A stretch of DNA of 32,458 nucleotides from Armatimonadota bacterium (lineage in GTDB: Bacteria; Armatimonadota; Fervidibacteria; Fervidibacterales; Thermosaccharophagaceae). This document shows, piece after piece, positions 1 to 32,458 of the stretch. The stretch's first letter is position 1. Every line of letters begins with the position of its first letter. A model generated the notes under the pieces. That model was not told the DNA's origin. It ran no database searches and saw only the letters and a list, made by a program, of their open reading frames with translations. Position numbers and translations under genes: made by a program. The stretch lies in the NCBI GenBank assembly GCA_025062195.1, contig JANXAS010000010.1:42749-75206 (forward strand). The letters run 5' to 3'.

Positions 1-445
1 CTGTTGGACCCGTAACAAGAATAAGCCCTCTCGGCTTTAGAATTAGCTCCTCAAGTATTGTTGGAAGACCAAGCTCTCTGATTGATGGTATGCGCCTCGG
101 TATGAGACGAAACGCAGCAGCTACATTGCCCCTGTCCTTAAACACATTCACTCTGAAGCGAGCTATGTTCTGGAGCGAATAAGAGAAGTCAAGCTCAAGG
201 TCGTTTTCAAAGCGCTGTATTTGGTCGTCTGTCAGAATTTCGTAGATAAGGCGCTGCGTTTGTGCGGGCTCCGCCGGCATAAACGGTGTTCTATAAAGCC
301 TGCCGTCAATGCGCAGCACCGGTGGCACACCAACGCACAGATGCAAGTCTGAGGCATTCTTCTCAACAACAACACGAAGCAAGTCATCAATGTGCACATC
401 GTCAAGCGACATCAATTCCTTAACACGCCTCTCGGTCGCTGCCAT
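1..445 (-). CDS. pilT: Type IV pilus retraction ATPase PilT, N-terminal part (cut by window edge)
   Basis: About 148 N-terminal residues are present. The gene runs off the left edge of the window just inside the Walker A loop, where the last readable residues are ILVTGPT. The visible part matches the PilT N-terminal PAS-like domain: a start reading MAATERRVKELMSLDDVHI, a segment ASDLHLCVGVPPVLRIDG, and RFRVNVFKDRGNVAAAFRLI before the nucleotide-binding loop. PilT is a cytoplasmic hexameric ATPase that depolymerises type IV pili and powers twitching. The ATG at 445 has a strong GGGGGTGAG site a few bases upstream. It lies 241 bp downstream of pilB on the same strand, so the two may be co-transcribed, although the gap is long for one operon and holds no gene I can see. 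Family assignment is firm; the catalytic half is not in view. Confidence 0.9.
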   Translation of the reverse strand, partial: MAATERRVKELMSLDDVHIDDLLRVVVEKNASDLHLCVGVPPVLRIDGRLYRTPFMPAEPAQTQRLIYEILTDDQIQRFENDLELDFSYSLQNIARFRVNVFKDRGNVAAAFRLIPRRIPSIRELGLPTILEELILKPRGLILVTGPT

Positions 446-686
446 TTAACTCTCACCCCCAGAAGTATCCTTTTAGGCTCAGCTGCAGCCTCGTCCTCAC
501 GATAGGAGGGCTAACCTGCCAGTGAGCCGAAAGGTTTGACTGCAGCTTTACAATTTGACCGCAAAAATCCGGGCGCATCTTATACGCCCCTACACTGCCG
601 AACGAATTCAGCCCCCATTGTTTCTTCGTTTCTTCATCAACAGCTGGCTAAAGCCAACGGCATGGAATGCTATCCATCACGCTTCA

Positions 687-2450
687 TTAATAGCCAGCAG
701 TTGCAACAACACGCAGCACCTCTTCGGGAGTTGTTATTCCAGCGAGCACTTTCCTGAAGCCATCCTCAAGCAATGTCTTCATGCCGCTTGCGATCGCCGC
801 ATCACGAATTTCAGTCAGCGGTGCTCTCCTCAGGACTAAGTCAGCTATCTCTTGATTCATTACGAAGATCTCAAAGATGCCTATCCGACCTTTATAACCT
901 GTCTGCCTGCAAATCTCACAGCCCCTGCCACGATAGAACTTTTGGTCACCATCACCATGATAGCCAAAGCGTGCAAGTAGCTCCGGAGATGGCTCATACT
1001 CACCTTTACAGTTCGGACAAATGCGCCTTGCAAGGCGCTGAGCAATAACTCCGATCACAGATGCAGCGATTAGGAATGGCTCAACACCCATTTCAATCAA
1101 ACGAGTTATAGCGGTTGGGGCATCGTTTGTATGCAGAGTTGAGAGAACAAGGTGACCAGTCAATGCAGCTTGAATTGCAATGTCGGCTGTCTCAAGGTCT
1201 CTTATCTCTCCGACCATGATTATATCCGGGTCTTGGCGAAGGAATGACCTCAGCGCTGTTGCGAATGTAAGCCCAGCTTTCCTGTTTACATGGACTTGAT
1301 TAAGCCCCGGAAGTTGATACTCAACTGGGTCTTCAATTGTGATGATATTCACTTCGGTTGTGTTGAGCCGATGCATGATTGAATACTGCGTTGTTGTCTT
1401 ACCCGAACCAGTTGGACCTGTGCTCAACAGCATTCCGTTTGGCTGCGATATAAGGTATTCAATCTTTGCTATGTCATCTGGAAACAGACCGAGCTTGTCC
1501 AAACCAATTAAGACGCTCGTTTGATCAAGCAAGCGCAAGACAGCCTTCTCACCGTTTGTTGTCGGTATGGTTGAAACGCGCACATCATAAAGCTTTTTTG
1601 CCATGCGAAGTTGTATTCGTCCGTCCTGAGGGAGACGCTTCTCTGCGATATCCATATCCGAAAGAATTTTTATGCGTGCAATCAATGGTGCATGTATCCA
1701 CTTTGGCAACCTAAAGAACTCATGCAGCACACCATCAATGCGCATCCTTATGCGCACATCCTTCCTCTGCGGCTCAACATGAATGTCACTTGCGTTATTT
1801 CTAATCGCCTCCTTGAACAGCAAGTTAACTATTCGTATGACGGGTGCCTCATCAGCAAGAGCTTCATCGCTAACCCTTTCAAGTTTGCCAAGGTCTGCAA
1901 GGTGACCGGCTGCAGCGAGTTCCTCACCAATTCTGCTCTCCTTACCGGCACTCTCTTTTTCCATCGCGCGAAGCGCTGCCTCAATGTCTCTTGCGACACT
2001 ACCGCCGGCAGCAGCCGCACCGGTCAACTCACCCGAAAGTATCGTATCAATCGCCTCTGGGTCTGCAAGGAGGGGTCTTATGTGCAGCCTTGTGCGCATT
2101 CTAAGGTCATCAATTGCCATTAAGTCCCTCGGATTAGCCATCGCCACAGTTAACCTATTGCCTTCAATCTTTATCGGCACTGCCTTATACTTCTCCATTA
2201 GCTCTCGGGGCACTAAACCCATAGCGCTCTCATCAATTTGGATTTGCGTCAGGTCAACAAACTCAACACCCATCTGTTCCGCCTTGGCTGCAAACACATC
2301 CTGTTTGCTCACCATTCCGAGTTGAACAAGTATCTCCTCAATTGGCTGCGTTGTATCACGGCGAGCTTTCATCGCTTCCTTCAACTGCTCGTCTGTCAGC
2401 TTGCCCTTAGCGCGGAGTATCTCAACAATGCTTCGGCGTGCAAACGCCAT
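687..2450 (-). CDS. pilB: Type IV pilus assembly ATPase PilB (GspE/PulE family)
   Basis: The 587-residue protein is full length for PilB. An N-terminal MshEN-type domain (roughly residues 1-140) is followed by a charged linker and the secretion ATPase core. The Walker A loop GPTGSGKTT is at about 345-353 and the Walker B strand IIMVGEIRD at about 410-418. The tetracysteine zinc site is formed by C478, C481, C511 and C514. PilB hydrolyses ATP at the inner membrane to polymerise pilin. I chose the ATG at 2450 because AGGTGA sits about five bases ahead of it; a GTG three codons upstream (2459) is the alternative. The stop codon is followed by a GGCTAAAGCC palindrome (646-655) and then pilT on the same strand. 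PilB and PilT together imply a dynamic type IV pilus. MshEN domains in this family can bind cyclic-di-GMP, so a link to the diguanylate cyclase at 10848 is possible but not shown. Confidence 0.95.
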   Translation of the reverse strand: MAFARRSIVEILRAKGKLTDEQLKEAMKARRDTTQPIEEILVQLGMVSKQDVFAAKAEQMGVEFVDLTQIQIDESAMGLVPRELMEKYKAVPIKIEGNRLTVAMANPRDLMAIDDLRMRTRLHIRPLLADPEAIDTILSGELTGAAAAGGSVARDIEAALRAMEKESAGKESRIGEELAAAGHLADLGKLERVSDEALADEAPVIRIVNLLFKEAIRNNASDIHVEPQRKDVRIRMRIDGVLHEFFRLPKWIHAPLIARIKILSDMDIAEKRLPQDGRIQLRMAKKLYDVRVSTIPTTNGEKAVLRLLDQTSVLIGLDKLGLFPDDIAKIEYLISQPNGMLLSTGPTGSGKTTTQYSIMHRLNTTEVNIITIEDPVEYQLPGLNQVHVNRKAGLTFATALRSFLRQDPDIIMVGEIRDLETADIAIQAALTGHLVLSTLHTNDAPTAITRLIEMGVEPFLIAASVIGVIAQRLARRICPNCKGEYEPSPELLARFGYHGDGDQKFYRGRGCEICRQTGYKGRIGIFEIFVMNQEIADLVLRRAPLTEIRDAAIASGMKTLLEDGFRKVLAGITTPEEVLRVVATAGY

Positions 2451-2459
2451 TCTTCTCAC

Positions 2460-2767
2460 CTCATCTTAAGGTGCATTATACAGTCTGCAAATATTTGTTC
2501 CACTTCACATTATATCTTGCATCGCCACGCAAATGCAACTCACTCATTCGCCAACCGGATAAGGTCACTTCACCCATTTAGACTTCACAGCGGCGCAACT
2601 TGCAAAAACCAACCCCCAATGAAAAGGAGAGGGTGACCCCCAAAAAGCCAAATTTTTTAACGGACTTGTTGGTGAACTTCATCCACCTCACAAAACTATG
2701 AGTTTGGTTTTTAACTGTCTTCGTCAATATCATCAGCTACATGCTTTTGCTCGCAATCAGCCTGCGC
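2460..2767. other. Intergenic region between pilB and the TPR gene
   Basis: Apart from the two TATAAT boxes on the minus strand I see no gene here. There is a GGGTGACCC palindrome flanked by two CCCCCAA tracts around 2600-2645 and a short A/T run after it. No convincing terminator for the upstream TPR gene is visible. Confidence 0.5.
2509..2538 (-). promoter_or_regulatory. Candidate promoter for pilB
   Basis: On the minus strand a perfect TATAAT (2509-2514) lies 18 bp from TTGCAT (2533-2538), which matches only three of six -35 bases. A second TATAAT on the same strand (2475-2480) lies closer to the gene without a good -35 partner. Either would give a short leader ahead of the pilB start at 2450. 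This is motif reading only. Confidence 0.35.
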
Positions 2768-3376
2768 TCATTTATAACCCATCCAATCCGTCTGAAATAG
2801 CTTTATGCAGTTCAGGTCGTAATTATCAAGCTCCGAGACGAATTTCCTGTGTGGCTCAGCAAGCTTTGGCTCGCTCAAGTTTTCGTAAATCTTCACCAAC
2901 AGATAACGGTAGAAAGCATTTCTCGGGCGCAGCTTTGCGGCTCTCTCCATCACCTCTGCAGCTTTCCTTAGCTTGCCGAGCCGGACGCATACAGCTGCAA
3001 ATCGCACATGATAGTAATCATCAAGTGGCGCACAAAGCAACGCTGCCTCAAACTGCATTGCAGCCTCCTCAAGACGCTGCATCTTGAGGTAAAGCTCGCC
3101 AAGCTCAAAGTGGTAGAAGGCATCGTCAGGGGCAAGCTCACACGCATGCTCAAGATGTTTGATGGCTGACTTATAATCACCGCATGAGTAGAGTGCCTTT
3201 GCGATTAAATGGAAAAACCATGCCCGCTCTCTTTGGGTGTGCTTTTCACTACGGCGCATAATGGCACAGTCATGAGCGTGGCAAACACTTTCACTTTTAT
3301 CGGTAACAACTATTGCTCCACCGTGAACTACCTTAGACTCTCCACTCTCACCCTTTCCTTTCCTTCTGCCCTTCAT
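2768..3376 (-). CDS. TPR-repeat protein of unknown role
   Basis: The 202-residue product has about three tetratricopeptide repeats at roughly 51-84, 85-118 and 119-152, carrying the usual pattern (AIKHLEHACELAPDD, EAAMQFEAALLCAPLDD, KAAEVMERAAKLRPRN). TPR arrays are protein-binding scaffolds; the partner cannot be told from sequence. The N-terminus is basic (MKGRRKGKGE) and contains CHAHDC at 32-37, a possible metal ligand set. There is no signal peptide or membrane segment, so it is probably cytoplasmic. I chose the ATG at 3376 because GGGTGAT precedes it by about four bases. A start at 3442 would add 22 residues and has its GAGGT box too close to the ATG. It faces away from hisG across a 283-bp gap and lies upstream of pilB on the same strand, but nothing links it to pilus function beyond position. 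Confidence 0.8.
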   Translation of the reverse strand: MKGRRKGKGESGESKVVHGGAIVVTDKSESVCHAHDCAIMRRSEKHTQRERAWFFHLIAKALYSCGDYKSAIKHLEHACELAPDDAFYHFELGELYLKMQRLEEAAMQFEAALLCAPLDDYYHVRFAAVCVRLGKLRKAAEVMERAAKLRPRNAFYRYLLVKIYENLSEPKLAEPHRKFVSELDNYDLNCIKLFQTDWMGYK

Positions 3377-3659
3377 TGGTATCACCCATCGGAGCATAAT
3401 GACATAACCATATTTTAGATGCCCATGCGATAGAGTTCGCATGACCTCATCTGCAATGATACCACATGCCCGTCAACATCGTCAATGCTTAAGCACAAAC
3501 CGATCAACAAATGAGGTTCATACTAACTGCACACATAGCAAGACGAGTTCGTGTGACATAATTGCATGTGATTTTTGTTACTCCGACTCGATATTGCACA
3601 TGACCTTAACAAGACCAGCTTTTCACCCTCTAAGGGCATGAAGCAAGAGGTGAATAAAT

Positions 3660-4532
3660 GTGCGGCAATTAAAATTTGGTCTGCCAAAGGGGAGCTTACA
3701 GGATGCTACGCTGCAACTATTTAAGATGGCTGGATGGAATGTGCATATTCAACCTCGCTCTCACTTCCCAACAATTGACGACCCGGAGATAAGAGCCATC
3801 TTGCTTAGAGCGCAGGAGATACCACGCTATGTCCACGATGGCATTTTGGATGGTGGCATAACTGGATACGACCAAATTGTTGAAAATGAAGCTGATGTGG
3901 TTGAGGTTGCCGATTTAGTTTACTCAAAGCAAGGTCTGGGTAAAGTGCGCCTTGTCATAGCCGTTCACAATGACTCACCGTATCAGCGAGTCGAGGATTT
4001 GGAAGGGAAACGCATCGCCACCGAACTCCCAAACACAGTCCGAAGGTTCCTTCAAGAGAGGGGAGTAAACGCTCATGTTGAATACTCTTGGGGTTCAACG
4101 GAAGCAAAGGTGCCAGAACTTGTTGATGCCATTGCCGACTTAACGGAGACAGGCACAACGCTGTCTGCAAACAACCTGCGCATCGTTGAGACTATACTTG
4201 AATCAAACGCTAAGTTGATAGCAAGTAAAGCTGCTTGGGCTAATGAATGGAAGCGCTCAAAGCTTGAACAAATTGCGCTTATGCTTAAGGGCGCCCTTAT
4301 GGCTCAACAGAAAGTTGGGATTAAGCTCAATGTCGCTGAGGAGAATTTGCGGGATGTCATTGCGCTTCTTCCGGCTATGCGCCAACCAACTATATCCCCA
4401 CTTGCTGAACAGGGTTGGTATGCCGTTGAAGCTGTGGTAGATGAACGCATAGTTAGGGAGTTAATTCCGAAGCTAAAGGCAGTTGGCGCATGCGACATCA
4501 TTGAATATCAACTTAACAAAGTCGTGCCATAA
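3660..4532 (+). CDS. hisG: ATP phosphoribosyltransferase, long form (HisG)
   Basis: HisG catalyses the first step of histidine synthesis: ATP plus PRPP gives phosphoribosyl-ATP. At 290 residues this is the long form, with a C-terminal ACT-like regulatory domain (about 215-290) that binds histidine for feedback inhibition, so no HisZ partner should be needed. The N-terminus carries the family motif GLPKGSLQDATLQLF, then DGGITGYDQI. The PRPP-binding loop is TETGTTLSANNLR (about 161-173). The GTG start at 3660 is preceded by AAGAGGTGA at a spacing of about seven. An ATG two bases earlier is out of frame. No other his gene is adjacent, so the histidine genes are at least partly scattered in this genome. 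Assignment is secure. Confidence 0.96.
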   Translation: MRQLKFGLPKGSLQDATLQLFKMAGWNVHIQPRSHFPTIDDPEIRAILLRAQEIPRYVHDGILDGGITGYDQIVENEADVVEVADLVYSKQGLGKVRLVIAVHNDSPYQRVEDLEGKRIATELPNTVRRFLQERGVNAHVEYSWGSTEAKVPELVDAIADLTETGTTLSANNLRIVETILESNAKLIASKAAWANEWKRSKLEQIALMLKGALMAQQKVGIKLNVAEENLRDVIALLPAMRQPTISPLAEQGWYAVEAVVDERIVRELIPKLKAVGACDIIEYQLNKVVP

Positions 4533-4837
4533 TCAGATGGGCATTGCCTTTGGCGATCACATTCGTCACACAAACCGATTGAAAAAATTCGGCGAGCGAC
4601 ACTTCCCTATGCCACACCCTTAGCACGACAAAAAGCACGCCCCAGACGAGACCATTCTCAAAAATAGAGGTTGTGCAGTTGGCATTGTTTTTTCGGGTGC
4701 ACACGATAGCCCATCACAAAAGCACCAAACGCCCTCTCCCAATAGAAGCTGCACAATTGATGCTGCATTGTAGGGACAGACGACGATCCGCCTGAAAAAT
4801 TAATGCTGCAAACGGCACGAATGATACAGGTAGGAAA

Positions 4838-4847
4838 GGCTTTAGCC
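4838..4847. repeat. GGCTTTAGCC intergenic palindrome
   Basis: The ten-base near-palindrome GGCTTTAGCC also occurs, in either orientation, at 646-655 and 17701-17710, each time outside genes. Its small size makes chance possible, but all three copies being intergenic suggests the core of a dispersed repeat. Confidence 0.4.
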
Positions 4848-4880
4848 ACGCCAAAATTGGCTTCTCTTTTTACTACAAAC

Positions 4881-4954
4881 TTGGTCAGGTTCGTGGTTAG
4901 CTGCCATCCATCCACCCTAATCGCTCTAATCTCTTTGTGGCGGACTACGAACTA
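4881..4954. repeat. Inverted pair of GGTTCG-type repeats
   Basis: The plus-strand segment 4881-4905 (TTGGTCAGGTTCGTGGTTAG, then CTGCC) resembles the repeat at 14313-14344. Segment 4931-4954 read on the minus strand (TAGTTCGTAGTCCGCCAC, then AAAGAG) resembles the copy at 14420-14450. The two arms face each other across about 25 bp, as they do in the 14.3-kb pair. Similarity is partial (about three quarters of positions by eye). Confidence 0.4.
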
Positions 4955-5116
4955 CCTCATCGATACCTATGCTGCATTGATTTTATGAGATCGCACACCC
5001 TCCTTCATAAATTTCACAGGGCAAATCCATTGCCCACCATTCATCTTTGGCATGCCTGAAGTTATTCCCTCAAACGAGGCTGCCTTCCCTTTGTGAAAAA
5101 ATCGCATTGACCCAAA

Positions 5117-5332
5117 TTAGCGCCTGCCCCTGTGATCATTGTAAAATGCTTTGGTATGCACACCCTTGTTGTTACATTCACGGCACAGCAATACTGAGTT
5201 TGGGACTGGTGTTCCCGGGAGCATCGTCTTTATCGGGCGTCCGCACATGCCGCATCTCGGACGCTGAAGAGGACGCTCCTCCTTGCGAATAAGTTGACCA
5301 TTTGGACCGAACACAAACAAGTTGGTGAACAT
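5117..5332 (-). CDS. Small putative zinc-ribbon protein
   Basis: This 71-residue protein has two CxxC pairs: C27-x-x-C30 (CGMCGRPI) and C50-x-x-C53 (CREC). The 19-residue spacing is typical of a treble-clef or zinc-ribbon knuckle. The start ATG at 5332 has AGGGGGAG about seven bases upstream, and the Arg/Lys-rich C-terminus (DHRGRR) would suit nucleic-acid binding. I do not recognise a named family. It stands alone in a 1.5-kb gene-poor region between hisG and the nitrilase. The paired Cys motifs, good ribosome binding site and candidate promoter make it more likely a real gene than a chance frame. Function unknown. Confidence 0.65.
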   Translation of the reverse strand: MFTNLFVFGPNGQLIRKEERPLQRPRCGMCGRPIKTMLPGTPVPNSVLLCRECNNKGVHTKAFYNDHRGRR

Positions 5333-5379
5333 GACGCAACTCCCCCTTCAAATTTGCTTGGTTTTTTATCCTGACAGGG

Positions 5380-5408
5380 CGTGTAAACTGGTGAGGGGTG
5401 CATGACAA
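5380..5408 (-). promoter_or_regulatory. Candidate promoter for the small zinc-ribbon gene
   Basis: On the minus strand TTGTCA (5403-5408, five of six consensus -35 bases) is separated by 17 bp from TACACG (5380-5385, three of six -10 bases). It would start a leader of about 40 nt ahead of the ATG at 5332. The -10 match is weak. Confidence 0.3.
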
Positions 5409-5762
5409 ATACCTGCGCAAGCCACCCATCCTGGCAGTGATAAGACAGCCACTTTATCAATCCGCCAACCAACGAAACAAAATAACAGCTCACTTTCAGG
5501 AAATCCTCCTATCGCAGGGACATCTCTGCGGCATTCTATAGCAGGCGCTTCATTTTCCATTATGACACCATTGGCAATGGTTGTAAAAATAGCGACTGCT
5601 TGCAGTCCTCAACCCCTTAGAGGCGCAACTCTTCGCTCAAAAGTGCTTTAGTCATAAGTCATAAATTGGCATCGGCTTAAAGCTTTGAAATGTGGGCAAG
5701 ATGCTGACGCCACTTTAAGCTGGTGAATTCATGATTAAGTGCTTATCCCATCACAGCGACAA

Positions 5763-5817
5763 GATTGTTAGCGAAGGAAGGGTTGTTAGTGGAGGAAAGG
5801 TTGGTTAGTGAAAGGTT
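5763..5817 (+). repeat. Three imperfect 18-bp tandem repeats
   Basis: The units are GATTGTTAGCGAAGGAAG (5763-5780), GGTTGTTAGTGGAGGAAA (5781-5798) and GGTTGGTTAGTGAAAGGTT (5799-5817). They share a GTTAGYG core followed by a purine run, making a strand-asymmetric G/A/T-rich tract. Function is not apparent. Confidence 0.55.
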
Positions 5818-5871
5818 GAAAGGTCCTTAGCCAGGTAGCGTTAGGGTTTGTCCAAGATGGTCCTTAATACC

Positions 5872-5892
5872 CGTCGCCAATAAAGGGCGACG
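5872..5892. other. Perfect 7-bp hairpin
   Basis: CGTCGCC (5872-5878) and GGCGACG (5886-5892) form a perfect stem around a seven-base loop. No T-run follows on either strand, so a simple intrinsic terminator is unlikely. It sits about 190 bp ahead of the nitrilase gene. Confidence 0.45.
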
Positions 5893-6080
5893 CCACTGGT
5901 TTCGTGCTTTAATTAACCATTTCAAAAAGGAAGACGCCACAAAAGGTTAGCATGCCTGTGACACTGCACAGAAAAGCTCCCGGCAAAGAGCAAAAGCATT
6001 TGACCTAAAGTTGTGCTAACATTTGGTTTACGCTGAGCTTCGGCTTGACACCAATGATGAGTGTGGTGGAGGTGTGGAAG

Positions 6081-7028
6081 ATGGCAAGGTATGTTCGTGT
6101 CTCCACAATAACCTTTGGTGGTGCTCATCATGCGGCAGCGGAGTTGAAAGAGATAGTCAAGAGCAATCTGGAGGCGGCAGCAAGACTGTTTGAAAGAGCC
6201 GTCTTGGACAAGCCGGATATAGTAGCGCTCCCTGAAGTGTTTGCCTTCCTTGGTGTGTCCGCAAATCAATGGGAGCAGGTTGCGGAGACAGTTGATGGGC
6301 AAGTGGTTAGCACATTCCGAGAACTCGCAAGGAAGCATAACTGTTGGGTTGTATGCCCATTTGTTGAAAGGGATGATATCGGCATACGAAATTCAGCAGC
6401 CTTCATAGACCGAAATGGTAATGTTGTGGCGAAGTATCATAAGATGCATCCAACGATTGATGAAATAAATGCTGGCGTCATACCCGGAACTGAAGCTGTG
6501 GTTGTTGGGACAGAGTTTGGAAGAATAGGCTGCGCCATATGCTTTGACCTGAACTTTGAGGATGTAATTGAAGGGATGGCACAAAAGGGAGTTGAGCTTG
6601 TTTTCTTCTGCTCAATGTATCTTGGCGGTCTTCAGATGCGCATATGGGCACACGACTATAGTATCTTCATGGCATCGTCATGCACATCCTATGGGAGTAT
6701 GATAGTAGACCCACTTGGAAGGGTGATTGTAACTTCACAACCTTACCAACCTATAATTTCAAGGACAATCAACCTTGATGCCGTCGTGCTGCATCTTGAT
6801 TACAACCACACAAAGTTTGCGGCTATAAAGGAACGCTACGGCGCAGCCATTGAGATAGATGTTTCCTCTCCGGAGGCAAAGTGCGTTCTCATCTCGCATA
6901 TTCCGGATAAGAGAGCAAGTGACATCGTTGCCGAGTTTGAACTTGAACCGCTTCGTAGTTACTTTGAGAGGGCTGAAAAAATACGCAAACAAGCTCTCGC
7001 CAAGCTGAACCACAGGAGAGCACCATAG
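6081..7028 (+). CDS. Carbon-nitrogen hydrolase (nitrilase superfamily amidohydrolase)
   Basis: The enzyme family hydrolyses non-peptide C-N bonds (amides, N-carbamoyl compounds or nitriles) through a Glu-Lys-Cys triad. All three are visible in the 315-residue protein: E52 in ALPEVFAF, K121 in VAKYHKMHP, and C154 in GCAICFDLNFED. Length and order fit the superfamily. The substrate cannot be assigned; the protein resembles general predicted amidohydrolases more than classic nitrilases. I chose the ATG at 6081 because GGAGGTG lies six bases upstream; the first in-frame ATG (6045) has no such site. It is cytoplasmic, with no signal peptide. It has no operon partner: the next gene, a sigma factor, converges on it. 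Confidence 0.88.
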   Translation: MARYVRVSTITFGGAHHAAAELKEIVKSNLEAAARLFERAVLDKPDIVALPEVFAFLGVSANQWEQVAETVDGQVVSTFRELARKHNCWVVCPFVERDDIGIRNSAAFIDRNGNVVAKYHKMHPTIDEINAGVIPGTEAVVVGTEFGRIGCAICFDLNFEDVIEGMAQKGVELVFFCSMYLGGLQMRIWAHDYSIFMASSCTSYGSMIVDPLGRVIVTSQPYQPIISRTINLDAVVLHLDYNHTKFAAIKERYGAAIEIDVSSPEAKCVLISHIPDKRASDIVAEFELEPLRSYFERAEKIRKQALAKLNHRRAP

Positions 7029-7366
7029 CGATCAATGTTCCGCTCATACCGTAAGTTTTCATGAGCATGATAACTATTATTTGACTTGGGGCGAAAGTTG
7101 CTTCCCGATGCTCTCATCCGGAATTTGTGGCAATCACTCCCAGTATGATTAACTTCGGTAACATTAATATTCGCTGATAAATCGTGCGATGCTGCAGTGC
7201 CGAATGTTGGTTTTGTAAGGGCAGATGAAATACGCCCGCAAATTTTTGGTCGGGCAGCGACCTCATCCACAGATACGCCTAAAGATTTTTTAGAAAAGAA
7301 CAAGCTCGGTAACGCGAGAAGAAAAAACAAACGAAGCACCATGCCGCACAAATTGTTAGAAGGTGT
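7029..7366. other. Intergenic region between convergent nitrilase and sigma genes
   Basis: I see no gene. A five-base inverted pair GCCCG/CGGGC (7234-7238 and 7251-7255) is the only structure apart from the hairpin at the sigma-gene end. Confidence 0.45.
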
Positions 7367-7403
7367 CAGTAGGCGACCTGGCAAATCTGCCGCTTGCCTA
7401 CTG
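7367..7403 (-). terminator. Long hairpin overlapping the sigma-gene stop codon
   Basis: CAGTAGGC (7367-7374) and GCCTACTG (7396-7403) form a perfect 8-bp stem. A second stem, GGCA/TGCC (7380-7383 and 7388-7391), nests inside it. The sigma gene's stop codon (7398-7400) lies within the outer arm. Downstream on the minus strand there is only a weak T content (ACACCTTCTAAC), so it may protect the 3' end or terminate inefficiently. Confidence 0.45.
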
Positions 7404-9185
7404 GGGGAACAACATCTTGACCTTGGGATGCTCCCGCAGCTGCTGCAATGCCAATTGGACAAGTTGCATCGCCCTTTGCCTGCTCAAGCCAAGCTGATAA
7501 CCAATTTCATCATAGGTGTGCATAACGCCGTCATCAAGACCAAAGCGCAATTTGAGAGCCTGCTGTGTTCTGTCTGGAAGTTCCCTAATCGCTTCTTCAA
7601 TGACCTGCTTCATCTCACGATTAGCCATAACCTCTTCAGGGTTGTTGGATAAATCATCGGCAAGATACTCGGAGAAGGATGGCACTTCATCAACATCAAG
7701 TCCATCTGCCATGTCCACAGGGTCATCAAGCGAAATCACCTTTTGAGCCATGTAGCCCATAAGCTCTTTCACGCGCTCCTTTGAAAGGCGCACCCGCCTT
7801 GCTATCTCCTCAATTGTTGGGTCACGCCCAAGCTCTCGGATAAGCGCTTGCCTTGCTGCAGCGATCCTATGAACTTGCTCTGAGACTCGCATTGATAAGC
7901 GGACTATTCTGGCGTGCGAGTCAATTGCGCGAAGTATCGCCTGCCTAATCCACATGACAGCACATGTGGAAAACCTTGTCCCTTGGCGCCAATCGTAGTG
8001 GTCAACAGCTTGTATTAAGCCAATGTTGCCAGCCTGTATCAAGTCTTCAAGTGGGACCCCGCAACCACGATACTTTTGAGCAATGCTCACAACGAGGCGA
8101 TAGTTTGACTCAATAAAGATGCGCCTTGCCTCCTCATCGCCTTTCTCCATACGCTTTGCGAGTTCCACCTCTTGTTCATGCGTCAACAGAGGGCGCTTAT
8201 GTAATTCCCGTCCCCACAGAGTCATTGGGTCGGGTATACTGGAGCGCTGCCGCCTTGACGGCTTATAGCTGAGCAAAGTATCAACCGAGCTTACCAACGC
8301 TTCAATGTCTTCCTCAGAGAACAAAACCCCATCCCCACCGATCTTAACCGCAGCCATAGGTTCAGCCTCAAATTCATCTTCATTTTCCGGTTCCAACATC
8401 CACCTGTTATCAGCTTTTACAGGTGCAGCTGGCAGAGATACTTTCGTTCGCTTTAAAGGACTCTTTGATGGTTCCCTTCTAACCCCACTCTTCTCTTCGG
8501 CAAGGCGCACCATCTCAGAAGACTTTGTCAATTTCTTTATCTTCGCGACGGCTTCCTCCTCACCCTTTAAAGTTCTAACCTTTGTCGCCTTTGATGGAAT
8601 CTGTTTGGCTGCCTTCTTTGCGGCTCCCTTTTGCTTATCTTTGCTTGACCCAGACTTAGCCATCGCCACTTTAGTTGATGCTCTCGCCAGCCTCTCCAAC
8701 AAAAGCACTTTAGCCTTAGCTTCAAGAAGTTTCTCCTTTTCCATCACCATGCTTTTTGGGGCGATGGCTCTTGCAGCTGCCACGCTTGATACGCCCTTCT
8801 TTTGAGCGCTGCCGATTGACTTGCCTACCTTTGATGACCCAACCTTAAATGCGCTGCCTCTTGATGTAGCCCCTCTTGATGTGTTGTTGCTTGATGCTGC
8901 GCTCTTTGCCGCTGCAGACTTTGAAAGCCTAATACCCGAAACGACTTTTGCACCTCCACCAGCAGCAGGCTTGTTCAGAACAGCTTTCTTAGGGCTCGTG
9001 CGTGAAGGCTTTGCACAATCAGCCGAGCAGCGAATCCCCTTGCGCACATTTAAAACGATTTTACCGTCAGTCCTCCCACCTGAGGTATTTTGTGCTTTTG
9101 TCACATTAGTGTGACTTGAGCAGACACTGCCAGATGCATTTATCCTTGCCACCTTGGCAGTGCCTCTTGCTTTGCTTCGTGTCAC
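7398..9185 (-). CDS. Sigma-70 family RNA polymerase sigma factor with long basic N-terminal extension
   Basis: The C-terminal ~280 residues are a primary-like sigma factor: region 1.2 (DPMTLWGRELHKRPLLTHEQE, from ~319), region 2 (NYRLVVSIAQKY, DLIQAGNIGLIQAV), region 3 (RDPTIEEIARRV) and region 4 (RTQQALKLRFGLDDG, YDEIGYQLGLSRQR). Ahead of it lie ~315 residues rich in Lys, Ala, Ser and Arg with almost no hydrophobic pattern, replacing a normal region 1.1. Region 2.4 reads FSTCAVMWIRQA where housekeeping factors have FSTYATWWIRQA, so the first Trp of the melting dyad and the Tyr are changed. In the region 4.2 helix, the Glu and second Arg of TRERIRQ become Gln and Met (SRQRAMQ). This suggests an alternative factor with altered promoter choice. 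The GTG at 9185 follows GGAGGTGA; an ATG at 9212 is less well placed. The gene is monocistronic and convergent with the nitrilase gene. Confidence 0.9.
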   Translation of the reverse strand: MTRSKARGTAKVARINASGSVCSSHTNVTKAQNTSGGRTDGKIVLNVRKGIRCSADCAKPSRTSPKKAVLNKPAAGGGAKVVSGIRLSKSAAAKSAASSNNTSRGATSRGSAFKVGSSKVGKSIGSAQKKGVSSVAAARAIAPKSMVMEKEKLLEAKAKVLLLERLARASTKVAMAKSGSSKDKQKGAAKKAAKQIPSKATKVRTLKGEEEAVAKIKKLTKSSEMVRLAEEKSGVRREPSKSPLKRTKVSLPAAPVKADNRWMLEPENEDEFEAEPMAAVKIGGDGVLFSEEDIEALVSSVDTLLSYKPSRRQRSSIPDPMTLWGRELHKRPLLTHEQEVELAKRMEKGDEEARRIFIESNYRLVVSIAQKYRGCGVPLEDLIQAGNIGLIQAVDHYDWRQGTRFSTCAVMWIRQAILRAIDSHARIVRLSMRVSEQVHRIAAARQALIRELGRDPTIEEIARRVRLSKERVKELMGYMAQKVISLDDPVDMADGLDVDEVPSFSEYLADDLSNNPEEVMANREMKQVIEEAIRELPDRTQQALKLRFGLDDGVMHTYDEIGYQLGLSRQRAMQLVQLALQQLREHPKVKMLFPQ

Positions 9186-9310
9186 CTTTTTCACCTCCAA
9201 GGTTAGACCCATCTCAACCGAACAAAAATCTTAAAACCACACACCACCCTCCACTCACATGCCCATCATTCAAGACAACCCCTATCCACCCACCTTAGCT
9301 CACGAACTTG

Positions 9311-9339
9311 GCATACATAGGTCATGATAGCATGTATGC
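9311..9339. promoter_or_regulatory. 8-bp inverted repeat, possible operator upstream of the sigma gene
   Basis: GCATACAT (9311-9318) and ATGTATGC (9332-9339) are perfect inverted arms with a 13-bp spacer, about 126 bp upstream of the sigma-factor start. A dimeric regulator site is possible, with centres about two helical turns apart. No other copy was noticed in the window. Confidence 0.35.
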
Positions 9340-9709
9340 AGCGATTATAGGCATCGCTGCCATCCGCCGTAAAGGTATACAATGGCACCAATCTCTAAGC
9401 TTATACTTCACCTCATCCTGCGACAGACAAACCTGCACTACCATGCTTGATATCGGGATGACTTACCAGATGAGGCTGACGGACAACTACCTTCATTATA
9501 GCTGGATGAATATCCCTCTGTCAACCTATTCGGAGAGCGATACCAGCTAACATGTGCCAACTTCATTAGACGAAGTGGCATTTCAAATGTTTCGCTGAGA
9601 CGCTCATCTTGCGATACACTGGGATAGCGAATGACGAGACATTGCTATACAACACCGTCTGCAACCTCTGCGTCCAAAGTTGCGTTGTGTGCACAATGCA
9701 GTTATAGCA

Positions 9710-9729
9710 GCATGTTGCAAAGAACATGC
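9710..9729 (+). other. 7-bp hairpin upstream of the JAMM gene
   Basis: GCATGTT (9710-9716) and AACATGC (9723-9729) form a perfect stem with a six-base loop, 55 bp ahead of the JAMM start. It could be an mRNA leader hairpin or an operator. No T-run follows. Confidence 0.35.
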
Positions 9730-9784
9730 CAAGCCAACTCTCTCAACATGCTATTAACAAAGCTCACATTGAGGTGGTGCCTGA

Positions 9785-10564
9785 ATGAAATGCAGCAACG
9801 CCGCAGACAAAGAATGCGATAAGGTAGGGGGACAAGTGCTGCTATCCCTGTCGGCATACATGCGCATTAAGGCGCATTCACTACTCACCTACCCGGATGA
9901 GTGCTGTGGGTTGCTCATCGGGCGAAAGGCGGGTGCAACAGTGTGGGAGATAATGAAAGCCTTCCCGACAAGGAATGCTCACAGGGAACGAAAGCGTGAC
10001 AGGTATGAAATTGAGCCTCACACAATACTCACAGCCATGACGGGAGCAAAGATACAAGGGTTAGAGTGGATTGGCGTTTACCATTCACACCCAAATGTGC
10101 CACCCGTCCCCTCTTTAACTGATTCGGAGTTGGCTTGGGAGGGCTTGATTTATTTGATCATGAGTGTATTCAACGGTGGAATGACAGTTGCTCGGGCTTG
10201 GCTATACACTGGCGAGGTAGCAAATGGGCTTACAGATGGCTTTGCTGAACTTAAGATTGCCACACTTGAGGACGCGTTCTTCCATGCAAGCGGACACATG
10301 AATGATTTAGGGGCGGAAGCGCAGATTGACCTAAGGGACGAAGTGTTGCCGTTCAACATCATACGGGCAAAAGAGAAGCTTGAGCAAATGCAGCCCGGGC
10401 AGACACTGAGCATCATCTTTAACTGCGAGCGCTCTTTGAAGCAGCTCGTTGAAGCACTTGAGGACGACGGACATTACGTGCTCTGTCTGCGTTTTCAAGG
10501 TGAGCACCAGTGGGAAGCATTAGTCAAGCGCGGTTATAAGCCCGGCTCAAAAGCGAGGTTTTAA
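9785..10564 (+). CDS. JAMM (Mov34/MPN/PAD-1) metallopeptidase fused to a TusA-like domain
   Basis: Residues ~20-150 are a prokaryotic JAMM domain with the full zinc site: E39 in PDECCGLLIG, H100 and H102 in GVYHSHPNV, then S110 and D113 in SLTDSE. Such enzymes cleave C-terminal extensions or conjugates of ubiquitin-like sulfur carriers (for example Mec+ acting on CysO). Residues ~178-250 look like a TusA/SirA domain: IDLRDEVLPFN, IIRAKEKLEQMQPGQTL and a DDGH turn match its beta-alpha-beta layout. The CPxP motif has become LPFN, with Leu188 replacing the sulfur-carrying Cys, so this domain may bind a partner and not carry sulfur. The ATG at 9785 follows GAGGTGG at a spacing of seven; a GTG at 9836 with AGGGGGA just upstream is an alternative. 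The gene stands alone, divergent from the sigma gene. The JAMM call is firm; the TusA call is by pattern only. Confidence 0.85.
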   Translation: MKCSNAADKECDKVGGQVLLSLSAYMRIKAHSLLTYPDECCGLLIGRKAGATVWEIMKAFPTRNAHRERKRDRYEIEPHTILTAMTGAKIQGLEWIGVYHSHPNVPPVPSLTDSELAWEGLIYLIMSVFNGGMTVARAWLYTGEVANGLTDGFAELKIATLEDAFFHASGHMNDLGAEAQIDLRDEVLPFNIIRAKEKLEQMQPGQTLSIIFNCERSLKQLVEALEDDGHYVLCLRFQGEHQWEALVKRGYKPGSKARF

Positions 10565-10582
10565 TTTGGCTGGTAAGAACGA

Positions 10583-10670
10583 TGGTGCCGACGGCGGGAG
10601 TCGAACCCGCACGGGCTTTTAGCCCACTGGCTCCTGAGGCCAGCGCGTCTGCCATTTCCGCCACGTCGGC
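10583..10670 (-). tRNA. tRNA-Leu (anticodon CAG)
   Basis: The minus-strand sequence folds as a class II tRNA: acceptor GCCGACG/CGTCGGC, anticodon stem CTGGC/GCCAG around the loop CTCAGGA (anticodon CAG), a long variable arm (TGGGCTAAAAGCCCG) and a T-loop GGTTCGACTC. The 3' CCA is encoded. It lies 18 bp past the JAMM stop codon on the opposite strand. Confidence 0.95.
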
Positions 10671-10847
10671 ATTGGTGGAAAGTTATTTCAGGCAATGGTA
10701 TACGGGTTCACACTTCATTATTGCGCGTGAATTTAAGGGTTGTAAACTTTGCAGTTGGAGTGGTTGCTCGGGCAAACGAGAGCATTTAGACAAAGCCCTC
10801 CTCTGCGATTAGCGTTGCTAATCAGCCGAGCTTATGTGGTGAGGCGA

Positions 10848-12122
10848 ATGGGGAGTATTTTAGTTGAGCGTTTGAAGGTGCTCTCAATGGTGCTTTTGGG
10901 GAGCGCTATGTGCGCTTCAGTTGGAGCGCTCAGCGGGGGAGCTTTCGGGATAACAATGTGCGCACTCTCAGCAGCCATGGCATTAGCCACGGCTCTGTTC
11001 CTGTGGTTCTACGGCGAGGTCGTTGAAAAGCGCTTGGAGCGCTTCCAAAGCGAGATAGCGGAGACGAGAACAATCATAGCCGATCTGCGCCAAGAGGTTA
11101 AGGAGCTTGGCGAGTTGACGGTGCAACTTCAAAGGCTGACCGAAGTGCTTAAATCGGTCGCAGCAGCGCCTGATGCCGAGGGGGTGGCTAAGACACTTCT
11201 TGATGAAGTCATTCAAATGTTCGGGGCGGAGACAGGACATGTATTCATGGTATCGGATGATGGACAACACCTTGAAGAAATCGCCTTGCATCCGTATAAT
11301 GCAACTCGCCCCCAGAGAAGATACTTGCTTAAAAGCGACCAAGATAGCATAGTTGCGCGCGTGGCGCTAACCGGAGAGCCATTCATATTGTCTCCGCCTA
11401 CTAATGGAGTTAAGTCAAATGCTACATCGCTCTCGCTTATGTGCGTTCCGTTAACTTCCACAAGAGGGGTCCAGGGCGTCCTTTTGATTGAAGATAAAAG
11501 ACGCAGATTTACTAAATCCGATCTGCGCTCACTTGAGTTGCTCGCACAGCAAGCTGCCATTGCACTTGAACGGGCAAGGCTTTATGAGCAGATGGAAAGG
11601 CTCTCATTGACGGATGCTTTAACTGGAGTTGCAAACAGAAGACATCTTGAAAAGCACCTCAAGATGGAGCTTGCAAGGGCGAGACGATACAACTACCCGC
11701 TCACCGCTATCATGTTGGACATAGACCATTTCAAGAAATTCAACGATGTGCACGGTCACCTGACCGGCGACAGAGTGCTACAGGAGTTGGCGAAGCTGTT
11801 GACTAATGTAGCTCGTGCCTCTGACTTGGTGGGAAGGTATGGTGGTGAGGAATTCCTCATCATATGCGCATACACTGATTTGAACGGTGCCCTCGCGCTG
11901 GCGGAGCGCATAAGGGCAATGGTTGAACAAACAGCGTTTGAATCACATGAGGGTGAAAAGCTTCATATCACAATAAGTGCTGGTGTTGCAGCCTTTCCTG
12001 AGGATGCTCAGGACGAAATGGAATTGATTGAAGCAGCTGACAGAGCACTGTATGAGGCTAAGCAAACTGGGCGCAACAGAGTTTGCGCATACAGGGATGT
12101 GAGCAACCGTCAAAATCAATGA
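10848..12122 (+). CDS. Membrane-anchored GAF-GGDEF diguanylate cyclase
   Basis: The 424-residue protein has two hydrophobic N-terminal segments (about 11-30 and 32-55), a short coiled-coil-like helix (57-105), a GAF sensor domain (about 107-245) and a GGDEF domain (about 250-420). The active site reads GGEEF (332-336). An intact RxxD inhibitory site (RASD, 323-326) lies five residues before it, so product inhibition by c-di-GMP is expected. The protein should make c-di-GMP from two GTP in response to a ligand or redox signal at the GAF domain. I chose the ATG at 10848 because GTGAGG lies a few bases upstream and the membrane segments follow at once. An upstream in-frame ATG (10749) adds 33 residues with no membrane logic. 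It is followed 36 bp later by tatA. c-di-GMP could feed into pilus control here, but that is inference. Confidence 0.93.
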   Translation: MGSILVERLKVLSMVLLGSAMCASVGALSGGAFGITMCALSAAMALATALFLWFYGEVVEKRLERFQSEIAETRTIIADLRQEVKELGELTVQLQRLTEVLKSVAAAPDAEGVAKTLLDEVIQMFGAETGHVFMVSDDGQHLEEIALHPYNATRPQRRYLLKSDQDSIVARVALTGEPFILSPPTNGVKSNATSLSLMCVPLTSTRGVQGVLLIEDKRRRFTKSDLRSLELLAQQAAIALERARLYEQMERLSLTDALTGVANRRHLEKHLKMELARARRYNYPLTAIMLDIDHFKKFNDVHGHLTGDRVLQELAKLLTNVARASDLVGRYGGEEFLIICAYTDLNGALALAERIRAMVEQTAFESHEGEKLHITISAGVAAFPEDAQDEMELIEAADRALYEAKQTGRNRVCAYRDVSNRQNQ

Positions 12123-12158
12123 GCGATTCCAAAGCAACAACATAAGGGGTGAATGGTT

Positions 12159-12365
12159 ATGCCGATCGGCATGACGGAAGCGCTCCTCATTGCCGGTGCT
12201 ATTGTGCTGTTATTTGGCGCCTCACGCCTGCCGCAGGTTATGGGCGCTCTCGGCAAAGGCATAAGGGAATTCAAGAGGGCAGTGCGTGAGGATGACGAGC
12301 CAAAAAAGCAGACCAAAGAGAGAGAAGAGCAGGGAGAGCAAGGTGAGGAACGGCAGGTTGAATAA
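12159..12365 (+). CDS. tatA: Sec-independent translocase subunit TatA/TatE family
   Basis: The 68-residue protein has the TatA plan: a short periplasmic start, one membrane helix (EALLIAGAIVLLFG), the hinge FGASRLPQVMG, an amphipathic helix (GALGKGIREFKRAV) and an acidic, Gln/Glu/Lys-rich tail. TatA subunits oligomerise with TatC to move folded proteins with twin-arginine signals across the membrane. The ATG at 12159 is preferred to the one at 12153 because the AGGGGTGA box ends six bases before it and directly abuts the earlier ATG. No tatC is visible nearby. It lies directly downstream of the diguanylate cyclase and converges with the DUF488 gene, separated by only five bases. TatA versus TatE or TatB cannot be decided with certainty, but the length favours TatA/E. 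Confidence 0.93.
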   Translation: MPIGMTEALLIAGAIVLLFGASRLPQVMGALGKGIREFKRAVREDDEPKKQTKEREEQGEQGEERQVE

Positions 12366-12370
12366 CATCT

Positions 12371-12805
12371 TTATCTTTGTCTCGTTTGACTTAAAGAGCG
12401 ATTCTCATCAATGATGTGGATAACATGCCAGCCACGAGCATGAAGGGCTGCAGCTATGAACCGACGATGGCATTTCCAAGGAAAGCGCTCAGCGCACATC
12501 ACCGCAAGAGGCATTGTCTCAGCTATGCTCTCAAGTTCTCTTATGCCATCCTCAAACTCGTGTGTATTCATGTGAGTTTCGTAACCGCCTCTCCTATAGC
12601 CACCGAGCTTATCGCCGAGCCAAACATACTTGATGCCCGCATCGCTGAGCCATACCTGAATTGCCTCACGATTGAAATGAGGATGCTTTGTGCTCTTCGG
12701 AAAACGGCGCACATCAACGACAACCTTTATGCCGTATGTCATGAGCAGGCTTTTCATTTCCTCTGGCGTCCGAGTGCTGTGCCCAACAGTGTATATGCAG
12801 CGCAT
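12371..12805 (-). CDS. DUF488 family protein
   Basis: The 144-residue protein carries the DUF488 signature set: an N-terminal YTVGHSTRTPEEM, VVVDVRRFPKSTKHPHF, LGDKLGGYRRGGYETHM, and a C-terminal CAERFPWKCHRRFIA with its paired Cys and CHR motif. The family is widespread and has no firmly established biochemical role; the conserved Cys/His/Arg residues suggest a catalytic or nucleotide-related function. The start at 12805 has GGTGAG about six bases upstream. It is single-copy here, converges with tatA and has no operon partner. Family membership is clear; function is unknown. Confidence 0.92.
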   Translation of the reverse strand: MRCIYTVGHSTRTPEEMKSLLMTYGIKVVVDVRRFPKSTKHPHFNREAIQVWLSDAGIKYVWLGDKLGGYRRGGYETHMNTHEFEDGIRELESIAETMPLAVMCAERFPWKCHRRFIAAALHARGWHVIHIIDENRSLSQTRQR

Positions 12806-13144
12806 CCTACACTCACCAGCAATTTAACCCCCATCATGTTGTCCCCTCAAAGTTCATCCCGTTTGGCTCTCAGAAGGCGCGCCTCATAACGCACCGTCAA
12901 TCTCGTTCTTAACGGCTTGGGGAGCTTCCCCATAAATGGACCGCCAACACCGTTTTCAACAGCTTTGAAGTTCACATACAAAAGATTGCGTTTAAGACAG
13001 GGACGCATGGAGCTCGCACGAAGAGAATTTGGCGAACCATTATTCGCCACCACCTCTGCATCACTCGTGATGCTCACACCGCCATGTTTTGAACTCCTCC
13101 ATACAACACATGCTTTGCTACTGCGTTGAGGTGTTGCGCATCAG
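12806..13144. other. Intergenic region with one doubtful open frame
   Basis: The minus strand has a 76-codon open frame (12847-13077) that begins with GTG and ends KRDEL. Its frame stays open upstream to just past the stop of the URO-D gene. Its composition (VENGVGGPFMGKLPKPL, RTRLTVRYEARLL) looks somewhat protein-like, but no ribosome binding site fits the GTG and I recognise no family. It could be a small gene with a misjudged start, a remnant of a larger gene, or chance. Confidence 0.3.
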
Positions 13145-14230
13145 TTAAGCTCGTTTAGATGCCGCGCAAACTTTTCCGGCGAGCTTGAGCAGCTCTTTTG
13201 CCTCCTGCTCCGATGAGCAATGCACCGTGAGCATTAAACCGTTGGGCGAAAGTTCGCTCAACACCCTTTCAACATTCTGCGGTGCAACACCAATTAAAAC
13301 TACACCTTTCCCAGCAGCCTGTATGCGTTTGTAGTATGGGAACCATATCGGGTCATCCACTGGTGGCTTGCCGGCACCCGGCGTCCATTGAATTGCATCC
13401 AGCTCGGGTATGGACAGCAAAAGGTCAAGATGCACAAGTTGCCCAACACCATCCCAATGATAAACCGAATGTTCAAGCCAGCGACATTGCTCCTCCAGAA
13501 ACGGCAGGATGAGTTCCTCAAACTGCCTCGGTGAGACCATATAAGAGAAATCGCATTGTATCGGATACCACGTCCCACCGCTCCAAAGCCCCATCCACGC
13601 GCTGCGCCCGTGCATATGCTTTTGCAGCAACTCGTCAAGCTCGCTATAGTAGCGAAACCAAAGATGGACGATACGCTGCGAAGCCCTTCTCACCTTCATC
13701 GGTTCGGTGACGAAGTCTTCGAGCAAGTTGAGTGTGCCCCTTAGCGAGGCAAGTATATCAGTGACGCCACCAAGATCAGTCATGCCAACAAAGGCTTTGC
13801 CCTTAAAATACTTCGCCGCCTCTTCAGTGAGACTCTTCACAAACTGCCACCATTTGTTCCCTTCACCATACTGCAAACATTCCATGACTTTCCCCCAATC
13901 CATCGGCGTCTCAAACCACACCGTCGTCTCAGCAAACCTTGGTATGGCACCAATGAATGTAGCCATATATCCCGGACCGAGGTTGCACCAAAAATTCGGG
14001 AATGCCTCGCCACCATAAAATGTGCAAGCAAACTCAGCTTCGGCTTTCTCAATCCGAAACGGGATATCAAGCCATTGCTGCTCAATTGATGATGGGGCTT
14101 TCACAGGCTTGTGTGGCATCGGCTTTTCACGCGGAGCTGTTACACATATCACGGGGCGGTCAATAACTTCCTTTTGCCAGAACGCCTCCCAACGCTCCGT
14201 TGCCTTCTCCCAATCCTCCTTGTATAGCAC
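13145..14230 (-). CDS. Uroporphyrinogen decarboxylase-fold (URO-D) family protein
   Basis: The 361-residue protein has the general layout of the URO-D/MtaA-CmuA superfamily: an N-terminal region with WEAFWQKEVIDRPVI, a mid-protein DLGGVTDILASLRGT, a conserved acidic strand near VYHWDGVGQLVHLD, and ELDAIQWTPGAGKPP with a C-terminal TIM-barrel end. True HemE has a Phe-Arg-Gln-Ala-Gly-Arg N-terminal motif that I do not see. This is therefore probably a paralogue acting on another substrate, such as a corrinoid methyltransferase-like reaction, and not haem synthesis. Genes of this class are common in polysaccharide-degrading bacteria without known function. The GTG start at 14230 follows GAGGTGAT at a spacing of about seven. 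It has no partner gene nearby. Confidence 0.8.
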   Translation of the reverse strand: MLYKEDWEKATERWEAFWQKEVIDRPVICVTAPREKPMPHKPVKAPSSIEQQWLDIPFRIEKAEAEFACTFYGGEAFPNFWCNLGPGYMATFIGAIPRFAETTVWFETPMDWGKVMECLQYGEGNKWWQFVKSLTEEAAKYFKGKAFVGMTDLGGVTDILASLRGTLNLLEDFVTEPMKVRRASQRIVHLWFRYYSELDELLQKHMHGRSAWMGLWSGGTWYPIQCDFSYMVSPRQFEELILPFLEEQCRWLEHSVYHWDGVGQLVHLDLLLSIPELDAIQWTPGAGKPPVDDPIWFPYYKRIQAAGKGVVLIGVAPQNVERVLSELSPNGLMLTVHCSSEQEAKELLKLAGKVCAASKRA

Positions 14231-14576
14231 TTCCCATCACCTCATTTATTTGCCCCACGGTTCCACCGGGACAAATATTAATGCGACTGCTCTTCACCTC
14301 AAACTTTGTTGGTTTGGTTCGCAGTTAGCCGCGAAGCGAAAGCGTCGTTAAATTGGTGCGAAGTGTGATGTTATCATTTCACCTGCGCTTATAACCCTGC
14401 ACTCACTTTGACAGCACCCCGCTTTGCTCCGTGCCTTACTACGAACCAACAAAAACAAACATTTGAGTAAAGAGCGAATGCGGCAATCATTAGCCAATCA
14501 GCATCTCCAACCTGAAATGAAGGCTTTACAACTGCATCCGACTGATGCAAAATAAAGTAACGACAACATGGCGTGT
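14231..14576. other. Intergenic region carrying an inverted repeat pair
   Basis: No gene is supported. The minus-strand frame 14389-14652 runs through the neighbouring tRNA and is spurious. The notable content is the inward-facing repeat pair at 14313-14344 and 14420-14450. Confidence 0.5.
14313..14450. repeat. Inward-facing pair of ~31-bp GGTTCG-type repeats
   Basis: The plus-strand copy 14313-14344 begins TTTGGTTCGCAGTTAG and ends GAAGCGAAAGCG. The minus-strand copy 14450-14420 begins GTTGGTTCGTAGTAAG and ends GGAGCAAAGCG. About 24 of 32 positions agree by eye, with one indel. Related arms form the pair at 4881-4954. The layout (two inverted arms around a short unique centre) recalls a miniature repeat element, but no target duplication was established. 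Confidence 0.45.
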
Positions 14577-14649
14577 GGCCCCATCGTCTAGTGGCCCAGG
14601 ACGCGGGATTCTCAGTCCCGAAACCCGGGTTCAAATCCCGGTGGGGCCA
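14577..14649 (+). tRNA. tRNA-Glu (anticodon CTC)
   Basis: A complete cloverleaf: acceptor GGCCCCA/TGGGGCC, anticodon stem CGGGA/TCCCG around TTCTCAG (anticodon CTC), T-arm CCGGG TTCAAAT CCCGG, discriminator A. The 3' CCA is not encoded. It lies about 350 bp upstream of hppA. Confidence 0.95.
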
Positions 14650-14764
14650 CATCTGTTTTACACCCTCTTTCGTGTGATTCGTGTGAGTCGTTTTCTCGGT
14701 CTTATAGAGATTGCTCCTTTACTGATCCCTTGGAGCCACACCAGCTATCCAAGATTAACAGCGT

Positions 14765-14770
14765 TATAAT
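14765..14770 (+). promoter_or_regulatory. Candidate -10 box for the hppA leader
   Basis: A perfect TATAAT lies 228 bp upstream of the hppA start. No good -35 element sits at 16-18 bp, so support is limited. If used, transcripts would carry a leader of about 220 nt that includes the hairpins at 14829-14901. Confidence 0.35.
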
Positions 14771-14784
14771 GCAGATGACACATT

Positions 14785-14901
14785 GCAAATTTATGCGGGT
14801 GATAAATCGCAAACTTATGGTGATAAGGGCGCGTGAAATGCGCGCAAGAAATTGGGCGGACCAATGCGTTAAGGTGCTTTTACATCGCCCAATTTTTGCG
14901 C
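14785..14901 (+). promoter_or_regulatory. Structured leader upstream of hppA with competing hairpins
   Basis: The arms GCGCAAGAAATTGGGCG (14842-14858) and CGCCCAATTTTTGCGC (14886-14901) pair over 16 bp with one bulged G. An alternative hairpin, GCGCG (14829-14833) with CGCGC (14841-14845), uses part of the same left arm, so the two cannot form together. Ahead of them lies an imperfect direct repeat: GCAAATTTATGCGGGTGATA (14785-14804) and GCAAACTTATGGTGATAA (14809-14826). TAACTT/AAGTTA (14906-14919) follows. The set resembles a leader switch, but no known riboswitch class was recognised. Confidence 0.4.
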
Positions 14902-14997
14902 CGCTTAACTTCTAAGTTAGCTGCCCAAAATAGAAAACAGATGCTCTCAAAGATTTTGGGGGCGATGGATATATACCGTGAGGCGGAGGTGTGAGCA

Positions 14998-17418
14998 ATG
15001 ATTAGGCGCATCTGCATGTATGCCTCATGGATGCTCGTATCAACCGTCACATGTGGGTTTGCTCAAGAGGGGAAGGTAAAACTACCGCCGTTCTCCCAGA
15101 GTGAAATACATGTGTTGCTTTTCGTGCTTGTAACAGCTATTGGTGCCCTCGCATATGGCTATTACTTGATCCGTAAAGTTCTGAGGGAAGATGCCGGCAC
15201 AACGGCAATGCGGCAAGTTAACCAAGCGATCAAAGAGGGCGCATTCGCATACTTAAGGCGACAGTTCCGCACGATGATATGGTTTGTAATCGGGATAACG
15301 ATTGTGCTGATGCTTGTTTACATGCCCCTTCCGGACTATGGACCATATATCGCAATTGGGATCGGTTTGGCATTCTTGATGGGCGTATTTGCCTCCTACT
15401 CAGCCGGCTATGTTGGAATGTATGCCGCAGTGAATGGAAACAGCAGGGTCGCAAATGCCGCTCTGAGTTCGTTCAAGAAAGCGCTTGAGATCGCTTTCCA
15501 AGCTGGGACAGTCTCGGGTATGTTCACGGTTGGTTTGGGCTTGCTTGGGGCGTGCGTCATCTTTCTTGTCTTTCGTGAGAACGCGATGAAAGTGCTTGTT
15601 GGGTTCGGATTTGGTGGATGCCTTGCTGCGCTGTTCATGCGAGTTGGCGGTGGAATATACACCAAGGCTGCTGATGTCGGTGCAGACCTTGTCGGTAAGG
15701 TTGAAAAGGGCATACCCGAAGACGACCCAAGAAACGCAGCGGTTATAGCCGACAATGTTGGTGACAATGTTGGTGACTGTGCCGGTATGGCTGCAGATGT
15801 ATTTGAGTCATATGAAGTTACGCTTGTAGCAGCAATCCTGCTCGGCTACGGTGCGCTGAGCGTTGTTGGCGAAGCCGGTGCTCTTAAGCTCATCATGTAT
15901 GCCTTCCTTGTGAGAGCCATTGGAGTCATAGCTTCAGTCATTGGGACATGGCTTGTTAGGGGAAGAGATGAAGAGGAGATGGATCCGATGCAGCCAATCA
16001 ACATAGGTTTTTGGAGCTCGGCGGCTTTGAGCGTCCTTGGATTTGCCATTGTAAGCGTAATCTACCTTGGCGACATTACAAATGTGAAAACCGGAGAGCC
16101 AATAGGCTGGTGGCGTTTCTTCTTGGCGAACACGATGGGCATTGTTCTTGCCGTCATAACCGGATGGCTGACCGAGTATTTCACATCAACTGAGCGTCGT
16201 CCTGTTACCGAGATCGCACACTCAACGAAGACTGGAACTGCAACGCTCATTCTTGAGGGCTTCGCCACCGGTCTTGAGTCAACTGTGTGGGCAATAGTTG
16301 CCATAGCAATGACCATATTCGCATCGCTCATCATCTTCGGCGGCGATGTGCTCATGTCAGCATATGGCATCTCTCTTACCGGCTTAGGCTTGCTTGCAAA
16401 AACCGGGTTTATACTCGCAATGGACACTTACGGTCCAATCTCAGACAACGCACACGGCATTTATGAGATGTCAGGGGCGCTCAAAGATGAGGCAGCAAAA
16501 AATGAGAGGGCTGCGAGGATGGTAGCAAAGCTTGATGCGGTAGGCAACACCACTAAGGCGCTCACAAAGGGATTTGCAATCGCAACTGCAGTCATAGCAG
16601 CTGTGTCGCTTTTTAGGTCATTCACAGAAGCAGCTGGGCTTGTAAGCGCTGTGGGTGGGAGCCATGGCTTTGTTGGGCGCGTGCTCGGAATATCAATTGA
16701 CCAACCTGAAGTCTTCATCGGGTTGCTTATTGGAGCTGCTGTCCCATTCCTCTTCTCGTCTTTTGCCATAAGAGCGGTAAGCAGAGCAGCCTTCCAACTT
16801 ATTGAAGAGGTGAGAAGACAATTTAGGGAGCGCCCCGGAATAATGGATTGGAAGGAAAAACCTGACTACGGAAGGTGTGTTGCGATAAGCACAGCGGCTG
16901 CACAGCGCGAACTCCTTGGTCCTGGCATACTTGCAGTGTGCTCTCCAATACTGACAGCATTCGCTTTGAGCTTCATGGGGTCTGAAGTTGGCGCTGCAGC
17001 GCTTGGCGGTTTTCTTGGTGGGGCGATTGTCACAGGTCAGTTGCTCGCTGTGCTTATGGCTAATGCTGGCGGCGCTTGGGATAACGCAAAGAAGAAGATT
17101 GAGGCAGGCTTGTTCGGCGGCAAAGGGACGGAGTTCCACAAATCAGCAGTTATTGGAGATACAGTTGGAGACCCGTTCAAGGACACAGCTGGACCTGCAC
17201 TCAACCCGCTGATCAAAGTGATGAACCTTGTAGGCATACTTATAGCGCCCATGTTCGCGCATGAAATGCCATCCAGCATCAGGATGGCAGTTGTGCTTAT
17301 AGCCTTTGCATTGCTTGCTGGAGCAGTCGCTTACAGCAAGCGCAGTTGGGTTATGGAGCGAGTTGAAAGGGAGTTTGCTCCGGCTGAATTGACCGCTCCA
17401 GGTGGAAGCAGCGAATGA
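14998..17418 (+). CDS. hppA: Membrane-bound ion-translocating pyrophosphatase (K+-independent H+-PPase type)
   Basis: HppA couples hydrolysis of pyrophosphate to pumping of H+ (in some subtypes Na+) across the membrane. The 806-residue protein has the full set of motifs: DVGADLVGKVE (226-236), DPRNAAVIADNVGDNVGD ending at about 260, and the C-terminal GDTVGDPFKDTAGPALNP. Some 15-16 hydrophobic helices are apparent. The subtype motif reads GNTTKALTKG (516-525): Lys520 and Thr523 replace the Ala/Gly of K+-dependent enzymes, marking a K+-independent H+-PPase. The N-terminus (MIRRICMYASWMLVSTVTCG) resembles a signal peptide ahead of the first conserved helix, giving a slightly long protein. The ATG at 14998 has GGAGGTG six bases upstream. 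The gene stands alone between a tRNA and a tRNA cluster, with a structured leader and a likely terminator behind it. Confidence 0.97.
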   Translation: MIRRICMYASWMLVSTVTCGFAQEGKVKLPPFSQSEIHVLLFVLVTAIGALAYGYYLIRKVLREDAGTTAMRQVNQAIKEGAFAYLRRQFRTMIWFVIGITIVLMLVYMPLPDYGPYIAIGIGLAFLMGVFASYSAGYVGMYAAVNGNSRVANAALSSFKKALEIAFQAGTVSGMFTVGLGLLGACVIFLVFRENAMKVLVGFGFGGCLAALFMRVGGGIYTKAADVGADLVGKVEKGIPEDDPRNAAVIADNVGDNVGDCAGMAADVFESYEVTLVAAILLGYGALSVVGEAGALKLIMYAFLVRAIGVIASVIGTWLVRGRDEEEMDPMQPINIGFWSSAALSVLGFAIVSVIYLGDITNVKTGEPIGWWRFFLANTMGIVLAVITGWLTEYFTSTERRPVTEIAHSTKTGTATLILEGFATGLESTVWAIVAIAMTIFASLIIFGGDVLMSAYGISLTGLGLLAKTGFILAMDTYGPISDNAHGIYEMSGALKDEAAKNERAARMVAKLDAVGNTTKALTKGFAIATAVIAAVSLFRSFTEAAGLVSAVGGSHGFVGRVLGISIDQPEVFIGLLIGAAVPFLFSSFAIRAVSRAAFQLIEEVRRQFRERPGIMDWKEKPDYGRCVAISTAAAQRELLGPGILAVCSPILTAFALSFMGSEVGAAALGGFLGGAIVTGQLLAVLMANAGGAWDNAKKKIEAGLFGGKGTEFHKSAVIGDTVGDPFKDTAGPALNPLIKVMNLVGILIAPMFAHEMPSSIRMAVVLIAFALLAGAVAYSKRSWVMERVEREFAPAELTAPGGSSE

Positions 17419-17809
17419 GAGAATGGCTTTAGTAACAACGGACCGCAAGTGATGTGACGGTCCTTTTCAACAGAGTTTCATAGGCGAGTTGGTGGTGGTT
17501 TTTATTCGGCACGCAATGACGCTACAATTTGGTAGTGAGCGAATTGCAGGCGATAGGAACGCGTGAAAACGCTTCTTAAAAGGTGGCATTGCTTTGGTTA
17601 CTAATTTGCATTGGTTGCGTTGTTTGCGCTGTCTAACAACTTTTGAAGTGCGTATGGCTCTTCGCTCAAAAACCGGTGGGTCGTAGTCGTCCATCCGACT
17701 GGCTTTAGCCAGCGGTTATGACGAACAGCTGAGCACCAAACTTGCTCGGAGAAAAACTTTGGAGCGCTTAATGCGCTTAAAGGCAGAGGGCATGCGAAAT
17801 AAAAAAGCA
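17419..17809. other. Intergenic region between hppA and the tRNA cluster
   Basis: Beyond the terminator I see no gene. It contains the 14-mer CTCTTCGCTCAAAA (17658-17671), also present at 5629-5642, and a GGCTTTAGCC palindrome at 17701-17710 within ACTGGCTTTAGCCAGCGG. No clear promoter for the tRNA cluster was found. Confidence 0.5.
17440..17467 (+). terminator. Probable intrinsic terminator of hppA
   Basis: GGACCG (17440-17445) and CGGTCC (17458-17463) form a 6-bp G/C-rich stem with a 12-base loop, directly followed by TTTT. It begins 22 bp after the hppA stop codon. The stem is short and the T-run brief, so efficiency may be modest. Confidence 0.55.
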
Positions 17810-17886
17810 GCGCCGTTAGCTCAGCCTGGTAGAGCACCGGACTTTTAATCCGGGGGTCGCAGGTTCGAATCCTGCACGGCGCACCA
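17810..17886 (+). tRNA. tRNA-Lys (anticodon TTT)
   Basis: Acceptor GCGCCGT/ACGGCGC, anticodon stem CCGGA/TCCGG around CTTTTAA, T-arm GCAGG TTCGAAT CCTGC. The 3' CCA is encoded. First gene of a five-tRNA cluster on the plus strand. Confidence 0.96.
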
Positions 17887-17908
17887 CTTGCAATAAGTCA
17901 TAAGTGGT

Positions 17909-17983
17909 GGCCCCGTCGTCTAGGCAGGACAAGGACACCGGTCTTTCAAGCCGGGAACACGGGTTCAAATCCCGTCGGGGCCA
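17909..17983 (+). tRNA. tRNA-Glu (anticodon TTC)
   Basis: Acceptor GGCCCCG/CGGGGCC, anticodon stem CCGGT/GCCGG around CTTTCAA, T-arm ACGGG TTCAAAT CCCGT, discriminator A. No encoded CCA. A second Glu isoacceptor (CTC) is at 14577. Confidence 0.95.
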
Positions 17984-18029
17984 CAAAAAAGGTTATCTTC
18001 TTTGGTCATTGGATTGCTTAATGAGAGTT

Positions 18030-18101
18030 GGGCGGTTAGCTCAGTGGGAGAGCGCCTGCCTTACAAGCAGGAGGACAGAGGTTCAAATCCTCTACCGCCC
18101 A
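18030..18101 (+). tRNA. tRNA-Val (anticodon TAC)
   Basis: Acceptor GGGCGGT/ACCGCCC, anticodon stem CCTGC/GCAGG around CTTACAA, T-arm AGAGG TTCAAAT CCTCT, discriminator A. No encoded CCA. Confidence 0.96.
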
Positions 18102-18119
18102 TATGGGGGGCAATCGCGC

Positions 18120-18125
18120 TATAAT
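18120..18125 (+). promoter_or_regulatory. Candidate -10 box ahead of tRNA-Asp
   Basis: A perfect TATAAT lies 21 bp before the tRNA-Asp 5' end. The -35 position falls at the end of tRNA-Val and is not a good match, so this may be an internal promoter of the cluster or chance. Confidence 0.35.
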
Positions 18126-18146
18126 GGTGAATGGCAAACAATGTAA

Positions 18147-18224
18147 GGGGCCGTGGTGCAGCCCGGTTAGCACGTCGGCCTGTCAAGCCGGAGGTCGCGG
18201 GTTCAAATCCCGTCGGCCCCGCCA
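18147..18224 (+). tRNA. tRNA-Asp (anticodon GTC)
   Basis: Acceptor GGGGCCG/CGGCCCC, anticodon stem TCGGC/GCCGG around CTGTCAA, T-arm GCGGG TTCAAAT CCCGT, discriminator G. The 3' CCA is encoded. Confidence 0.95.
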
Positions 18225-18258
18225 TTCACAGTGACTTTGGTGGTATGAGTTAGCATGT

Positions 18259-18330
18259 GGCCGGATAGCTCAGTGGTAGAGCACCGGACTGAAAATCCGG
18301 GTGTCCCCAGTTCGACTCTGGGTCCGGCCA
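18259..18330 (+). tRNA. tRNA-Phe (anticodon GAA)
   Basis: Acceptor GGCCGGA/TCCGGCC, anticodon stem CCGGA/TCCGG around CTGAAAA, T-arm CCCAG TTCGACT CTGGG, discriminator A. No encoded CCA. Last tRNA of the cluster, 124 bp before galU. Confidence 0.96.
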
Positions 18331-18454
18331 CACAGCATTCCCCATAAGCGCCCCCCAAAGAGCGTGAGACGACATTCTCAACCCCTTTTAGTTTCATGAA
18401 TATGTTGCATCTATTGCGCCAACGCATCTGCAAAAACAGCTGGAGCTGAATGCG

Positions 18455-19333
18455 ATGATAAGGAAGGCAGTCATACCTGCGGCTGGCTTGGGAACAAGAC
18501 TCCTCCCGGCAACTAAGTCGCAACCCAAAGAGATGCTGCCGGTCGGAAGGAAGCCGGTCATTCAATATGTAGTTGAGGAGCTCGCAGCTGCGGGAATCAA
18601 AGACATACTCATCATTACCGGACATAAGAAACGCAGCATTGAAGACCACTTTGATGAGGACCCAACACTCCAAAATGCATCACCAGAACTTTGCCCAACT
18701 GCAAGCAGCATGCATGTTCAGCTTTTTTATGTCAGACAGAGTGTGCCACTTGGTCTTGGACATGCAGTTAACTTAGCCAAAGACTTTACAGGGGATGAGG
18801 ATTTCGTTGTTGCGCTTGGGGACTCAATTATCCACGCGGCTAAGCCGCACGAACTGCTCATCAGGATGATGAAGTGCCACAGGCACAACAGCGCAGCAGC
18901 GACGATAGCGCTTGAAAGGGTATCGCACGAAGATGTGGGCAAATATGGCATAGCTGCCCTTGAAGATGATTCAACCGAAGTTAGCCGCATAATAGAGATC
19001 GTTGAAAAACCGCAAGTTGGGGAAGCACCATCAAACTGTGCAGTAGCTGCGAGGTATATCTTTTCGCCACAAATCTACGGGGCGCTCTCGCGAATCACGA
19101 AGGGGTATGGTGGCGAATACCAATTGACCGATGCCATACAACTCCTAATTAGGGATGGTTTGCCGGTGTTCGGCGTCATGCTGCGTGACGATGAGAAGAG
19201 GCTTGACATCGGTGGCTTTGACACATACTTTGAAGCTTTCTTTTTGCTCGCGCTTACAGATCCGGAGCTTGGAAAGCACATGCTCAATTGGGTTAAGAGA
19301 TGGTTACAAGTCATTGAGCGGCAATGCCGTTAA
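18455..19333 (+). CDS. galU: UTP--glucose-1-phosphate uridylyltransferase (GalU)
   Basis: GalU makes UDP-glucose from UTP and glucose-1-phosphate in the cytoplasm, feeding surface polysaccharide synthesis. The 292-residue protein starts with the nucleotidyltransferase signature IPAAGLGTRLLPATKS followed by QPKEMLPVGRKPVIQYVVEE. It has the LGHAV and ALGDSI motifs (the latter around the metal-binding Asp) and a C-terminal GGFDTYFEAF, all typical of bacterial GalU. The ATG at 18455 has GGAG nine bases upstream. The nucleotide-sugar dehydrogenase gene follows on the same strand after about 215 bp, giving a UDP-sugar oxidation pair. Assignment is secure. Confidence 0.96.
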   Translation: MIRKAVIPAAGLGTRLLPATKSQPKEMLPVGRKPVIQYVVEELAAAGIKDILIITGHKKRSIEDHFDEDPTLQNASPELCPTASSMHVQLFYVRQSVPLGLGHAVNLAKDFTGDEDFVVALGDSIIHAAKPHELLIRMMKCHRHNSAAATIALERVSHEDVGKYGIAALEDDSTEVSRIIEIVEKPQVGEAPSNCAVAARYIFSPQIYGALSRITKGYGGEYQLTDAIQLLIRDGLPVFGVMLRDDEKRLDIGGFDTYFEAFFLLALTDPELGKHMLNWVKRWLQVIERQCR

Positions 19334-19548
19334 CTGCGGCAGGCGCAGATGACTCGCAGCAAGGACGAAGCTATGTGAACCATCATCTCGCCGAACACGA
19401 CCGCGCCGCATTCGCTTTCCGTTACCGCTTCACAACTTGCATAAACCCAGCTGAGCCAAAATGCAATGACACCAACCGCCGTAGAATGAGACAAAACAAG
19501 AAGCGGCATGAGTGCAGCTGGTGCCAATATATACGAGAGGTGGTCAAA

Positions 19549-20826
19549 ATGAGGTTTGAGTCTGTGGCGGTTGTTGGACTTGGCTATGCTGGGTTGCCAC
19601 TTGCGCTTGCCTTCTCGGAAAAACTGAATTGTGTCTACGGTATTGACCTCAACCAGGATAAAGTGAGAATGTTGCTTGATGGACACTCATACATTGACGA
19701 TGTCTCTGACGAGGAGGTAAAGGCAGCGCTTGGAAAATTTCATCCTACGGATGACTACAACCCCATCTCAAATTGCGACGCCGTCGTAATATGTGTCCCT
19801 ACACCGCTGCGCAAAACTGGCGAACCTGACATATCGCATGTGCTTAACGCCTCTCAAATGGTAGCCAAACATGTTTCTCATGGGACTTTAGTCGTCCTTG
19901 AGAGCACAACATATCCGGGGACGACTGAGGAGGTGCTCAAACCGGAGCTTGAATCAAGGGGCTTCGTTATCGGAAAAGATGTTTTTCTCGCATACTCGCC
20001 CGAACGAGTTGACCCAGGCAATAAAAGATGGACATTGAAAAACACACCGAGGATTGTGGGCGGTGTCACAAGCGAATGCACAAAGAGAGCAACAGCCCTT
20101 TTCTCACTCGTGGTCGGTGAAGAGAGGGTGATCACAGTTTCGTCACCAGCCGTTGCAGAGGCTGCAAAGCTGCTTGAAAACACATTCCGAGCCGTTAACA
20201 TAGCGCTCGCTAATGAGTTTGCGCTCATGTGCAGGCGCATCGGGATTGATGTATGGGAGGTAATTGAAGCTGCATCAACAAAGCCTTTTGGGTTTATGCC
20301 ATTCTATCCAGGTCCGGGGGTCGGTGGGCATTGCATTCCGGTTGACCCAATGTATCTTGCGTGGCGGGTCAGGCTTCACAATTTCCGTTCAAGGTTCATT
20401 GAACTCGCTGATGAAGTGAACAAGCGCATGCCGGAGGAGACAGTCAACATTATAGCAGAAGCACTTAACACGAGGCGCAAGCCATTAAATGGCAGCAGCG
20501 TGCTCATACTCGGTCTTACATACAAGCCAAATGTGAGTGACTATCGTGAATCGCCATCGCTTGAGGTTATCAAGTTGCTTATTCAAAGGGGAGCAAAGGT
20601 GCTCTTCAACGACCCATATGTTTCGGAGATTGAAGTTGATGGGCGCACACTTAAGTCGCAAGAATTGACGGATGAACTCATCTCTTCGGTTGATTGCGTC
20701 GCTGTATTGACAGCTCATGATTCATACAACTGGCACCTGATCGCCCAGCGGGCGAATTTAATCGTTGACATGCGCAATGTGATCCCGAGGGACGAAACCA
20801 TAAAGCACAAGGTCTTTAGGCTGTAG
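19549..20826 (+). CDS. Nucleotide-sugar 6-dehydrogenase (UDP-GlcNAc/UDP-glucose dehydrogenase family)
   Basis: The 425-residue enzyme oxidises the C6 hydroxyl of a UDP-sugar to a carboxylate using two NAD+. It shows the N-terminal Rossmann motif AVVGLGYAGLPLAL, the central NIALANEFALMCRRIGI helix and the catalytic Cys262 in GPGVGGHCIPVDP. ESTTYPGTTEE and FMPFYPGPGVGG are more like the WbpA-type UDP-GlcNAc dehydrogenases than Ugd, which usually has a KSTVPVGT-like segment. The substrate is therefore open: galU next door argues for UDP-glucose, the motifs for UDP-GlcNAc. The ATG at 19549 has GAGAGGTGG upstream and begins right at the Rossmann fold; the frame is open back to 19324 but that extension looks non-coding. 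The S55-like gene follows about 20 bp later. Confidence 0.92.
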   Translation: MRFESVAVVGLGYAGLPLALAFSEKLNCVYGIDLNQDKVRMLLDGHSYIDDVSDEEVKAALGKFHPTDDYNPISNCDAVVICVPTPLRKTGEPDISHVLNASQMVAKHVSHGTLVVLESTTYPGTTEEVLKPELESRGFVIGKDVFLAYSPERVDPGNKRWTLKNTPRIVGGVTSECTKRATALFSLVVGEERVITVSSPAVAEAAKLLENTFRAVNIALANEFALMCRRIGIDVWEVIEAASTKPFGFMPFYPGPGVGGHCIPVDPMYLAWRVRLHNFRSRFIELADEVNKRMPEETVNIIAEALNTRRKPLNGSSVLILGLTYKPNVSDYRESPSLEVIKLLIQRGAKVLFNDPYVSEIEVDGRTLKSQELTDELISSVDCVAVLTAHDSYNWHLIAQRANLIVDMRNVIPRDETIKHKVFRL

Positions 20827-20845
20827 GCATAGGAGCGTGACTTTG

Positions 20846-22732
20846 ATGAGAATGATACGGGTTAAGTCGCTATCCACTCTCATTCGCCTTGCTTGTTGGA
20901 TTTTGTGCGCTCTTGCGCTCAAGCTCAATTCATCCCATGCCATCATCGGCATTGAGGATTTGAAGCCGGGGATGAAGGGCGTCGGAAAAACAGTGTTTGA
21001 GGGGGTCAAGGTGGAGTCATTCTCGGTTGAGATAATTGATGTCCTGAAGGGCTCAATTCCATACACCGATGTAGTCCTGGTGCGAGTTGGCGGCAAGAAC
21101 ATCGAACAAATTGGTGGGGTATGCGCAGGGATGAGTGGCAGTCCGGTAATTATCAACGGAGAACTTGCTGGTGCCATCGCACACGCAGAACCACTATCAG
21201 ATACAACATTCGCCTATATGACGCCAGCAAAAGATATGTTGGCTCTTTTTAAATATGAGGAGGGTGGTGGGCAAAGGGTCAACGCAGAACTTGATCAAGG
21301 GAATCACGATGAGAGCATATTGCCGCTTTACCGAGGTTACAGCATTTTGCCGGCGTCGCCTTTAAACTGGGATTATGTCGTTCTCAAGATGCGCATGCCG
21401 ATTATCAAATCACACCTTGTAGCTGTATCTCGTTCGCACGCGAAAATTATGACGCCACTTATGTTGCATGGGCTTTCCGGAAGGGCAGCAAAGCATCTAC
21501 AAAGAGCCATGAACCGTTACGGCATGCTCTCAATTTCATCGCCATCTTCTGCCAAACCCTCAAACAGCCAGAAGCTTGAAATGGGTTCTGCTATTGCCGT
21601 TCAATTCGCTCACGGCGACATTTCGCTATCAGCTCTCGGAACTCTGACCTATGCTGGCGGCGGAAAATTCGTTGCCATTGGGCATCCGCTGTTGCAGCGC
21701 GGCTCAACTCAGTTTGGCTTAGCAGGCGCATACATACACAAGGTTGTGAAAAGTTTGGTCATGCCGTTCAAGATTGGCTCACCGCTTGGAGGGACAGTCG
21801 GTGTGGTGACCCAGGATAGGGAGAGAGGAATCGCCGGCTACTTTGAACGCTCACCTGATTGGGTGCAACTACAGATCGTTGCCGAGGGCAGCAGCCAGAG
21901 GCAGATCAAGGTGTCAGTGGCACCGGATAAAGAGTTGCTCCCAGCAATATGCGGTGTCGTCCTGCTTGATGCAGTTGATAAGGCATTTGATAGAGTTGGT
22001 CTTGGGACCGCCGAACTGAATTGGAGTGTGAAATGCAATGATGACATACGCCTTGAGCGCCATGAAAAACTCTACAGCGAAACCGATGTAGCGGCTGAAT
22101 GCGCTTCCAAGTTTGCGAGGTGGCTTGAGGCTTTGATGGAGAACGAGTTTAAGGATGTGCAAGTCAAGCAGATTGAGGTGAACGCCCGTGTGACACAAAG
22201 ACGAGTGACAGCGCGAGTTTGCAAGCTCTCCATAAATGGGGTCGGACTGCGCAGAGGAGAGGAAGTTGAGTTAGCAGTGCACATACAACCTTTCGGGGAG
22301 AGCATCAAAGTTGAACGGCTAAAATTGCGTATCCCCAAAGATGCGCCAAGTGAAGTAGTGCTTGTGGCTCGCGGGAAGCGAGCAACGGATGAAGTCGCAT
22401 CAAGGCTGTTAAACAAGCACTTTACAGCCATTGACTTCCCAAGCTCATTTGATGAACTTGTCGGGATGTTAAAGAGTGAACCTTCTGGCACAGAGGTGTT
22501 GGTTGAAATCTGGGATGCCAGTGGGTGGCGAATGCTTAAGCTGATTGAAAGGTCTGAGGCGACGGAGCGCTTCACGAAGCACGAGGGAATTGATCCGCAA
22601 GAGTTGCTTCAACAGCCATACGACACTCCTTCAATCATTGCCGGTGTCCCTTTGCGCCCAATAGCAACCGCAAGGGTTCAGACAGCCTTCGCCGTTCATG
22701 GGCAAGTTGAGGCTGCCGCGAAGGTTGAGTGA
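20846..22732 (+). CDS. Exported SpoIVB/S55-like serine peptidase domain protein
   Basis: The 628-residue protein begins with a signal peptide (basic MRMIRVKS, hydrophobic ~11-27, possible cleavage after SSHA at 32). It then carries two S55-like blocks. The first (33-140) ends in GVCAGMSGSPVIINGELAGA, with the candidate nucleophile Ser97. The second (~260-345) has GTLTYAGGGKFVAIGHPL with His280 and a Gly-rich PFKIGSPLGGTVGVVT stretch. In SpoIVB the His block comes before the Ser block, so the order here is reversed. The rest (~350-628) is beta-rich with no motif I know. The ATG at 20846 has AGGAG ten bases upstream; a GTG at 20837 is too close to it. Sporulation is not implied. It may act as an envelope protease or scaffold in the UDP-sugar operon, but that is inference. 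Confidence 0.8.
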   Translation: MRMIRVKSLSTLIRLACWILCALALKLNSSHAIIGIEDLKPGMKGVGKTVFEGVKVESFSVEIIDVLKGSIPYTDVVLVRVGGKNIEQIGGVCAGMSGSPVIINGELAGAIAHAEPLSDTTFAYMTPAKDMLALFKYEEGGGQRVNAELDQGNHDESILPLYRGYSILPASPLNWDYVVLKMRMPIIKSHLVAVSRSHAKIMTPLMLHGLSGRAAKHLQRAMNRYGMLSISSPSSAKPSNSQKLEMGSAIAVQFAHGDISLSALGTLTYAGGGKFVAIGHPLLQRGSTQFGLAGAYIHKVVKSLVMPFKIGSPLGGTVGVVTQDRERGIAGYFERSPDWVQLQIVAEGSSQRQIKVSVAPDKELLPAICGVVLLDAVDKAFDRVGLGTAELNWSVKCNDDIRLERHEKLYSETDVAAECASKFARWLEALMENEFKDVQVKQIEVNARVTQRRVTARVCKLSINGVGLRRGEEVELAVHIQPFGESIKVERLKLRIPKDAPSEVVLVARGKRATDEVASRLLNKHFTAIDFPSSFDELVGMLKSEPSGTEVLVEIWDASGWRMLKLIERSEATERFTKHEGIDPQELLQQPYDTPSIIAGVPLRPIATARVQTAFAVHGQVEAAAKVE

Positions 22733-22754
22733 GGATGCTAACCAGTCAGAGCGA

Positions 22755-23384
22755 TTAATATAGCTCAAGTTCAAGAGGACCCTCTTCCTTCTTAGGTGCT
22801 GTCTTTGCCCGTTCTTTTTCGGCACATTCAAAGCACATTGACATTCCGAAGATGAACCTTTCGCACTCCCCGCAAACCCAACGGTTGCACGACGGACACT
22901 TTAATGTTGGAGTTTTATCCGGATGCCAATGGCACCTAACATGCTCAAAAGTTTCCTCAACTAACTCTAACGGCTCTGTCTCAATGAGCGGGGCTTCCTC
23001 AAGCGCCCTCATGCTTATCTCCTGCTGGACTTCCTCAATGGCTTTTAAGGCAGCTACATACTGTGGATTGAGGCGCACTGCTTCACCAAACTCATCCAAA
23101 GCCTCCTTCAACTTGCCCTGCTTCTGGTAAACTCTACCCATGTTGAAATGGACTTGTGGCGACTTAGGGTTCATATGGACTGCTTGACGAAGGTGTATTA
23201 GAGCTTCTTCCAATTTGCCGCACTGTGCCAATGCCACACCAAGTGCGTGATGTGCTACGAAGCTGTTCGGGTTGCTATGAACAGCCCTTTGGAGCAATTC
23301 GGCAGCCTCACTTGCCCTGCCAGACTTGAGCAATTGTGTGGCTTGCAAGATGAGCTGTTTAAGCTGTGATTGAGCACCTGTCAT
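22755..23384 (-). CDS. TPR protein with C-terminal B-box-like zinc finger
   Basis: The 209-residue protein has about three tetratricopeptide repeats (roughly 10-43, 44-77, 78-111; for example AAELLQRAVHSNPNS and ALDEFGEAVRLNPQY). An acidic linker leads to a Cys/His cluster: C151, H154, C163, C166, C171, C174, C184 and C187. The spacing (CHWHPD, CPSCNRWVCGEC, CFEC) is that of a B-box zinc finger able to hold two zinc ions. The fusion suggests an adaptor that joins two protein partners. No enzyme motif or membrane segment is seen. The start at 23384 has GAGGTG about nine bases upstream. It is convergent with the S55-like gene and divergent from the beta-propeller gene. The partner is unknown. 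Confidence 0.85.
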   Translation of the reverse strand: MTGAQSQLKQLILQATQLLKSGRASEAAELLQRAVHSNPNSFVAHHALGVALAQCGKLEEALIHLRQAVHMNPKSPQVHFNMGRVYQKQGKLKEALDEFGEAVRLNPQYVAALKAIEEVQQEISMRALEEAPLIETEPLELVEETFEHVRCHWHPDKTPTLKCPSCNRWVCGECERFIFGMSMCFECAEKERAKTAPKKEEGPLELELY

Positions 23385-23565
23385 TGCATCTTACACCTCA
23401 ATGGGTGTTGGGTTTAATGCCACACTATCACCCATTCTGTTAGATGCTACCAACTCAAAAGTGTAGCAATGCAGAGCAGCAAATGGCATGGCAACATAAG
23501 TCTTGGGTTCTTTGAACAAGCTTGACTGACACCAGATACAACTCAACACAGGCAAAGAGGGTATA

Positions 23566-24840
23566 ATGGGGGCGAGAGCAATGGCTGCTATGCCACTATG
23601 CGAGCGGATTGGTATAGTATTGGAGCCAACAAGCGGCAGTTGGGATGCAAAGGGGACGGCAGCGCCTATTGTATGGCATGAGGACGGTTGCTATTTCATG
23701 CTCTATCAAGGTTGGGAAAAGGGCAGCGGATGGCGAGGTGATGGGTCGCCGAGGATGTTTGGGCTGGCAATGAGCGAGGATGGCATACATTGGGAAAAGC
23801 ATAATGGCAACCCAGTTTTGACGCCCACGGAGGGCAGCTTTGACGAACTCGGCTTTGAAGCCGGTTGTCTGCTCAAGTTAGGCGATGAGTATTGGCTTTA
23901 CTACTCCGGCTTTGCGGCAGATGGGAAGCTGCGCATAGGGTTGGCATTTTCAAACGACCTTGTAAATTGGCGCAAGTTTGATTCCAACCCAATTGTTGAC
24001 CCTGGAACTCACGAATCATGGGACTGCGATGGAGTTGCATTTCCATCCGTAATAAGGATGAGGCATGAGTGGTTAATGCTTTATAGCGGCTATGGACCAC
24101 ATTCAATGCAAATTGGTGGGGCTATTTCCGGGGATGGCAAGAACTGGATAAAGCATGGGGATAACCCACTCTTCCTACAACGCGGTTGGCATGAGGAACC
24201 GGAATGCCCGTTTTGGGATGCTGGTATTGAAGTCCATCACGCTTTCATCCACGGAGACCACATCACCATGTTTTACGAAGGGATTGGCAGGCAGGGACGC
24301 TACGGCATAGGGATAGCATACTCGCCAGACGGAATTGCATGGGCACGCTCATCCCGCAACCCTATTATGGGTCTGACTGATGCGACTGTGAAACAGGACA
24401 TGAGCGTTGTTCATCCATGGGTGCTGCAAGGCATGGGATTGCTCTACTACTCTGAGGTGCTTGGTGCATCTGCAGGTGCCGTCCACAGAATCTGTGCGGC
24501 AAAGCTAAACATGGCTGCAATTGAACCAGAGCACGAGCATGCACTTGTATATTCGCTCTGGCAAAGACATCAGGTTGACATCAATGGCGCTGTCACATCG
24601 GAAATATCCTGTGCATCATTCCCTCAGAAGACGGTTTGGCTGTGGAGCAGCACACGCGGTTCCGTGACGATTGAGGTTGATATTTTGGGCGATGGGAATT
24701 GGAACGAGCTTGAGGAGGTGAATGTTGATGCCAACCAACTATGGCATCATCATATACCGGAGCTCATGGCGAGGGTTAGATTGCGCTTCTTACCGAGAAG
24801 CAGCGCTTTCGTTTCAGCATGGCTTGCCATGAGCAAATGA
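23566..24840 (+). CDS. Five-bladed beta-propeller glycosidase-like protein (GH43/GH130-like)
   Basis: Blade-like units recur in the 424-residue protein: GLAMSEDGIHWEKHNGNPVL, GLAFSNDLVNWRKFDSNPIV, GGAISGDGKNWIKHGDNPLF and GIAYSPDGIAWARSSRNPIM. This SxDGxxWxxxxxNP pattern is typical of GH43, GH117 and GH130-type propellers, which hydrolyse or phosphorolyse plant or marine glycans. Acidic candidates lie in the SWDAKGTAAP and SWDCDGVAFPS segments, but I cannot assign catalytic residues with confidence. The last ~80 residues form a beta-rich tail. There is no clear signal peptide, so it is probably cytoplasmic and acts on oligosaccharides. The start at 23566 has GAGGG about five bases upstream; an internal ATG at 23581 is possible. 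It is divergent from the TPR/B-box gene and has no carbohydrate transport partner in view. Confidence 0.8.
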   Translation: MGARAMAAMPLCERIGIVLEPTSGSWDAKGTAAPIVWHEDGCYFMLYQGWEKGSGWRGDGSPRMFGLAMSEDGIHWEKHNGNPVLTPTEGSFDELGFEAGCLLKLGDEYWLYYSGFAADGKLRIGLAFSNDLVNWRKFDSNPIVDPGTHESWDCDGVAFPSVIRMRHEWLMLYSGYGPHSMQIGGAISGDGKNWIKHGDNPLFLQRGWHEEPECPFWDAGIEVHHAFIHGDHITMFYEGIGRQGRYGIGIAYSPDGIAWARSSRNPIMGLTDATVKQDMSVVHPWVLQGMGLLYYSEVLGASAGAVHRICAAKLNMAAIEPEHEHALVYSLWQRHQVDINGAVTSEISCASFPQKTVWLWSSTRGSVTIEVDILGDGNWNELEEVNVDANQLWHHHIPELMARVRLRFLPRSSAFVSAWLAMSK

Positions 24841-25036
24841 AAGTGAAGGCAATAGGCAAATCGAAAGGCAGCGTGGGCACATGAAATAAACCGAAACTAT
24901 ACGGGCTGCCGTTCCCTTTCCTCTTAGCGCAACTCACATTGTCCATACTGTAGGGTGTGAAATAAATGGCAACTGTGTTGCATCCTTAAAAGATGGGCAA
25001 ACAAAGGTTAATCACATATCGGATGGAGTGAGCCAC

Positions 25037-26047
25037 ATGAAGGATCCCGGAATTTTCGCCGAATTTGGCGATGATGGTGTTGTTTACTCCTCACGGAAAA
25101 CCATTATAGATGTTAAACCGATAGAAGTTCGCTGGCACGGTCGCGCCGGACAGGGAATCAGGACTGTTGCCCTATTGCTCGGGCATGTCGCATTAGCCGA
25201 GGGAAAATGGACACAAGCGTTCCCTCAATTTGGGCCAGAAAGGCGCGGTGCCGCAGTTGAGGGCTTTACGAGAATTGCCGATGTCCCCTTAACAATACAT
25301 GGCGGGATAGTATCACCTGATGTTGTCGTCGTTATTGATGACTCACTCCTTACCAGCGCAAGCGTGCTTAATGGACTGAGGCAAGATACCACGCTCATCG
25401 CCAATGTCCCATACTCAGCAAAGGAACTTCGAAATGTCCATCCAGTATTTGGTGCTTTAAACCGTGTTGCTGCAGTTGATGCAACTGCTATCTCACTTGA
25501 TACGATAAAGCGCAATATGCCTAACACACCCATGCTTGGCGCAGTCGCAAGAGTTACAGGCACTGCAAAGCTTGAGACATTGAAATCTGTTTTAACCGAA
25601 CACCTGCCTGAGAGAGTCAGGCGGCGTGCGGAATTGCTTGAAGCTAACTTGAATGCTGTTGAGAGGGGATACAACGAAGTTCAGGTTGACGAAGAACCAA
25701 CAAGCCCACCCGAGGTCATAGGAGAATACATCAAGGGGGCAACATTGCCGTCGTGGGAAGAGCTCAGCCTCGGCGGAATAATACCACAACCTGCAACATC
25801 GCTCTCCTACAAAACGGGTAGTTGGCGAAGCGAGCTACGCCCCGTCTGGGATGCGGAAAAATGCACAAACTGCTATATGTGCTTCATACATTGCCCAGAT
25901 AACGCCATCCTCATAAAAGATGGGAAGGTAATCGGGATAGATTACGAGTATTGTAAGGGTTGCGGCATATGCGCCGCTGTATGCCCACCTAAGGTTAAAG
26001 CCATAACGATGCACCCAGAGCGCGAAGCAGCCCCAGCCAAGCAATGA
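25037..26047 (+). CDS. porG: Pyruvate:ferredoxin oxidoreductase gamma-delta fusion subunit
   Basis: Residues ~28-215 are the gamma domain: EVRWHGRAGQGIRTVALLL binds CoA or the interface, and FPQFGPERRGAAVEGF is its hallmark. Residues ~270-325 are a two-cluster ferredoxin delta domain with C276, C279, C282, C286 and C306, C309, C312, C316 (CTNCYMCFIHCP and CKGCGICAAVCP). In many archaeal and bacterial enzymes gamma and delta are separate; here they are one 336-residue chain. An N-terminal ~25-residue stretch is extra. The ATG at 25037 has GGAG about eight bases upstream; a GTG at 25028 is an alternative. It opens an operon with the alpha and beta genes. The enzyme decarboxylates a 2-oxoacid to acyl-CoA and reduces ferredoxin. 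Confidence 0.93.
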   Translation: MKDPGIFAEFGDDGVVYSSRKTIIDVKPIEVRWHGRAGQGIRTVALLLGHVALAEGKWTQAFPQFGPERRGAAVEGFTRIADVPLTIHGGIVSPDVVVVIDDSLLTSASVLNGLRQDTTLIANVPYSAKELRNVHPVFGALNRVAAVDATAISLDTIKRNMPNTPMLGAVARVTGTAKLETLKSVLTEHLPERVRRRAELLEANLNAVERGYNEVQVDEEPTSPPEVIGEYIKGATLPSWEELSLGGIIPQPATSLSYKTGSWRSELRPVWDAEKCTNCYMCFIHCPDNAILIKDGKVIGIDYEYCKGCGICAAVCPPKVKAITMHPEREAAPAKQ

Positions 26048-26085
26048 CGGTAAATGGCAAATCAAACACCAATGGAGGGATCAGC

Positions 26086-27312
26086 GTGGGAAGCACGAAG
26101 GTTGGGGGCAATTTTATTCGCGGGCAGATAAAGGGCTTAATAGGCGATGATGCTGTTGCTGAGGCTATGCGCCAGATAAATCCGGATGTGGTTGCAGCAT
26201 ACCCAATAACGCCGCAAACGCTCATCGTTGAGAAATTTGCTGAGTTTGTTTCGGACGGCCTGGTTGACACCGAAATGATACATGTTGAGAGCGAACATAG
26301 CGCTATGAGCGCATGTATAGGTGCTGCAGCTGCCGGAGCAAGGGCGATGACTTCAACTGCCTCGCAAGGGTTGGCACTCATGTGGGAGATGCTTTACATT
26401 GCCTCGTCACTTCGCCTGCCAATCGTAATGGCTGTCACAAACAGGGCACTTAACTCAAATCTGAACATACATTGCGACCACGCGGACACGATGGGCGCAA
26501 GAGATTCAGGTTGGATACAACTTTATTCCGAGAACGCTCAGGAAGTATATGACAACACGATACAGGCGGTGCGCATTGCTGAAACCATATATCTTCCGGT
26601 CATGGTTTGCTTTGATGGATTCGTGGTCAGCCATTCACTTGAGCCAGTCGAAGTATTGCCCGATGAGGCGGTGAGGGAATTCATCGGCGAATTCAAGCCA
26701 CTATATTCGTTGCTTGATGTTGACAACCCAATAACAGTTGGACCCGTTGATTTGCCACCGTTTTACATGGAGCACAAGCGTTCCCAGTGGGAGGCAGTAA
26801 ACAGGGCACCCGCAGTGGTGATTGATGTTGGGATGGAGTTTTACAGGCGCTTCGGAAGAGCATATGGGCTTGTTGAGTCATACGAACTTAAAGATGCTGA
26901 ACTTGCGCTTGTGGCGATAGGCTCGGCAGCTGGGACAGTTAAAGCCGCCATTGATGTGGCTCGTTCAAAGGGCATCAAAGCTGGCTTGCTAAAGATTAGG
27001 ATGTATAGACCGTTTCCATGGGCTACGATCAGGAAACTCCTTGAGGGAATGAAGGCTATTGGTGTCATGGACAGAGCATTAAGCTCAAATGGCGAGGGCG
27101 GCCCTTTGTTTACAGACATAAAAGCCGCTCTTTACGAATCCGAAAAGCGCCCCAAGGTCATCAACTACATCTACGGGCTTGGTGGAAGAGACATAACCAT
27201 AACGCAAATCTTGAACATACTTAAGCAGCTTGAGGCAGTTGCAAGTGGAGAAGCTGTTGAGCCAGTCCAATGGGTCGGATTGAGAACTAAGGCTGGTGTG
27301 ACATTCTCGTAA
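26086..27312 (+). CDS. porA: Pyruvate:ferredoxin oxidoreductase alpha subunit
   Basis: This ~408-residue alpha subunit binds the 2-oxoacid and part of the thiamine site. It shows AAYPITPQTLIVEKFAEF, the VESEHSAMSACIGAAAAGAR motif, and NIHCDHADTMGARDSGWIQ with LYSENAQEVYDNTIQ, which are hallmarks of pyruvate-type enzymes more than of 2-oxoglutarate ones. The C-terminal ~180 residues match the transketolase-C-like domain (SYELKDAELALVAIGSAAG, KAGLLKIRMYRPFP). I favour the GTG at 26086 because GGAGGGA sits seven bases upstream; an ATG at 26044 overlaps the previous stop codon and is possible by translational coupling. The gap to the beta gene is 42 bp. Together the three genes form one oxidoreductase. 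Confidence 0.93.
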   Translation: MGSTKVGGNFIRGQIKGLIGDDAVAEAMRQINPDVVAAYPITPQTLIVEKFAEFVSDGLVDTEMIHVESEHSAMSACIGAAAAGARAMTSTASQGLALMWEMLYIASSLRLPIVMAVTNRALNSNLNIHCDHADTMGARDSGWIQLYSENAQEVYDNTIQAVRIAETIYLPVMVCFDGFVVSHSLEPVEVLPDEAVREFIGEFKPLYSLLDVDNPITVGPVDLPPFYMEHKRSQWEAVNRAPAVVIDVGMEFYRRFGRAYGLVESYELKDAELALVAIGSAAGTVKAAIDVARSKGIKAGLLKIRMYRPFPWATIRKLLEGMKAIGVMDRALSSNGEGGPLFTDIKAALYESEKRPKVINYIYGLGGRDITITQILNILKQLEAVASGEAVEPVQWVGLRTKAGVTFS

Positions 27313-27354
27313 GCCTTAGCTGCATTCACTCCGAAGATAAGGGGGCAAGATGAA

Positions 27355-28314
27355 ATGCCAACCGCAAGGGAATTGGTAAGGAGAAAGCCGGTGCTTGTTA
27401 GCGGGCACAGGATGTGCTCTGGATGTGGTGCCGCAATGACCCTGCGGCAAGTGCTGCTTTCCTCACCTTATCCAGTGGTTATTGCCTGTGCAACAGGATG
27501 TGTTGAGGTCTCAACATCTATCTTTCCTGAGACAGCGTGGAATGCCTCATGGATACACAGCGCATTTGAGAACACAGCGGCAACTATCTCCGGTGTTGAA
27601 GCTGCATACAGGGCACTGAAGCGCAAGGGGAAAATTGAAAGGGAGATAAAATTCATAGCCATCGCTGGTGATGGCGGAACTTACGACATAGGCTTGCAGG
27701 CGCTTTCTGGAGCGCTTGAAAGGTGGCACGACTTTGTCTTCGTGTGCTATGACAATGGTGCTTACATGAACACAGGCATACAGCGTTCAGGCGCAACACC
27801 AAGGGGCGCATACACAACCACAACACCAGCAGGTAAGGTTATACCCGGCAAAGTCCATCCGAGAAAGGACTTAACAGCTATAGCGGTTGCCCACAACATC
27901 CCGTATGTTGCACAAGCCAATGCAGCGTATTGGCGTGACCTGACGACTAAGGCGGAGAAGGCGATAACTACGGAAGGTCCCGCAGTGCTTGTAATCTACA
28001 GCGATTGCAATTTGGGACACGGACACGAGCCTTCCGAAGCAATTGACATATCAAGGCTGGCAACGGAAACATGCTTCTGGCCCTTGTATGAAGTTGTTGA
28101 AGGCAAGTATCGCTTAACATACCGCCCGAAGGAAAAATTGCCAGTGAGGCTCTGGCTTGAAAGACAAGCCCGTTTCAGGCACCTGTTTGAGCCACAAAAT
28201 GAACACATCATTGATGAGATACAGCGTGAGGTTGATAAGGCTTGGGAACGACTGCTATGGCTCTGCGGGGAGTCTAAAGGCGAAAGCAGTGAGGGAGTTG
28301 ATAAGGGCGCGTAG
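27355..28314 (+). CDS. porB: Pyruvate:ferredoxin oxidoreductase beta subunit
   Basis: The 319-residue beta subunit binds thiamine diphosphate and the proximal 4Fe-4S cluster. The cluster ligands are visible as C21 and C24 (HRMCSGCG), C49 (ATGCVEVST) and C218 (YSDCNLGHG). The thiamine/metal motif is GDGGTYDIG (105-113) followed by YDNGAYMNTG about 25 residues later. VHPRKDLTAIAVAH and the GIQRSGATPRGAYTTTTPAGK-type segment (about 141-161) match pyruvate enzymes. The ATG start lies 42 bp behind porA. Substrate could be pyruvate or a related 2-oxoacid; motifs favour pyruvate. The UspA gene follows after a 77-90 bp gap. Confidence 0.94.
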   Translation: MPTARELVRRKPVLVSGHRMCSGCGAAMTLRQVLLSSPYPVVIACATGCVEVSTSIFPETAWNASWIHSAFENTAATISGVEAAYRALKRKGKIEREIKFIAIAGDGGTYDIGLQALSGALERWHDFVFVCYDNGAYMNTGIQRSGATPRGAYTTTTPAGKVIPGKVHPRKDLTAIAVAHNIPYVAQANAAYWRDLTTKAEKAITTEGPAVLVIYSDCNLGHGHEPSEAIDISRLATETCFWPLYEVVEGKYRLTYRPKEKLPVRLWLERQARFRHLFEPQNEHIIDEIQREVDKAWERLLWLCGESKGESSEGVDKGA

Positions 28315-28400
28315 GCTAACCGAGCTTAGAACAATTTCTCGCTTCGCTAAAGGACTTGCAAAGTGCAAATTAGCGCTACAACACGACGGGGGTGAAGCAT

Positions 28401-29387
28401 TTGATAACTCGTATTCTATGGGCGACGGATTTTTCTCAAGTCGCTGAGAGAGCTCTTGAATGGGCGATGCTTTTTGCAAAGACATTTGATGCAAGCATAA
28501 TTGCCACACATGTTGCCCCAGATTGGGTGAGATATTACGAGGAGAGGGGCTTCGTTGGATGGACTGAAGGGGAACTATCTCAAGCGCTTGCCACAATACA
28601 GAATGTGCACATAAGCGCCCTCACAGAGCAGATGAATGAGCGTGTGGAACAATTGCGCTTGTTAGGCTTCAGGGTTGAGAGCGCTCTGCTGCTTGGCTCG
28701 CCAGCCGTCCAGATACTTGAGTATGCGGAACTCGTGCATGCCGATTTAATTGTCCTCGGCTCAAGGGGAATGCGCACACTCAAGGAGCACTTGCTTGGTT
28801 CAACAGTTGCCAGGATCATACAGGGTGCGCAAGTCCCAGTCATGGTTGTTCCAGCAGTCGCCCCAGCTGAGTCGGAGATAAGGTTTAAACAAATACTCGT
28901 GCCGACTGATTTTTCAGCTGCAACGAGGGCTGCAATAGACTATGCCCTGTGTTTGGCAAAAGCCTTCGGCGCACAGATACACCTTTTGCATGTGATTGAG
29001 TTACTTGAATCGGTTGGAGAAAGAGAAGCACTGCAAGAGCTTGAGAGGATGATAAGCAATGGACTTAAGCAATGGGTGAAAGAGTGCATGGGCGACGGAT
29101 ATGAGATACCAATACATGTAGTGCGATGTCACCACGCCGCTGATGGAATAGCACTGTTTGTTGAGCACGAGGGCATTGACTCCATAGTTATGAGCACTCA
29201 TGGAAGGACAGGTCTTGTTCGTTTCCTATGGGGCAGCGTTGCCGAACGGATTATAGGGCAAGTTGGATGCCCCGTTATAGCTGCTAAGGCTGCTTCATTC
29301 CGAAAAGCGCTTAGCCAGCTGAATCATCACCCTACCAATGCTCACTTCAAGTTTGACTGCTACAACTGCACTCGCAGCGCCATCTAA
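28401..29387 (+). CDS. Tandem-domain universal stress protein (UspA family)
   Basis: Two Usp domains lie in tandem: residues ~1-150 (starting ITRILWATDFSQVAERALEW) and ~155-305 (KQILVPTDFSAATRAAIDYA). Each carries the ATP-binding G-2x-G-9x-G-S/T loop: GSRGMRTLKEHLLGST in the first and STHGRTGLVRFLWGS in the second, so both are probably nucleotide-binding. Usp proteins help cells under starvation or redox stress; the precise role is unknown. The likely start is the TTG at 28401, with GGGGGTGA five bases upstream; a GTG at 28392 lies within that box. It sits between the pyruvate oxidoreductase genes and the iron-sulfur paralogues and may belong to the same transcript. A possible role in redox stress is inference. 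Confidence 0.9.
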   Translation: MITRILWATDFSQVAERALEWAMLFAKTFDASIIATHVAPDWVRYYEERGFVGWTEGELSQALATIQNVHISALTEQMNERVEQLRLLGFRVESALLLGSPAVQILEYAELVHADLIVLGSRGMRTLKEHLLGSTVARIIQGAQVPVMVVPAVAPAESEIRFKQILVPTDFSAATRAAIDYALCLAKAFGAQIHLLHVIELLESVGEREALQELERMISNGLKQWVKECMGDGYEIPIHVVRCHHAADGIALFVEHEGIDSIVMSTHGRTGLVRFLWGSVAERIIGQVGCPVIAAKAASFRKALSQLNHHPTNAHFKFDCYNCTRSAI

Positions 29388-29423
29388 TGGGAGTTTGGTT
29401 GTGCCACATTGAGGTGGATTGGA

Positions 29424-30281
29424 ATGCCCGACTTAACCTCGCAGTTGAAGTCCTTCGCTGACAAGCATAGGGTTGATCTGATTGGTATTGCGCCCATTGA
29501 AAGGTTTAATGATGTGCCACCTGAACATCATCCTGCATCAATCTTCCCTGAGGCTCGCTCTGTGCTCGTTATCGCAAAGAGGATCCCAAGAGGCGCGCTC
29601 CGCGGGGTTGAAGAGGGAACTCACTTCACTTCATTTGAGCTGTATGGGCGCTCATGGCTGATAGATAGGGTGCTTGCTATTGCGACCATTTCAGTTGCAA
29701 CCTTCTTGGAGGATAACGGATGGGAAGCAGTTCCATTGCAGGACCTCCCGCCACAGATACCACCATCTGGCAAACCAGTTAAACATGGGCTGCCTGCACC
29801 AAATGTTATTGTTGATGCCAAAGACGCAGCAGTGCGCGCCGGGATAGGTGAAATAGGATATTGCGGTGAACTTCTGACGCCCAAGTTCGGACCGAGACAA
29901 CGGTTGCAACTGATATTAACTGATGCTGAGCTTGAGCCAACGCCAGTTTGTGAGATGCAAATATGCGACATGTGCATGGAGTGCGCCAAAAGCTGCCCGC
30001 TTGGCGCAATGCAAGGCGAGGTCAAAATTGTGATTTGCGGTAAGGAGATGCTCACAGCACAGATTGATTGGGATTTGTGCAGGCACTGCAAGAATGGCGC
30101 TTCACCAAATCCATATCACCCCTTAGGTTTGCCCGACCGCCTCGGTGCAATTTGTGTGCGAAGCTGTGTTGACTATCTTGAGCGTGCCGGAAAGATAGCC
30201 TCAACATTTACCAGCCCTTTTAGGAGGCGTCCACCGTGGGAGATTGACCACACGGGGCGCACAAAGCTGCAGAAAAGGTGA
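29424..30281 (+). CDS. QueG-like double-cluster iron-sulfur protein, paralogue 1
   Basis: The 285-residue protein resembles the epoxyqueuosine reductase (QueG)/reductive-dehalogenase-type superfamily. The N-terminal half has DLIGIAPIERF, HHPASIFPEARSVLVIAKRI and a GIGEIGYCGELLTPKFGPRQ segment, then a cluster-binding motif with C181, C184, C187 and C191 (CDMCMECAKSC). A second set is C219 and C222 (CRHC) with C244 and C248 (CVRSC). Known members reduce organic substrates, often with cobalamin; the substrate here is unknown. It is unlikely to be QueG itself because three copies occur in a row and the C-terminal HEAT region of many QueG proteins is absent. The ATG at 29424 has GAGGTG seven bases upstream. 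It overlaps paralogue 2 by four bases, indicating co-translation. Confidence 0.85.
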   Translation: MPDLTSQLKSFADKHRVDLIGIAPIERFNDVPPEHHPASIFPEARSVLVIAKRIPRGALRGVEEGTHFTSFELYGRSWLIDRVLAIATISVATFLEDNGWEAVPLQDLPPQIPPSGKPVKHGLPAPNVIVDAKDAAVRAGIGEIGYCGELLTPKFGPRQRLQLILTDAELEPTPVCEMQICDMCMECAKSCPLGAMQGEVKIVICGKEMLTAQIDWDLCRHCKNGASPNPYHPLGLPDRLGAICVRSCVDYLERAGKIASTFTSPFRRRPPWEIDHTGRTKLQKR

Positions 30282-31342
30282 ATTTAGCGGTGAGGAAGCC
30301 ATTGACCAAAAAACAGCTTGCTGAATTCGCTCGTTCGTTCGGGATTGATCTTCTCGGAGTCGCAAATGTTGAGCGGTTTGTGAATGCACCAAAACATATG
30401 CACCCAGCAAGCATCTTTCCGGAAGTTCGTTCTATCATAGTTGTTGCAAGGCGCATTGTCAGGGGTTGCTGGAGGGGAATTGAGGAGGGGACGAATTGGC
30501 TCAGCTACACATACTTTGGTTATCACGGTCTCCTTAACACGCTCTTCATACCGCTGGGCGTCTACGAGCTTGCGTGCTTCATTGAGGATCACGGCTACGA
30601 AGCGGTGCCATACTATCCGGGCGTTCCGGAGGCACAGCCGCCAAATGAGCCGCTTCGCGATGGAGCTCCACCATATGATGTCCATCTTGCGATCAGGATC
30701 GCAGCTGTAGCTTCTGGGCTCGGTGAGATTGGGTGGTCAAAGGTTTTCCTGACGAGGGAATTTGGTCCGCGCCAAAGGCTGGCTGCAGTATTGACCGAGC
30801 TTGAGCTTGAGCCAGACGAACTCGTCATGCCGAGCAGCATTTGCGATAGGTGCATGGAGTGCGTCCATGAGTGCCCATGTAACGCCATCCCGCACATCCG
30901 TGAAGGAAAAACTGTGCGCGTGGAGATTGACGGATACGTTTACGAATGGGCTGACCTTGATGTCGGCAAATGTGTGCTTTGCTATCACGGCGCAGACCCA
31001 AGGGTATCACCATTCATTCATAAGAGCCTCCCCGGATTTGAGTTTGATGTGCGTAAACAACGGGTGGATGAGGAGACAGCATACAGGATTTGTTGGACGC
31101 TATCCACTCAGCCATGGCGGCGGACAAGAGAGGATACATCAGGGTTCGTCATTGAAGGGCATGCACAAATTCAGCGTTGGGGCGTTGGCGGAAGCTACGG
31201 GATTTGCGGTTCAAGGGGATGCATGAGAAGTTGCTTTGACCATTTAGAGCGCCTCGGAAAGATTGGGCAAAAATTCCACGGTGGATCATTCATCAGGAGG
31301 GAGAGATGGCTATTGCCACACAAGGTGCCGCCAAGGAAATAA
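30278..31342 (+). CDS. QueG-like double-cluster iron-sulfur protein, paralogue 2
   Basis: The 354-residue paralogue keeps the same plan: LLGVANVERF, MHPASIFPEVRSIIVVARRI, GLGEIGWSKVFLTREFGPRQ, then C189, C192, C195 and C199 (CDRCMECVHEC), C232 and C235 (CVLC), and C315 and C319 (CMRSC). An insertion of about 50 residues (~240-305; KSLPGFEFDVRKQRV to IEGHAQIQRWG) separates the last two cysteine pairs and adds C271 and C310. The first GTG overlaps the stop codon of paralogue 1 (GTGA). A second GTG at 30290, eight bases after AAGGTGA, is an equally good start. Function is as uncertain as for paralogue 1; the insertion suggests a different partner or substrate. Confidence 0.85.
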   Translation: MNLAVRKPLTKKQLAEFARSFGIDLLGVANVERFVNAPKHMHPASIFPEVRSIIVVARRIVRGCWRGIEEGTNWLSYTYFGYHGLLNTLFIPLGVYELACFIEDHGYEAVPYYPGVPEAQPPNEPLRDGAPPYDVHLAIRIAAVASGLGEIGWSKVFLTREFGPRQRLAAVLTELELEPDELVMPSSICDRCMECVHECPCNAIPHIREGKTVRVEIDGYVYEWADLDVGKCVLCYHGADPRVSPFIHKSLPGFEFDVRKQRVDEETAYRICWTLSTQPWRRTREDTSGFVIEGHAQIQRWGVGGSYGICGSRGCMRSCFDHLERLGKIGQKFHGGSFIRRERWLLPHKVPPRK

Positions 31343-31403
31343 GGGCAAGCGCTTGGTTGACCCTTTCACACTGCAGAAGGAAACGCAATAGGGGGAGAAG
31401 GGA

Positions 31404-32396
31404 ATGTTAACCGCAAAGAAGGTGAAGGAGTTTGCGAGGAAGTGCGGAGCAGACATAGTTGGGATCGGCTCCATGGAAAGATTTGATGGCGCACCGAAGG
31501 AAATGGATCCAAGATACATCTTCCCCGAGGCGAAAGCGATAATCGGGTTTGGCTTTCGCATACCGAGAGGATGCTTCCGAGGGATTGAAGAGGGAACTTA
31601 CTTTGCAGCATACCCATCAATGGGCTATGCACATATTAACCTCATCTTTGCACCAACTGTGCTCAGGCAAGTTGCATGCATGATTGAGGACGAAGGCTAC
31701 GAGGCAGTGCCAATTCAGAACATGGTGATTGGCTCCTCAGTGGATATACTCTTGGGCAAGCCGACGAGAATAAGTGTGCCAGTCTCGCCGAACAAGCCCG
31801 CCCCTGATGTGCTCCTACACTTCAGAATTGCTGCAGTCATATGTGGCATGGGCGAAATCGGTTATAGCAAACTGCTGCTAACACCAGAGTTCGGTCCGAG
31901 GGTGCGCCTTGCATTCATGCTCACAGATGCACCACTTGAGCCAGACCCAATTTATGACGGTCCGCCAATTTGCGATAGATGCATGCTGTGTGTTAAGGAA
32001 TGCACAGGTAAAGCCATAAGCCCCGATAGGACGGTAAAGTTGAAGGTTGCCGGCAAGGAATTTGAGTGGGGCGAGTTGAATGAAGAAAGATGTGCCCTTG
32101 CTTACACTGGCGGCGCAATGGAATTTAACCCATTTTACACGGGCGAACTTGAGCCAATAAGGTTTGAGGAAATTGAAAGGGATAGCGGTGGCTATACAAG
32201 ACCCGAATTTGAGACGGTCTACAGAAAACTCAGATACAATGTCAACTCCGTGGCTGTCTTTCACCACTTGGGGGCAATTGAAGGCGCAAGGGGCTGCATC
32301 AGAGCGTGCATGATTCACCTTGAAAGTCAAGGCAAGCTTAAAAACAAATTCAAAGAGCCGTTCAGAAAGAGGCGACCTTGGACAATCGCACAGTAG
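31404..32396 (+). CDS. QueG-like double-cluster iron-sulfur protein, paralogue 3
   Basis: The 330-residue paralogue has DIVGIGSMERF, MDPRYIFPEAKAIIGFGFRI, GMGEIGYSKLLLTPEFGPRV and the first cluster ligands C190, C193, C196 and C200 (CDRCMLCVKEC). The second site has only C230 in CALAY where the others have CxxC: the second cysteine is Ala233. C298 and C302 (CIRAC) remain, so the second cluster lacks one ligand or uses another residue. The usual Pro after the first motif is also replaced (CTGKAI). The ATG at 31404 has GGGGGAG six bases upstream. It ends 62 bp before the window edge. The altered ligand set suggests this copy has diverged in redox properties or function. Confidence 0.85.
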   Translation: MLTAKKVKEFARKCGADIVGIGSMERFDGAPKEMDPRYIFPEAKAIIGFGFRIPRGCFRGIEEGTYFAAYPSMGYAHINLIFAPTVLRQVACMIEDEGYEAVPIQNMVIGSSVDILLGKPTRISVPVSPNKPAPDVLLHFRIAAVICGMGEIGYSKLLLTPEFGPRVRLAFMLTDAPLEPDPIYDGPPICDRCMLCVKECTGKAISPDRTVKLKVAGKEFEWGELNEERCALAYTGGAMEFNPFYTGELEPIRFEEIERDSGGYTRPEFETVYRKLRYNVNSVAVFHHLGAIEGARGCIRACMIHLESQGKLKNKFKEPFRKRRPWTIAQ

Positions 32397-32458
32397 CTAC
32401 TGCCATCGCACCAAAGGCGTTGGCTTTAATTCATAGGTGAGAACGCTCGCATCAAAAT

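What the first reader, a model, noticed from the sequence alone, without database searches (positions are those of the whole stretch)
9785..10564. JAMM metallopeptidase fused to a TusA-like domain without its catalytic cysteine
The N-terminal half has an intact JAMM zinc site (E39, H100, H102, D113). The C-terminal ~70 residues follow the TusA pattern, but CPxP is LPFN. JAMM enzymes of the Mec+ type process sulfur-carrier proteins, and TusA relays sulfur, so the fusion links two steps of sulfur transfer. Loss of the Cys suggests the domain now docks a carrier or partner. The gene stands alone, so its partner is likely elsewhere in the genome.
Basis: partly seen in the sequence, partly recalled or inferred. 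Interest (0 to 1): 0.65.

Follow-up and report, generated by a model that had tools for sequence, protein, structure and literature searches.

The report
Peptidase fused to dead sulfur-carrier domain
One bacterial gene joins an intact zinc peptidase of the kind that clips sulfur-carrier proteins to a TusA-type sulfur-relay domain that has lost its working cysteine; it probably helps make cysteine, with the dead domain acting as a docking handle, a new variant of a known kind.

Summary
Window 9785-10564 (+) encodes 259 aa: a Prok-JAB/JAMM domain with an intact zinc site (E39, H100, H102, S110, D113) and a C-terminal TusA-fold domain (Pfam 46-49 bits; modelled fold matches TusA crystal structures). 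CPxP reads LPFN. Two genomes of the same order (Armatimonadota) carry the same fusion, also without the Cys (EPFV, EPFL). JAMM and TusA trees each place the three together (88; 89/89), which suggests one fusion and one Cys loss; all 17 unfused TusA domains compared keep the Cys.

The gene is alone here, but both relatives lie just downstream of a CysM-like cysteine synthase. The window genome's copy of that synthase sits beside an E1-like enzyme in a sulfate-assimilation cluster that holds a sulfite reductase with an intact TusA domain. A SAMP1/MoaD-type carrier lies elsewhere; in all three genomes it is capped after Gly-Gly (IIN, R, NGSTTG), so it needs such a peptidase. A Chloroflexota genome has cysteine synthase, JAMM and TusA as adjacent genes.

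Best reading: a Mec+/QbsD-like peptidase for carrier-based cysteine synthesis, with a pseudo-TusA docking domain. Docking is inferred, not shown. No fusion appeared among listed hits from three other phyla.

The parts
9785..10564 (+). JAMM-TusA fusion gene, 259 aa
9857..10180 (+). Prok-JAB/JAMM metallopeptidase domain, residues 25-132
   Evidence: Pfam PF14464 69.4 bits; PDB sequence relatives 2kcq, 2kks, P. furiosus JAMM1; Foldseek top hits all JAMM
9899..9901 (+). E39, JAMM glutamate
   Evidence: invariant in the three fusions
10082..10090 (+). H100-S101-H102, zinc ligands
   Evidence: invariant in the three fusions
10112..10123 (+). S110...D113, rest of the JAMM motif
   Evidence: invariant in the three fusions
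10322..10528 (+). TusA-fold domain without its Cys, residues 180-248
   Evidence: Pfam PF01206; AlphaFold2 model pLDDT 87; Foldseek to TusA/YeeD
10346..10357 (+). LPFN (residues 188-191) in place of CPxP
   Evidence: alignment of 20 TusA domains
10424..10426 (+). C214, a Cys in the loop after the second strand; present in 2 of 3 fusions; same spacing from the CPxP position (26) as the second Cys of E. coli YeeD
   Evidence: YeeD C13/C39 from PMC11073785

Best explanation
The protein is an active zinc peptidase of the Mec+/QbsD type that works on a ubiquitin-fold sulfur carrier of the SAMP1/MoaD (CysO-like) kind. It removes the residues that cap the carrier's C-terminal Gly-Gly, so that the E1-like enzyme can load sulfur, and/or it releases cysteine from the carrier-cysteine adduct made by the CysM-like synthase. 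The C-terminal domain descends from the TusA that belongs to the same sulfur-assimilation clusters; it has lost its sulfur-carrying Cys but kept the fold, and now serves as a docking module that holds the peptidase at the sulfur-loading machinery (E1, carrier or synthase). Shown here: both domains, intact zinc motif, Cys loss in all three fusions, gene neighbours, capped carriers. Inferred: substrate, reaction and docking.
For: Zinc motif invariant. Fusion directly downstream of a cysteine synthase (best NCBIfam score cysM) in G062 and G061; orthologue of that synthase (67% identity) in the window genome beside a MoeB/ThiF-type E1 in a cluster with AprA, Sat, DsrE and sulfite reductase-TusA. 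Carriers in all three genomes end in residues beyond GG: IIN, R, NGSTTG; window-genome carrier passes the SAMP1 cut-off. Capped carriers need a JAMM protease such as QbsD (PMC6006322); Mec+ frees cysteine from CysO-cysteine (PMC3227635). Chloroflexota genome G596 has cysteine synthase, JAMM and Cys-bearing TusA as consecutive genes. In other members of the phylum JAMM, TusA, E1, carrier and sulfite reductase share clusters; such links were described in 2006 (PMC1779556). Fused domain falls with cluster TusAs and keeps their GEVxPF signature. Fold kept across about 30% identity.
Against: In the window genome the gene is not next to any partner, so its membership of the pathway rests on two relatives about 33% identical. 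No partner of the TusA-like domain is known. The JAMM domain scores best against desampylase (below cut-off), so deconjugation of carrier-modified proteins is not excluded. G061 and G062 have no sulfite reductase-TusA fusion, so the docking target need not be the same in all three. The Cys in YeeD is itself important for binding its partner (PMC11073785), so a Cys-less domain may bind differently.
Confidence: 0.5

Rival explanations
1. The JAMM acts as a desampylase: it removes a SAMP1-like carrier from modified proteins, and the TusA-like domain selects those targets. Cysteine synthesis is not its main task.
For: Best NCBIfam match of the JAMM is desampylase, 77.8 bits; the carrier passes the SAMP1 cut-off; P. 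furiosus JAMM1 with SAMP2 is the top structural match.
Against: Desampylase score is far below its cut-off of 130; gene context in two relatives is a cysteine synthase, not a proteasome or conjugation system.
Confidence: 0.2
2. The TusA-like domain is a structural or dimerising appendage of the JAMM, with no partner of its own.
For: The catalytic Cys is gone in all three; domain sequence diverges fast (branch lengths 0.9-1.6); most JAMMs of the phylum work without it.
Against: TusA signature residues (D182, E186-V187, P189, G205, G229) persist over about 30% identity, as does the predicted fold.
Confidence: 0.17
3. The sulfur-relay function has moved to another thiol: C214, in the loop next to the old CPxP site, carries the persulfide.
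For: C214 is present in the window and G062 proteins and lies 26 residues after the CPxP position, the same spacing as the second functional Cys (C39) of E. coli YeeD (PMC11073785).
Against: Phe in the G061 fusion; TusA chemistry is credited to the CPxP Cys.
Confidence: 0.1

Closest known systems
Mec+ of the CysO-CysM-Mec+ cysteine pathway (Mycobacterium tuberculosis)
   Same: JAMM peptidase linked to a cysteine synthase, an E1-like enzyme and a ubiquitin-fold carrier (here by genome context).
   Different: Mec+ has no TusA-like domain (general knowledge); here the carrier is capped after GG; activity untested.
QbsD / PtmS1 JAMM proteases that uncap sulfur carriers
   Same: Capped carrier tail needs a JAMM protease to expose GG (PMC6006322).
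   Different: Those belong to secondary-metabolite pathways; no TusA domain known there.
Sulfur-assimilation gene clusters of class 4c/4e in Iyer et al. 2006 (PMC1779556)
   Same: ThiS/MoaD-like carrier, E1, JAB, cysteine synthase, and SirA (TusA) as separate genes in one neighbourhood.
   Different: JAB-TusA fusion and Cys loss were not found in the passages of that paper read here.
TusA/YeeD sulfur-relay family, including YeeE-YeeD and sulfite reductase-TusA fusions
   Same: Same fold, Pfam family above cut-off, fused to a partner enzyme.
   Different: Lacks the catalytic Cys that every other TusA compared here keeps.
HvJAMM1/PfJAMM1 desampylases
   Same: JAMM domain relative; SAMP-like carrier in the genome.
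   Different: Score below the desampylase cut-off; bacterial; TusA-like domain added.

Membership tests
JAMM/MPN+ metallopeptidases (Prok-JAB, PF14464) | Profile match over the curated cut-off | tested here: met
   69.4 bits against 25
JAMM/MPN+ metallopeptidases (Prok-JAB, PF14464) | E...HxH...SxxD zinc motif complete | tested here: met
   E39, H100, H102, S110, D113, invariant in three fusions
JAMM/MPN+ metallopeptidases (Prok-JAB, PF14464) | Zinc-dependent peptidase activity | not testable with these tools
   needs purified protein
TusA (PF01206) | Profile match over the cut-off and b-a-b-a-b-b fold | tested here: met
   46-49 bits against 28.6; model and Foldseek
TusA (PF01206) | Catalytic Cys of CPxP, needed for sulfur transfer | tested here: not met
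   L, E, E in the three fusions; C in 17/17 others. Hence TusA-fold, not a TusA sulfurtransferase
Mec+ / CysO-CysM cysteine pathway | Linked to a CysM-type synthase | tested here: met
   adjacent in G061 and G062; orthologue on another contig in the window genome
Mec+ / CysO-CysM cysteine pathway | Carrier and E1 present in the genome | tested here: met
Mec+ / CysO-CysM cysteine pathway | Releases cysteine from a carrier-cysteine adduct | not testable with these tools
   needs an assay
Desampylase (NF041370) | Score over the equivalog cut-off | tested here: not met
   77.8 bits against 130

The most novel reading that the evidence does not exclude
A pseudo-TusA domain, inherited from the clusters' own sulfur-relay TusA and stripped of its Cys, steers a carrier-specific JAMM peptidase to the sulfur-loading complex, so that uncapping, loading and cysteine release are channelled in one assembly. 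It would be a dead sulfurtransferase used as an adaptor.
Probability: 0.35. Interest if true: 0.6.

Novelty: new variant of a known kind. Interest (0 to 1): 0.42.

Why it matters
The fusion ties the carrier-clipping step to the sulfur-relay step of carrier-based cysteine synthesis by a physical link, not only by gene neighbourhood. If the Cys-less TusA domain proves to be an adaptor, it names the surface by which TusA proteins talk to the E1/carrier/JAMM machinery, a contact that is not characterised as far as the papers read here show, and gives a ready-made trapped form for structural work.

Tried and rejected
Chance or frameshift fusion: rejected, same fusion without internal stops in two further genomes. 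Wrong fold: rejected. TusA as a Cys-bearing active domain: rejected. Fusion widespread: not seen among the listed matches of 400 Chloroflexota-type, 396 Nitrospirota-type and 396 Acidobacteriota-type genomes searched with profile A1 (phylum names inferred from the locus that seeded each search; lists in 43 and 56 are cut, and in large genomes only some candidates were scored). A single-sequence scan of genome contigs found nothing; the alignment scan returned 22 loci, one of them a fusion, the G061 record itself (JANXBO010000077, Armatimonadetes bacterium SKYB36). Matches with stops in G507 and G575 were not adjacent TusA genes. Foldseek on the full model showed only JAMM hits, so the C-terminal domain was modelled apart. 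The paper on Wolinella protein-thiocarboxylate methionine synthesis is not held. The first attempt to hand in this report was incomplete.

Full report
Observation. The ORF at 9785-10564 (+) is 259 aa. Pfam finds Prok-JAB at residues 25-132 with 69.4 bits and TusA at 180-248 with 46.1 bits, both above their curated cut-offs. The closest solved sequences are JAMM proteins 2kcq and 2kks and the TusA-family protein 1jdq. The JAMM residues E39, H100, H102, S110 and D113 are intact. The TusA CPxP motif reads LPFN.

Fold. AlphaFold2 on the three-fusion alignment gives pLDDT 73.9, with a C-terminal b-a-b-a-b-b order. The C-terminal domain alone, with 20 aligned TusA domains, gives pLDDT 87.1, and Foldseek places it with YeeD (8k1r, rmsd 1.1) and E. 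coli TusA (3lvj_C, rmsd 1.5, TMq 0.80). The alignment fed to the model contains TusA sequences, so the model is not blind to the family; the single-sequence Pfam match is the independent evidence.

Relatives. A search of 291 genomes of the phylum found the full fusion in two more genomes, both of the same order: G062 (36% identity, residues 24-248) and G061 (33%, 17-248). The other JAMM proteins of the phylum that were read end near residue 140-150 of the query. G061 is the public record Armatimonadetes bacterium SKYB36 (same contig number and length), so the phylum is Armatimonadota. Two other genomes of that family lack a match but are only 61-63% complete. The zinc motif is invariant in all three fusions. 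The CPxP Cys is L, E and E in the fusions and C in all 17 other TusA domains; the Pro after it is kept in all 20.

Origin. With the Cys column left out, the three fused domains form one group (89/89, not starred), inside the set of TusAs from sulfur-assimilation clusters and apart from the TusAs next to FAD oxidoreductase genes. The JAMM domains of the three also group together (88, quick tree), next to JAMMs that lie in clusters with carrier and E1 genes. One fusion and one loss of the Cys is the simplest account; the supports are moderate and one fused row is a long branch. The fused domains keep the GEV-x-PF signature of the cluster TusAs (for example DLTGEVCPMTF against DLTGEVEPFVT).

Context. 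In the window the gene is alone. In G062 and G061 it follows a cysteine synthase gene directly. That synthase scores best against cysM (388 bits, cut-off 394). Its closest copy in the window genome, 67% identical, lies at contig C122, next to a MoeB/ThiF-type E1 without a rhodanese domain. The same contig continues with adenylylsulfate reductase alpha (735 bits, over cut-off), a ferredoxin-type protein, sulfate adenylyltransferase, a DsrE-family protein and a sulfite reductase with an intact C-terminal TusA domain (CPIN). G062's E1 has a C-terminal extension with a rhodanese-like CRxxxR stretch. That an E1 lacks the rhodanese where a SirA/TusA protein is present was noted in 2006 (PMC1779556).

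Carrier. The window genome has a ThiS/MoaD-family protein at C83 that passes the SAMP1 cut-off (63.6 against 60) and ends ...AIAGG-IIN. The matching carriers end GG-R in G062 and GG-NGSTTG in G061; four carriers next to JAMM genes in other families of the phylum are capped too (GPACG, N, TRGPAPI, RAVDTTWR), and one in G212 is not. Capped carriers need a protease such as QbsD to expose the Gly-Gly (PMC6006322). Mec+ frees cysteine from CysO-cysteine (PMC3227635). Both reactions fit a JAMM of this kind.

Separate-gene counterpart. In G596 (searched as Chloroflexota) cysteine synthase, JAMM (141 aa) and a Cys-bearing TusA (81 aa, 15 bp after the JAMM) are consecutive, followed by a capped carrier and an E1. 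This is the same gene order as the fusion, unfused.

Mechanism. Most likely the JAMM half trims the carrier and/or frees cysteine, and the TusA-fold half docks. The first is well supported by motif and context, the second is inference from a kept fold without the reactive residue. A twist against simple docking is that in YeeD the CPxP Cys itself matters for binding (PMC11073785). A second Cys, C214, at the spacing of YeeD's second Cys, leaves room for a moved thiol in two of the three proteins.

Spread. No fusion was seen among the listed matches of 400, 396 and 396 genomes of three other phyla, with the limits stated under Tried and rejected. No paper found in nine library searches describes a JAMM-TusA fusion; the library holds open-licence papers only, so novelty is provisional.

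Verdict. A real, clade-restricted fusion; new variant of a known kind; interest 0.42.

Noticed in passing
window 7398-9212 (-): Sigma-70-type factor (604 aa) with an N-terminal extension of roughly 280 residues rich in Lys, Ala and Ser, histone-H1-like in make-up.
   Followed up: no
L075 (G000:C122) 3286-13399: Assimilation-type cluster built on AprA-like adenylylsulfate reductase, with E1, cysteine synthase and a sulfite reductase-TusA fusion.
   Followed up: partly
L004, L005, L006, L008, L051, L052, L053: SAMP1/MoaD-type carriers of Armatimonadota are capped by 1-8 residues after Gly-Gly in 7 of 8 cases read; JAMM gene adjacent in several.
   Followed up: partly
L039:8333-8836 (-); L086:6473-7044 (+): Carrier fused to a NIL domain in G282, and carrier next to a NIL-domain gene in G061 and G062; NIL proteins are tied to homocysteine synthesis in PMC5764234, so the carriers may also serve methionine.
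   Followed up: partly
L130:2750-7014 (+): Cysteine synthase, JAMM, TusA, a further protein, capped carrier and E1-rhodanese-like gene in a row: unfused form of the fusion's context.
   Followed up: yes
window 12371-12805 (-): Short ORF of DUF488-like appearance (recalled by eye, not searched).
   Followed up: no
window 17810-18331 (+): Run of five tRNA genes (Lys, Glu, Val, Asp, Phe).
   Followed up: no

Follow-up and report, generated by a model that had tools for sequence, protein, structure and literature searches.

Two adjacent genes of an Armatimonadota bacterium, Q1 and Q2, encode proteins that look like a new branch of vitamin-B12-dependent reductases. What is conserved is the tightly linked Q1-Q2 pair itself, which recurs across many uncultured bacterial groups; the neighbourhood of por and Q genes in which the pair was first noticed looks mostly local. 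The window, i.e., the whole stretch of DNA analysed (32,458 nt; contig JANXAS010000010.1, positions 42749-75206), carries on one strand the gene row porGD-porA-porB-usp-Q1-Q2-Q3. The open reading frames confirmed the initial annotation in placing three QueG-like genes in a row after porGD, porA, porB and a double UspA gene, and in the overlap of four bases between the first two of them (Q1/Q2, 4 nt). The genes, in window coordinates, are the following:

25028..26047, + strand: porGD, fused gamma and delta subunits of pyruvate:ferredoxin oxidoreductase (PF01558, E 1.4e-32)
26044..27312, + strand: porA, alpha subunit (PF01855, E 1.7e-79; PF17147, E 5e-32)
27355..28314, + strand: porB, beta subunit (PF02775)
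28392..29387, + strand: double UspA-domain protein (PF00582 in two stretches, E 5.6e-59)
29409..30281, + strand: Q1 (P0001), class III cobamide-enzyme-like (AF2 model, VIA match, Q1 clade)
30278..31342, + strand: Q2 (P0002), class III cobamide-enzyme-like (profile matches, AF2 model, Q2 clade)
31404..32396, + strand: Q3 (P0003), class III cobamide-enzyme-like, separate clade (hhalign to QueG, Q3 clade)

The porGD frame opens with GTG (in-frame ATG at 25037), overlaps porA by 4 nt and scored 187 bits with TIGR02175 (cut-off 81) and 97 bits with TIGR02179 (cut-off 60). The top NCBIfam model for porA was PorA_Arch, at 523 bits (under its cut-off of 550), and porB reached 348 bits with the PorB model NF008819 (under its cut-off of 405). 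The gamma, delta, alpha and beta subunits are all present and co-linear, and porB is the sole PorB match of the source genome (G000) at E≤1e-20. Q1 opens with TTG (in-frame ATG at 29424). With regard to RdhB, the membrane anchor that partners respiratory reductive dehalogenases, Q2 is the sole gene between Q1 and Q3 among the window's open reading frames. The window ends where its contig ends (75206), and whether the row closes with Q3 hinges on ~122 nearly identical bases shared with one end of a second contig, which opens with a 152-aa membrane protein. A promoter and terminator scan returned signals no commoner than in shuffles, and was therefore useless for defining the limits of the operon.

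Reductive dehalogenases (RDases) and QueG make up the class III cobalamin enzymes according to a 2021 paper (PMC7585037). Our data support the membership of Q1, Q2 and Q3 in this cobamide superfamily, characterised by a nitroreductase-like cobamide fold and ferredoxin-like clusters at the C-terminus, for Q1 and Q2 by fold and for Q3 by sequence, and the earlier assignment as QueG/dehalogenase-like is upheld by profiles and predicted folds. The AF2 model of Q1 (pLDDT 92.5) was matched by VIA to QueG (5d0a) with Z 17.5 over 200 residues (rmsd 2.7) and to PceA (4ur3) with Z 15.9 over 217 residues (rmsd 3.1). The model of Q2 (pLDDT 81.4, with residues 63-88 at pLDDT<50) was matched to QueG with Z 15.9 over 210 residues (rmsd 2.9) and to PceA with Z 14.7 over 221 residues (rmsd 3.5). 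Foldseek TM-scores to RDases and QueG were modest (TMq 0.37-0.46, E ~1e-8 to 1e-6). The Q2 profile matched RDases at 1.8e-15 and 4.5e-11 and QueG at 1.2e-6, and hhalign to QueG gave probabilities of 99.3% for Q1, 99.0% for Q2 and 98.7% for Q3, the last being judged by sequence profile only. Scored against curated cut-offs, the three are predicted to be neither QueG nor RDases: TIGR02486 was their top NCBIfam match (44.4, 38.9 and 44.1 bits for Q1, Q2 and Q3; cut-off 160.35) and TIGR00276 the second (26.7, 36.3 and 23.3 bits; cut-off 200), whereas the source genome's own QueG (C2:3851-4864) scored 382.8 bits with the latter. Since the RDH model also gave sub-cut-off matches in 11 of 14 control genomes, such matches mean little alone.

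The motifs RIxRGxxRGxEEGT, GxGEIG, FGPRxR and CxxCxxCxxxC are common to Q1, Q2 and Q3, and identity is 41% both between Q1 and Q2 and between Q1 and Q3. The stretch ahead of the C-terminal CxxxC is ~40-65 residues longer in Q2 and Q3, and in its place Q1 carries an additional CxxC; the insertion (given earlier as ~50 residues) and the differing cysteine content are thus real. The tandem triplication proposed along with them was ruled out by trees, in which the three are old paralogues, each in its own clade (97/95 for Q1, 100/94 for Q2 and 100/99 for Q3); the trio is one member from each of three old clades. The closest relatives of Q3 are genes of G017 and G030 (77-78% identity). As many as 13 segments matching Q3 were counted in single genomes, fragments included.

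Among the 80 best loci, from at least nine named bacterial phyla, Q1 lies directly upstream of Q2 in 75. The median gap is 13 nt, the genes overlap in 16/75 and lie ≤150 nt apart in 72/75. Distances within the two families correlate (r 0.75, 72 pairs), and the two trees are broadly parallel in appearance. Of the heteromeric complex suggested initially, the part that stands is Q1+Q2, which by this sequence evidence form a probable heteromeric unit, although two genes can also stay paired by descent when their products make no contact. Q3 we read as a separate relative: a Q3-type gene is additionally present in 6 of the 80 pair loci, and elsewhere such genes mostly lie away from the pair. A long relative with two Q-type domains in one chain (22 aligned) is found in 12/80 pair loci and may, by analogy, offer a precedent for two Q-type domains acting jointly. 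At L208 the frame is a long Q1, not the two-domain relative. No paper on Q1-Q2 pairs was found by title or abstract, in a search with subscription papers outside its scope.

The predicted cluster ligands and active-site positions map as follows:

29964..29996, + strand: Q1 cluster-I motif CxxCxxCxxxC (C186-C196), intact in the window
30078..30167, + strand: Q1 cluster-II cysteines, CxxC (C224, C227) and CxxxC (C249, C253)
30761..30778, + strand: Q2 FGPRQR, with R167 aligned to PceA residue 305 (HMMER alignment)
30842..30874, + strand: Q2 cluster-I motif CxxCxxCxxxC (C189-C199)
31220..31234, + strand: Q2 C-terminal GCxRxC (C315, C319), with C232 forming cluster II
31971..32309, + strand: Q3 cluster cysteines C190, C193, C196, C200, C230, C298 and C302

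Two [4Fe-4S] clusters take eight Cys ligands, and the window proteins carry eight candidate cluster cysteines in Q1, eight in Q2, and seven plus a Glu in Q3. In Q2, C189, C195, C199, C232, C315 and C319 are kept in 80/80 sequences, as are Y82, R140, R165 and R167, and residue 192 is Cys in 69 and Asp in 11. The Q3 cluster cysteines are kept in 25/25 at the aligned columns. In Q1, C224, C227 and C249 are kept in 74/74 and C253 in 68/74, and at least one cluster-I Cys is missing in 29/74. The eighth ligand site (Q2 residue 310) is Cys in 36, Gly in 24 and Glu in 20 of the Q2 sequences, which refuted a simple Cys/Glu swap in Q2; in Q3 it is Glu in 16 and Cys in 9. The position of PceA Arg-305, absent from QueG according to PMC4646009, is present in the Q proteins, as Arg in 80/80 Q2, 25/25 Q3 and 72/74 Q1. 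The candidate catalytic Tyr (PceA Tyr-246; Q2 Y82) was found in 80/80 Q2, 25/25 Q3 and 29/74 Q1, in a weak stretch of the alignment, and the assignment of Y82 is weak because residues 63-88 are modelled poorly. We also compared the Asp-130 and D-Y-H motif of St QueG, as given in PMC4646009. The Asp column, where the alignment is weak, holds Asp in 72/74 Q1, Ala, Asn, Ser, Gln or His in Q2, and His in 24/25 Q3, and the pattern is complete as a set in no single Q family.

Starting from what was established by computation, i.e., the folds of Q1 and Q2, the homology, the conserved pairing and the residue conservation, we lean towards a reading in which Q1-Q2 is a two-subunit, cytoplasmic and oxygen-sensitive cobamide/2x[4Fe-4S] reductase with Q2 as its catalytic subunit, and Q3 a related enzyme. 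The roles are divided in this way because the Q2 residues listed above, C192 apart, are invariant while the cluster-I cysteines and the Tyr of Q1 vary. The two clusters of Q2 would hand low-potential electrons to a putatively bound base-off cobamide, at whose upper face the candidate Y82 and R167 of FGPRQR (the PceA Arg-305 position) would act, and the outcome would be the reductive cleavage of a C-X, C-O or similar bond. Q1, with the same fold and drifting cluster-I ligands and Tyr, would probably complete or electronically serve Q2 in a presumed complex, and Q3 would be a related enzyme that in the window happens to share their gene row. Electrons would probably come from ferredoxin, which the single pyruvate:ferredoxin oxidoreductase (POR) detected in the genome would reduce, and the reductase probably acts on a soluble compound released when carbohydrate or plant matter is broken down. 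Regulators of the IclR, AraC or LacI type lie ≤500 nt upstream in 23 of the 65 pair loci with sufficient flank (one AraC-like cluster being assigned by eye), and sugar-transport and glycoside-hydrolase genes lie near some pair loci, as judged partly by eye.

With respect to the cofactor, no cobalamin riboswitch was found directly upstream of the pair in 36 scanned sources, 30 of which hold the pair and 20 of which are short and cover just ~600 bases upstream of Q1; the sole riboswitch found lies ~7 kb from the pair (L172). CobS is enriched in Q-positive genomes (16/59 versus 19/232 others), yet is missing from 43/59, so that most of them would need cobamide salvage. More tentatively, Q1-Q2 could be a third, obligately two-subunit cobamide/[4Fe-4S] branch spread across many anaerobic phyla, with its active-site residues split between the subunits (Tyr and Arg in Q2, Asp in Q1) and a reductive cleavage, of carbohydrate-derived compounds, that is new to the superfamily. 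If this is true, the widespread pair, in which one member is conserved and the other drifts, would add to the superfamily a heteromeric branch with a new reaction; Q1-Q2 is a defined gene pair for expression.

It is rather unlikely that the Q proteins instead handle the cofactor, by binding or reducing cobamide or passing it on to other enzymes, as human MMACHC/MMADHC (CblC/CblD) do. MMACHC (Z 9.7 for Q1, ~9 for Q2) and CblD (Z 6-7) were the next structural matches by VIA after RDases and QueG, they have the nitroreductase-like B12 fold, and MMACHC-MMADHC is likewise a pair of related folds acting as partners. In addition, a two-domain Q protein (G000, contig C114) is encoded near a URO-D-family gene and hydrogenase genes, and the URO-D family includes corrinoid methyltransferases. 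However, RDases and QueG match much better (Z 14-17), CblD covers only residues ~20-178, and MMACHC/MMADHC are not known to have [4Fe-4S] clusters. Most cluster ligands and the PceA active-site Arg are kept in Q2 and Q3, and up to 13 Q3 match segments per genome (fragments counted) exceed the need of a housekeeping chaperone.

The initial annotation had read por and the three Q genes as one dedicated electron route to some substrate, which we now consider improbable. The genes share a strand with short gaps, and POR was detected in 46/59 Q-positive versus 37/232 other genomes (OR 18.6, p 2.7e-19), where Q-positive denotes a P0002 match at E≤1e-20 and includes genomes that hold only Q3-type or long relatives. 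This co-occurrence fits ferredoxin as the electron source, but a shared anaerobic life may be its cause. Against the dedicated route, the window PorG, PorA and PorB gave zero matches in the 80 pair loci, where short PorD-like ferredoxins were matched only in L220 and L230. Clustering revealed a lone gamma-like 2-oxoacid oxidoreductase subunit in two pair loci (L186, L200), on the opposite strand and ~3 kb off the pair; the PorG search had overlooked it, and other distant oxidoreductases could escape it too. The converse comparison covered 42 por loci. PorB was matched in 46 Q-positive genomes, and 41 of these supplied the loci (G005, G019, G032, G058 and G289, with weak or partial matches, being left out). 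In 4 of the 42, por has a Q gene next to it. These are the window; G050 and G264, which belong to a single genus of another family and have a Q3-type gene directly 3' of porB on the same strand; and G268, with a convergent Q3-type gene. The other 38 had none within the stretch examined, and it is possible that some were missed, as several of these loci end near a contig end. A single PorB match was found in 44 of the 46 genomes (two in G220, two fragments in G058), which points to a housekeeping POR. The window genes encode an ordinary four-function POR, except that PorG and PorD are fused; of the 30 other por loci in which both were found, 29 have the two in different frames or with a stop between them. 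By the initial annotation's own refuting condition the outcome was split: conservation in other genomes was found for the Q1-Q2 pair, and not for the trio or the por neighbourhood.

There is little chance that the Q proteins are catabolic, NpRdhA-like dehalogenases for halogenated compounds. They share with RdhA (PceA 4uqu, NpRdhA 4ras; TIGR02486) the fold, the CxxCxxCxxxC and second cluster motifs and a GxGE..FGPxxR core with the Arg-305 position, and TIGR02486 is their top NCBIfam match. However, 39-44 bits is far under the cut-off of 160, and sub-cut-off matches of this kind were also obtained in 11 of 14 control genomes. In addition, the Q proteins are shorter, by eye they lack an export leader and begin directly with the core fold, the Q1 and Q2 genes are paired, and the second cluster motif has shrunk to C...CxxxC in Q2 and Q3. 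We practically discount the idea that they are additional epoxyqueuosine reductases acting on tRNA: they resemble QueG (5d6s, 5d08; TIGR00276, their second NCBIfam match) in fold (highest Z), two-cluster layout and core size, but the genome already encodes a true QueG above the cut-off (383 bits), Q1-Q3 reach 23-36 bits against 200, and the QueG Asp is replaced in Q2 and in nearly all Q3. QueG or RDase labels transferred to Q-type genes are probably wrong.

A U32-like protein was considered as a partner of the pair and rejected, since it occurs in 6 of the 80 pair loci, exactly those with a Q3-type gene. It was also observed in three pair-free Q3 loci (L052, L057 and L058).

The window is the terminal part of contig C11 in its source genome (3.42 Mb, 97% complete). 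The initial annotation described there a row of genes for pyruvate:ferredoxin oxidoreductase (POR), a Usp protein and three QueG/dehalogenase-like iron-sulfur proteins (Q1 to Q3), and this row was confirmed, with all ORFs on one strand and the POR subunits and Usp recognized by Pfam and NCBIfam:

25028-26047, +, porGD
26044-27312, +, porA
27355-28314, +, porB
28392-29387, +, double-UspA gene
29409-30281, +, Q1
30278-31342, +, Q2
31404-32396, +, Q3

PorG and PorD are a single fused gene here, and in 29 of the 30 other por loci having both they were in separate frames or otherwise not in one frame. The window's final 122 bases (32337-32458) recur at the end of contig C85 of the same genome; by eye the two copies differ at one position, immediately ahead of the Q3 stop codon. 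This recurrence is probably a contig junction or a strain variant. Elsewhere in the window, 9785-10564 (+) encodes a protein combining a JAB domain with a TusA sulfurtransferase domain (PF14464, PF01206), and 13145-14230 (-) a 361-aa protein that by eye resembles a URO-D-type TIM barrel and for which neither Pfam nor NCBIfam gave a match at E<=0.1.

No Pfam family matched Q1-Q3 above its cut-off. In NCBIfam, the reductive dehalogenase (RDase) model TIGR02486 scored 39-44 bits (cut-off 160) and the QueG model TIGR00276 23-36 bits (cut-off 200), both over a core of ~70 residues. The RDase match alone proves little, since the same model gave sub-cut-off matches in 11 of 14 well-known control genomes. 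The assignment to the QueG/dehalogenase-like proteins was nevertheless upheld by profile comparisons and by the fold of the Q1 and Q2 models. A profile of 12 Q2 relatives matched the solved structures of RDases (E 1.8e-15 and 4.5e-11) and QueG (1.2e-6), and HHalign against five QueG sequences from relatives gave 99.3% for Q1, 99.0% for Q2 and 98.7% for Q3. The predicted structures (pLDDT 92.5 for Q1, 81.4 for Q2) reached Z scores of 17.5 and 15.9 to QueG and of 15.9 and 14.7 to the RDase PceA, respectively, with 200-221 aligned residues; the next structural match was human MMACHC (Z 9.7 and 9.0), and the Foldseek TM-scores of Q2 were modest (0.37-0.46 by query length). The genome has a separate QueG above cut-off, so queuosine formation does not require the Q genes.

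When the Q2 alignment was scanned against GTDB genome contigs, 213 relatives were found, and the best 80 loci were analyzed. By title all 80 are MAG contigs, some coinciding with contigs of our Armatimonadota genome set, and mis-binning and contig cuts are possible. The phyla, or their classes, named include Armatimonadota, Omnitrophota, Planctomycetota, Kiritimatiellota, Lentisphaerota, Verrucomicrobiota, Bacillota, Hydrogenedentota and BRC1/Sumerlaeota; isolated unexpected bins, e.g., Bathyarchaeota, may be contamination. Q1 was located within 1.2 kb upstream of Q2 in 75 of these 80 loci. Among the other five, L195 and L227 are cut by the contig end, in L158 a Q3-type gene and a U32-like gene take the place of Q1, and no intact Q1 was found upstream of Q2 in L154 and L166. 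With start codons picked by a simple rule, the median gap in the 75 linked loci was 13 nt (overlap in 16, <=50 nt in 62, <=150 nt in 72), and the family distances of Q1 and Q2 correlated (r 0.75, 72 pairs). On the sequences and models, Q1-Q2 appears to be a real, widespread two-gene branch of the RDase/QueG superfamily, and apparently an undescribed one, no description of such pairs having been found in the open-access literature. A second, divergent Q-pair type was observed in three Armatimonadota genomes (G019:C173, G013:C88 and G027:C67; loci L067, L064 and L070). Its members take basal positions in the Q1 clade and in the Q2 clade, hence the pairing may be older than both.

The three genes had been read as a tandem triplication. 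This reading was rejected, because in a tree of 109 sequences Q1 (97/95), Q2 (100/94) and Q3 (100/99) formed separate clades, and the nearest relatives of Q3 differ from those of Q1 and Q2: the window Q1 clusters with its G019 counterpart (89/94), Q2 belongs to a group also containing the G019 Q2 (97/77), and Q3 groups with genes of G017 and G030 (100/98; 77-78% identity). Neither Q1 nor Q2 was found beside a Q3-clade gene in 15 other Armatimonadota contig stretches. The separate clades and these solitary Q3 genes argue that the trio consists of a Q1-Q2 pair and Q3, an old relative. Conservation accordingly holds for the pair and not for the trio, a Q3-type gene being present in only 6 of the best 80 pair loci (of 213 relatives); a long two-domain relative was present in 12. 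In several phyla a U32-peptidase-like protein of ~350 aa with conserved cysteines adjoins Q3-type genes (L052:8178-9224(-), L057, L058, L153, L157, L158, L170, L171 and L204). One member matched PF01136 (E 3e-5) and another had no match; the U32 relatives UbiU/UbiV bear Fe-S clusters.

Among the best 80 of 213 Q2 relatives, C189, C195, C199, C232, C315, C319 and several Arg/Tyr positions were invariant, and C192, the second cluster-I Cys (window 30851-30853), was Asp in 11; Pyrococcus ferredoxin has a cluster-binding Asp at the equivalent position. At least one cluster-I Cys was missing in 29 of 74 Q1 sequences, all of which retain the CxxC (C224, C227) and C249; the window's Q1 has the full cluster-I set. 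From this difference we infer that Q2 would be the catalytic member and Q1 its partner. The long relatives, with two Q-like domains per chain (22 aligned), provide a precedent for two such domains acting together.

The second Arg of the Q2 motif FGPRQR aligned in profiles with PceA chain residue 305, if the sequence-file numbering is that of the papers. This Arg is kept in 80/80 Q2 (best 80 of 213), 25/25 Q3 and 72/74 Q1, whereas QueG, according to the paper on its structure (PMC4646009), is without a counterpart of PceA Arg-305. The same paper equates QueG Tyr-101 with PceA Tyr-246 and QueG Asp-130 with PceA Asn-272. In a weak alignment stretch, where the Q2 model is also poor (63-88), a candidate Tyr (Q2 Y82) aligned with the QueG D-Y-H motif in 80/80 Q2 (best 80 of 213), 25/25 Q3 and 29/74 Q1, and the QueG-Asp column held D in 72/74 Q1, A/N/S/Q/H in Q2 and H in 24/25 Q3.

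A dedicated electron route from POR to the Q proteins had also been proposed. At the genome level the two co-occur: Q2 matches at E<=1e-20 were found in 59 of 291 Armatimonadota genomes (some holding only Q3-type or long relatives), and PorB in 46 of these 59 vs 37 of the 232 others (Fisher OR 18.6, p 2.7e-19, treating as independent genomes of which many are related). Gene order did not follow. Of 42 por loci, drawn from 41 of these 46 genomes, four had a Q gene adjoining por, namely the window, G050 and G264 (one genus, a Q3-type gene directly after porB on the same strand) and G268 (convergent), and no PorG, PorA or PorB match was found in the best 80 pair loci (of 213 relatives), so that the dedicated route was not borne out. 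Since roughly 0.2 adjacent loci would be expected by chance (~8 Q genes in ~4000 genes), recurrence beside Q3-type genes seems above chance and far from a rule. The POR operon next to the Q genes is an ordinary one, and its link to them looks mostly local; POR-reduced ferredoxin is a plausible electron donor. In two Omnitrophota MAGs a lone 2-oxoacid:acceptor oxidoreductase gamma-like gene lies downstream of the Q pair, on the opposite strand (L186:12975-13550(-), TIGR02175 49 bits vs cut-off 81; L200:6085-6711(-)), with RtcB-like and patatin-like neighbors (by eye).

Regulator genes were found <=500 nt upstream in 23 of the 65 pair loci with >=900 bp of flank (from the best 80 of 213): IclR 14, AraC 5, LacI 3 and one AraC-like by eye, the classes being clusters with one member each confirmed. 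Near some pairs or Q3 genes were a FAD-dependent oxidoreductase, HpcH/HpaI aldolase, 2-hydroxyacid dehydrogenases, an enolase-superfamily protein, a GH20-like gene, URO-D-family genes and, by eye, transport proteins. These regulators and neighbors suggest a substrate from carbohydrate or plant-matter breakdown, which remains a guess because no single conserved pathway was seen around them. No cobalamin riboswitch adjoined the pairs in 36 sources scanned. CobS, present in the source genome of the window, was found in 16 of 59 Q-positive vs 19 of 232 other genomes (p 2.4e-4); the 43 Q-positive genomes missing it would have to salvage cobamide. Another locus of the source genome (L011, G000:C114:9000-21746) encodes two Q-like domains in one chain of 776 aa. 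The same stretch contains an SDR-like gene (by eye), a URO-D-family gene, a MetF-like gene, a methylene-tetrahydrofolate reductase C-terminal domain and the large and small subunits of a [NiFe(Se)]-type hydrogenase, a possible C1/corrinoid neighborhood.
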